From Chloracidobacterium sp. CP2_5A (lineage in GTDB: Bacteria > Acidobacteriota > Blastocatellia > Chloracidobacteriales > Chloracidobacteriaceae), in NCBI GenBank assembly GCA_002254845.1, contig NKPT01000027.1:1-44988 (forward strand): 44,988 nt of DNA, given 5' to 3'. The translations under genes were made by a program, and so were the position numbers. Below, in pieces: positions 1 through 44,988 of this stretch (positions are counted from its first letter, which is position 1; each line of letters begins with the position of its first letter). Under the pieces are notes generated by a model, which worked only from the letters and a program-made list of their open reading frames with translations, did no database searches and was not told the DNA's origin.

Positions 1-329
1 CGCCTGTCCCCGCCGCGGTTGAGACGCGCGGGTCCGCGCCGGCGACCGCCCCGGATGAAGCCGTCATCCGGCGCATTGCCGCGCAGCTCGTCGCGGAGCG
101 CCTCGCCGAGCCGTCGGGCCGCCGCGACGCCGAACTCGAAACGCGCCTGAATCTGGCCCTTGACGCTCGAATGAAGCGCCAGCGCGCTGAATTGCTCCAG
201 TTGGTCAGCCGACTCAACCGCGAGCAGCGGCTGCAACTGGCCGCTTGGCTTCAGGAAAATGAATCCCGGTCGGGGCCGGACCTGCTCGATTTGGTGAGCG
301 CTTTGCCCGGCGCCGAGGGCGACGAGTAG
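1..329 (+). CDS. C-terminal end of an unknown helical protein (5' partial)
   Basis: An open frame enters from the left edge (first full codon at base 3) and ends at the TAG at 327-329, giving about 108 residues. The translation is rich in Ala, Arg, Leu, Glu and Gln, and looks almost entirely alpha-helical, with heptad-like Leu spacing in the stretch containing RAELLQLVSRLNREQRLQL. No signal sequence, membrane segment or catalytic motif is visible in the part present. It converges on the RNR-like gene, with only 19 bases between the two stops. I do not recognise the family; a stress or metal-sensing helical periplasmic protein is possible, but nothing seen here proves it. Confidence 0.6.
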   Translation, partial: PVPAAVETRGSAPATAPDEAVIRRIAAQLVAERLAEPSGRRDAELETRLNLALDARMKRQRAELLQLVSRLNREQRLQLAAWLQENESRSGPDLLDLVSALPGAEGDE

Positions 330-348
330 GGCGATGCGTAGGTCACGC

Positions 349-2445
349 TTATCGTAAGTCGGGTGTATAGCGGGCGCGCCGGCGGCGCTCGCCCTTACTT
401 GCCGCTGACCAGCCGGAAACCCGACTGTAGCGGTTGGTCGCCATCGCCAGCGTTTCCACCTGCGCCGCGCCGCAGGCCGCGCAGGCGGTCGCGCTGCTAG
501 CCGCAACGTGGCCGCAAACGCTGCACGCCGTAAATTCTGGCGACACCATCAGCCCCATGGTAACGCCATTGGCGCGAATGCCGGCCACCGCCTCAGCCAG
601 TCGCTCTGGCGTCGGAAGATCGTCGCCTAGCCAGACATCGGTGGTGGCGTTGAGCAAGTTGCCGCGCTGAACCTCGCCTTCCCACTGCGCGCGTTGCTGA
701 AGCGGCACCGCCGCGAACGGGGAAAGCTTGGCCCCATTGACGTAACTCTCAAAGTCGCCCTCGTCGGCTAATCGATAGCCGTCGGCGGCCCGCGGAAAGA
801 GCCGCGCATCCAGGCGGGCGAAGCGCTCGGTCATGCCTTCGCTATGCGACTCGGTCAAAACGAAGCGCGTTTTGTGACGCGATGAGAGGCGCCGAGCCTC
901 GGCGGCAAGATGCGCGATGACGTCGGCTCCAAAATCGCGCGCGGCGGCGGATTCGTGCATCCTCTGCCCCGTCACGGCCTGCGTCAAATCGTCAAGGCCC
1001 ACCGGACAGAGCCGGTGGGTTGTCCGGCTCAGCTTCAGAAATGGCCGCCCGCCGCGCCGCGCCGCCAACAGCGCCAGCGGCCCGTCTTCGCCGCGGGCGA
1101 GAAGCTTTTCCAGAAACACGCGCTTTTCCAGATGCGACTGCGCCGCGATGTCCATGAGTCGGGTCAGCTCTTCAAAAATCTCGACCGTTTTGCCAGGGCG
1201 CGCGCGATAGGCCGCGCGCGGCAGGTTGATGGCAACGGCTTGAAAGGCCGCCGCGCACCACTCATCCGTTCCGGTGTCAGCGAAAGCCGCCGCATAAGAC
1301 AAGCCAAATCGGTTGACAAAAGCCTGCTCCGGCGTGTGGTCAAAGGCGAACCACACATTGCCGCGCTCAAGCAGGGCGCGGCCAGCCTCGGTCGCCAGCG
1401 CTTGCCAGTCGCCTTCCGTATCTTCCGGCGTGACGTGCAGCGCTAGGCGAATACCCGAAAGCGGCAGCTTTTGACCGTTCCCGTCCCGATACGCCGCAAA
1501 CAGCGACCAGAGAAAGCGCCGCGCCGTGAGCGTGTAGTCAAGGTACGTTTTGCCGGAAGAGCTTCCGCCCGTCCCCAGCGCCGGCTGGCAGGCGAGGTAG
1601 TCCGGCGCGCGCCAGTCAAGATGGATGACGCAAGTTGGCAGGTCGCCGCCGCGCCCGACCGCCGTGGCGGACAGCTCGAAAATCAAGGCCTCGGCGACTT
1701 GCAGCAGCTCGCGGTCGCTTAGCCCCTCCAGATAGGGCGCGAGGCTGAAGTTGACGGCGTCCCATTCAACCGCGCCGTTGACATAGCCCTGAAGCGCGGC
1801 GGACGACTTGACCAAGTGGGCGACCAGCACCTCCGGATGCCGCGCCGGGCGCGAAGCCGCAAACCGATTCGGCAGGGCGAAGCCGTGGCGCTTGACGACA
1901 TCCGGCGACTGGATGATGGCGTAGGGGCGGTCAATCGCGCCCAAGTCCTGAATGAAAATATCGCCCATCAGATGGGCTTCCGCCACCGGCGCGGAAAAAA
2001 CGGACAGCAGCGCGTATTCGCGCTTGATGGCCGCGGCGATTTCAAGCCCGGTGCCTTCCGGCGTGAGCGGCAACGCCGTGGCGCGCTGGCCGGATTGCCG
2101 AATAATCCGGTCAATGTCAGCCACCGGCAGACCCAGCCGCAAGTTCGTCCGGTATTCGGCGTCAAAGCCGTATTCGATCAGCTTGGCGTCAATCAGCGTC
2201 CGCAGCAGCGAGGAGGTGACCCGCCGGAGCGAGGACTGGCGGACGATGTTCTCGATTTCCTGAGCGATGCGCTGGGCAGATTCCGCGCGCAGGCCTATCT
2301 CATGCCGCAGCGACTCGACAATCCGGCGCGCGTCAAAGCCGGCGACGCTGTCGTCAGAGCGGCGGACAATCATTTGCGCGCCGTCATCCGCCGCTTCAGA
2401 TGACGAAAGCTCTGGCAATGGGCTGACAGGCGGCGCTTCAGGCAT
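349..2445 (-). CDS. nrdD: Anaerobic (class III) ribonucleotide reductase-like protein with ATP cone
   Basis: A protein of 698 residues. Residues about 25-120 form an ATP cone (IVRRSDDSVAGFDARRI at its start), the allosteric nucleotide-binding module of RNRs. The body follows the NrdD fold: LVKSSAALQGYVNGAVEWDAVNFSLAPYL is typical of the barrel, AINLPRAAYR matches the TINLPR strand, and FVLTESHSEGMTERFARLD matches the family's TPAE region. The C-terminus has two zinc-ribbon pairs (CSVC and CAAC) and ends with RVSGW, the glycyl-radical loop position. Class III enzymes reduce ribonucleotides without oxygen after activation by NrdG; no nrdG is in the window. Cysteines expected in the finger loop and at the YC site are not obvious (see findings). 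I chose the internal ATG at 2445 because AGGAA lies just upstream; an earlier in-frame ATG at 2499 has no such site. Confidence 0.75.
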   Translation of the reverse strand: MPEAPPVSPLPELSSSEAADDGAQMIVRRSDDSVAGFDARRIVESLRHEIGLRAESAQRIAQEIENIVRQSSLRRVTSSLLRTLIDAKLIEYGFDAEYRTNLRLGLPVADIDRIIRQSGQRATALPLTPEGTGLEIAAAIKREYALLSVFSAPVAEAHLMGDIFIQDLGAIDRPYAIIQSPDVVKRHGFALPNRFAASRPARHPEVLVAHLVKSSAALQGYVNGAVEWDAVNFSLAPYLEGLSDRELLQVAEALIFELSATAVGRGGDLPTCVIHLDWRAPDYLACQPALGTGGSSSGKTYLDYTLTARRFLWSLFAAYRDGNGQKLPLSGIRLALHVTPEDTEGDWQALATEAGRALLERGNVWFAFDHTPEQAFVNRFGLSYAAAFADTGTDEWCAAAFQAVAINLPRAAYRARPGKTVEIFEELTRLMDIAAQSHLEKRVFLEKLLARGEDGPLALLAARRGGRPFLKLSRTTHRLCPVGLDDLTQAVTGQRMHESAAARDFGADVIAHLAAEARRLSSRHKTRFVLTESHSEGMTERFARLDARLFPRAADGYRLADEGDFESYVNGAKLSPFAAVPLQQRAQWEGEVQRGNLLNATTDVWLGDDLPTPERLAEAVAGIRANGVTMGLMVSPEFTACSVCGHVAASSATACAACGAAQVETLAMATNRYSRVSGWSAASKGERRRRARYTPDLR

Positions 2446-2568
2446 CGTTCCTATGATGGCTCGCGGCCCGCATCCCGATAGGGAGCCGCGACAGGGCAAG
2501 GCATTGCAAAAGATTTCCGATCAAAAGCGTTCTGGCCGGCTGGCCGACAACTGGGCTAACTTTTGGAA

Positions 2569-2597
2569 ACTGTAGCACATCGCGCCAATACGCTCAA
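2569..2597 (-). promoter_or_regulatory. Putative sigma70-type promoter for the RNR-like gene
   Basis: On the minus strand TTGAGC (2597-2592) is followed after 17 bases by TACAGT (2574-2569). Spacing is ideal and both hexamers are partial matches to consensus. It lies about 120 bases upstream of the chosen ATG, between the metalloprotease stop and the RNR-like gene. Found by eye only. Confidence 0.3.
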
Positions 2598-2683
2598 AAA
2601 TTAGCCTTGCCCGCCGTCGCCTGCCCGCCCGCTCGGCGCGGGGCGAAACGGCGGCGCCCCAGGGAGTCTTTTCAAGACTTGCG

Positions 2684-4099
2684 CTAAAAATTCCGACGAT
2701 GGTCGTCCCTTTTGGACAGTCGCTCGACGATGGCCCGGGCGTCGGCCCCGGACGGCAGCCCTTCCAAAATGAAGACCTTCGCGCCGCGCCGCTCAATATA
2801 AACGCCCTCGCCCGCCATGAGGTCGGCCTGCGAGCGGTCGAAGTCTTGCCGCGGAAAGCGCCGCTGCGTCCGCTCGGCATAGGCGCTGAAGAACGCCTGC
2901 GCGGCGGCGGCGGCGTCCCAGCGCGTGGACTGAATGAGGCAGAGCTGTCCGGTTGAACGGCGCTCGTAGAGCGCCGAGCGGTCGCCGCCCCACCCCTGCG
3001 CCGCCTGCTTCGCCCGCTTTTCATCTATAAACTTGCCAAGAATGAGCCGGTAGCCGAGCTCGCCCTGCACGTCGTCGGTCACAAAGCGCCAGTCGTCGCC
3101 GAGCGCGTCCGTCAGGTCCGGCAGCGCGACGGCCACGGGCCGCTCGCGGGCGAAGTATTTTTCCGGGTGCAGAATTTGTTCGGTGCTTTCCGGCAGGTCG
3201 GTAAAAGCGCGGGAAACTCGCGCCCAGCCGCCGTCGCGCAGCAGCGCCTGGACGAAATCCGCGCCGCCCGCGTAGGGAAACAACAACAGTTGCTTGAGCG
3301 CCTTCGGGGCGGCGACGAGCGCGGGCGTTTTCTTCGGATCCTCGCTGAGCGCGCCTGAGGTTTCCAGCAGCGCGCCAATCGAAAGCGGCATTTTGCGAAT
3401 GTCTAAGCGTCCATCGAATGCGTAAGCCAGCATCGCTACGGTCGCGTCGCCCTCAATCAGGGCGCGGGCGGCGACGTCGCGGTCGCTGTTGCCTTTCGCG
3501 GGCTTCTCAAAGCGTCGCAGATCGAAGTGCTGATCCTGGAGCGCGTGGGTTAGCTCGTGGGCGATGGCGATGCGCTGGCTGTCAGGGTCGTCGCTGACGA
3601 GGCTTTCCGTGAGCACAAACTCGCCGGTCTTCGGCTGATAAAAGCCGGCGATTTGCTCGGTCAACAGTCGAATCATTTCCTCGCGCAGACTGTAATCCTT
3701 TGGAATGAGCGCCAGCGCGACGAGCATCTTGCTCTGGGCCGCAAGCTCTTCCGGCGTTTGCGACGACTCAAAGTCCTGGATGACAAATTGCTCGACCTCT
3801 TTCCGCGAGCGATAGCCTGACTTGACCGGACGCCTGATGGGCAGCTCGCGCAGGCGCGCTACGTCGCGCAGGATGGCGTTGGTTTCAGCCAGCGCAGCCG
3901 CCACCTTGGGCGGCACGGCGCGCCGCTGGGCTGGCGCGCTGCTAACCAGCGCCAACGCCAGCGCGATGATGGCCAGCCGGCGGAGCGCGCCCCGGAGGGA
4001 AAGGGGCTGGGCGCGACCGCTCGCGGCCCCTTGCTTCGCCCCCTGGCGGCGCGGAAACGGTTTCGGCTGCGGCGTTTGGGCAGGGCGGAAAAACGGCAT
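2684..4099 (-). CDS. Secreted zinc metalloprotease (HExxH family)
   Basis: A protein of 471 residues. A basic, Pro-rich N-terminus precedes a hydrophobic signal segment at about 40-57 ending SSAPAQ, so export to the periplasm or membrane anchoring is likely. The catalytic zinc motif HELTH is at 181-185, followed by ALQDQHFDL, and a Glu in ALIEGDAT at 217 is placed as the third zinc ligand of a gluzincin. This matches a family of uncharacterised secreted metalloproteases common in acidobacteria and related phyla; the substrate is unknown. A ribosome site (AGGAG) lies 11 bases before the ATG. It is divergent from the EF-G paralogue across about 300 bases and is followed by the RNR-like gene, which has its own promoter candidate. 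Confidence 0.8.
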   Translation of the reverse strand: MPFFRPAQTPQPKPFPRRQGAKQGAASGRAQPLSLRGALRRLAIIALALALVSSAPAQRRAVPPKVAAALAETNAILRDVARLRELPIRRPVKSGYRSRKEVEQFVIQDFESSQTPEELAAQSKMLVALALIPKDYSLREEMIRLLTEQIAGFYQPKTGEFVLTESLVSDDPDSQRIAIAHELTHALQDQHFDLRRFEKPAKGNSDRDVAARALIEGDATVAMLAYAFDGRLDIRKMPLSIGALLETSGALSEDPKKTPALVAAPKALKQLLLFPYAGGADFVQALLRDGGWARVSRAFTDLPESTEQILHPEKYFARERPVAVALPDLTDALGDDWRFVTDDVQGELGYRLILGKFIDEKRAKQAAQGWGGDRSALYERRSTGQLCLIQSTRWDAAAAAQAFFSAYAERTQRRFPRQDFDRSQADLMAGEGVYIERRGAKVFILEGLPSGADARAIVERLSKRDDHRRNF

Positions 4100-4397
4100 G
4101 ACGCAGGCGATCTCCTGTCAGCGAAAGCTTGGCGCCGACCGACAATAATCACGCCAACTGAAAAATGCCATGCCTCTGAAAAATGTCAGGCGCAGGCCCT
4201 AATCTGCGCCCCGGGGACGCTGAGCGAAAGTTTTTTTGCGGGCGAGCGAGTCGGCAAAGTACGTTTTAATACCTACGTTTCGCCACCTGCTGTTCGTGGT
4301 GGCATGCCGTGGCCATCGCTCGATTCCAGCAGCGCGTCATTGTCGCCATGGCGCGCTCCCTGTTGCAACCATTGGACTGGAAAGGAGTTTTTGCGGC
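4100..4397. other. Divergent intergenic region with an imperfect 18-bp repeat
   Basis: This 298-base gap separates the metalloprotease (minus) and the EF-G paralogue (plus). It contains two imperfect copies of an 18-bp unit beginning CTGAAAAATG at 4158 and 4176. The open frame of the EF-G paralogue extends back to 4236, but that extension is not EF-G-like and has no ribosome site, so I treat it as leader. No convincing promoter pair was found. Confidence 0.4.
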
Positions 4398-6500
4398 ATG
4401 AACATTTTCGCCACCCCTCACCTACGCAACGTCGCGCTCGTCGGTCACGGGCACGCCGGCAAGACTTCGCTGACGGCGGCGATGCTCTACACGATGGGCG
4501 CGACGCCGCGCCTGGGCAAGGTCGCCGATGGAACGACGGTCACTGATTTTGATGAAGTCGCCGTGGCGCATCAGCTTTCAACCCATCTGAGCGTCGCGCG
4601 CGGCGTGTGGCGCGACCACAAAATCAACTTGCTCGACACGCCTGGCGCGCCGGCCTTTATGCTCGAGAGCCGCCCGGCGCTGCGCGCCGCTGAAACCGCG
4701 CTGCTTGTCATTGACGCCCACAACGGCGTCGAAATCGGGACCGAGCAGGCGCGGCAATACGCGGCGGAATTCAACCTGCCCTGCTTCGTTTTTATTAATA
4801 AGCTCGACAAGGAGCAGACCGATGTCGGGGCCTGCCTGACCGCGCTGGCCGAGGCGTGCGACCTCCGCCCGGTTTTGCTCCAGCTGCCTATTGGAACAGA
4901 AAAGCACTTTCGCGGCGTCGCGGATGTGCTGCGCCAACGAGCGTTGCTGTATCAACCCGACGGGAGCGGAACATTTACCGAGGACAACATCCCAACCTCG
5001 CTGACGGAAGCGGTCGCTAAGGCTCGCGAGACGCTGATCGAGCGCGTGGCCGAAACCGATGACCGCTTGCTGGAAGCCTTTTTCGAACGCGGAACGCTCA
5101 CCGACGAAGAGCTCTTCGCGGCGTTGCCGAAGGCGATTGCCGCGCACCTGCTGACGCCGGTCTTGGTTGGCTCGGCAACGCTCAATATCGGCATTGCGCC
5201 GCTGCTGGATGCGCTGACGCGTTTCGCGCCCGATCCGGCGCATGTCGGCGGCTGGCTTGGCACGTCGCCGCTCGACGCCGACTTGGTTTCGCCGCGTCAT
5301 GTGACCGATGACGAGCCTTTCGCCGGGTACGTCTTCAAGACGCTCGACGACCAGTTCAATCGCATTTCGCTGTGCAAGGTGGTGTCGGGCGTTCTGCGCG
5401 CCGATACGCTGGTGGTCAACGGCGGGCGCGGCTCGCTTGAGAAAATCGCGGCCCTGTACCTGCCACAGGGCAAGCAGCTCGAAAAAATTACGGAAGTTCA
5501 TGCCGGCGATATTGTCGCCTTGACCAAGCTCAAGGATACGCATACGGGCGACACGCTGTGCGACAAGTCCGCGCCGGTGCGGTTCGCGCCAGTGGCGATG
5601 CCGGAACCGGCAATCGCTTTCGCCATCAAGCCAAAATCGCGGGCCGACGAAGACAAGCTTTCCGGGGCGGTCGGCAAGCTGCTTGAACAAGACGCGACGC
5701 TGCGTTACGCGCGCGATCCGCAGACCAAGGAGTTCATCCTCTCCGGCTGTAACCAGCAGCACATCGAGCTGACGGTCGAGCGGCTGCAAAAATGGTATGG
5801 CGTAGAGGTTGCCCTGCAGGCGCCTAAAGTGGCGTACCTTGAGACCTTCAAGGGGCGCGTCGAGGTTCATGCGCGGCACAAGAAGCAGACCGGCGGGCGC
5901 GGGCAGTTCGGCGACTGCAAGTGCGTCTTCGAGGCGCTGCCGCCTGGGACGGGCTTCCGCTTCGTGGACAAGATCGTTGGCGGCGTCATCCCGCAGCAGT
6001 TTCGCCCGGCGGTGGAGAAGGGCATTGTGGAGGCCGCCGAGCAGGGGGCGCTGGCTGGCTATCCGGTGGTGGATTTCCAGGTTGAGCTGGTGGATGGCTC
6101 GTACCACACCGTGGATTCGGATGAGCTGTCGTTCCGACTGGCTGGGCGCAAGGCGTTTCGCGCGGCCATGGAAAAGGTCAAGCTCGTCTTGCTGGAGCCG
6201 ATTATGCAAGTGGAGGTCAGCGTGCCGAGCGAGGTCGCGGGCGATGCGATGAGCGACCTTTCAACGCGGCGCGGGCGCATCTTAGGCATCAGCGCCAAGG
6301 GCAATCGGCAGATCATCGCGGCCCACGTTCCGCTGGGCGAAATGCTGAGCTACGCGACGGCGCTCAACTCGCTCGCCAGCGGGCGCGGGAGCTATGCGAT
6401 GCGGTTTGCGCGCTACGATGAAGCGCCGCCGCAGGTCGCGCAGCGCGTCGTCGCGGAAGCGCAGGCGGCGGGTCGCGTTCGGGCGCTCGAAGAGGTCTGA
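4398..6500 (+). CDS. Elongation factor G paralogue (EF-G-like translational GTPase)
   Basis: A 700-residue, full-length EF-G-fold GTPase. The P-loop GHGHAGKTS is at 16-24, switch I contains TDFDE at about 49-53, the G3 motif DTPG is at 80-83 and the G4 motif NKLD at 134-137. Domain IV includes the RHKKQTGGRGQFGDC segment and domain V has IMQVEVSVPSE. The P-loop differs from canonical EF-G (GHIDAGKTT) and switch I has TDF in place of TMDW-like sequence, which marks the EF-G-II/FusA2-type paralogues, not the main translocase. Related paralogues are variously reported in ribosome recycling or stress translation; the role here is not known. A clear AGGAG at 4383 supports the ATG at 4398. It stands alone and is followed by a strong intrinsic terminator. 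Confidence 0.88.
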   Translation: MNIFATPHLRNVALVGHGHAGKTSLTAAMLYTMGATPRLGKVADGTTVTDFDEVAVAHQLSTHLSVARGVWRDHKINLLDTPGAPAFMLESRPALRAAETALLVIDAHNGVEIGTEQARQYAAEFNLPCFVFINKLDKEQTDVGACLTALAEACDLRPVLLQLPIGTEKHFRGVADVLRQRALLYQPDGSGTFTEDNIPTSLTEAVAKARETLIERVAETDDRLLEAFFERGTLTDEELFAALPKAIAAHLLTPVLVGSATLNIGIAPLLDALTRFAPDPAHVGGWLGTSPLDADLVSPRHVTDDEPFAGYVFKTLDDQFNRISLCKVVSGVLRADTLVVNGGRGSLEKIAALYLPQGKQLEKITEVHAGDIVALTKLKDTHTGDTLCDKSAPVRFAPVAMPEPAIAFAIKPKSRADEDKLSGAVGKLLEQDATLRYARDPQTKEFILSGCNQQHIELTVERLQKWYGVEVALQAPKVAYLETFKGRVEVHARHKKQTGGRGQFGDCKCVFEALPPGTGFRFVDKIVGGVIPQQFRPAVEKGIVEAAEQGALAGYPVVDFQVELVDGSYHTVDSDELSFRLAGRKAFRAAMEKVKLVLLEPIMQVEVSVPSEVAGDAMSDLSTRRGRILGISAKGNRQIIAAHVPLGEMLSYATALNSLASGRGSYAMRFARYDEAPPQVAQRVVAEAQAAGRVRALEEV

Positions 6501-6524
6501 TCGCCCTGCCCGGACGACTTGCCT

Positions 6525-6574
6525 GCCGGCGGACAGTCGCGGCCAAGCGGGGCGCAGTTGTCCGCCGGCTTTTT
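6525..6574 (+). terminator. Rho-independent terminator of the EF-G paralogue
   Basis: An 11-bp perfect stem, GCCGGCGGACA (6525-6535) pairing with TGTCCGCCGGC (6559-6569), is followed directly by TTTTT. The loop is 23 bases. It lies 25 bases after the EF-G paralogue stop codon. Confidence 0.85.
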
Positions 6575-6659
6575 CAGCCCGTTTTTCGGCGCGGCAAGCG
6601 GCGCGCCGCTCGCGTTTTGCAAGTCGCCTCGGATGGCGGCCTTGCGAGCCTAAAAAGGC

Positions 6660-6863
6660 CTAGCCGCCGCTGGATATTTTCCGCAAGCGGGCGAGTCGCC
6701 ACGCGCCGTAGAGCGTGAGCAGCGCCCCGCCGGCGGCGCGAAGCGCAGGTCGCGGCGGCGGCGATATCGCCCACTGAATGAGATACCACGCGCCCGCTAG
6801 AACGAAAGCCGAAGGCAAAATATAGCTTGCCAGCGGAGGGCGCGTTTTCTTTTCCAGCGTCAT
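6660..6863 (-). CDS. Small membrane protein of unknown function
   Basis: A protein of 67 residues if it starts at the ATG at 6863, which has a GAGAAG-like site 10 bases upstream. A longer version starting at 6914 (84 residues) is possible. The sequence has two hydrophobic segments (YILPSAFVLAGAWYLIQWAI and a second around ALLTLYGAWRLARL) separated by a Pro-rich turn, as expected for a hairpin inner-membrane protein with a basic C-terminus. It is divergent from the SDR gene. I do not recognise a family, and the gene is called from composition and topology only. Confidence 0.5.
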   Translation of the reverse strand: MTLEKKTRPPLASYILPSAFVLAGAWYLIQWAISPPPRPALRAAGGALLTLYGAWRLARLRKISSGG

Positions 6864-6967
6864 CAGCGTGAACTTCTCGATAGCGGTTGCCAGACCTCCG
6901 CGACACCATGCCATAGTCTAACGGGACGGCCAAAGCCAACTCCGGCCACAGCGAGGATGCAAAAGCC

Positions 6968-7699
6968 GTGGAACTTGCTGGAAGCGTCGCTTTGGTGACG
7001 GGCGGCGCGCGTCGCCTCGGAGCCGCCATGACGCGCGCCTTGGCGGCGCGCGGCGCCTGCGTGGCGCTCCACTGCCAGACCTCGCTCGCGGCGGCCGAGA
7101 CCCTGGCCGCCGAGTTGCGGGCCAGCGGCGGGACGGTTGAGGTTTTTTCAGCCGATTTGCGCCGCGCCTCCGAGGCGGACGCCCTCTTCGAGGCGATTCA
7201 GCGCCGCTTCGGCGCGCTGCACGTTCTGGTCAACAACGCCGCTATTTTCGAGCGCCGACCATTTCTAGAGCTGACCGACGCCGATTGGGAGCGAACCCTT
7301 GCGGTCAATCTGACCGCGCCATTTTGGTGCGCGCGGCGCGCCGCCGCGCTGATGGTGGCGCAGGGGCAAGGCAAAATTATCAACTTGGCTTGCGTTGGGG
7401 GCGCGCGACCGTGGGCGGCGTACGTCCACTACAACGTTTCCAAGGCCGGCCTCATCATGCTGACCGAAAGCATGGCGAAAGCTCTTTCGCCGACGGTGCA
7501 GGTCAACGCCATCGCGCCCGGCAGGGTTGATTTTTCAGAGGCTGTTGACGCCGGCCGGGACGGGCGCGTGACGCCGGATGACATTGTCCAGGCGCTACTT
7601 TACTTGCTCGGCGCGGATGCCGTTACCGGCGAGACGCTGTTTGTGGATGCCGGCTACCGCTTGGGACTGACGCCCGATCGCGTAGCTCGTCAAGCCTGA
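6968..7699 (+). CDS. Short-chain dehydrogenase/reductase, pteridine-reductase (FolM)-like
   Basis: A 243-residue Rossmann-fold SDR starting at GTG. The cofactor loop TGGARRLG is at 11-18, NNAA at 89-92, the structural Asn at 114 (AVNLTAP), and the catalytic YxxxK at 155-159. The Arg inside the glycine-rich loop (GARRLG) is characteristic of NADPH-dependent pteridine reductases such as PTR1 and FolM, which reduce dihydrofolate or dihydromonapterin. The usual catalytic Ser, 13 residues before the Tyr, is Cys142 here (NLACVGG). Pterin-linked genes occur elsewhere in the window (folP, carbinolamine dehydratase), which fits but does not prove the role. A GAGGA at about 6951 serves as ribosome site. 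Confidence 0.75.
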   Translation: MELAGSVALVTGGARRLGAAMTRALAARGACVALHCQTSLAAAETLAAELRASGGTVEVFSADLRRASEADALFEAIQRRFGALHVLVNNAAIFERRPFLELTDADWERTLAVNLTAPFWCARRAAALMVAQGQGKIINLACVGGARPWAAYVHYNVSKAGLIMLTESMAKALSPTVQVNAIAPGRVDFSEAVDAGRDGRVTPDDIVQALLYLLGADAVTGETLFVDAGYRLGLTPDRVARQA

Positions 7700-7767
7700 C
7701 CCATGCATGCTAGGCTTGCAAGACTTTGCGTAAAAGTTTCGATTCTTTTGCCTAAAGTGAGAAAACG

Positions 7768-9927
7768 ATGAAGTTACTAGCCGTTGTTCTGCCGCTTTGC
7801 GCTGGCCTTGTCGGATTTTTCGCCGCGGTTTATCCAGTCGCGGCCGCTTTTGAAGCGCCGGCGCCGACCGTCGCGCCGGCCGAGCAAGCCGAGTGGAAAG
7901 TTGCCGGACCCTTCGGCGGGACCGTCCGCGCCCTGGCTCAGGACTCGACCAATCCCAAGCGAATGTTCATCGGCACGGCGGATGGTCAAATTTACGTCAC
8001 AACCGACGGCGCGCAGACCTGGCGGTGGCTGCCGACGTTCAACCGCCCGCAGTACATTGTCGAGAGCATCGTCATTGACCCAACGGCGACCGATACGCTC
8101 TATGTCGCCGTTTGGGCGCTTGAAAATGACCGCGACGGCGGCGTTTATAAATCCACGGATGGCGGCGAGACGTGGCGCGTCCTGCTCAAGGATGAGTCCG
8201 TCCGCGCCTTCGCCCTGGCGCCCGGCAACGCGAGCGTTCTGGTCGCCGGAACGCTCGCCGGCGCGTTCCGCTCCTCCGATGGCGGCGAAACCTGGGAGCG
8301 GCTGTCGCCGGCCGGCCACGCCGGCATCCGCAATATCGAGTCGGTGGCTATTGATCCGCGCGACGCCGATACCGTTTATGTCGGCACCTGGTATCTGCCT
8401 TGGAAGACCAGCGACGGCGGCAAGAGCTGGACGTTCATCCACGGCGAGACTTCCAAGCTTATCGAGGACTCCGACATTTTCAGCATCGCCATTGACGCCT
8501 TCGACCCCGACCGCGTGTATTGCAGCGCCTGTAGCGGCATTTACCGCAGCCTGGATGGCGGGCGTAACTGGACGAAGTTCAAGGGCATTCCTTTCAGCGC
8601 CCGCCGGACGCACGTCATTTTCCCGCATCCGACGCGCGAGAAGGAAATCTTCGCTGGCACCACCGAGGGGCTGTGGCGCACCGCCGATGGCGGCGAGACG
8701 TGGCGGCAGATCTTGCCCTCGACGACAACCATCAACGAGATTCGCGTGCATCCCTCCGCGCCGGATCGGATTATTGTCGGCACGGAAAATCGCGGCGTGC
8801 TGATTAGCGAGGATGGCGGCGGGGCGTTTCAGCCCTACAACTATGGGTTCGTCGCGCGGCGCATCTCCAGCTTGCTGTCCGACAGCATGCAGCGCGGGCG
8901 GCTGTTCGCTTCCGTCATGTTCAATGGCGCCGAGGGCGGCGTTTATGTCTCGCCCGACTTAGGCCAGACTTGGCACTCGTCTTCGCAGGGGCTTGGCGCG
9001 CGCGATGTGTATGAGGTGCATGCGCCGGTTGGCAATTCGCGGCGCCTGTACGCCGCGACCAGCGACGGCGTATTTCTCACGGATAATGGCGGCATCCTCT
9101 GGCAACCAGCGAACCCGCCCGCGAACTGGAAGCCGACGCCGGTCGCGCCCGGCGGGAAACCGCCCGCGCCGCGGCCCGCGCCCGCTCGCTCATCCGCTCA
9201 GGGAGCCGCCAAGAGACGCCCGGCGGCGCGGCCGACCGCCCGCCGAACAATCCTTCGCCAGCGATTGAAGGGGCATGTTGTCGAGCTCGCTTCCACGGGC
9301 GAGGGCTGGGTGTATGCCGCCGCTTGGGACGGACTGTTCCGCTCGGACGACCCAGCCAAGGGCTGGGAAAAGATCAGCCTTGGAGGCTATCGCGGACGGG
9401 TCTTTTCGGTCGCCGTGTCGCCGCGCGACTCGAGCGTGATTCTGGCCGGCATTTCCGACGGGCTGCTGATGAGCCAAGACGGCGGGGCGACCTGGGCGCG
9501 CGCCGACCTGCCGATGCAGGCCGCCAGGGACGCGACTTGCGTTCAGGAAATCGCCATCCACCCGCGCCGACCGGAGACGATATTGGTCGGCACGCGCCGC
9601 ACGGCTTACCTGAGCCGCGATGGCGGCAAATCGTGGGAGCGACTCGCCCGCGGCATTGGCTTTGGCGACATCGCCGTGATTCGCTTCAACCCGCGCAACG
9701 CTGACGAAGTCCTGATTGGCGACGCGCAGGGCGGCGGGCTGTATCTTTCAATCAACGGCGGGCAGCTTTTCCAGCGGCTTGATCAGCGGGCGACGCTGCC
9801 GGGGCGCCGGATGTGGGCCGCGGCCTTTGACGCCTTCACCTCTGGGCGGATCTATGCCGGCTCCGTGACCGCCGGCGTGATGATTGTGACCGTTCCGGGG
9901 CTTGCGCCGACGGCGTCCGCCCGATAG
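7768..9927 (+). CDS. Exported beta-propeller protein with BNR/Asp-box repeats
   Basis: A 719-residue protein. A signal peptide covers residues 1-27 (hydrophobic, ending PVAAAF). Thereafter the Asp-box motif (S/T-x-D-G-G-x-T/S-W) recurs throughout, for example TTDGAQTW, STDGGETW, SSDGGETW, TSDGGKSW, SLDGGRNW, TADGGETW, SQDGGATW and SRDGGKSW. This gives probably two seven- to ten-bladed propellers, separated by a Pro/Ala/Arg-rich linker at about 455-500. The architecture resembles sortilin/VPS10-like and Ycf48-like extracytoplasmic propellers used for binding, not catalysis; no ligand can be inferred. mutM begins 8 bases after its stop and is probably co-transcribed. Confidence 0.82.
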   Translation: MKLLAVVLPLCAGLVGFFAAVYPVAAAFEAPAPTVAPAEQAEWKVAGPFGGTVRALAQDSTNPKRMFIGTADGQIYVTTDGAQTWRWLPTFNRPQYIVESIVIDPTATDTLYVAVWALENDRDGGVYKSTDGGETWRVLLKDESVRAFALAPGNASVLVAGTLAGAFRSSDGGETWERLSPAGHAGIRNIESVAIDPRDADTVYVGTWYLPWKTSDGGKSWTFIHGETSKLIEDSDIFSIAIDAFDPDRVYCSACSGIYRSLDGGRNWTKFKGIPFSARRTHVIFPHPTREKEIFAGTTEGLWRTADGGETWRQILPSTTTINEIRVHPSAPDRIIVGTENRGVLISEDGGGAFQPYNYGFVARRISSLLSDSMQRGRLFASVMFNGAEGGVYVSPDLGQTWHSSSQGLGARDVYEVHAPVGNSRRLYAATSDGVFLTDNGGILWQPANPPANWKPTPVAPGGKPPAPRPAPARSSAQGAAKRRPAARPTARRTILRQRLKGHVVELASTGEGWVYAAAWDGLFRSDDPAKGWEKISLGGYRGRVFSVAVSPRDSSVILAGISDGLLMSQDGGATWARADLPMQAARDATCVQEIAIHPRRPETILVGTRRTAYLSRDGGKSWERLARGIGFGDIAVIRFNPRNADEVLIGDAQGGGLYLSINGGQLFQRLDQRATLPGRRMWAAAFDAFTSGRIYAGSVTAGVMIVTVPGLAPTASAR

Positions 9928-9935
9928 CCGTCGCC

Positions 9936-10799
9936 ATGCCGGAACTTCCCGAAGTGGAAGGCGTCGCGCGCGAGTTGCAGCGACGCCTCAGCCACCGGCG
10001 CATTATGCAGGCTCAGGTCGCCCGCCCGCGGCTCGTCGCGCCGATGACGCCAGAGGCGTTTGTTGGCAGGCTGCGCGGCGCGGCGTTCGTCGCCGTTGGC
10101 CGGCGCGGCAAGCACTTGTTGCTCCACCTCGACAATGCCTACACGCTAGTGGTTCACCTGCGGATGGCCGGACGGTTTCTTTACCTTGTACCCGAATCCG
10201 CTTTGCCGAAGTTCGTCCACGCCATTTTTGACCTCGATAACGGCCGGCGGCTGGCGTTTCAGGATCAGCGACATTTCGCCATCATGCGACTGGCGCGGAC
10301 GGACGAGCTGCTCCAGCTCAAGGAGCTCCGCGATCTGGCCCCAGAGCCGCTTGGCCCGGATTTCACCCCGGACTACTTGCAGCGCGCGCTGGCCGCCACG
10401 CGGCGGCCCATCAAGGAGGCGTTGCTTGACCAGACGCTGGTCGCCGGCCTCGGGAATATCTATGCCGCGGAGGCGCTCTTTGCCGTTGGCCTTCACCCGC
10501 TGACGCCGGCCAACGTCATCGCCAAGGCCAAGGTCAAGCATCTCTGGCAGGTGATTCGCATCCTTCTGGAAGCCGCCATCGAGGCCGGCAGCACGATTGA
10601 CGTAAACCCGGAAAGCATTGCCGGACAGTACTTTGGCGCAGCTTTTGCTGAGGCGCTGCTCGTGTATGACCGCGAGGGCGAGCCGTGCGCGCGCTGTGAA
10701 ACCCCCATCGCCCGCATTCGTCAGGGGCAACGCTCGACCTACTTTTGCCCACAGTGTCAGCGTTTGCGCGGCGCGACCGGGCGACAAGCGCCGCGTTGA
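9936..10799 (+). CDS. mutM: Formamidopyrimidine-DNA glycosylase
   Basis: A 287-residue Fpg/MutM. After Met removal the N-terminus is PELPEVE, with the catalytic Pro2 and Glu3 that form the Schiff base at oxidised purines (8-oxoG, FapyG). Lys59 in GRRGKHL is the conserved phosphate or base contact. LVAGLGNIYAAEALF is the helix-two-turn-helix, and the C-terminus carries the Cys4 zinc finger (CARC at about 248, CPQC near 268). It cleaves damaged bases and nicks the strand by beta/delta elimination. Length is normal. The gene sits 8 bases behind the propeller gene, so it is probably expressed by read-through from that promoter. Confidence 0.97.
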   Translation: MPELPEVEGVARELQRRLSHRRIMQAQVARPRLVAPMTPEAFVGRLRGAAFVAVGRRGKHLLLHLDNAYTLVVHLRMAGRFLYLVPESALPKFVHAIFDLDNGRRLAFQDQRHFAIMRLARTDELLQLKELRDLAPEPLGPDFTPDYLQRALAATRRPIKEALLDQTLVAGLGNIYAAEALFAVGLHPLTPANVIAKAKVKHLWQVIRILLEAAIEAGSTIDVNPESIAGQYFGAAFAEALLVYDREGEPCARCETPIARIRQGQRSTYFCPQCQRLRGATGRQAPR

Positions 10800-10939
10800 C
10801 GTGCTAAAGTTCGCTTCGCTTAGTCTCTCTATCGCGTGGCTCTCGAACGTTCTGAGCGCGCAGCCAGCGTCCCAGTCCGCGCTTGCGCGCTGGCGACCAA
10901 GCGGTTTTCAGAAATTTTCAGAAAACAGGATGCCTCGTT

Positions 10940-12589
10940 ATGGATCAGCAAGCGGCGAATACGACCTGGGGAACGCTAAAATACCAAGACGCTAGCGGAA
11001 AAGAAGTCATTTTGACGCTGAGCAAGCCGCGCTTTAGCATTGGCCGCTTAGCTAACAACGACCTGCAACTGGACGACCCCTACGTGTCGCGCCTGCACGC
11101 CGAGCTGAGCTTTGACGGCGAGCAGGCTACGCTGATTGATCGGAGCAGCACGGGGGCGACCTACGTCAATGAGCAGCGGGTGGCCGAGACTCGCTTGCGC
11201 AGCGGCGACCGGCTCGCGCTAGGGCGCAAGCTAGCGGGAGTGGAAATAACGTTTGAGTATGTCCAGGGGAGGGGGGGCGCGCCCGAAGCGAACGATGCGC
11301 ACCAGGTGATGTCCGTCATTGATCATTCCCAAACGCGCTATCTCAACACCTCGCTCATTCGCGCCGCGAGCCTGACCAATACGGCGACGGTCAATCGTCT
11401 CAAGGCGCTTTACGAGATCACGAGCGCGATTTTGGCCGTCACGACGCGGGAGGTGTTGGCAGAGAGGCTGCTGACCCTGCTCTTTGATTTGCTGCCGGCG
11501 GAGCGCGGCGTCATCTTGCTGGCCGACCCAAAGGACAACAGCCTGCGCCAGCAGGCGGCGCGGCTGCGCAGCGGAGACGCCGCGCAGGTTTCTCCGAGTC
11601 GGACGATTGTGCGGCGGGTTTATGAGGGCAATGTCGCCGAGCTGTGTCTTGACGCTCGCAACGATGCTCGTTTCGCCAGCCAGCAAAGCGTTATTTTTCA
11701 GTCCATCCGGTCGGTGATGTGCGCGCCGATTAGCTCCGGCTCGCGGGTCTGGGGCGTGTGCTACCTCGACAACCTGACGACCAAGAAAACCTTCGAGGAT
11801 GAGGAGCTTGAGTTTTTGATGGCGGTTGCGCGCCAGGCCGGGCTGGCGCTGGAAAACATCTACTTGCTGGAAGAGCAGAAAATCACCTTCCAGAGCTTTG
11901 TCACGACGCTAGCGGCCTCGATTGACGCCCGCGACGACCTGACGGCCGGGCATTCCGCGCGAGTGGCGCGCTACTCGCGCTCGATTGCCAAGTATATGAA
12001 CCTGCCGGAAGCCGAGCGGCGGCGGATTTACTACGCGGGACTGCTCCATGACTACGGCAAGATTGGCACGCGCGAGGCCATTCTGTGCAAGCCGGGCAAG
12101 CTCACCCCGGAAGAGTACGCCCACATGCGCGACCACGCCAAGAATACGTATGACATCCTCTCGAAAATTCACTTCACGCGCGACATGCAGGACCTGCCGC
12201 TTGTGGCCGCCGGGCATCATGAAAATCTCGACGGCAGCGGCTACCCCTTCGGCCTGAAAGGCGAAGAAATCCCGCTCGGCGCGCGCATTATTGCCGTCGC
12301 TGACTTCTTTGACGCCCTCACCCACAAGCGGCACTACCGCGAGCCGATGCCGATCGAGGAGGTCATGGAGCTCATTGACGAAAGCGTTGGAACGAAGTTT
12401 GACCCGCAGGCGGTCGCGGCGCTCAAGCAGTTTGTGACGAATGAGTTCATCCCCAATCAGCGCAAGCGGGCCGAGGCTGACGCGCGCCGGGCGCAACTGG
12501 CTCAGCCGACCGGCGATGTCGTGAGCGAAGATACCACGATGGTCGTCGCGCCGCCGCAAACGGTCTCGATGGACCCGGTGCCGCTGTGA
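10940..12589 (+). CDS. FHA-GAF-HD-GYP regulator (cyclic-di-GMP phosphodiesterase family)
   Basis: A protein of 549 residues in three modules. An FHA domain at about 10-105 (FSIGRLANNDLQL, VSRLHAEL, STGATYVN) should bind phosphothreonine peptides. A GAF domain follows at about 150-300 (ALYEITSAIL, VMCAPI, LEFLMAVARQAGLALENIYL). An HD-GYP domain at about 310-480 carries HSARVARYS, the metal-binding HDYGK and the HHENLDGSGYP motif, all intact, so it is predicted to hydrolyse cyclic-di-GMP. The tail is Ala/Thr-rich. The design suggests control by Ser/Thr phosphorylation and a small ligand; a kinase is encoded 15 kb away, but a link is inference. The ATG at 10940 has AGGA 9 bases upstream. Confidence 0.9.
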   Translation: MDQQAANTTWGTLKYQDASGKEVILTLSKPRFSIGRLANNDLQLDDPYVSRLHAELSFDGEQATLIDRSSTGATYVNEQRVAETRLRSGDRLALGRKLAGVEITFEYVQGRGGAPEANDAHQVMSVIDHSQTRYLNTSLIRAASLTNTATVNRLKALYEITSAILAVTTREVLAERLLTLLFDLLPAERGVILLADPKDNSLRQQAARLRSGDAAQVSPSRTIVRRVYEGNVAELCLDARNDARFASQQSVIFQSIRSVMCAPISSGSRVWGVCYLDNLTTKKTFEDEELEFLMAVARQAGLALENIYLLEEQKITFQSFVTTLAASIDARDDLTAGHSARVARYSRSIAKYMNLPEAERRRIYYAGLLHDYGKIGTREAILCKPGKLTPEEYAHMRDHAKNTYDILSKIHFTRDMQDLPLVAAGHHENLDGSGYPFGLKGEEIPLGARIIAVADFFDALTHKRHYREPMPIEEVMELIDESVGTKFDPQAVAALKQFVTNEFIPNQRKRAEADARRAQLAQPTGDVVSEDTTMVVAPPQTVSMDPVPL

Positions 12590-12596
12590 CGCCTAG

Positions 12597-12614
12597 GCCT
12601 TCGAGAGCGAAGGC
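12597..12614. other. Short perfect hairpin between convergent genes
   Basis: GCCTTCG (12597-12603) pairs with CGAAGGC (12608-12614) around an AGAG loop, in the 44-base gap between the HD-GYP gene and the opposing TPR gene. There is no T-run on either side, so it is at best a weak or Rho-assisted terminator. Confidence 0.3.
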
Positions 12615-12633
12615 GCTCCTGAGCGAGAAGCGT

Positions 12634-13683
12634 TCAGGGGCAAGCTTCCTCCAGGTCGCGCGCCACCCTGGATTCGGGGCTGAGCCCGATGCAGCCGCGC
12701 GCCGGATCGTAGCGATATGGCGCGCCGCTTGGGTCGAGCGGCGCCCGGTCATACCGCGCAAAGCGTTTGGCAAAGTCGCCGTGAAAGAGCGCCAGCGGTC
12801 GCCCAAGCGCGTCATGAGCTTCCTGCCGGCGCGCCGCGACGAGCGGGTAAAGCTCGGCGAAATTCGACGGGTTGCGCTTTTCCGTCTGCCGAAACAGCGC
12901 AACCATCCGCAGCAGGAAGTCGCGCTCATCGAGCGACGTCAGCTGCTCCAGTCGCCATTCCGCGCTGAGTCGCGCGCCCTCGTGCTCGGCTTCGTCGCGA
13001 AGCCGCTGAAACAGCAGGTATGACAACCGCCGGTCGCTGCCGCGCGTCTTGGCCGCGCCGACCATCACGGCCGTCCAGTCGCGGTCATTCGCGCTGAGCG
13101 CCAGATCGGAGGCGCGCTGATAGGCTTCGGCGCACTCGTCATACCGTTTCGCCCGCCAGCAGATGGCGCCATAGTCCGACCACATCCGAAACAGGGTCTT
13201 TTGGTCGGTTTGGACGGCGATGCCCTTGCGCAGCAGCGCCAGCGCGGCGTCGTAGTCAAACTCCGCCAGAAAGATGGCTCCCGTCCGGTACGCCGCCACG
13301 AAGTTGGGGTCAACCGTCGTCGCGATGTCGAGCATCGGCGCGAGGATTGGCAGGTCGTCCTTGGAAAGCCGCGAGAAATCCGCCGCGCCGTCGCCGGTTA
13401 GCCCGCCAGTCAGCTTGCGCCCAAAGTACTGCACCGCCCGAATCCAGTAGAGGTCGGACACGACGCCGTCAAATCCAAGCGATAACCGCCGAGCGGTTTC
13501 GCCCGACCGAACGTAAAGCGTCTCCTCCACCGCGCGGTTGGATTGAAACGTGGCGTCGAATCGCTTCTGGAGCGGATACAGGCAAGCTAGCCCAACCAGG
13601 ATGACGCCCCAGTAAAGGTATGCCCGCCGTCGCTCGCCGCCTGCGGTTTCCCGGCTATTTGAAGTTGCGCCGCTCGAAGACAT
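12634..13683 (-). CDS. Membrane-anchored TPR protein of unknown function
   Basis: A 349-residue protein. One N-terminal membrane segment lies at about 21-38 (AYLYWGVILVGLACLYPLQ), then a soluble helical domain. Degenerate tetratricopeptide-like repeats occur around NFVAAYRTGAIFLAEFDYDAALALLRKG and RAKRYDECAEAYQRASDLA. The WIRAVQYFG segment recalls TPR proteins found next to ABC-2 transporters in acidobacteria and deltaproteobacteria. Its start codon lies inside the end of the upstream ABC permease gene (29-base overlap), so the two are translationally coupled and probably work together at the membrane. No enzymatic motif is visible. Confidence 0.7.
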   Translation of the reverse strand: MSSSGATSNSRETAGGERRRAYLYWGVILVGLACLYPLQKRFDATFQSNRAVEETLYVRSGETARRLSLGFDGVVSDLYWIRAVQYFGRKLTGGLTGDGAADFSRLSKDDLPILAPMLDIATTVDPNFVAAYRTGAIFLAEFDYDAALALLRKGIAVQTDQKTLFRMWSDYGAICWRAKRYDECAEAYQRASDLALSANDRDWTAVMVGAAKTRGSDRRLSYLLFQRLRDEAEHEGARLSAEWRLEQLTSLDERDFLLRMVALFRQTEKRNPSNFAELYPLVAARRQEAHDALGRPLALFHGDFAKRFARYDRAPLDPSGAPYRYDPARGCIGLSPESRVARDLEEACP

Positions 13684-14449
13684 AGATCGTCAGGGAAAGC
13701 AAAATGCTCAAGTACGCCGCCCCATAGAGGCAGGCTAGCCCAATTTGCGCGCCCGTGATCGGGATGCCGTGGGCCGCGCGCGTGATGAAGTTGAAGTTGC
13801 TCAGGTTGGGCAGCGTGTAGTAGAGCGCCCACAAAACCGCCTGCGTCACCCGTAGCGACGGATAAGTCTCGACATTCAACACGTCGGCGAAAAGCTTGAT
13901 GTCGGGCGTGAAGTTGCAGATCACGTAGCCTACAATGCTGAAGAGCGTGGCCAGGGCCGGCGTCGTGAACGTCGAGAAAAGCAAAGCCAGCGCCGTCGCC
14001 AGCAACAGCTCGACATAGAGCAGAAACGCCGCCGGGAGAATGCCGAAGGGCGACGGGTCGGTCGGTCGGCGCACATAAAATAGAGCGATGATCAAGGCGA
14101 CGACCATGACCGCGCAGTTGACCAGCAGCGTGGCGGCAAGGCCCAGAAACTTGCCGAGGATAAACTCGTAGCGTCGCAAAGGCTTGGACAGCACCGTGTA
14201 AATCGTGCGCCGCTCAATTTCCTTGTAAACCAGCCCGGTTCCGATAAAAACGGCGATGAGGTAGCCAAACAGGAGGAGCGTGCTCAGCCCTAAATCCACC
14301 ATCGCTTTGCGTTCCTGATTGATGGAAAGCTCGCCGATGAACAGCGACGCCGCGATGAGGATCAGGACGGCGACGACGAGGTTGTAAAGCGCTTTGTCGC
14401 GTACCGACTCTCGAAAGGTATTGAGCGCCACAGTGGAAATCTGTTTCAT
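13655..14449 (-). CDS. ABC-2 type transporter permease
   Basis: A 264-residue integral membrane protein with about six hydrophobic segments. The N-terminal FRESVRDKALYNLVVAVLI and the following ERRTIYTVLSKPLRRYEFILGKFLG are the classic opening of ABC-2/NosY-GldF-like permeases, where the cytoplasmic coupling loop sits between TM2 and TM3. No ATPase gene is adjacent, so its partner must be encoded elsewhere. It is co-transcribed with the overlapping TPR gene. Possible roles include export of a polymer, lipid or peptide; the substrate cannot be told. It is divergent from folP with 80 bases between start codons. Confidence 0.82.
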   Translation of the reverse strand: MKQISTVALNTFRESVRDKALYNLVVAVLILIAASLFIGELSINQERKAMVDLGLSTLLLFGYLIAVFIGTGLVYKEIERRTIYTVLSKPLRRYEFILGKFLGLAATLLVNCAVMVVALIIALFYVRRPTDPSPFGILPAAFLLYVELLLATALALLFSTFTTPALATLFSIVGYVICNFTPDIKLFADVLNVETYPSLRVTQAVLWALYYTLPNLSNFNFITRAAHGIPITGAQIGLACLYGAAYLSILLSLTIYVFERRNFK

Positions 14450-14529
14450 GGCTCGTTTGGTCGCGGGCCGAGCGCCTAAATTTTACGAACGAGCGGAATT
14501 ATGTCCGCGAACGAGACAATGGCAAGCTC

Positions 14530-15441
14530 ATGACGCCTACCGCTTTCGCCGCTCCGCGCTCCATCCTGGAGCGCCGATCGTTTGACTGGATCTGCGCTGG
14601 GCGCTCGCTCTCGCTGGGCGACGTCACGCGCGTGATGGGTATTCTGAACGTGACCCCGGATTCCTTCGCGGACGGCGGACGGCACAACGTCCTCGAGGCC
14701 GCCGTCGCTCATGGACAGCGATTGGTCGAGGAAGGAGCCGACATTGTGGATGTCGGCGGCGAATCCACGCGCCCTGGCGCGCAAGCCCTGGGTGAAGCGG
14801 AAGAACTGGCGCGGGTCATCCCGGTGATCGAGGCGTTGGCAAAGACGGTTGACGTTCCGATTTCGATTGACACCTACAAGGCTTCCGTCGCCGAAGCCGC
14901 GCTCAGGGCCGGCGCCTCGATTGTCAATGACATTTCAGGTTTTCGCTTTGACGCGCGGATGCCGGAGGCGGTGGCCCGTTACGGCGCGGGCGTTGTGGTC
15001 ATGCATAGCCGCGGCGCGCCGGGCGCGCTCCATGGGCTTTCTCCGACGCTCGACATTCTGGCCGATGTCGAGGCGAGCTTTCGCCGGAGTCTCGTCGTGG
15101 CGCAGGCCGCCGGCATTAACCCGGATTGTATCGTCTTCGATCCGGGCTTGGGCTTCGGCAAAACGCTGGAGGACAACTTGGCGTTGCTGGGACTGTTGCC
15201 GCGTCTGGCGACGCTGGGGCGCCCGCTCCTGGTTGGGCCGTCGCGCAAGTCGTTCATTGGCGCCGTGACTGGGAAGCCGTCCCCGGCTGACCGACTGCTA
15301 GGGACCGCCGCAAGCGTCACTTTGGCAGTCGCAGGCGGGGCGCATCTTGTTCGGGTTCATGATGTCGCGGCGATGCGCGAGTGCGCCGCCGTGGCCGACG
15401 CCGTCCGGCGGGCCGCCTTCGCTGTGGACGGGGCTGGCTAA
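14530..15441 (+). CDS. folP: Dihydropteroate synthase
   Basis: A 303-residue DHPS, which condenses 7,8-dihydropterin pyrophosphate with p-aminobenzoate in folate synthesis. The signature VMGILNVTPDSFADGG is at about 35-50, DVGGESTRPGA at about 74-84, then ISIDTYKA, NDISGF, DPGLGFGKTLEDN and the C-terminal GPSRKSFIG with phosphate-binding Ser and Arg. All sulfonamide-site landmarks are present. A further 30 residues precede the barrel, a little longer than in E. coli. No obvious Shine-Dalgarno precedes the ATG, so the exact start is less certain than the identity. It converges on rsfS. Confidence 0.97.
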   Translation: MTPTAFAAPRSILERRSFDWICAGRSLSLGDVTRVMGILNVTPDSFADGGRHNVLEAAVAHGQRLVEEGADIVDVGGESTRPGAQALGEAEELARVIPVIEALAKTVDVPISIDTYKASVAEAALRAGASIVNDISGFRFDARMPEAVARYGAGVVVMHSRGAPGALHGLSPTLDILADVEASFRRSLVVAQAAGINPDCIVFDPGLGFGKTLEDNLALLGLLPRLATLGRPLLVGPSRKSFIGAVTGKPSPADRLLGTAASVTLAVAGGAHLVRVHDVAAMRECAAVADAVRRAAFAVDGAG

Positions 15442-15449
15442 GCTGGGCG

Positions 15450-15884
15450 TCACGCGACCGGCAGCGGCTCGTCGTCGCGGACAACCAGCTTGCCAGCGTC
15501 GCTCCACAGACGCTCGAGTCCGTAAAAATCGCGCCGCTCGGCCGTGAAGACATGAACGATGAAGTCCCCGTAGTCCATTAGCACCCACTCGCCGTCAGCG
15601 TAGCCTTCGATGTGGCGCGGATAGGTCTTGAGCGCGCCCAACCGCTTTTCGACCTCATCGGCCAGCGCCTGGACGTGCCGCGATGACGTGCCCGTCGCAA
15701 TGATGAAGTAATCGGCAAAGGAAGTCAGTTGGCCGATGTCAAGCACGACGGGCGCGACGCTTTTCTTTTCCTGCAACGCATGGATCGCCTGCCATACGCG
15801 GCGGTCCTCAATCTGGGGCCGCGCGCGCTCCGCAAGCGCCGCCGGCTTGCGCGCCGGCGGCTGGGGCAAGGTGTCATTGGTCAT
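15450..15884 (-). CDS. rsfS: Ribosomal silencing factor RsfS
   Basis: A 144-residue RsfS/Iojap protein, which binds ribosomal protein uL14 on the large subunit and blocks subunit joining under starvation. The family core is clear: VVLDIGQLTSFADYFIIATGTSSRHVQALADEV is present in pieces (LTSFADYF, ATGTSSRHV), and the C-terminal WVLMDYGDFIVHVF and RRDFYGLERLW close the domain. An N-terminal extension of about 25 residues is Pro/Ala-rich. The ATG at 15884 lies within the end of nadD, overlapping it by 11 bases, which is the common nadD-rsfS arrangement. A longer open frame upstream is only nadD in another frame. Confidence 0.95.
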   Translation of the reverse strand: MTNDTLPQPPARKPAALAERARPQIEDRRVWQAIHALQEKKSVAPVVLDIGQLTSFADYFIIATGTSSRHVQALADEVEKRLGALKTYPRHIEGYADGEWVLMDYGDFIVHVFTAERRDFYGLERLWSDAGKLVVRDDEPLPVA

Positions 15885-16647
15885 CGAGCGTGGTGTCCGT
15901 TTGAATGTGGTGTCCGTTTGAATAAAGTCCATAGACGTGAATATACCGCTCCACCAGCGGCGGCACGAAGCGGGCGATGGAGCGCCCTTCGCTGACGGCC
16001 TGCCGCACATCCGTCGCCGACACGTCAATGGCGAACAGGTCGGTCAGAAAAACATGCATGCCGGCTTCGAGGTTGCTGGTCACCGCGCGCTGGCTGGCGC
16101 GGCCGCCCCGCAAGTCAATGACCCGCCCGACGCCATACTGTTCCGCCAGCGTGGCCAGGTCGCCGACTTCATATTTCGGGCGCGTCATCACGATCAGGTG
16201 GCAGCTATCCAGCAGCGTTTCATACCGCTCCCACTTGGGCAGACTCACGAACGAGTCCGCGCCCATCATAAAAAACAGATGCGCGTCAGGGCCATAGGCT
16301 TTCCGCAGCGTCGCCACGGTATCGGCCGTGTAGGGGCGCTCCGGGGCGAAGATTTCCACCATCGAGACCGTGGCGATGTCCATCTGAAGCGTCGCCAGCA
16401 CCGTCATCGCGTAGCGGTGATAGGCCGAGGTCACGCGGTCAAAGTCCTTGTGCGGCGGGCTGTAGGTCGGAATAAACAACAACTCGTCAAAGTTGAAGAT
16501 CGCGGCCAAGCTTTCCGCTAGGCGCAGATGCCCGTAGTGGATGGGATCGAACGTGCCGCCCAGCAGTCCGACCCGTCGGCGCGGCGCGGGCGTGTCCGCC
16601 GCGCGCGGCGCGGCTGGGCCGCTAGGCTTTCGGGTGCGCCCGGTCAT
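15874..16647 (-). CDS. nadD: Nicotinate-mononucleotide adenylyltransferase
   Basis: A 257-residue NadD, which adenylates NaMN in NAD synthesis. The nucleotidyltransferase motif [11 protein letters not shown] is at 30-40, preceded by about 25 Pro/Ala-rich residues. Other landmarks are [12 protein letters not shown], the MMGADSF strand, and the late IDVSATDVR equivalent of ISSTxIR near 218-226. The gene overlaps the xerC stop by 26 bases, and a GGAAG lies a few bases before its ATG. The last residues (after YGLYSNGHH) are odd: a 17-bp tandem duplication at 15890-15923 has replaced the normal end and moved the stop (see findings). Confidence 0.95.
15890..15923. repeat. 17-bp perfect tandem duplication at the nadD/rsfS junction
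   Basis: The 17-base unit GTGGTGTCCGTTTGAAT occurs twice head to tail (15890-15906 and 15907-15923, plus strand), identical in every base. It lies in the last codons of nadD. Removing one copy would make nadD end at a TGA overlapping the rsfS ATG as ATGA. Confidence 0.95.
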
Positions 16648-17557
16648 AGACTTCCATGAGGCGGTCGGTTGAAACGTGCAGGTACTGCTGGGTCGTCGTC
16701 AGTCGCGCGTGACCCAGCAATTCCTGAATGGCGCGCAAATCCGCGCCCGCGCCGAGCAAGTGCGTGGCGAACGAATGACGCAGGCTATGTGGGCTGATGT
16801 GGTGCAGGTCGCTGCACTGGCGAATGTATTTGTCAATCAGGCGACCCACTGAGCGGGTCGTCAGCCGCGTCCCCTGATAGTTGAAAAACACGCAGTTGAC
16901 TTCCCGCTTATCCTCTGGGGCATGGGCCAAGAGCTGACTGCGGACGCCAAGGTAAAGCTCCAGCGCCTTGCGCGCATGCTCGCCAAACGGCACGATGCGC
17001 TCCTTGCGCCCCTTGCCGCGCACCCGAGCGCACTGGCTCTTGAAGTCAATGTCTTCCAGGTTCAGGCCGACTAGCTCCGAGACGCGCACGCCGGTGGCGT
17101 AGAGCATTTCCAAGATGGCCCGGTCGCGCTTGCCAAGGACGGTTTCGAGGTCAGGCATCTCGACGAACCGCATGGCTTCCTCGACCGTCAGGTGATTGGG
17201 CAGCTTTTTCTCCAGACGGGGCGACGCCACGAGTTGCGCCGGGTTGAGTTCCAGAACGCCTTCGCGGCAGAGATGGCGGAAAAAAGCGCGGAGCGTCGCC
17301 AGCTTGCGGGCAATCGAGGCTTTCTTTTTTTTCTTATCGTAAAGCGTCGCTAGGTACTCGCGAATCGTGATGTTGTCAATGTCGCGGATGTCGACAACGC
17401 GGCGCTCGCCCTTCGCGTTCGGCGGACACAAAAAATCGTGAAACTGTTCCAAATCGCCAAGGTAGCACCGCAGGGTATGCGCGGAGGCGTTGCGCTCGTA
17501 CATCAGAAATTTTTTGAAGTCCTCGATGTAATCAGCCAGCGTCGGCCTGTCCGTCAT
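16622..17557 (-). CDS. xerC: Tyrosine recombinase XerC/XerD
   Basis: A 311-residue Xer recombinase that resolves chromosome dimers at dif. The SAM-like N-terminal domain (about 1-110) is followed by the catalytic domain with the full set of residues: Arg158 (GVRVSEL), Lys182 (GKGRKER), His257 and Arg260 (HSLRH), His283 (GHARL) and Tyr292 (QQYLHV). The ATG at 17557 has AGGAG 10 bases upstream; a longer open frame to 17686 lacks this. It heads a xerC-nadD-rsfS operon with overlapping genes. A Lys-rich stretch DKKKKK at 74-79 is encoded by an A8 run. Whether it is XerC or XerD cannot be settled from one copy. Confidence 0.93.
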
Positions 17558-17679
17558 GCCGCGTTTAGCTCCTGCCCGTTCGGCTGGGGAAGTCGGTCTG
17601 GTATTGTGCGTTACCGGCGCGGCGCTCGGCAATGGCGGCCGGCTGCTCCAACTCTGACAAGGCGCTTGAAGATCGCTCG

Positions 17680-18864
17680 ATGGCATTGACCACGCTCCAG
17701 AATGAGCTCATGGCTGAGCTGGAGGCCATTCGCGCCGCGGGTCGCTGGCGCGAGCTGCGCTTGGCGCAAGCGCCGCCGACCGTGACGTTTCTGCACAGCG
17801 GCCGGCGATGGGTCAACTTTTCCAGCAACGACTACCTTGGCTTGGCGACACATCCGCGTCTGATCGCCGCCGCGCAGGCGGCGACGGCGCGTTGGGGAAC
17901 GGGCGCGACGGCAAGCCGGCTGATTTGCGGCACGCTGGCGCTTCACGCCGATCTTGAAGCCGCGCTGGTCAACTTCAAGGTCGGCGGGCGCTCCGGCTAT
18001 CGGGCGCTGCTGTTCAACAGCGGCTACCACGCCAACCTGTCGCTGCTGACGGCGCTGGCCGACGCGCGGGACGTCGTCTTTTCCGACGCGCTCAATCACG
18101 CCAGCCTCATTGACGGCTGTCGGCTGAGCCGCGCGACGGTTGTGGTCTATCGTCACAACGATGTGGACGACCTGCGGGCCAAAGTCGCCGCGCATCGGCA
18201 GGCGCGCCGCAAGCTCATCGTCACCGACGCCGTGTTTTCCATGGACGGCGATGTGGCGCGGCTCAGCGAGCTGCTGGAGGTCGCTGAAGCCGCCGGCGCG
18301 TGGGTGGCGCTGGATGAAGCCCACGCGACGGGCGTTCTCGGCCCCGGCGGGCGCGGCCTGGCGGCGACCCTGGCGCAGGATGACCGGCCACTCATCGCCA
18401 TGGGCACGCTCGGCAAGGCGTTGGGGAGTTTTGGGGCGTTCGTCGTCGCGCCAAGCGTCGTCATTGAGTTGCTCATCAACCGGGCGCGGCCCTTCATCTT
18501 CACGACCGCCTTGCCGCCGGCGCCGGCGGCCGCGGCGCTGGAAGCGGTGCGCATGCTGACGGAAAGCGACGAGTTGACGCGCGCGCTCCGCGCAAACATC
18601 GTCCGCATGGCGACGGCGCTGGGGTTTGAACCGACCTGGCCGACGCCGATTTTTCCCATCCTTTTCGGCACGGAGCAGGCGACGCTGGCGGCGATGCAGG
18701 CGCTCGACGAGCGGGGTTTCTACGTTGTGGGGATTCGTCCGCCGACCGTCCCGCCCGGCGCTTCGCGGCTGCGGCTGACGGTGACGGCCGCCCATACGGA
18801 AGCCCAAATTGCCGCTGTAGCCGACGCGATTCAGTCCCTGCCGCGCCCTGCGCCGAGCCAGTAG
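17680..18864 (+). CDS. bioF: 8-amino-7-oxononanoate synthase (BioF-type AONS/KBL family)
   Basis: A 394-residue PLP enzyme of the alpha-oxoamine synthase family. Landmarks are [50 protein letters not shown], the PLP-contact [15 protein letters not shown] and the Schiff-base lysine in [11 protein letters not shown]. These fit BioF (pimeloyl-CoA or ACP plus Ala to KAPA in biotin synthesis) best; 2-amino-3-ketobutyrate-CoA ligase is the main alternative. No other bio gene is nearby. I chose the ATG at 17680, which gives family-normal length; an in-frame ATG at 17632 adds 16 unconserved residues. It is divergent from xerC. Confidence 0.88.
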
Positions 18865-18947
18865 CTCGTCAACTGTGGCAGGCTGGCTGTTGAGCGATCC
18901 TTTCCCAGGCGGCCAACGGTTTGGCGCGCGCGGCTTTCCAAGCGCGT

Positions 18948-18974
18948 GTGGCGTGAAAACGCGTGGCGTGAAAA
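18948..18974. repeat. 15-bp tandem repeat
   Basis: GTGGCGTGAAAA occurs at 18948-18959 and again at 18963-18974, a 15-bp period with near-identical flanks. It lies immediately beyond the apparent stop of the broken ORF at 18975-19255. Confidence 0.8.
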
Positions 18975-19255
18975 TCAGTTCGGCCGTTCCGCATAAACAA
19001 CAAAATTACCGCTCTCGCGACAGAAGTAGGGATACAGCGTGCCGGTTCCGTCCCGTTTGTTGGCGAAGAAAGTCGCGGGTTGCCGCAGCCGCGCTGTAAG
19101 CCATCGCGCAGATGCTCGGTCGCGACCTGGAAGCGGGCGCCGCGCGCTGTCAAGGCGTCCGGCTCGCTCACCGCCGTGACGACTGCATTAGACTTGTCAA
19201 GCTTTTTAGCTCCTGAAGCTGGCGACAGTTGCAAGCCGGGCCAGCGTTCGGTCAT
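18975..19255 (-). pseudogene. Frameshifted small ORF coupled to the MacB-like permease
   Basis: The TGA stop of the permease gene at 19252-19254 overlaps an ATG as ATGA. From there the frame reads MTERWPGLQLSPASG and later VVTAVSEPDALTARG and FQVATEHLRDGL, plausible protein. About 155 bases in, coding-like sequence continues in another frame (QPATFFANKRDGTG, TLYPYFCRESGNFVVYAERP) to a TGA at 18975. The distance from ATG to this stop is 281 bases, so one indel is needed to join the halves; the intact product would be about 93 residues. I recognise no family. The uninterrupted frame continues past into low-quality sequence to 18869, which I consider an artefact of the shift. It could also be two unrelated accidental frames. 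Confidence 0.45.
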
Positions 19256-20505
19256 TCGTAGCGCAGGGCTTCCGCCGGATCGAGGTAGGCAGCCTTGATG
19301 GCGGGAATGAGTCCGGCGATGAGTCCGATGCCGACCGAAATGACAAAGCCGACCGCGACCCAAAATGCGGATACGCTGGACGGCAAGCTGGGGAGAGCGA
19401 CGTTGAGCGTGGCGCTGATGCCCAAGCCAGCCAGAATGCCGATGCTGCCGCCAAGTCCGGTTAGCGACATGGCTTCAATCAAAAACTGCAGGATGATGTC
19501 GCGCCGGCGCGCGCCCAGAGCGCGGCGCGTGCCGATTTCCTTCGTCCGCTCCGTAACCGAAACCAGCATAATGTTGAGGACGCCAATGCCGCCGATGAGC
19601 AGCGCCATGCCCGAAATCGGCACGACAATCGCGGCCAGCACGAGCGTGATTTTCCCGAAGCCCTCTTTTTCGGCGTTGGGCGTTGAAATGTGGAAGTCGT
19701 CGGCCTTGTAAAACGGCACGTTGCGCCGCTTGCGGAGCAGGCGCGTGATGTCGTCCACCATGCGGTCAAGCTGTCCATCCCTGGCTTTGGCGACAATTAC
19801 GTAGTTTTTTTCACGCGGATAAAGCCGCCGAAACGTGGCGTGAGGGATGATGGCGCAGTTGTCTTCCCAATTCGAGCCAGGGAACATGCCGCGCGCCGCG
19901 CTTTTTTCCAGCACGCCGACGACGCGGAAAATTTGCCCGTTGATAGTGAACTCGTTGCCGACGGCTTCGGTCGTGCCGAAAAGCGTTTCGGCCGTATCGT
20001 AGCCAATGACGGCGACCGCTACCCCGTGACGGCTTTCAACGTCGGTGTAGTAGCGCCCGGACAGCATTTGCATGTTGCGCGCTTCGAGAAACGCCGGGTC
20101 GCCGCCGCGCAGAACGGGGTTGTTCGCCTGCCGGTCGCGATGCTTGATGATGGGCGCGTCCCGGCTGCCGGGCCACTTGCCAAGACAAGCGGTGGCGGCG
20201 GCGACGCTTGGCAACTCGGCCACGACCAGTCCGTCCTCGTAGGTCAAGTCCTTGCGCTGGCGCTCCTCAAACGTAGGCTCGCGCGGGCCGCCAAAGTCAA
20301 ACTTGGAGACAAAAATGGTGCTCGTTCCGAACCGCTCGACCATCGCGGCGAAGTTTTCCTCGAGTCCGGTGACAACGGACGACACAAGGATGACTGAGGT
20401 CGTGCCAATGATGACGCCGAGCACTGTGAGCAGCGACCGAAACTTGCGCGCGCCAATCGTGGCCAGCGCCTGACCGAAGCTTTCGCGAAGGCTGTGAAAT
20501 AACAT
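19252..20505 (-). CDS. MacB-like ABC transporter permease (copy 2)
   Basis: A 417-residue permease with the MacB topology. TM1 is at about 22-45 (FRSLLTVLGVIIGTTSVILVSSV), a large periplasmic MacB_PCD domain covers about 46-270 and includes GNEFTINGQIFRVVGVLEK, and three C-terminal TMs form the FtsX domain with the RTKEIGTRRALGARRRDI loop. Such subunits pair with a LolD/MacB-type ATPase and act as mechanotransmission machines for lipoprotein, peptide or toxin export; the ATPase is not in the window. It follows the other permease by 29 bases in the same operon, suggesting a heterodimer. Its stop overlaps the start of a small broken ORF. Confidence 0.88.
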   Translation of the reverse strand: MLFHSLRESFGQALATIGARKFRSLLTVLGVIIGTTSVILVSSVVTGLEENFAAMVERFGTSTIFVSKFDFGGPREPTFEERQRKDLTYEDGLVVAELPSVAAATACLGKWPGSRDAPIIKHRDRQANNPVLRGGDPAFLEARNMQMLSGRYYTDVESRHGVAVAVIGYDTAETLFGTTEAVGNEFTINGQIFRVVGVLEKSAARGMFPGSNWEDNCAIIPHATFRRLYPREKNYVIVAKARDGQLDRMVDDITRLLRKRRNVPFYKADDFHISTPNAEKEGFGKITLVLAAIVVPISGMALLIGGIGVLNIMLVSVTERTKEIGTRRALGARRRDIILQFLIEAMSLTGLGGSIGILAGLGISATLNVALPSLPSSVSAFWVAVGFVISVGIGLIAGLIPAIKAAYLDPAEALRYE

Positions 20506-20534
20506 AGCTTTGCCACCTGCCTAGCTTCGCCGAC

Positions 20535-21776
20535 CTACTCCGCCCGCAGCGCCGCAACGGGGTCAAGGCTTGCGGCGCGATACGCGGGGTAAATGCCGAA
20601 AGTCAGCCCGACGCTGACCGAGACAGCCAGGGCAAGAGCGACCGCCCAAATCGGCATAACAAAGGGTAGCCCGAACTGCGCCGCGATGGCCAGCCCGCCC
20701 CAGGCGACCGCCAGCCCAATCAGCCCGCCGGCGCCCGAAAGCAATGAGGATTCGACCAGGAACTGGGATAAAATATCGCGCCGCCGCGCGCCAAGGCTCA
20801 TGCGAATGCCGATTTCGCGGGTCCGCTCGGTGACGGCGACCATCATAATGTTCATAATGACGATGCCGCCCACCACCAGCGAGATGGAAACCACGCCGAG
20901 CGCCACAACGGCGATCATCCCGGTGAGACTGCCCCATAGGTCTTTGAGGGCGTCCGCGCCGATAAACCCAAAGTCATCCCTTTGGTCTGGTCGCAAGTGA
21001 TGCCGCGCGCGCATGATGCCGCGCACTTGGTCTTCGAGGGCTGGGAGCGTGACGCCGGGCTTGGGCTGAAGCACAATGGCCAGCGACTGACGCGGGCCAA
21101 ACATCCGCAGGTGCGATGACGGCGGCATAACGATAAAAGTGTCGCGGTCATTGCCGAGAAACGCGCCAAGCTCTTTGGAGACCCCGATGATGCGAAACGG
21201 CTCGCCCTGAATGCGGATTTCGTTGCCCACCGGATTTTTGCCGCCGAAAAGCTTCTCGCGGATTTTGTAGCCCACGAAGACCACGTTGGCGCGGCTCTCT
21301 TCCTCGCTCTCGATAATAAACCGCCCTTCCTCGACCGAGATGTTGCCAGCCCCCATGGCTGGAATGCTCGGCGAGTAGCCGATGACCGAAACATTTACCA
21401 GCTCCGCGCCTCCGTGACGCAGATAGGGGATAGACTGCTCAAGCCGGATGCCCATTTCCTGAGCTAGGCTCGCTCGCTCGCGCAGGTCGCGGTAGTCGTC
21501 CATGGTGATGGGCCTGTTCTTCTGGACGCGCAGCCAGTCGTCCAGCCCCAGGACGATGCCGTAGCGGTCAAGAATGACCGTGTTGGCCCCGAACTCCGCT
21601 TCCATTGTCTTGCCGACATAGACGTTCATGCCCTCGATGACGGCGGCCACCGCCACCACCGTCATGACCCCGAAGATGACGCCCAACAGCGTCAAAAAGC
21701 TCCGCAGCTTATGGGCGCGCAGCGCTTCGACGGCCAGCCGAATCGCCTCGCGGAATGGCATAGCGCCGCTGGGCAT
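20535..21776 (-). CDS. MacB-like ABC transporter permease (copy 1)
   Basis: A 413-residue permease of the same family as its downstream neighbour, but clearly diverged from it. TM1 contains LRSFLTLLGVIFGVMTVVAVAAVIEG in the first 50 residues, the periplasmic domain has NEIRIQGEPFRIIGVSKELG, and the C-terminal FtsX domain has RTREIGIRMSLGARRRDILSQF. The start at 21776 has GAGG 6 bases upstream; an internal ATG at 21761 has no such site. It is the first gene of the pair. The divergent gene across about 210 bases encodes a lipoprotein, which could be a cargo or partner, but that is inference. Confidence 0.88.
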   Translation of the reverse strand: MPSGAMPFREAIRLAVEALRAHKLRSFLTLLGVIFGVMTVVAVAAVIEGMNVYVGKTMEAEFGANTVILDRYGIVLGLDDWLRVQKNRPITMDDYRDLRERASLAQEMGIRLEQSIPYLRHGGAELVNVSVIGYSPSIPAMGAGNISVEEGRFIIESEEESRANVVFVGYKIREKLFGGKNPVGNEIRIQGEPFRIIGVSKELGAFLGNDRDTFIVMPPSSHLRMFGPRQSLAIVLQPKPGVTLPALEDQVRGIMRARHHLRPDQRDDFGFIGADALKDLWGSLTGMIAVVALGVVSISLVVGGIVIMNIMMVAVTERTREIGIRMSLGARRRDILSQFLVESSLLSGAGGLIGLAVAWGGLAIAAQFGLPFVMPIWAVALALAVSVSVGLTFGIYPAYRAASLDPVAALRAE

Positions 21777-21989
21777 GGAAAACCTCGATAGGAGCGGGGG
21801 TGTGACCGAACTGGTTGCCAGTGTGAAACGGCGAATCCGCGCTCAGAGTTCCGGCAAAATACTTTAATCAGGCTTTAGTCGCTCGCGCCACGCCGGTTTG
21901 TGCTAAATCTAGCAAGGACGAAGGCGCGCGCCGGCGGCGGCGTCTCCTCGCCCGCGCGCGGATTAGGCGGTCATTTAGGGCGGTTGACC

Positions 21990-22616
21990 ATGTTGGCGAG
22001 ATTGCGTCTGGCAAAGCGGATGCTGGCGGTCGGGTTGGCGGGCCTGCTCGCGGGACTGTCCAGCGCCTGCCGGACGGCGGCGCCGCCGCCCGCGCCGCCG
22101 CCGGAGCTTTTTGGGCTGATTGAGCGGTTTTTGCCGCAGTTTGATGGCGCGCGCGAGCGCGCCGGACAGCCGCCGCTGGCGCGGCAGGACGCCGAGCGGT
22201 TTCTGGCCGGCGCGACCATCGAGCGCCGGTGGCAGTTGGAACAGGAGCGAGAGGTCCTGACGGCGGTCGTCCCAGTGCGGTTTGGCAAGGGAAGCGGGCA
22301 GTGCCGCGTGACGGTCGCGGCGCTGCCCGGTCAGAATGCCATTCACAGCGTGACGTTTCAGCTATCGAATCTGACGGACCCAGCGCTCGCTGACGACGAA
22401 AATCACGTGATCGACGCTTTTGTGCGGCAGTATGGCGATCCGTCCGATGTTGACGCGCCCGACATTGATTTGGTCTGGCGCTTGGCGGGAGGGGCGCTGG
22501 CGTTGCTATCCGCCCAAGCCGACGATCCAACGATGACTTTCGCGTTGCGCCCGCTTTCCGAAGTTCCCGCGGACGACGCGCTAAGCGACGGCGGCGAGTT
22601 GCGCGACCACGACTAA
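21990..22616 (+). CDS. Putative lipoprotein of unknown function
   Basis: A 208-residue protein. A short basic N-terminus and hydrophobic segment (MLAVGLAGLLAGLSSAC) end at Cys27, a lipobox-like site (SSAC, weak at -3). A Pro/Ala linker follows, then a mixed domain with LFGLIERFLPQFDGARERAG and a later YGDPSDVDAPDIDLVWRL. No family is recognised. The ATG at 21990 has AGGG 10 bases upstream; the open frame extends back to 21900 but that part has no signal-like character. It is divergent from the MacB-like permeases, so a role in the same envelope process is possible. Confidence 0.65.
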   Translation: MLARLRLAKRMLAVGLAGLLAGLSSACRTAAPPPAPPPELFGLIERFLPQFDGARERAGQPPLARQDAERFLAGATIERRWQLEQEREVLTAVVPVRFGKGSGQCRVTVAALPGQNAIHSVTFQLSNLTDPALADDENHVIDAFVRQYGDPSDVDAPDIDLVWRLAGGALALLSAQADDPTMTFALRPLSEVPADDALSDGGELRDHD

Positions 22617-22704
22617 CGCGCTTTCCGTATCAGGGAATGGCGCGACAGCTTGGCGAAAAGCGGACGAAGGGCGCGCGAGTCAGCGCCCGACGCCAGTCGG
22701 CGGC

Positions 22705-23004
22705 TCACCTTGCGAGCGCGTCTATTTTGCGCGCTAGGCTGACGTCCAGCATGGTCAAGCCGCCGGCATCGTGCGTCCAAAGGGTCAGCGTGACCTGATT
22801 CCAGTTGTGGAGCGAGATGTCTGGGTGGTGATCCGCTTCCTCGGCCAGCTTCCCGACGCTATTGACAAAGGTCAGCGCGTCGGCGAAGTTGCGGAACGTC
22901 AGCGTCCGCGCCAAGCGTCCTTCCTGGCGCTGCCAAGCCGGCAGCTCGCCGAGATGTTTGTTCAGGTCGGCTTCTTCAAGCCGCATCGAGCGCGTTTTTG
23001 ACAT
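22705..23004 (-). CDS. phhB: Pterin-4a-carbinolamine dehydratase
   Basis: A 99-residue protein of the PCD/DCoH family, which dehydrates 4a-hydroxytetrahydrobiopterin-type products and in some bacteria supports molybdopterin or folate metabolism. The active-site motif is intact: EEADHHPDISLHNWNQVTLTLWTHDAGGLT carries the two His and downstream His/Asp of the E-A-D-H-H-P-D signature. Length and order are normal. No aromatic hydroxylase is seen in the window, so its true pathway is uncertain. It lies 16 bases downstream of the hybrid kinase gene on the same strand and may be in its operon. Confidence 0.92.
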   Translation of the reverse strand: MSKTRSMRLEEADLNKHLGELPAWQRQEGRLARTLTFRNFADALTFVNSVGKLAEEADHHPDISLHNWNQVTLTLWTHDAGGLTMLDVSLARKIDALAR

Positions 23005-23020
23005 TGCTAGCGAATCTCTT

Positions 23021-24115
23021 TTAGACGAGAAATTCTGAGAGCGCTTGCACTAACTGCTCGCGGCGAAACGGCTTCGGGATAAATCCATCGAAGCCATAGC
23101 GGGCGATGCGCTCTCGTTCAGACGCGCTGGTGTAGGCCGTCAGAGCGACGATCTTTATGTTGGCGAGCGACGGCTCGACGCGCAGCGCGTTGAAGGTGGC
23201 AAAGCCGTCCATGCCCGGCATGCCAATATCAAGGAGGACAACGTCGGGCGACATCGCGCGGGCGGCCTCAATGCCGCGCGCGCCGCTCGTCGCCAAGTAG
23301 GGGCGATACCCGGCGGCGCTCACCACGGTGCCAAGCAGTTTTAGGATGTTTTCGTCATCGTCTATGACCAGCACCTTTTTCGTCTCTGACGCCGTGGAAG
23401 GGATAGCGTTCAATAGATCGGATGACGCCGTGAAGGCTGGCGCATCCAGCGGCGGGGGCTGGGCGGTTGGAATCTGGACGCTGACGCTCAGCCCCGCGCT
23501 GAGACGCTCGATGGCCAGCGCGCCGCCGTCGCGCTTGATAAAAAGGCGCGCCAAATTCAGCCCGCCGGGGTCGGCTGACTCGCTGATCCCCAGGTCGCTG
23601 CCAAACGACAAATGCAGGGTGTCGGCGAGCGCGTTGCAGCTGATCGTCACCGTCGCTCCCTCTGGCGCGGCGCGCAGCATATAGCGCGCGATGAGCCACA
23701 GGGACTGTCGGAGAGCGGCCGAAACCGTCACGGAAGGAATTTGCTGCTCGGCTTCGAGGCGCAGCGATTGCGCGCGCGGTTGCGCCACCAGCTCCAGCCC
23801 GTGGCAGATCCGGCGGAGCGCGACCACCAGGTCGGTCGCGGCCGTCATCGTCGCTTCATCATCGTTGAAGCGCGCTAGGTCGCTGTAATCATCCAGGAGC
23901 TGCAGCATTCTCTCCGCCACTGACTGAATGTGGCGGACGCCCTCGCGCTGCTGCTGAGCATCGGTCGTCTCTTCCAAAAGCCGCTTCGTCCAACCCAAAA
24001 TGACCGATAGCGGCACCCGCAACTCATGCGACAAGGTGCGGAGCAAGACGAGCGGCGACAGCTCTGCGGGCAGGCTGGTCAAGCTCTCATCGGATGGCGG
24101 CTGCGAGGGCGACAT
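23021..24115 (-). CDS. Hybrid histidine kinase-like protein with degenerate ATPase and receiver domain
   Basis: A 364-residue soluble protein with no membrane segment. A HisKA dimerisation domain is at about 20-90 with the phospho-acceptor His30 (LSHELRVPLSVILGW). The region where a HATPase should be (about 110-215) keeps the outline (PEGATVTI, GGLNLARLFIKRDGG), but the N-box Asn is replaced (RYMLRAA) and the DxGxG box reads GSDLGIS. The C-terminal receiver domain (about 243-362) is complete: IDDDEN, LLDIGMPGMDG, LTAYTS and PKPF. It may accept phosphate from another kinase. I chose the ATG at 24115, 10 bases after GGAG; a TTG at 24124 is an alternative. Confidence 0.82.
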   Translation of the reverse strand: MSPSQPPSDESLTSLPAELSPLVLLRTLSHELRVPLSVILGWTKRLLEETTDAQQQREGVRHIQSVAERMLQLLDDYSDLARFNDDEATMTAATDLVVALRRICHGLELVAQPRAQSLRLEAEQQIPSVTVSAALRQSLWLIARYMLRAAPEGATVTISCNALADTLHLSFGSDLGISESADPGGLNLARLFIKRDGGALAIERLSAGLSVSVQIPTAQPPPLDAPAFTASSDLLNAIPSTASETKKVLVIDDDENILKLLGTVVSAAGYRPYLATSGARGIEAARAMSPDVVLLDIGMPGMDGFATFNALRVEPSLANIKIVALTAYTSASERERIARYGFDGFIPKPFRREQLVQALSEFLV

Positions 24116-24380
24116 GGATTTCAATCTCCGCGAAAGAAGTACACCCGAAAGAGGCTATCGCTCAAGCCAAGTTAGCCAGCGGCGCCGAGCATCGCTCGCC
24201 GTCGGGAAGTGCATAACGCACCCCGAAGCCGCGCTTACTTTACCACACTCAGGGCGCGGCCGCAGGCTTGTCAGCCTTCCCTTGCGGGTCTTCCGACGCG
24301 GCGCTCGTCGTGGCGATGAGCGGTGCATCCGATGCCCGGTTTATGCTTCCATGCGCTTTATGCCGAGGTTAGAGCCGCGC

Positions 24381-25562
24381 GTGACAGAAATCGCCGCCAC
24401 GACATCCGATGACGCCCTGATGCGCGAGACGCTGCAGCTTGCCGAGCAAGGTTACGGGCGCGTCAGCCCGCGCCCGCTGGTCGGCTCGCTCGTGGTGCGG
24501 GACGGCGTCATTGTCGGCCGCGGCTTTTACCATGAGCCAGAGCCGGCTCATGCGGAGATTTGGGCGCTGCGCGAAGCCGGCCACCGGGCGCGGGGCGCCA
24601 CCCTGTATGTCAACCTTGAGCCGTGCTCTCACCATGGACGGACTCCGCCCTGCACGGAGGCGATCATCGCCGCGGGCATCGCCCGCGTGGTCGCTGGCAT
24701 CCGCGACCCCAATCCGCAGGTCAACGGGCGCGGCTTTGCCCAGTTGCGCGCCGCCGGCATCGAGGTCGTGACGGAGGTCCTCGCCGCCGAGGGCGCGCAA
24801 CTCAACGAGGCCTTCATCGTCAACCAGCTTGAGCGCCGCCCGTTCGTTCACCTCAAGGTCGCCATGAGCCTGGATGGGCGCATCGCCACCCGCGCCGGCG
24901 CTTCGCAGTGGATTACTGGCGCGCGCGCGCGCGCCGCCGGACAGGCGCTACGGCATCGCTACGACGCCATCGCCGTCGGCGTCGGCACGGCGCTCGCCGA
25001 TGATCCCCAGCTGACCGACCGAACAGGGCAGTATCGCCACCGCCCGCTGACGCGCATTGTGTTTGACTCGGCGCGGGCGCGCCTGCCGCTGACGGCGAAG
25101 CTGGTTCAAACGGCGCGCGTGGCGCCAACGTGGCTGATCGCGCCCGCGTCGCCGGAGAGCGCCGACCGGCTGGCGCAACTTGAACGGCAAGGCGCGCGCA
25201 TCCTCTTGGTCGCGGCCGATGACCGCGGACGCCCGCGCCTTGACGCCGCGCTGGCGCGGCTCTTTGAGGAAGGCGTTTCAAGCCTGTTAGTCGAAGGCGG
25301 CAGCGCGCTCGCCGGGGCGTTTGCGGACGCCCGCTTGCTCGACAAGGTCACTTGCTTTATCGCGCCGCGCATCATCGGCGGCAGCGAAGCGATCGGCGCC
25401 ATCGGAGGGCAGGGCGCGGCGGCGCTCAGTGAAACGCTTGATTTGACGGAAGTCGTCATCGAGCGACTCGGCCCCGACATCGCGCTGACCGGCTATGCCG
25501 GACGCGCCATCTCGCAGGCGATGGCTGAAGCCCGCGCCGCTCAGCGGCAGGTCACGTCCTGA
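24381..25562 (+). CDS. ribD: Riboflavin biosynthesis deaminase/reductase RibD
   Basis: A bifunctional enzyme of 393 residues from the GTG at 24381. The N-terminal cytidine-deaminase-like domain has HAE and the zinc motif EPCSHHGRTPPCTEAI. The C-terminal reductase domain begins near LKVAMSLDGRIATRAG, with the NADPH/substrate region AIAVGVGTALADDPQLT and the late LLVEGGSALAGAF. It deaminates and reduces the pyrimidine intermediates of riboflavin synthesis. GAGG at 24364 favours the GTG, but ATGs at 24351 and 24360 are possible. No FMN riboswitch was recognised upstream. It overlaps the convergent amidotransferase-like gene by 11 bases. Confidence 0.95.
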   Translation: MTEIAATTSDDALMRETLQLAEQGYGRVSPRPLVGSLVVRDGVIVGRGFYHEPEPAHAEIWALREAGHRARGATLYVNLEPCSHHGRTPPCTEAIIAAGIARVVAGIRDPNPQVNGRGFAQLRAAGIEVVTEVLAAEGAQLNEAFIVNQLERRPFVHLKVAMSLDGRIATRAGASQWITGARARAAGQALRHRYDAIAVGVGTALADDPQLTDRTGQYRHRPLTRIVFDSARARLPLTAKLVQTARVAPTWLIAPASPESADRLAQLERQGARILLVAADDRGRPRLDAALARLFEEGVSSLLVEGGSALAGAFADARLLDKVTCFIAPRIIGGSEAIGAIGGQGAAALSETLDLTEVVIERLGPDIALTGYAGRAISQAMAEARAAQRQVTS

Positions 25563-26127
25563 CGCCAAAAACATTGGCGAGCCAGCGCAGCCCATCCGGC
25601 GTTCCGCTGGACTCTGGATGAAACAAAACGCCCTCGCACGGATGCGTCCGATGCCGGAAAGCCAGCAGCGCTCCTGCCGGCGTCGTCGCCGTCGCTTCCA
25701 AACCGTCGGGCAAGTCTCCAGGGTCGAGACGCGGCAGGCGAGGCGTCCAAGCGCGAAACCGATAGCTGAGGTTGCCGAACGAGAGGCAGCCGTCGTGGCA
25801 AACTTCAACCACGCCGGGACTCAGCGGGCGCTCCGCTGGCAGCGTCGCGCCCAGCGCCAGCGCCAGCGCCAGCGCGCCATTGCCGATGCCAATTAGGGCG
25901 GTTTGGCCAAGGCGCGCCGCGACGAGCGCGTCCATCGCGGCTTGCTCCGCTGCCGGCGCTCGCCCCGCGACAAAAATGATATGCGTCAGGCTCTCCGCGT
26001 CGAATTCCGCCCCGTCGGATGACGCCGCAGGGCGGACTTTCGGCCTCCACCCCAGAGACGCGATCGCATGGGCGACGTTGAACGCGACCGAGCTTTCATC
26101 GTCGAAGATGGCAATTGCGGCAGTCAT
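25552..26127 (-). CDS. Glutamine amidotransferase-like protein lacking the catalytic Cys
   Basis: A 191-residue protein that follows the class I amidotransferase subunit (TrpG/PabA) fold from end to end. FDDESSVAFNVAHAIASLG corresponds to the family's IDNYDSFTYNL opening, and GVLFHPESSGTPDGLRWLANVF to its closing FHPES region with His170 and Glu172. At the nucleophile elbow, where TrpG has GICLGHQ, this protein has GIGNGAL (about 80-86), so the Cys is missing and glutaminase activity is not expected. The same stretch is encoded by a 6-bp repeat giving alternating Ala-Leu. It begins 10 bases after the kinase stop, hence one operon. A regulatory or binding role is inferred. Confidence 0.72.
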   Translation of the reverse strand: MTAAIAIFDDESSVAFNVAHAIASLGWRPKVRPAASSDGAEFDAESLTHIIFVAGRAPAAEQAAMDALVAARLGQTALIGIGNGALALALALGATLPAERPLSPGVVEVCHDGCLSFGNLSYRFRAWTPRLPRLDPGDLPDGLEATATTPAGALLAFRHRTHPCEGVLFHPESSGTPDGLRWLANVFGVRT

Positions 26128-26137
26128 ACTTGGTTGG

Positions 26138-28057
26138 CTATTGCCCCGGACCAATGCCGGCGTCGGAAGCGGTGGCTGGCGGCAACGCCGCGCCTTTACA
26201 CTGACGAACAACCGACTTGAGGTTTTCGTCCTGGCTCCGCGCCAGCACTTGGTCAAAGACGTGGTTGGCGGTTTCCGCTTGCCCGTCGAGCCGGAGCATG
26301 AAGCCGCGGAAAGCGAGCGATGATAGATCGTTCGCGTCGTGGATGACGGCGCGCCGGAAATCCTCTTCCGCTGCGCCATATGCGCGCTGTTCCCAGTGAG
26401 CGCGCCCGCGGTAGTTGTAGGCGAAGTTCTTGCAAGCCTCGTCATCGCAAATCCGCGCCGCCTCGGCAAGGTGATTGAGCGCGTCGCTGAACTTTCGCTG
26501 ATGATAAAGCGCGATGCCCAAGTTCAGATGGGCTTTCCCGAATTCGGGAGCGGCGTCGAGCGCGGCTTGAAAATAACGCTCGGCGGCTAGATAATTCTTC
26601 TGCGCGAGCGCCTTGACGCCATTGTCAAACGCCTCCTTGGCTAGATTCGAGGTTGTCGCTGACGATGGGTTATCTGATGGAAGCCGCTTGGGTTGGTCGC
26701 TTGGCAAGTCATGGCTTGGCGGCTTCGGGTCGGCGCGGCGCGCTGCTTGTCCGCCGTCCCGCGGCCAGAGGACATACGCGCCAATTGCTCCGGCGCCAAT
26801 GACAAGAATTGCGACCAAAGCCGCCACGGCCAGGATGACGCCAGCCCGGCCGCCGGATCGAGCCGGCGCCGTCGCCCTGGGCGGCGAAGGGGGAAAATAG
26901 GTTGGCCCTGGCGGCTGTCCAAGCTGCGGCGGCATGGACGCGCCGCCGCTCGCAGGCGGCGGCGCGACGGTTGGGAGCGGGGTCGCGCCCCCTGTGGAGA
27001 CCGACATCGGCGCCGGCGTGGCTGCCTCCGGCGCGACGCCCGACGCCGTGCGATAGGCGTCCTCGCCCGCAAATGATGAAGTCCCCGGCGTCATGGGCGA
27101 CGTGCGCCCGGCCGCCGCCTGCGCTTGCGTCAGCGCCGGCGTGGCGCTCATCCCCTGCGTGGACGCCTGCCCGGCTTCCAGCTCGTTGATAAAATCGCGG
27201 ACTGTCGGCGTGCGCTGGTCGCGGCGACGGTTCAGCGCCCGCATCAGCGCGGCCTCCACGCCCGGCGGCGCTGTTACGTTCGGGTTCGTCCTCCGGAGGG
27301 GCAGTGGATCCTCGGTGAGCCGCTTGACCATGACCGCCTGCATGTTGTCGCCCGCAAAGGGAAACTGCCCCGTCAACATTTGGTAAATGATGATGGCCAA
27401 GCTATAGACGTCCGAGCGCGCATCCAGTCGCTCGCCGGCCAGCTGTTCTGGCGACATGTAAATCGGCGTGCCCACCACCAGCCCGGCTTGCGTCAGGTCT
27501 TGCCCCCGCTGGGGCGCGTCGCCGGCGATTTTGGCAATCCCAAAATCGAGAACCTTGACCCAGTCCCCGTCGTCGCGCCGGGCCAGCATGATGTTATCGG
27601 GCTTGAGATCGCGGTGAACGATGTTCATGCGATGGGCGGCGTCAAGCGCCGCGCAGGCTTGACGCGCAATGGTCAGCGTTCGCGCCAGCGGCAGCGCGCC
27701 TTCGCGGCGGAGCACGGACGACAATGTTTCGCCCTCGACGAACTCCATGGCCAGGTAGTGCAGTCCCTCGTCGTCGCCAAAGTCATAGATCGTGACCGCG
27801 TGAGGGTGACTGAAGGCGCTCGACATCTGCGCCTCGCGACTGAAGCGGGCGAGCGCGTCGGGGTCCGAGGCAAAGGACGCGCTCAAAATCTTGATGGCGC
27901 AGACGCGATTGACCTTGAGCTGCGCCGCCTTGTAAACCGCGCCCATGCCGCCCTCGCCCAGCTTGCTCAAGATGCGAAAGCGCCCGGCGATGGTCCGCCC
28001 AATCAACGGATCGCCCGCCGGCGGCGCAGGCGGAATCATGGCAATGGTTTCACTCAT
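26138..28057 (-). CDS. Membrane Ser/Thr protein kinase with C-terminal TPRs (PknB-like)
   Basis: A 639-residue kinase. The N-terminal catalytic domain (about 27-290) is complete: Gly loop GEGGMG at 34-39, Lys56 (AIK), HRDLKPDN at 148-155, DFG at 171-173, and GTPIYMSPEQ in the activation segment. A Pro/Ser/Thr-rich linker leads to one membrane helix at about 408-432 (AGVILAVAALVAILVIGAGAIG). The exported C-terminal part holds three or more TPR-like repeats (NYLAAERYFQAALDAAPEFGKAHLNLG in pieces). This is a common acidobacterial sensor kinase layout, with the repeats likely binding a periplasmic partner. It sits between a small membrane protein and the inactive amidotransferase-like protein. 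Confidence 0.93.
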   Translation of the reverse strand: MSETIAMIPPAPPAGDPLIGRTIAGRFRILSKLGEGGMGAVYKAAQLKVNRVCAIKILSASFASDPDALARFSREAQMSSAFSHPHAVTIYDFGDDEGLHYLAMEFVEGETLSSVLRREGALPLARTLTIARQACAALDAAHRMNIVHRDLKPDNIMLARRDDGDWVKVLDFGIAKIAGDAPQRGQDLTQAGLVVGTPIYMSPEQLAGERLDARSDVYSLAIIIYQMLTGQFPFAGDNMQAVMVKRLTEDPLPLRRTNPNVTAPPGVEAALMRALNRRRDQRTPTVRDFINELEAGQASTQGMSATPALTQAQAAAGRTSPMTPGTSSFAGEDAYRTASGVAPEAATPAPMSVSTGGATPLPTVAPPPASGGASMPPQLGQPPGPTYFPPSPPRATAPARSGGRAGVILAVAALVAILVIGAGAIGAYVLWPRDGGQAARRADPKPPSHDLPSDQPKRLPSDNPSSATTSNLAKEAFDNGVKALAQKNYLAAERYFQAALDAAPEFGKAHLNLGIALYHQRKFSDALNHLAEAARICDDEACKNFAYNYRGRAHWEQRAYGAAEEDFRRAVIHDANDLSSLAFRGFMLRLDGQAETANHVFDQVLARSQDENLKSVVRQCKGAALPPATASDAGIGPGQ

Positions 28058-28082
28058 AGAAAAGCGCTCTCTTGATTAAAGC

Positions 28083-28535
28083 CTAGCGTGACGACTCACG
28101 CCTCACTCGCTGGCGCTCGCCGTTGGAAAGCTCCGGCTTGGAAAGCTCCGCCGCAGCGTCTGCCTCGCGCGCCAGAAACGCCTGAAAGCGCTCCCCTTCG
28201 GCGTCGCGGTCGTGGAAGTCGCGCAGCGATTGACGAACTACGGCGCGAATGTCATAAATCATCGTCGCCACCACCGCCAACGCCAAAAGCGCGCAGATCA
28301 TAAGGTAGACCGCCAGTTGGGCTGGCGCGAATGACGAGCGGAACTCGCCAACCCCAAAGCCCGCCATCCCTGTGACGACCAACAACAGCCCGGCGCTCAA
28401 CAGCCGGCGACCCAGCCGCGCCCGCGCCGCATCGGACGCTTTGCCCGCCAGCCGCGCCGTGACATATCGCTGAATCTCAAGCCATGACAACGGCAGCAGG
28501 ATAATCCCGACCAAAATGAGCGGAAAGAAACCCAT
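28083..28535 (-). CDS. Small integral membrane protein, first gene of the kinase operon
   Basis: A 150-residue protein. Three hydrophobic segments are visible (FFPLILVGIILLPLSW, LLSAGLLLVVTGMAGFGVG, LAVYLMICALLALAVVATMI), followed by a charged cytoplasmic tail. The tail carries a 15-bp tandem duplication, giving ELSKP-ELSNG. GGGAGG lies 8 bases before the ATG at 28535, so that start is preferred over an upstream ATG at 28553. The kinase starts 25 bases after its stop. No family recognised; a partner or substrate of the kinase is a reasonable guess from position only. Confidence 0.7.
   Translation of the reverse strand: MGFFPLILVGIILLPLSWLEIQRYVTARLAGKASDAARARLGRRLLSAGLLLVVTGMAGFGVGEFRSSFAPAQLAVYLMICALLALAVVATMIYDIRAVVRQSLRDFHDRDAEGERFQAFLAREADAAAELSKPELSNGERQRVRRESSR
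28123..28152. repeat. 15-bp tandem duplication in a coding region
   Basis: TTGGAAAGCTCCGGC (28123-28137) is followed by TTGGAAAGCTCCGCC (28138-28152). It lies in frame in the tail of the small membrane protein and adds five residues. Confidence 0.85.
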
Positions 28536-28574
28536 GTCGCGCGCCTCCCACAAGCGAGCCTAACGTTGCTCGAC

Positions 28575-28601
28575 GCTATACAAAGCCTTTCAAGGTGGCA
28601 A
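28575..28601 (-). promoter_or_regulatory. Weak promoter candidate for the kinase operon
   Basis: Minus-strand TTGCCA (28601-28596) and TATAGC (28580-28575) are separated by 15 bases, shorter than ideal. It lies 40 bases upstream of the first gene of the operon. Confidence 0.22.
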
Positions 28602-28606
28602 GCCGG

Positions 28607-28636
28607 TTGGCCGCCGCCGCCAAGCCGTCGCATAAT
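28607..28636 (+). promoter_or_regulatory. Promoter candidate for the thioredoxin-like lipoprotein gene
   Basis: TTGGCC (28607-28612), an 18-base spacer and CATAAT (28631-28636) precede the gene; the -10 element differs from consensus at one base. GGGAG lies just before the ATG at 28669. Confidence 0.35.
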
Positions 28637-28668
28637 CCCGCTCAACTTCAGCTCATCTGGGAGATGCC

Positions 28669-29247
28669 ATGACTGTCTCGCGTACTGCCCTCAAAAGCCT
28701 TTTGGCGCTTGGAATCGCGGTTGGCGCGGCTTGTCAGCCCGCGCCGACCGCGCCCGCCCCGCCTTCCTCCAAGCCGCCGTCCAGCGCCTCGCCTTCCGTT
28801 CCGACGCCAACGCCGGCTCGCGCCAGCAATCCAGCCCCAACTTTCGCGGTTGAAACCTTCAATGCCGGCAAGTTTGATTTGAGCAATCAGCGCGGCAAGG
28901 TGGTCGTCGTCAATTTCTGGGCTACGTGGTGTCCGCCGTGCATCGCTGAAATGCCTGGCTTTGACGCGACGTATCGTCGCCTCAAGGCCGATGGCCTGGA
29001 AATCGTCGGGCTATCGCTCGATCAGGATGGCCCCGGCGTCGTCAAGGACTTTCTCGCCAAGCGCCCTATCAGCTACCCCATCGCCATGGGCGACAACGCC
29101 ACCGCGACGCGCTTTAAGATCGGCAACGGCATTCCGTATACCGTTTTCATTGACCGGCAGGGCAACATCCGCGACGCCGTGACCGGCAGCCTGAGCGAAG
29201 CCGCTTTCGAGCAAAAAGTTAAGGCATTGCTGGCGGAGCCGGCCTAG
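28669..29247 (+). CDS. TlpA/ResA-type thioredoxin-fold lipoprotein
   Basis: A 192-residue protein. The signal sequence ends in a lipobox (VGAAC, Cys22), followed by a long Pro/Ser/Ala linker to about residue 57. The thioredoxin domain holds VVVVNFWATWCPPC with the redox pair Cys88 and Cys91, then EMPGFDATYRRL and the cis-Pro region GIPYTVFIDRQGNI. TlpA/ResA proteins reduce disulfides outside the cytoplasm, often for cytochrome c maturation or oxidase assembly; no cytochrome genes are adjacent, so the client is unknown. It is divergent from the kinase operon. Confidence 0.92.
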   Translation: MTVSRTALKSLLALGIAVGAACQPAPTAPAPPSSKPPSSASPSVPTPTPARASNPAPTFAVETFNAGKFDLSNQRGKVVVVNFWATWCPPCIAEMPGFDATYRRLKADGLEIVGLSLDQDGPGVVKDFLAKRPISYPIAMGDNATATRFKIGNGIPYTVFIDRQGNIRDAVTGSLSEAAFEQKVKALLAEPA

Positions 29248-30075
29248 CGCCCTGTTGGGCGGGATTTTGCGCTTTGGGCGAGCTTTCCGCGCCGCGGCGC
29301 TGAGAGGCGGTCGCGGAGCGTCAGGCGCGACCGCCCGCGAAGCGGACGGTTCCTTCCGAGGCAGCGGGAAGCGCGCTCGCGGCTGACCATATAGCTTTTG
29401 CAGAGCAATGCGGCGAAGCCCCCGGCGCGCGACGCTTCGCCACGGCGAAGGCGCGCGAGAGCCCGAAGCGCATTGATCGGTCGCCACCGCGATGGCTGAC
29501 CGCTGGGCGCTGAGCTTCGCATCGCCGCCGCGCCGGCTTCCGCCACGCTGCGCTTGATGAGGGGCGGAGCAAGTTCGGAAAACGGAAAAAGCTCGCCAAG
29601 CCCTGGCCCTTGTTACCAGCGCTTAGGCAAGCCTTTCGCTGGGGCAAGCCTTTCGCTGGGGCAAGCCTTTCGCTGGGGCAAGCCTTTCGCTGGCGAATCA
29701 GGGCTTTTCCAATCGAGCGATTCGGCTGCCGCCGGTTCGGTGTCCGAGTTCGCGCTTCTGCCGGCGCCGCGCTCGTCGCTGCTGGCGCGTCGGCCCTGCC
29801 AAGGCTTTGATGGCATTTCCTCGGCGCTGCCGAATGGCTGCTCTAACGACCCTGCCTGGCAGGCGAAGCTTGAGCCGCGCGGCAGAACCTGACGCTGCTG
29901 AACGCCTTCAGGCGTCGAAGGCGATTGACAACGCCGGGCAGGCGCGAGAGGTCTCGATTCGCGATGCCTCCAGCCCGCGGAATCTCTACAGCGCTCGCAG
30001 GGATAAGGGGCTCGACCAGCGATCAACAACGGATCAGCCACGCGTTCGGCGTCTTACCCGCGGGCGGCGACTTTC
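29248..30075. other. 828-base gene desert with a 17-bp tandem array
   Basis: No open frame in this interval looks like protein; the longest translations are Arg/Ala/Ser-rich shadows without conserved motifs. A 5-bp hairpin CGCCC-TGTT-GGGCG followed by GGATTTT sits right after the thioredoxin gene stop (29248) and may be a weak terminator. The only distinct structure is the four-copy tandem repeat at 29627-29694. No RNase P, SRP or tmRNA signature was recognised. Confidence 0.6.
29627..29694. repeat. Four-copy 17-bp tandem repeat
   Basis: The unit GCAAGCCTTTCGCTGGG is repeated head to tail at 29627, 29644, 29661 and 29678; the fourth copy differs only in its last base. It lies in the gene desert between two convergent transcription units. 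Confidence 0.97.
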
Positions 30076-31839
30076 TCACGGTCGCTGAAACCGCCAGCCG
30101 CCGCCGCGCATTGTCCAGCCAGGCGGGGCGGTTGCCTTCAGGCGAGCCATGATTTTGGGGACGTACATTTCGTTGTAGCGCAGCCGCGACAGCGCGTTGG
30201 GGCGCGTCGGATCGCCGTTCCAGCAGTGCTCGGCCCGGTCGCCGTAAAGCGTTTCGCCTTCGTACGGCGGATCGGCGGTCGCTTTGAGGAAGTCCTCGAC
30301 GAGATACACCGCGTTGTTGAGGTAGTAGTTGTCCATATCGCCGCAGTAGATGTGGATTTTTCCGCGGAGCTTCGGTCCGAGCGTCTTCCAGTTGCGGCGC
30401 AGAATGTCGCCCAAATCGTAATGCTCGCGCCAGTAGGCGGCTACCGACTTATCAATCGCGCCGGTTCGCTTGTCCCAAATCGGTTTCGGGTAGCCGTCGG
30501 GGCCGACCGGCGAATAAACCGCCTGCCAAATGTCCCACTGTCCGCCGGAGCGCGAGTTCGAGCCAAGCGCCAGCTCTCGTTGATTCATCTGCTGGATGGT
30601 CGATTGCAGGTGACCAAGGTAATCCCGCTTGCCCGGGCGCGGAACTTTTTTCCACGGCCCATCAAAGTAATAAGCGTTGGCGTCGTCGTAGATATTGACC
30701 GTCGTGTACGCGCGAAAGTCTATCGGATCGGGACAGGCCGCGAAGCAGCCGTTGAAATCTTCGGGGTAGAAAATCTGCGCCGCCAGCGCCTCCCAGCCGC
30801 CCGTCGAGCCGCCGTACGTAAATCGCGCCCAGCCCTGCCCGATGCAGCGAAAGCGTTTTTCGATTTCGGGGATCAGCTCGCGCATGATGGCGTCGCCGTA
30901 AGGCCCGACGTTCGCCGAGTTGACCGCGTAGGAATCATCGTAATACGGGTTGGCGTGCTGAATCTCGACAATGACCAGGCGAGGGAAGTCCGGGCTCGTC
31001 CAGGCTTTGTAAAAATCGTAGGCCGCCTGCTGCTGAATGCGGTTGTAGCCAGTCAGCTTGAAGCGCTTGCTGTAGTCGGGCTTGAGGTCAGGGTCGGGGG
31101 GCGTTTCGCGAAAGCCGTCAAAGGCGTAGGGAAAGTGCCCGTGAAACACGCAGAGCGGATAGCGCAGATCAGGGTTTTCATCAAAGCCCTCCGGCAGCAA
31201 GACGCAAGCGCCAAGCTCCATCGGGCGGCCCCAGAAGGCTGACAGCAACTGGCTGCGGATTGTAAAGCGCTTGATGTATTTCGTGTCCTTGGGCGGCGGA
31301 ATGGGCGGGATCGCCTGGTCAAGCGAAAACGCGAGCGCGTCGCCCCGGCGCGGATCGAGCGCGACTTCCCGCGGCTGGCTGTAGGCGTTGCCAGGCGCGC
31401 GATTCCACTGCTGGCCCTCGCCCCGATCCATCGGCAGCTTGACCACATGGCCGTCGCTGCGGCGGAAGGTCTCATAGCGATGAAATAAAACCTGCGCGCG
31501 ATAGTTGCCGGGCGGCACATCGGACAGACGCGCGAGCGGATAGCCGTCGGCTTGCAGGTCGAAGGTCACGACCTGTCCGGGCTGAACGTCGTTGACATCC
31601 ATCCCGAAAACTTGCTGCGTGTCGAGGTCCTCGCTGATTTGAAAGCGCGGCTCGGCGCTGGGGTCTTTTGAGAGAAGAAACAGCAGCCGCCCGTCGCAGG
31701 GCGCGCTGAAGCGCGCTTTGGGAAACACAACCTGAATCCTCACGCGCGGCGGCGGTTGTCGCGAGACGCCGAGAACGGCAACGCCGCCCCACAGCGACAG
31801 GGCGCAAGCGATGGCGAGCAAGCTTTGGCGCAGTAACAT
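30076..31839 (-). CDS. Exported alpha/beta-hydrolase (putative esterase)
   Basis: A 587-residue protein if it begins at the ATG at 31839, where a signal peptide starts (MLLRQSLLAIACALSLWGG). The N-terminal half carries a beta-rich region. The C-terminal half is an esterase of the enterochelin-esterase/Esterase_phd type: MELGACVLLPEGFDENPDLRYPLCVFHGH in pieces, then the nucleophile elbow YGGSTGGWEA and the late CGDMDNYYLNNA and RAEHCWNG with the acid and His. It is probably periplasmic or secreted; the substrate is unknown. The open frame continues upstream without a stop into a TfoX-like gene, which I treat as separate because a signal peptide would not work internally. Confidence 0.75.
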   Translation of the reverse strand: MLLRQSLLAIACALSLWGGVAVLGVSRQPPPRVRIQVVFPKARFSAPCDGRLLFLLSKDPSAEPRFQISEDLDTQQVFGMDVNDVQPGQVVTFDLQADGYPLARLSDVPPGNYRAQVLFHRYETFRRSDGHVVKLPMDRGEGQQWNRAPGNAYSQPREVALDPRRGDALAFSLDQAIPPIPPPKDTKYIKRFTIRSQLLSAFWGRPMELGACVLLPEGFDENPDLRYPLCVFHGHFPYAFDGFRETPPDPDLKPDYSKRFKLTGYNRIQQQAAYDFYKAWTSPDFPRLVIVEIQHANPYYDDSYAVNSANVGPYGDAIMRELIPEIEKRFRCIGQGWARFTYGGSTGGWEALAAQIFYPEDFNGCFAACPDPIDFRAYTTVNIYDDANAYYFDGPWKKVPRPGKRDYLGHLQSTIQQMNQRELALGSNSRSGGQWDIWQAVYSPVGPDGYPKPIWDKRTGAIDKSVAAYWREHYDLGDILRRNWKTLGPKLRGKIHIYCGDMDNYYLNNAVYLVEDFLKATADPPYEGETLYGDRAEHCWNGDPTRPNALSRLRYNEMYVPKIMARLKATAPPGWTMRGGGWRFQRP

Positions 31840-31902
31840 CGGAAGGCGATTCTCCGCAATCTGGTTTCGAGAGGTCTGGCTATCGCCCCGCGCGCGGGCG
31901 GC

Positions 31903-32228
31903 GGGCTTGGGGGGCGGCAGGGCATTCGCCGTCAGACGCGCCAGTTCCGACGCGAGTCGGCGGTCGTCGAGTTGAGCGTCGAGGATAACGTAGGGCTTCG
32001 CGCCTGGATACGGGCTGCCCAGCGTTGCCCCGGCGAGCCGCTCCGCCGTGGCCGGCGAGGGCTTCAGAAAGAACTGATTGTCGCAGACGAGGCCGATGAC
32101 TTTGCCGTCGCAGTAAATGGCGACTTCGCCAAGCATCTTTGTGGCCGCGATGTTTCCGGCGGCGCTGATTTGCTCAACAACGTAAGCGACTCGACAACGT
32201 AAGCGACAAAGCTCGCGTCGGATGCCAT
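31903..32228 (-). pseudogene. TfoX N-terminal-domain gene broken by a 17-bp duplication
   Basis: An ATG at 32228 with AGGGAGG 8 bases upstream opens MASDASFVAYVVE, then runs out of frame. The rest of a TfoX_N domain (MLGEVAIYCDGKVIGLVCDN, FFLKPSP, SPYPGAKPYVILDAQLDD, LPPPKP) is read in another frame from 32136. Between them two 17-base copies stand side by side (32174-32190 and 32191-32207). Deleting one copy restores VVEQISAAGNIAATKMLGEV and a complete TfoX_N protein. TfoX/Sxy domains in competence regulation are the best known; single-domain homologues are mostly uncharacterised. The frame runs on into the esterase without a stop codon. A sequencing error is possible but unlikely for an exact-length copy. 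Confidence 0.8.
32174..32207. repeat. 17-bp tandem duplication disrupting the TfoX-like gene
   Basis: Plus-strand TCAACAACGTAAGCGAC (32174-32190) and TCGACAACGTAAGCGAC (32191-32207) differ at one base. The length is not a multiple of three, so it shifts the reading frame. Confidence 0.95.
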
Positions 32229-32328
32229 CCGGCTGCCTCCCTGCCGCGCATTGCGCAAAGAAAAGTGAGCGCGACTGACGCCGCCCCCAGCGTGGGAAGC
32301 GCCGTCGCCCCGGGGGCGGTCGCCTTCG

Positions 32329-34497
32329 CTAGCCGCTTGGAGGCGCGTCGCTTGGCAGCGCCTCCGCCTCGCTATCGGCGATGGCTTCCGGCGCGGCCTG
32401 GCTTTGCCGCGCAATCGCGAGATAGGCCGCCAAGTAAAGGGCCAACGCCAGAAGCGTCATCTTGCGCAGCCCGGCGTACATCGAGAGGTATTCAAGGCAG
32501 CCGCCAACCACCGCCCCAAGGATATTCGAGCCAAGCGCCGACGAGACATGACTCGCTTGCCGGAGCAGGTTGGAGAGGATGACGCCGGCGAAAAAGACCG
32601 GAAGCGCGAAGAGCGCGCCGCCCAAAATCCCGCGCGTCAGCAGCGGAAGCTGGTTGAGCGTTCCGGCGCCCAGATGCCAAATGGCGAGCAGGGAAAGGGC
32701 TAGCGGCGCAAACCAAGGGCGCAAGTCCGCATTCGGGCGCGCCATCACGAAAGCGTTCGCGGAAAGGGCCATGACCAGCACGCCCGCGAAAACCGAGGCG
32801 TTGACGACCCAAGTGGAGCCAAAAAGCAGGCTTAGCTCCGTCACCATGCGGGTTTCGAGCAACAGAAACGCCGCGCCCATCAAAAACAGCGGCCAGTCAA
32901 AGCGCCGGGCGGTCAGCAGATCCTTTCCGAAGACGCGCTGGACGCCACACGCCGCCGTGACCAGCAGCAGCCCAATCACGACCAAGTAGGCGTAAGGGAC
33001 GGCGCCCGGACGCAAATAAAGAAACGGCCAGTCATCGGTCGGCGTCCGCGCCGCCGGGGCGATGTCGAGCATGCCGACTGGAATCTCGATTGGAAACGCC
33101 ATTCTGGATTGCACTTTCGCCGGCGTCAGATTTTCGCCCACCAGAAAGGTCACGCCATGATTGTAGCCATGCGCGACAATCACCGGGGCCCGCCCGGTGG
33201 CCTCCGTGATGACGTTGTTGAGCCGCTCGACCATCCATCTGCCGGCCGCCACCGAAAACGACACCGACAGCAATCCGCCCGGCGCGACGTGCCGCCACCC
33301 CGAACGAATGCCTTCAACCGTGTAGAGATAGTTATCCAGACGCAGGGTTGACATAGCGGAGAACATCGCGTGCGAGTCCACGAGTCCATAGCAGACCACG
33401 TCATACTGATCGGCGGTGTTTTGCTCGAAGTAGGCGCGGGCGTCGTTGTTGATGAGTCGAACGCGCGGGTCGGCGTAGGGCTGTTCGGGATGCAACTGGC
33501 GTCCCAGGCGCAGAATAACCGGGTCAATCTCAACGCAGGTGACATGCTTGAAGCCCAAGCGCAGGGCCGCGGCCACGTCATTGCCGGCGCCAGCGCCGAT
33601 CGCCAGCGCGCGCGCTGATCTGTCCGCCACTCGAAAAGGCAGGTTGTAAGCGGCCTGCACCGGCGGGCGAACCGAGTTTTCCCTTCCCGCGGCGACAGCG
33701 CGGTCGGAGAGGTTGAGCAGGTATTGGTGAAAGTCGCGGTTGACGCTCAAGCGATACTCCGGCGGCATTCCAGCTTGCGGGGGCAGTTCCGGAAGACCAA
33801 CGTCCGCCACAACGTCAATCCGGTTGTACGGAGAAAATCGCGCGCCCTGCTGCGACCATCCAGCTAAGGCAATCGCCGCCGCGCCGAACCCAATCCACCA
33901 TCCGCGATGAATGAGCATCAGCGGGAGGACGCCGACGGCTAGCCAGACCAGCGGCGGCAAGTGAAGCGCCGCAATCGCCGTCATCGCCAAGACGCCCAAC
34001 AGCGAGCCGAGCAGGTCAACCGCGTAGGCGCGCAACGGCGGCATCCGCTCAAACCACCAGCCGACCGGGATTGCCGCAAATAGGAAAACGGCGGCAATCA
34101 GCCAGAACAGACCGAGAACCACGCCCACCGCGAAAAGAAATCCAACGCCCCCCCTGCTGATGTCCGCTCCCCACAAGCTGATGGAGGGGTCAGGAAACCC
34201 AAGGTCCATCAGACCGATGCGGTCGGAAAAAGCCAGCAGCGCCGCCAACGCGAAAAGCGTTGGGAAGGTCCACTTGAAAAGCGCCGGATGCTTGCGTCCC
34301 AGCGCCACTCCCAGCCCCATCCCCAGAAAAACGGCAATCAGCACGAGGTTGGCAAAATAGGCGAAGATGCGCACCTGCGCGCCAGTCCAGCGGATGAGCG
34401 CCAGCTCAAGCGCTAGGATGGCGAAGGTCGCCAAGCCGAGCGTCGCCGGCGACATCCGTCGCGCCCAGTCCGGAATCTGGGTTTGCGCGCCAGTCAT
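32329..34497 (-). CDS. Polytopic membrane protein with spermidine-synthase-like domain
   Basis: A 722-residue protein of three parts. About seven N-terminal membrane segments (FAILALELALIRW, FANLVLIAVFLGMGLGVALG and others) come first. A central soluble domain (about 280-500) has the SAM-binding core ALAIGAGAGNDVAAALRLGF, VEIDPVILRLG and NDARAYFEQ, typical of spermidine synthase-like aminopropyl/methyltransferases. About six C-terminal membrane segments follow. Proteins of this layout are widespread but uncharacterised; polyamine synthesis is not established for them. The ATG at 34497 has AAAGG upstream and is preferred over the frame extension to 34623, which overlaps the next gene. Confidence 0.82.
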   Translation of the reverse strand: MTGAQTQIPDWARRMSPATLGLATFAILALELALIRWTGAQVRIFAYFANLVLIAVFLGMGLGVALGRKHPALFKWTFPTLFALAALLAFSDRIGLMDLGFPDPSISLWGADISRGGVGFLFAVGVVLGLFWLIAAVFLFAAIPVGWWFERMPPLRAYAVDLLGSLLGVLAMTAIAALHLPPLVWLAVGVLPLMLIHRGWWIGFGAAAIALAGWSQQGARFSPYNRIDVVADVGLPELPPQAGMPPEYRLSVNRDFHQYLLNLSDRAVAAGRENSVRPPVQAAYNLPFRVADRSARALAIGAGAGNDVAAALRLGFKHVTCVEIDPVILRLGRQLHPEQPYADPRVRLINNDARAYFEQNTADQYDVVCYGLVDSHAMFSAMSTLRLDNYLYTVEGIRSGWRHVAPGGLLSVSFSVAAGRWMVERLNNVITEATGRAPVIVAHGYNHGVTFLVGENLTPAKVQSRMAFPIEIPVGMLDIAPAARTPTDDWPFLYLRPGAVPYAYLVVIGLLLVTAACGVQRVFGKDLLTARRFDWPLFLMGAAFLLLETRMVTELSLLFGSTWVVNASVFAGVLVMALSANAFVMARPNADLRPWFAPLALSLLAIWHLGAGTLNQLPLLTRGILGGALFALPVFFAGVILSNLLRQASHVSSALGSNILGAVVGGCLEYLSMYAGLRKMTLLALALYLAAYLAIARQSQAAPEAIADSEAEALPSDAPPSG

Positions 34498-34576
34498 GCC
34501 AAAACGCCTTTCTCGGCGGCGACCAACAGGCTTGCCGCCGCCTGCGTCAGGTCCGCTCTGAGCTTGCCGCGCGACG

Positions 34577-36427
<1,851 letters not shown>

Positions 36428-36814
36428 AGTGGCAACTTGGCTAAGCAGGCATCGGCTTTGGCTCGGGCTGGGAAGCGTGATTGTCAGCGAATGCCGGACA
36501 CGACGCAACCCGCTAAAGTAGAGATTGGACAGGAGGAGGAGATGCCTGCCCGTTGCGGCGCGCGCTGCATAGGCCGCGCCCGGCGCGCGACGCCGCGAGC
36601 GTATCTGCCGCTTATGCGGCCGCTCTCAGGCTGCATTGCCCCTAGCCTAAATCTAACGACGGAGCGCGAGTTGGACGCCGCGCCAGCCGCGGCTTATCCG
36701 CCATATCCTCGGCATCCTAGCGGAAAGCGCCCTAGGGCAAGGCTTTAGACGCGGCGCCGGCGCCGAAAGCGCATCGCCCGCCCGGGGCGCGCTCGCCTCG
36801 AACAGGTTGGGGGA

Positions 36815-36838
36815 CGAAAAAACAGCGCTGTTTTTTCG
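36815..36838. promoter_or_regulatory. 24-bp perfect palindrome, possible operator
   Basis: The half site CGAAAAAACAGC is followed directly by its exact reverse complement. The A6/T6 arms with a CAGCGCTG core resemble a regulator binding site more than a terminator, because the stem is AT-rich and has no spacer. Confidence 0.4.
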
Positions 36839-36889
36839 AGTTTTTCAAAAGCCAGCTCTAATCCTGCGACGGCTTGGGAGGCTTTTCAG

Positions 36890-36936
36890 GCGGAGGAAAG
36901 AAAATCGGGCAGAGAAGCGAAAGGCTTCCCTGCCCG
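36890..36936 (-). terminator. Intrinsic terminator of the His-rich peptide gene
   Basis: CGGGCAG and GAAGC pair with GCTTC and CTGCCCG across a five-base loop (36906-36936), a 12-bp stem with one mismatch. On the minus strand it is followed by ATTTTCTTT. It lies 28 bases beyond the peptide gene. Confidence 0.8.
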
Positions 36937-36963
36937 ACGCTCCGCGTCAGATGCAAGGCTTGG

Positions 36964-37212
36964 CTAGCGCGGCTGGGGCTTCGCCGCGCCGCTTGGCTCG
37001 GAAGCCGCCTTCCGATGATGACGCCGCGAATGATGACGCCGCGAATGACGGTGATGCTTCTTCGGGGATTGCGTCGTATTGCTTGCGCTAGAGGCGCCAG
37101 CTGCTGGCTTTGGTTGTTGAGCGTTGGCAGGTTCGACGAATCCAAGGGTGGTCAGGCCCAGGGCGAGCGTGGCGAAGAGGGCGATGGCAAGCTTTTTTAT
37201 CGTCGCGTTCAT
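36964..37212 (-). CDS. Small exported His/Arg-rich peptide
   Basis: An 82-residue protein. A clear signal peptide (residues 7-31, hydrophobic core LAIALFATLALGLTTLGF, cleavage likely after ANA) leaves a mature peptide of about 51 residues. The mature part has a Pro/Ala/Ser stretch and then a His/Arg/Lys block at 51-68 (KKHHRHSRRHHSRRHHRK). A 15-bp tandem repeat in the DNA generates the HHSRR units. AAAGGA sits 9 bases before the ATG, and a strong terminator follows. The composition suggests binding of metal ions or polyanions in the periplasm. The divergent neighbour is a heavy-metal RND operon, which supports the metal idea. No known family recognised. Confidence 0.75.
   Translation of the reverse strand: MNATIKKLAIALFATLALGLTTLGFVEPANAQQPKPAAGASSASNTTQSPKKHHRHSRRHHSRRHHRKAASEPSGAAKPQPR
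37015..37044. repeat. 15-bp tandem repeat encoding His/Arg units
   Basis: ATGATGACGCCGCGA occurs twice in a row (37015-37029 and 37030-37044) with a decayed third copy after it. It is in frame in the His-rich peptide gene. Confidence 0.92.
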
Positions 37213-37590
37213 GGCTGTGGATTCCTTTCAGCAAAAGAGATTGTCGAGAAAGCGCTTCAACCGATGAGGATGAGCGCTTGCCTTAGCTAGGAGCAAACTC
37301 AATGCCAAACGCGCCAGGCGCCGGCATTTCTATGTAAATATCTAAAAACAAAAGGATTGTATTTTAGGCGAGGCCATCTTGGGACAGCCTTTCATCTAGC
37401 TTGGGGCGCTTTGGCGCGACCGCGATGACCTAAATGCCTCATCGCGGTCGCGGGCGGGCTGTTGGCCGCTTGGGCGGCATCGGGAGCCACGGCTTGGCGT
37501 TGCGGACAGCCTGCGAGCAAGCGCCACTTGACGTGCCCTGCGGGAGGCGCTACGCTCGCCGCGGAAAGCCTATTGCCAGAGCGCGTCTAC
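37213..37590. promoter_or_regulatory. Divergent control region of peptide gene and metal efflux operon
   Basis: This 378-base gap has an AT-rich block at about 37328-37370, unusual for the window and likely to hold the minus-strand promoter. A perfect 14-bp inverted repeat, CGCGACCGCGATGA at 37415-37428 and its complement at 37439-37452 with a 10-base loop, has no T-run and so looks like an operator rather than a terminator. Confidence 0.45.
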
Positions 37591-37998
37591 ATGTTCCCCC
37601 TCAATCAACGCACTCCCGATTGGCGACGCCTCTTCAGCGGCTGCTTTCTCGCATGGCTGTTTTTTGATCTGTGCGTCGTCCATTTGCTCAACCCGCAGTA
37701 CGCTGCCGCCGAGCTGTTCGGCTGCGCCGTTCCGGCCGTGGTCGCCGCGCCGGGCGCCGAGACGGAGACGACAACGCCCGGCGTCAGGTCTGCGCCCGCC
37801 GCCCTCGAGGCCGCGGAGCGGTCGCTGCCTGCGCATTCCTGCTTCTGGAATACCCAATCGCTGCTTGACGCCCCGACCATCGCGCTCCCGCTGCAGCGGT
37901 TGGCGCTGGCGGCGACGACGAAGGTCGCCCCCAGCCGTTCGATCTGGTACTTCCGTCTCTTTCCTGGCTCCATCTTTCATCCGCCGCGACTCGCCTGA
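37591..37998 (+). CDS. Small protein preceding the RND efflux genes
   Basis: A 135-residue protein from the ATG at 37591. One hydrophobic segment lies near the N-terminus (LFSGCFLAWLFFDLCVVHLL), followed by an Ala/Thr/Glu-rich stretch and a second part with HSCFWNTQSLLDAPTIALPL. Small membrane proteins with Cys/His residues often precede heavy-metal RND genes, and four Cys are present here. No family recognised. The open frame reaches back to 37462 but that part is Arg/Ala-rich and overlaps the control region. The next gene starts 90 bases later. Confidence 0.55.
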   Translation: MFPLNQRTPDWRRLFSGCFLAWLFFDLCVVHLLNPQYAAAELFGCAVPAVVAAPGAETETTTPGVRSAPAALEAAERSLPAHSCFWNTQSLLDAPTIALPLQRLALAATTKVAPSRSIWYFRLFPGSIFHPPRLA

Positions 37999-38088
37999 TC
38001 GCCGCCGTTGCGTGTCGTCCGACGCCCCCTTGCGGGGAGGCCTGCGGACGCTTCCCATCGACAACGCTCATCGGTCAGGAGTATCGCT

Positions 38089-39501
38089 ATGACGGTTGAA
38101 ACGCCGCCGGAAAACATTCCGGCATTGGAGGCGACGCCTTCCCCGCCGCCTGATTCGCCGCAGCGACGCGGTCGCGGATGGATCGCTTGGGGGATAACGC
38201 TTGGAATGCTGGGCGCGCTGGTCGCCATTGGCGCGCTGTGGCTCAGCGCCCATCGCTCGGCAATCGCGCTGCCACAACCCGCCTCTGCGCCGCCCAAGCC
38301 GGCACTCAAGTCGGTCATCGAGCTGGACTCGCTTGATGGCATCACCCTCGAGCCAGCGCGAATACAAAGCTTGACAAGCAGCTTGCGCGTCACGGGAACG
38401 GTTGAGTTCAATCCGCAGGCAAGCGTCGTCATCGCGCCGCTGGTGTCAGGACGCGTCACGAAGACGCTTGTCGCGCAGGGCGAGCGCGTCCGCGCCGGGC
38501 AGCCGCTCATCGCGTTGGACAGCCCGGAAATCGCCGACCTGCACATTCGGCTGCATGACGCGGAAACCCGCCGTGACATCGCCGCCCGCAATCTTAGGCG
38601 CGTTGAGCGCGAGGAAAGCCGCCTGGCCCTGACGCAGGCGCAGGCGCGGTTGACCCAAGCCGAAGCCAACCTCCAACGCCTCAAGCAGTTGTTCGAATCC
38701 GGCATCCTCTCGCGGCAAGAGTTGCAGGACGCCGAAACCGCCTATGCGACCGCTAAGGCGGAGTATGATTTTCAACAGGTTGTCGGTCGGGAGCGCGAAT
38801 TGCGCGAGGCGCGCGAGGCGCTCGAAGTCGCCAACGTCGAAGTCAGGCATATTGAGGATCAACTCAAGGCGTTGGGCGCGCCGCCGACGCCGAATGACGA
38901 TGACGCCCATCCAACGGCGGAAATCATCCTTACAGCCCCGCTCTCCGGCATCGTCGCCGACCGGATGGCGAATGTCGGCGCGTTCATTCCCGCCGGGACG
39001 ACATTGCTGACCATTGTGGACTTGCGCGTGATGTGGGTCAGGGCGGCTGTTCCGGAAGCGCAGCTTGGGAGCGTTCGCATCGGGCAGCCGGTTGAAGTTC
39101 GCGTTCCAGCGCTAGGGGCGCAGCTCCTGCGCGGGCGCGTCTCCTTCATCGAAACCCAAATCAACGTCGACACCCGCGCGGCGCGGGCGCGCATCGAGGT
39201 ATTCAACCCTGATGAGCGCCTGCGGGCAGCCATGTTTGCCGAAGTGGATTTTCTGACGCCGGCCGCCGTGCCGCAGCTTGTCGTTCCGGCGTCGGCCGTA
39301 TACCGGCTCGGCGAGCGGACGGTCGCGTTCGTTGCGGGCGCGTCGCCGCGCGAGTTTCACGTCCGCGAAATCGAGGTCGGCGACACGCGCGGCAACCTAA
39401 CGCTTGTCCGTCAGGGGCTGTCCATTGGCGAGCGCGTCGTCACGCAAGGCGGGCTGGCCCTCAAAACGCAGCTTGCCAGCTTCGCCGGCGGAGAGGAGTG
39501 A
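38089..39501 (+). CDS. RND efflux periplasmic adaptor (CusB/CzcB-type)
   Basis: A 470-residue membrane fusion protein. A Pro-rich N-terminus precedes one membrane anchor at about 28-50. A lipoyl/barrel-sandwich half (VSGRVTKTLVAQGERVRAGQPLIALDS) is followed by a long coiled-coil hairpin with repeated QA/RL/EA heptads (about 150-255). The second lipoyl half (APLSGIVADRMANVGAFIPAGTTL) and beta-barrel with VVPASAVYRLGERTVAFV complete the fold. It links the inner-membrane pump to an outer-membrane channel, which is not encoded here. AGGAG lies 8 bases before the ATG. The pump gene starts 7 bases after its stop. Confidence 0.92.
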   Translation: MTVETPPENIPALEATPSPPPDSPQRRGRGWIAWGITLGMLGALVAIGALWLSAHRSAIALPQPASAPPKPALKSVIELDSLDGITLEPARIQSLTSSLRVTGTVEFNPQASVVIAPLVSGRVTKTLVAQGERVRAGQPLIALDSPEIADLHIRLHDAETRRDIAARNLRRVEREESRLALTQAQARLTQAEANLQRLKQLFESGILSRQELQDAETAYATAKAEYDFQQVVGRERELREAREALEVANVEVRHIEDQLKALGAPPTPNDDDAHPTAEIILTAPLSGIVADRMANVGAFIPAGTTLLTIVDLRVMWVRAAVPEAQLGSVRIGQPVEVRVPALGAQLLRGRVSFIETQINVDTRAARARIEVFNPDERLRAAMFAEVDFLTPAAVPQLVVPASAVYRLGERTVAFVAGASPREFHVREIEVGDTRGNLTLVRQGLSIGERVVTQGGLALKTQLASFAGGEE

Positions 39502-39508
39502 CGCGCCC

Positions 39509-42500
39509 GTGCTTGACCGCATCCTGCGATTTTCGGCAATGCATCCGAGCCTCGCTCTGCTGGGCGTTCTGTTGCTGATCCTGGCTGGGCTGAACGCTTT
39601 CCGGCAACTGCCAATAGACGCCGTGCCGGATGTCACTAATAACCAAGTGCAGGTGCTGACCTCCTCGCCGGCCCTGACGCCGCTCGAAGTTGAGCGTCAG
39701 ATCACGTTCCCGATCGAAGCGTCGCTGGCCGGGTTGGCGGGCGTCGAGGAAATCCGCTCGCTGTCAAAGTTTGGACTCTCGTCCGTTACGGTGGTCTTTG
39801 ACGACGACGTGGATATCTATCGCGCGCGGCAGTTGGTCTTTGAGCGATTGGCCGCCGCCCGCGACCAAATCCCGCCTGGCAGCGGCTCGCCGCTGCTCGG
39901 CCCTATCACGACCGGCTTGGGGGAAGTTTACCAGTACGAGTTGCGCGCCGCGCCTGGCAGCGGCCACGACGCCATGAGCCTGCGCGTCATCCAGGATTGG
40001 ATCGTCCGCCGCCAACTGCTAGGAACGCCAGGCGTCGCCGAGGTCAACAGCTATGGCGGCTTGAGCAAGCAGTATCAAGTCCGCATCGAGCCAGCCAAGC
40101 TGCAAGCCTACGGGCTGACGCTCCGCGAAGTGATGGACGCCGTAGCGCGCAACAACGCTAACGCAAGCGGCGGCGCGATTGTCCATGGGGCGGAACAGTA
40201 CCTGCTGCGCGGGGTGGGATTGGCGCAGTCGGCGGCGGACATCGAGCGGATCGTCATCGCGACCGGGCGCGACGGCGTGCCGGTTTTGGTCCGTGACGTG
40301 GGCGAAGTCATCTGCGCGCCGCCGGCGGTTCGCCAGGGCGCGGTGACGGCCGACGGCAACGGCGAAACCGTGTGCGGCATCGCGCTGATGCTTAAGGGGG
40401 CGAATGCGCGAACCGTCACGCAAGCCGTCGCCGATCGTCTAGACAAGATCGCCGCCACGCTACCGCCGGGCGTTCACATCGCGCCCTTTTACGATCGCGC
40501 CGAGCTAGTCGGTCAAACGATTCGCACCGTGATCCGGAACCTGACCGAAGGCGCGCTCATCGTCATCGGCGTGCTGATGCTGCTGCTGGGACACTGGCCA
40601 TCGGCATTGCTTGTGGCGACCGTGATTCCGCTCTCAATGCTGGGCGCGGCGGTTGGCATGCAGGCGCTGGGGATTTCAGGCAATTTGATGAGCCTTGGCG
40701 CCATTGACTTTGGGCTGATTGTGGATGGCGCGGTCATTCTGACGGAAAACAGCATCCGGCGCATCGCCGAGCGGCAGCATGAGCTTGTCCGCCCGCTGAC
40801 CGCGGCCGAGCGGCGGGAGGTTGTCGTCGCGGCGTCGAGCGAAGTGCGCCGGGCGACGATGTTTGGGGAAGTCATCATCGCCCTGGTGTACGTCCCGCTG
40901 CTCGCGTTGCGCGGCATCGAGGGCAAGATGTTCGCGCCGATGGCGCTGACCGTTATGTGCGCGCTCGGCAGCGCGGCGGTCCTGTCGCTGACCTACGTGC
41001 CTGCCATGCTCGTCTTTGCCCTGCGCGGCCAGGTGGCGGAGCGCGAATCGCCACTCATCCGCTGGGCAAAGCGCGGCTACGCGCCCGCATTCGCCTTTGC
41101 CCGCCAATATCGGGCGCAAGCGACGGCTGCAGCGTTCGGGCTGATGCTGCTGGCCGGCGCAGCAGCTCTGGCGCTAGGCGCGGAATTCATCCCTCGCCTC
41201 GAAGAAGGCTCGCTCGCCATTCAGATGCAGCGCCTCCCCAGCATATCGGTGGCGGAAGCCGTCCGCACAGCGACCGAAGCCGAGCGCGTTCTGCTGACCT
41301 TTCCTGAAGTCACGAAAGTCGTGACGAAAAACGGCAGCGCCGAAATCGCCACCGACCCGATGGGCATCGAGCTGGGCGATATGTACATCGGACTGAAGCC
41401 GCCAAGCGAATGGCAGACGGCTCGCTCGCGCGAAGGGCTGATCGCCGCCATGAGCGACGCGCTGCGGCGGCGCGTTCCGGAAGCCCGCTTTAGCTTCAGT
41501 CAGCCGATCGAGCTGCGCGTGTCGGAACTCATTTCCGGCGCGAAGTCCGATGTCGCCATCAAGGTGTTTGGCGATGATCTGGACGTGTTGCGCGACCAGG
41601 CTGAACAGATCGCGCAGGCGCTGACGCAGTTGCCCGGCGCGGCGGATGTCAAGCTTGAAGCCATCGCCGGCGTCCCGCAGGTGCAGGTGTCGCCAAATCG
41701 GGCGGCGCTGGCGCGGTACGGGTTGAGCATCGAGGAGATCAACTCGTTCGTGGAGTCGGTCGCGGTCGGGCGCGAAGTTGGCGTTGTTTATGAAAGCGAG
41801 CGGCGGTTTCCGTTGGTTGTGCGTCTGGACGCGGCGAGCGGGCGGAGCCTCGAAGCGCTCAAGTCCTTGACGCTTGTGACGCCAACCGGGGCTCGCGTCC
41901 CGCTGACGGCTGTCGCCGACGTGGCTGTGACGGAAGGGCCAGCGCAGGTGTCGCGCGAGGGCGGCCGGCGGCGCATGATCGTTGAATGCAACGTCCGCGG
42001 GCGCGACATCGGAAGCTTCGTCGCCGAGGCGCAGGCGCATCTCAAGAGGACATTGATCCTGCCGCCTGGCTACAGCGTCGCCTTCGGCGGACAGTTTGAA
42101 AACCTGCAACGCGCGACGGCGCGGCTGGCGGTCGTCGTCCCGGTCGCGTTGCTGCTCATTTACGCGCTGCTGTACCTGTCATTTGGCGATGCCCGCGCGG
42201 CGGCGCTAGTATTTAGCGGCGTGCCCTTCGCGGCTGTGGGCGGCGTGGCGGCGCTCGCCTTGCGCGGCATGCCGTTTTCCATTTCGGCGGGCGTCGGCTT
42301 TATCGCCTTGTTCGGCGTCGCCGTTCTCAACGGGCTCGTCCTGCTGTCCGCCATCCGAGGCCTACGCCGTCAGGGCCTTTCGCTGGAAGCGGCCACGCGG
42401 CAGGGAGCGCAGGGGCGCCTGCGGCCGGTGCTGACGACGGCCCTTGTCGCCAGTCTGGGCTTTTTGCCGATGGCAACGGCAACCTCAGCCGGCGCGGAAG

Positions 42501-42628
42501 TGCAACGACCGCTTGCCACGGTCGTCATCGGCGGGTTAGTGACAGCGACAGTCCTGACGCTGCTGCTGCTGCCAGCGCTCTATGAATGGATGGAGCGGCG
42601 GGCGGCGCGCGCGGATGAGGAGGTGTAG
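39509..42628 (+). CDS. Heavy-metal RND efflux pump (CzcA/CusA family)
   Basis: A 1039-residue inner-membrane proton antiporter. The N-terminal helix (MHPSLALLGVLLLILAGLNAFRQLPIDAVPDVTNNQVQVLT in pieces) and the TM4 signature GAIDFGLIVDGAVILTEN with its paired Asp residues define the heavy-metal efflux branch of RND pumps. Typical periplasmic segments (VEEIRSLSKFGLSSVTVVF, VTKNGSAEIATDPMG) are present. Substrate type (Cu/Ag versus Zn/Co/Ni/Cd) cannot be fixed by eye. I chose the GTG at 39509 with GAGGAG upstream, giving the usual length; the frame to 39404 overlaps the adaptor gene. Confidence 0.93.
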   Translation: MLDRILRFSAMHPSLALLGVLLLILAGLNAFRQLPIDAVPDVTNNQVQVLTSSPALTPLEVERQITFPIEASLAGLAGVEEIRSLSKFGLSSVTVVFDDDVDIYRARQLVFERLAAARDQIPPGSGSPLLGPITTGLGEVYQYELRAAPGSGHDAMSLRVIQDWIVRRQLLGTPGVAEVNSYGGLSKQYQVRIEPAKLQAYGLTLREVMDAVARNNANASGGAIVHGAEQYLLRGVGLAQSAADIERIVIATGRDGVPVLVRDVGEVICAPPAVRQGAVTADGNGETVCGIALMLKGANARTVTQAVADRLDKIAATLPPGVHIAPFYDRAELVGQTIRTVIRNLTEGALIVIGVLMLLLGHWPSALLVATVIPLSMLGAAVGMQALGISGNLMSLGAIDFGLIVDGAVILTENSIRRIAERQHELVRPLTAAERREVVVAASSEVRRATMFGEVIIALVYVPLLALRGIEGKMFAPMALTVMCALGSAAVLSLTYVPAMLVFALRGQVAERESPLIRWAKRGYAPAFAFARQYRAQATAAAFGLMLLAGAAALALGAEFIPRLEEGSLAIQMQRLPSISVAEAVRTATEAERVLLTFPEVTKVVTKNGSAEIATDPMGIELGDMYIGLKPPSEWQTARSREGLIAAMSDALRRRVPEARFSFSQPIELRVSELISGAKSDVAIKVFGDDLDVLRDQAEQIAQALTQLPGAADVKLEAIAGVPQVQVSPNRAALARYGLSIEEINSFVESVAVGREVGVVYESERRFPLVVRLDAASGRSLEALKSLTLVTPTGARVPLTAVADVAVTEGPAQVSREGGRRRMIVECNVRGRDIGSFVAEAQAHLKRTLILPPGYSVAFGGQFENLQRATARLAVVVPVALLLIYALLYLSFGDARAAALVFSGVPFAAVGGVAALALRGMPFSISAGVGFIALFGVAVLNGLVLLSAIRGLRRQGLSLEAATRQGAQGRLRPVLTTALVASLGFLPMATATSAGAEVQRPLATVVIGGLVTATVLTLLLLPALYEWMERRAARADEEV

Positions 42629-42634
42629 CCGCGG

Positions 42635-43348
42635 ATGGCCCAACTGCCGATTTACAGCGATTCCTACCGCCCATCGTCGGGCTGGTCCACGCGACTTGAG
42701 GACGTTCAAAAAACGTGGCCGCCCGAAGCCTTGGCCAAGGCTCAAGCGCGGCTGTTGACCAAATGGGCGGAAGGCCTGCGCGCCTATGACCCGCGCCCCG
42801 ACGACCTTTCGCCGCAGGCGCTAGGGCGCGCCGCGCGCTGGCTATTGGCGCGGGGCGCCGCCAAGCCTGGCGATCAACGGGACGCGCTGACGCTGAGCGA
42901 CCTGGAAGCAGTCTACCGGGCGCTTGTCGGCGACCCGGAAAGCCGCCCGGTATGGCGCGCCGACGAAGGGCGTCCGCAAGTCGAAACCCACCGCCCCGCA
43001 TCGCCGGCGGCGCTGCCAATGCTGCTGGAGATGACGCTCGACTGGTTTACGACCGATTCATTCGCCGAGCTGCACCCGATCGAGCAGGCGGGGCTATTCC
43101 ATTTGCGGATGCTCGACTTACAGCCTTTTGCGGCGCGCAACGAGACGTTGACGCGCCTGCTGGCGAGTTTTTATACGCTGCGCGCCGGGCTGCCGCCGCT
43201 CATTCCCCTCGCTGGAGAGGCGGCGGCGTACCAGGACGCCGTCGGGTATGCTTTCCAAATGATTACCCAGCCCAGCGTGGAGCTTTTTGCGCGGTGGCTG
43301 CTGGCGACGTATGAGTGGCTTGACGCTGAGCAGGAGGAGATTCGGTGA
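42635..43348 (+). CDS. Fic-domain protein with degenerate active site
   Basis: A 237-residue protein that follows the Fic fold: LTLSDLEAVYRALVGD, VWRADEGRPQVETHRPASPAALPML, then ELHPIEQAGLFHLRMLDLQPF and TRLLASFYTLRAGLPPL match the helices around the Fic motif. The motif itself, HPFxDGNGRxxR in active AMP-transferases, reads QPFAARNETLTR at 163-174. The catalytic His is Gln and most of the phosphate-binding loop is lost, so AMPylation is unlikely. GAGGAGGTG stands before the ATG, 6 bases after the pump gene. It is thus the fourth gene of the metal efflux operon and overlaps the next gene by 4 bases. Confidence 0.72.
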   Translation: MAQLPIYSDSYRPSSGWSTRLEDVQKTWPPEALAKAQARLLTKWAEGLRAYDPRPDDLSPQALGRAARWLLARGAAKPGDQRDALTLSDLEAVYRALVGDPESRPVWRADEGRPQVETHRPASPAALPMLLEMTLDWFTTDSFAELHPIEQAGLFHLRMLDLQPFAARNETLTRLLASFYTLRAGLPPLIPLAGEAAAYQDAVGYAFQMITQPSVELFARWLLATYEWLDAEQEEIR

Positions 43349-43992
43349 GATTTTTTCATGTCACGACTGGCGCATTTCAAGCGCACACCTACTTTTTGAT
43401 ATGCGAGCAAACTCGCCAGGCGCTGGTGATTGATCCGGGCGAGGAGTTTGACGTCATCGCCGACGCCATTCGCAAGGAGCGGTTGGAAGTGGCGCGCATC
43501 GTCATCTCGCACGCGCACTTGGATCACTTCTGGAGCGCCGGGGCGCTCAGGGCGCTGACGGGCGCGCCGATCCACCTGCATCCGGCGGATGACTTTCTCT
43601 ACGCGCAGTTGCCGGAGCAAGGCTCCTGGTTTGGCTTTAAGCTGGAGGCGGCGCCGCCGCCGGACGTGTACCTCAAGGACGGCGACACGCTGACATTTGG
43701 AAACGAGCGGGTCAGCGTGCGCCACGTGCCCGGGCATTCGCCCGGGCACGTGATGCTTTACAGCGATACCGACGCCTGGGTAGGCGACTGCTTGTTTGCC
43801 TCATCGGTTGGCCGCGTGGACCTGCCGGGCGGAGACGGGCCGACCCTCATCAGGTCCATCGAGGAGCGCATCGTAACGCTGGGCGAGCATTACCGCATTT
43901 ATCCCGGCCATGGACCAGCCACCACGGTGGCGCGTGAGCTGGATGACAATCCGTTTCTGAGCGGCCGCATCCCGGGAATGAGCCGGCGGTGA
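43345..43992 (+). CDS. Metallo-beta-lactamase-fold hydrolase (glyoxalase II-like)
   Basis: A 215-residue MBL-fold enzyme. The metal site HAHLDH is at 56-61, followed by the His in VPGHSPGHVM, the bridging Asp in VGDCLF and the final His in IYPGHGP. The length and motif pattern match hydroxyacylglutathione-hydrolase-like MBL proteins that act on thioesters or persulfides. It starts at GTG overlapping the Fic-like stop as GTGA, with a strong AGGAGGAG site. An unusually strong 13-bp inverted repeat lies inside the gene (43723-43752). Confidence 0.9.
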   Translation: MRFFHVTTGAFQAHTYFLICEQTRQALVIDPGEEFDVIADAIRKERLEVARIVISHAHLDHFWSAGALRALTGAPIHLHPADDFLYAQLPEQGSWFGFKLEAAPPPDVYLKDGDTLTFGNERVSVRHVPGHSPGHVMLYSDTDAWVGDCLFASSVGRVDLPGGDGPTLIRSIEERIVTLGEHYRIYPGHGPATTVARELDDNPFLSGRIPGMSRR

Positions 43993-44020
43993 GCCATCGG
44001 TCATCGCCGGGCGCGGCGCG

Positions 44021-44230
44021 CTAAAACTTCGTGATGCTGATGTCCTCGGCGCGCTCTTCCGGCTTGGTCAAGAAGAAGCCTAGCGCGGAGCCGCCAGCCG
44101 CCACGAAGCACACAACCGCAATCCAAAACTTGTAGGTTTCCGTTGATGACGCTTGGCTTATGTAGACCCAAGCCCCAACGATAGCCAAGACAATCGCGAT
44201 ACCGAGCAATCCAATCCGAAGAGGGGACAT
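44021..44230 (-). CDS. Small two-helix membrane protein
   Basis: A 69-residue protein with two hydrophobic segments (IGLLGIAIVLAIVGAWVYI and FWIAVVCFVAAGGSALGFFL) and a short charged C-terminus ending DISITKF. GGAGG lies 8 bases before the ATG at 44230, so that start is preferred over 44245. It converges on the MBL gene with 28 bases between the stops. No family recognised. Confidence 0.65.
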   Translation of the reverse strand: MSPLRIGLLGIAIVLAIVGAWVYISQASSTETYKFWIAVVCFVAAGGSALGFFLTKPEERAEDISITKF

Positions 44231-44382
44231 ACGATCAGCCTCCAAGGTGTGACAGGTGGGGGTGGAAGGTGAAGCGGCTGATGCTTCAGCGCGCTGGAAT
44301 GCAAAGTTAGCGAAGTGTGCGCATTATTACATGCGCAAAGAGCGGCGGACAAGTCCGCGCGGCGACGATTGAAAGAAAGTCG

Positions 44383-44410
44383 TTGCAATTGGCGGGCGCT
44401 GTGCTACTAT
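44383..44410 (+). promoter_or_regulatory. Promoter of the tRNA-tuf operon
   Basis: TTGCAA (44383-44388), a 16-base spacer and TACTAT (44405-44410) lie 48 bases before the first tRNA. Both hexamers are good sigma70 matches and the spacer is followed by a GC-rich discriminator. Confidence 0.6.
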
Positions 44411-44457
44411 TGGCGCTTTTCGAGGAAATTATGGCGCCAAGCGCGAAGGAGGTTTGT

Positions 44458-44530
<73 letters not shown>

Positions 44531-44549
44531 CTTCAAAACGAAGCTTATT

Positions 44550-44636
44550 GCAGGGGTGGCCGAGTGGTTAATGGCGGCAGACTGTAAATCTGCTCTCTTC
44601 GCGAGTACACAGGTTCGAATCCTGTCCCCTGCACCA
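44550..44636 (+). tRNA. tRNA-Tyr (anticodon GTA)
   Basis: Acceptor stem GCAGGGG pairs with CCCCTGC; the anticodon loop CTGTAAA contains GTA; a long variable arm marks a class II tRNA. The CCA end is encoded. Confidence 0.97.
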
Positions 44637-44648
44637 GCTTGGCGTTGA

Positions 44649-44723
<75 letters not shown>

Positions 44724-44728
44724 TCCAC

Positions 44729-44801
<73 letters not shown>

Positions 44802-44890
44802 CTTGCGGCTTTTTCGCGTCGCCCGCCCCCGAAGTCGGCGAGCGATGCGCTACTTTCGCGACAAATCGCGCTATTTATCGAGGTTTTGAC

Positions 44891-44988
44891 ATGTCAAAGG
44901 AGAAATTCGACCGGAGTAAGACGCACGTCAACATTGGGACGATAGGTCACGTGGATCACGGGAAGACGACGTTGACGGCGGCCATCAC
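44891..44988 (+). CDS. tuf: Elongation factor Tu (3' cut by window edge)
   Basis: The first 32 residues of EF-Tu are present, including the N-terminal [14 protein letters not shown] and the P-loop [16 protein letters not shown]-Tu carries aminoacyl-tRNA to the ribosome. A GAGG precedes the ATG. It follows the four tRNA genes and is expected to be co-transcribed with them, as in many bacteria. Confidence 0.98.

Follow-up and report, generated by a model that had tools for sequence, protein, structure and literature searches.

The window, that is, the whole stretch of 44,988 nucleotides that was analysed, contains a small TfoX-like gene placed between a membrane/spermidine-synthase-like gene and an esterase-like gene. 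The features of this locus, in the direction of reading, are as follows:

32329–34623, minus strand: membrane/spermidine-synthase-like gene, upstream, open throughout (PF01564, 28.9 bits against a cut-off of 22.9).
32190–32228, minus strand: leading piece of the TfoX-like gene, whose translation, MASDASFVAYVVE, can be aligned to residues 1–13 of relatives.
32173–32206, minus strand: imperfect, frame-shifting 17-bp tandem duplication (copies 32173–32189 and 32190–32206, with an extra matching base at 32207).
31900–32190, minus strand: TfoX_N domain body of 97 codons, in the other frame (PF04993, E = 3e-12, 46.9 bits).
31840–31911, minus strand: stretch that begins with PKPAAR at the end of TfoX and runs up to the esterase start, with no stop in the TfoX frame (750-codon open frame).
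30076–31839, minus strand: esterase-like gene, downstream, with a probable Met of its own at 31839, a signal-peptide-like segment (by eye) and a weak PF00756 match (18.6 bits, below the cut-off of 22).

The stand-alone TfoX_N gene starts with an ATG at 32228–32226 of the minus strand, with GGGAGG just before it. In this frame (frame 0), the first 13 codons encode MASDASFVAYVVE, after which the translation diverges and ends at a stop after 54 residues. The body is found in a second frame, where it begins VAYVVEQISAAGN, and the loss of frame exactly at the two adjacent 17-base copies, which an initial annotation of this DNA had described, was thus confirmed. As a length of 17 cannot be divided by 3, the duplication at 32173–32206 shifts the frame. 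The match of the body to PF04993 lies above the cut-off of 30.1 bits, spans model positions 1–89 of 91, as expected of a whole domain, and is the sole match of this profile in the genome. Since the Pfam domain falls entirely within the second frame, the duplication cuts the body off only from the start codon and the first residues. The NCBIfam profiles gave no match to the body at E 0.01, and a search of solved structures returned VP1028 (2od0) alone, at E 1.4. The G+C content at the three codon positions of the body (0.69/0.48/0.77) is gene-like when compared with that of the upstream neighbour (0.66/0.48/0.76).

The downstream frame had also been taken as otherwise intact, which held for the domain itself and not for the end of the gene: no stop codon comes after the tail LPPPKPAAR, and the frame continues open for 750 codons into the esterase. 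With the frame change at 32173–32206 and no stop before the esterase, the TfoX_N gene is not one open frame from start to stop. The TfoX stop would thus appear to be missing, as judged against distant relatives. A stop is present between the TfoX tail and the esterase in another genus member (G002), in surroundings too decayed to tell the older state. The region 31884–31921, examined as a possible repeat, is G+C-rich and matches well at a single place in G002 (87%), its other matches being weak, and no weight was given to it.

The duplication was examined on its own terms. Tandem Repeats Finder, run on the window, reported an array at 32173–32207 with a period of 17 and 94% match, and the two copies are identical at 16 of 17 positions, one base being different. 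The duplication had been placed at 32174–32207, which is an equivalent register of the same 35-bp array, and its presence in the sequence was confirmed. When the window was randomised 200 times under a Markov model, no 17-bp tandem pair with at most one mismatch appeared, and a chance origin of the repeat at 32173 was therefore ruled out. Across periods 13–21, the same randomisations held on average 0.145 such arrays (maximum 2), and the real window holds six, three of them with period 17. A dispersed 17-base element was likewise ruled out: with up to two mismatches, the unit occurs in the genome at this site and at three single places, and nowhere else. The one base at which the copies differ leaves the residue unchanged in the TfoX frame, and the difference means that the duplication is not brand new or was imperfect from the outset.

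Homologues of the gene carry the duplicated segment once. A tblastn search with the TfoX body against plasmids found 11 matching records among 72,556, with 36–50% identity and 93–99% of the body covered, and seven of the 11 were fetched. Each of the seven has an ATG exactly seven codons ahead of the matched segment and no duplication; a TfoX/Sxy gene is annotated at the place in six of them, the seventh record being without annotation there. In the same phylum, 15 loci were hand-picked from 21 listed matches (32 loci searched) and aligned; one of them (L136) does not span the segment, and all 14 rows that cover it have a single copy. Both the leading piece and the body match the same single segment of the relatives, so the second copy is extra. 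The comparison with relatives proposed in the initial annotation therefore bore out a one-copy gene: the repeat is not kept in relatives that have the gene (a single copy in all seven plasmid homologues that were fetched and in every one of the 14 covering rows from the phylum), and what is left of the gene in G002 does not include the region. The TfoX-like gene thus carries a disabling change where its homologues are open, as a pseudogene would.

The seven fetched plasmid proteins are stand-alone TfoX_N proteins of 106–113 residues, from plasmid records of Burkholderia, Pseudanabaena, Novosphingobium, Hymenobacter, Ca. Chlorohelix and Sporomusa. They resemble the present gene in their MAS or MAT start, in core motifs of the type M-GE, YCDGK-, LVCDN- and PYPGAKP and, in most, in an LPxPK-like end. 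Their genes are open from the ATG to a stop soon past the tail, whereas the present gene has its leading piece in a different frame and lacks a stop beyond its tail. On three of the seven plasmids, TfoX_N adjoins a tyrosine recombinase (L214, 558–673), a site-specific integrase (L216, 1–90) or a relaxase gene (L211, 533–676). There is a hint that this type of TfoX_N travels on mobile DNA, in a collection that consists of plasmids and is hence biased.

Short tandem duplications were found to be a wider feature of these genomes. Those with a period of at least 13 number six in the window (45 kb), five in 87,411 bp of other sequence from the same genome (the five stretches longer than 5 kb out of 20), 20 in G005 and 11 in G001, the last two counts being for 400 kb each. 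A copy number of 2.0–2.4, which is the expectation for single slippage events, was seen in 33 of these 42. The density in the window is about twice that of the 87 kb of other own sequence. A process specific to 17 bp was considered and rejected, period 17 being nearly absent outside the window: three arrays lie in the window, none in the 87,411 bp, one in the 400 kb of G005 and none in those of G001. The run of 17s in the window is probably a coincidence. Two exact 17-bp tandem copies are found at 15889–15924, and three 15-bp tandem duplications at 37014–37050, 18945–18974 and 28123–28152. Four exact 17-bp tandem copies lie at 29625–29695, shortly past the downstream end of the esterase, in a region without open frames of more than 173 codons; as a possible length-variable locus, this array is more promising than the TfoX duplication. 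When the six window duplications were aligned to loci of G002, G005, G001 and G004, no matches were obtained.

These counts also bear on whether the second copy is a product of the assembly. The genome could truly have one copy, and the metagenome assembler could have joined two strain variants or mis-resolved the site. The source assembly (3.41 Mb, 95% complete) is fragmented into 385 contigs, with 15 of 20 sampled contigs shorter than 700 bases, and its contamination of 1.88% makes strain mixing possible; the lone difference between the copies is synonymous, as it might be between two strain alleles. However, the genes next to it are long and uninterrupted, the window has five further short tandem duplications and such duplications are present in the two-contig genomes G001 and G005 as well, and the trace of the gene in G002 independently suggests that TfoX is dispensable. 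An assembly or consensus artefact is accordingly rated as unlikely.

The distribution of the gene was followed in related genomes, the genus sample being seven genomes, one per species. A published account describes the Chloracidobacterium genome as a pair of circular chromosomes, one of about 2.7 Mbp and the other of 1.0 Mbp (PMC8245765). G001, G004 and G005 consist of two contigs each that add up to 3.7 Mb, the main one measuring 2.64–2.68 Mb. The TfoX body was detected in three of 58 genomes including this one and in one of the seven within the genus; it was not found in the six other members (G001–G006) at E 0.001. In a phylum sample, PF04993 is present in 89 of 396 genomes. In G002, a trace of the 3' part of TfoX lies between the same two neighbours, with 69.6% identity over 125 columns and a local alignment score of 55, where 1000 randomisations reached 35 at most. 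The 5' half of this remnant is gone and further indels are present; over 64 codons its codon-position G+C is 0.75/0.70/0.72, so that the gene-like pattern is lost, unlike in the body here. In G005, which has the same two neighbours, nothing recognisable lies between them, the 39-base spacer being at chance level (498 of 1000 randomisations scored as high). The two neighbour genes are far apart in G001 and G004, and in G003 and G006 the upstream gene is absent and the esterase match is short and weak. A patchy, decaying accessory gene fits this distribution best, and arrival by horizontal transfer may be guessed from the patchiness. The claim that the event is recent agrees with our results, as the loss looks fairly recent because the body keeps its gene-like codon-position G+C.

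The open frame into the esterase raised the question of whether the present form could work, either as a shortened TfoX domain made from an internal or unusual start or as a TfoX–esterase fusion. The frame is open for 750 codons and offers an ATG at 32136, its first ATG, GTG or TTG. This ATG lies inside the domain, at model position 14, and no Shine-Dalgarno-like sequence was seen by eye at a proper distance from it; a fusion would bury the signal-peptide-like segment. Most of the better same-class relatives match the esterase from about Met 31839 onwards, and, G002 and G005 apart, the better relatives have a match that starts at residue 98–133 of the long frame, in which Met 31839 is residue 100. 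Because the matches in relatives begin near the esterase's own Met, a working TfoX–esterase fusion is unlikely, and the esterase is probably not part of TfoX and starts at Met 31839. The spermidine-synthase-like gene adjoins the esterase in G002 and G005 too. In G002, the match of the esterase query extends into the TfoX part, from residue 45 with one TAG inside, and this extension is the TfoX remnant. In G005 the match runs from residue 70 with one TGA inside; its additional part falls on the end of the upstream gene and was taken as chance. Several loci of other groups match the query from residue 55–100, and no TfoX was found in those loci. A wider TfoX–esterase partnership was also rejected: TfoX-like sequence was found near the esterase at none of 104 loci from other genomes (L003–L106; tblastn, E 1), a search too weak for the decayed G002 remnant, itself among the loci. 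The same count stands against the present form being functional, which we regard as very unlikely.

The initial annotation had further suggested that a copy-number change of 17 bp could turn the gene on or off. Simple-sequence contingency (phase-variable) genes have a tandem repeat near the 5' end with a unit that is not a multiple of three. The present gene is like them in both respects, the rest of its frame is open, and its TfoX_N relatives have the segment once. It differs from them in having two copies only, which have already diverged, in showing no variants among genomes sampled one per species, and in its decay in a relative, the remnant in G002 being the sole trace of the gene in a related genome. 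Moreover, the TfoX frame has no terminating stop, and these genomes contain comparable duplications at other sites. Among the genomes searched, which include seven of the genus at one per species, none showed this TfoX gene in a one-copy form. The reversible switch thus found no support, and a phase-variable TfoX gene appears highly improbable. We give still less credence to the fuller version, in which a horizontally acquired stand-alone TfoX_N gene gains and loses its duplication often enough in the population for an on/off switch.

A role in competence control had been drawn from the name of the domain. The TfoX/Sxy competence regulators of Vibrio and Haemophilus contain the TfoX_N domain, which this gene has in common with them. 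The combination of TfoX_N with TfoX_C that marks such regulators was not found: TfoX_N stands alone here, and TfoX_C (PF04994) was detected in none of the seven genus genomes by a search that was positive in 2 of 14 genomes, including E. coli, as control. ComEC-like PF03772 is present in all seven genus genomes, six of which have no detectable TfoX body. A link to competence control therefore found no support here.

These findings together suggest that the TfoX-like gene is probably a recent pseudogene, produced by the ordinary loss of an accessory gene, and that it would no longer give its product. The ancestor that this genome shares with G002 may have had a stand-alone TfoX_N gene between the spermidine-synthase-like gene and the esterase. 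A short tandem duplication, probably formed by replication slippage like the others in these genomes, would then have hit this small gene and separated the frame of its first 13 codons from that of the body, leaving no ATG, GTG or TTG in the body's frame ahead of the domain. Without selection, the gene would be undergoing loss, here with the duplication and a missing stop, and in G002 by loss of the 5' half and further indels. Counting against the loss, the gene-like G+C and the absence of a stop over 97 codons could mean that the decay is young and that sister strains have a working form, and slippage could in principle also remove one copy of a 17-bp tandem repeat. In the parts of the literature on TfoX or short tandem duplications that were available, no treatment of this case was found.

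As it stands, the finding matters little, being a single case in which a short tandem duplication leads to the loss of an accessory gene. Should the same population also contain a one-copy form, the locus would offer a simple system for the rates at which such duplications are gained and revert, in a probable phototrophic genus of the Acidobacteriota whose member here is a probable hot-spring bacterium.
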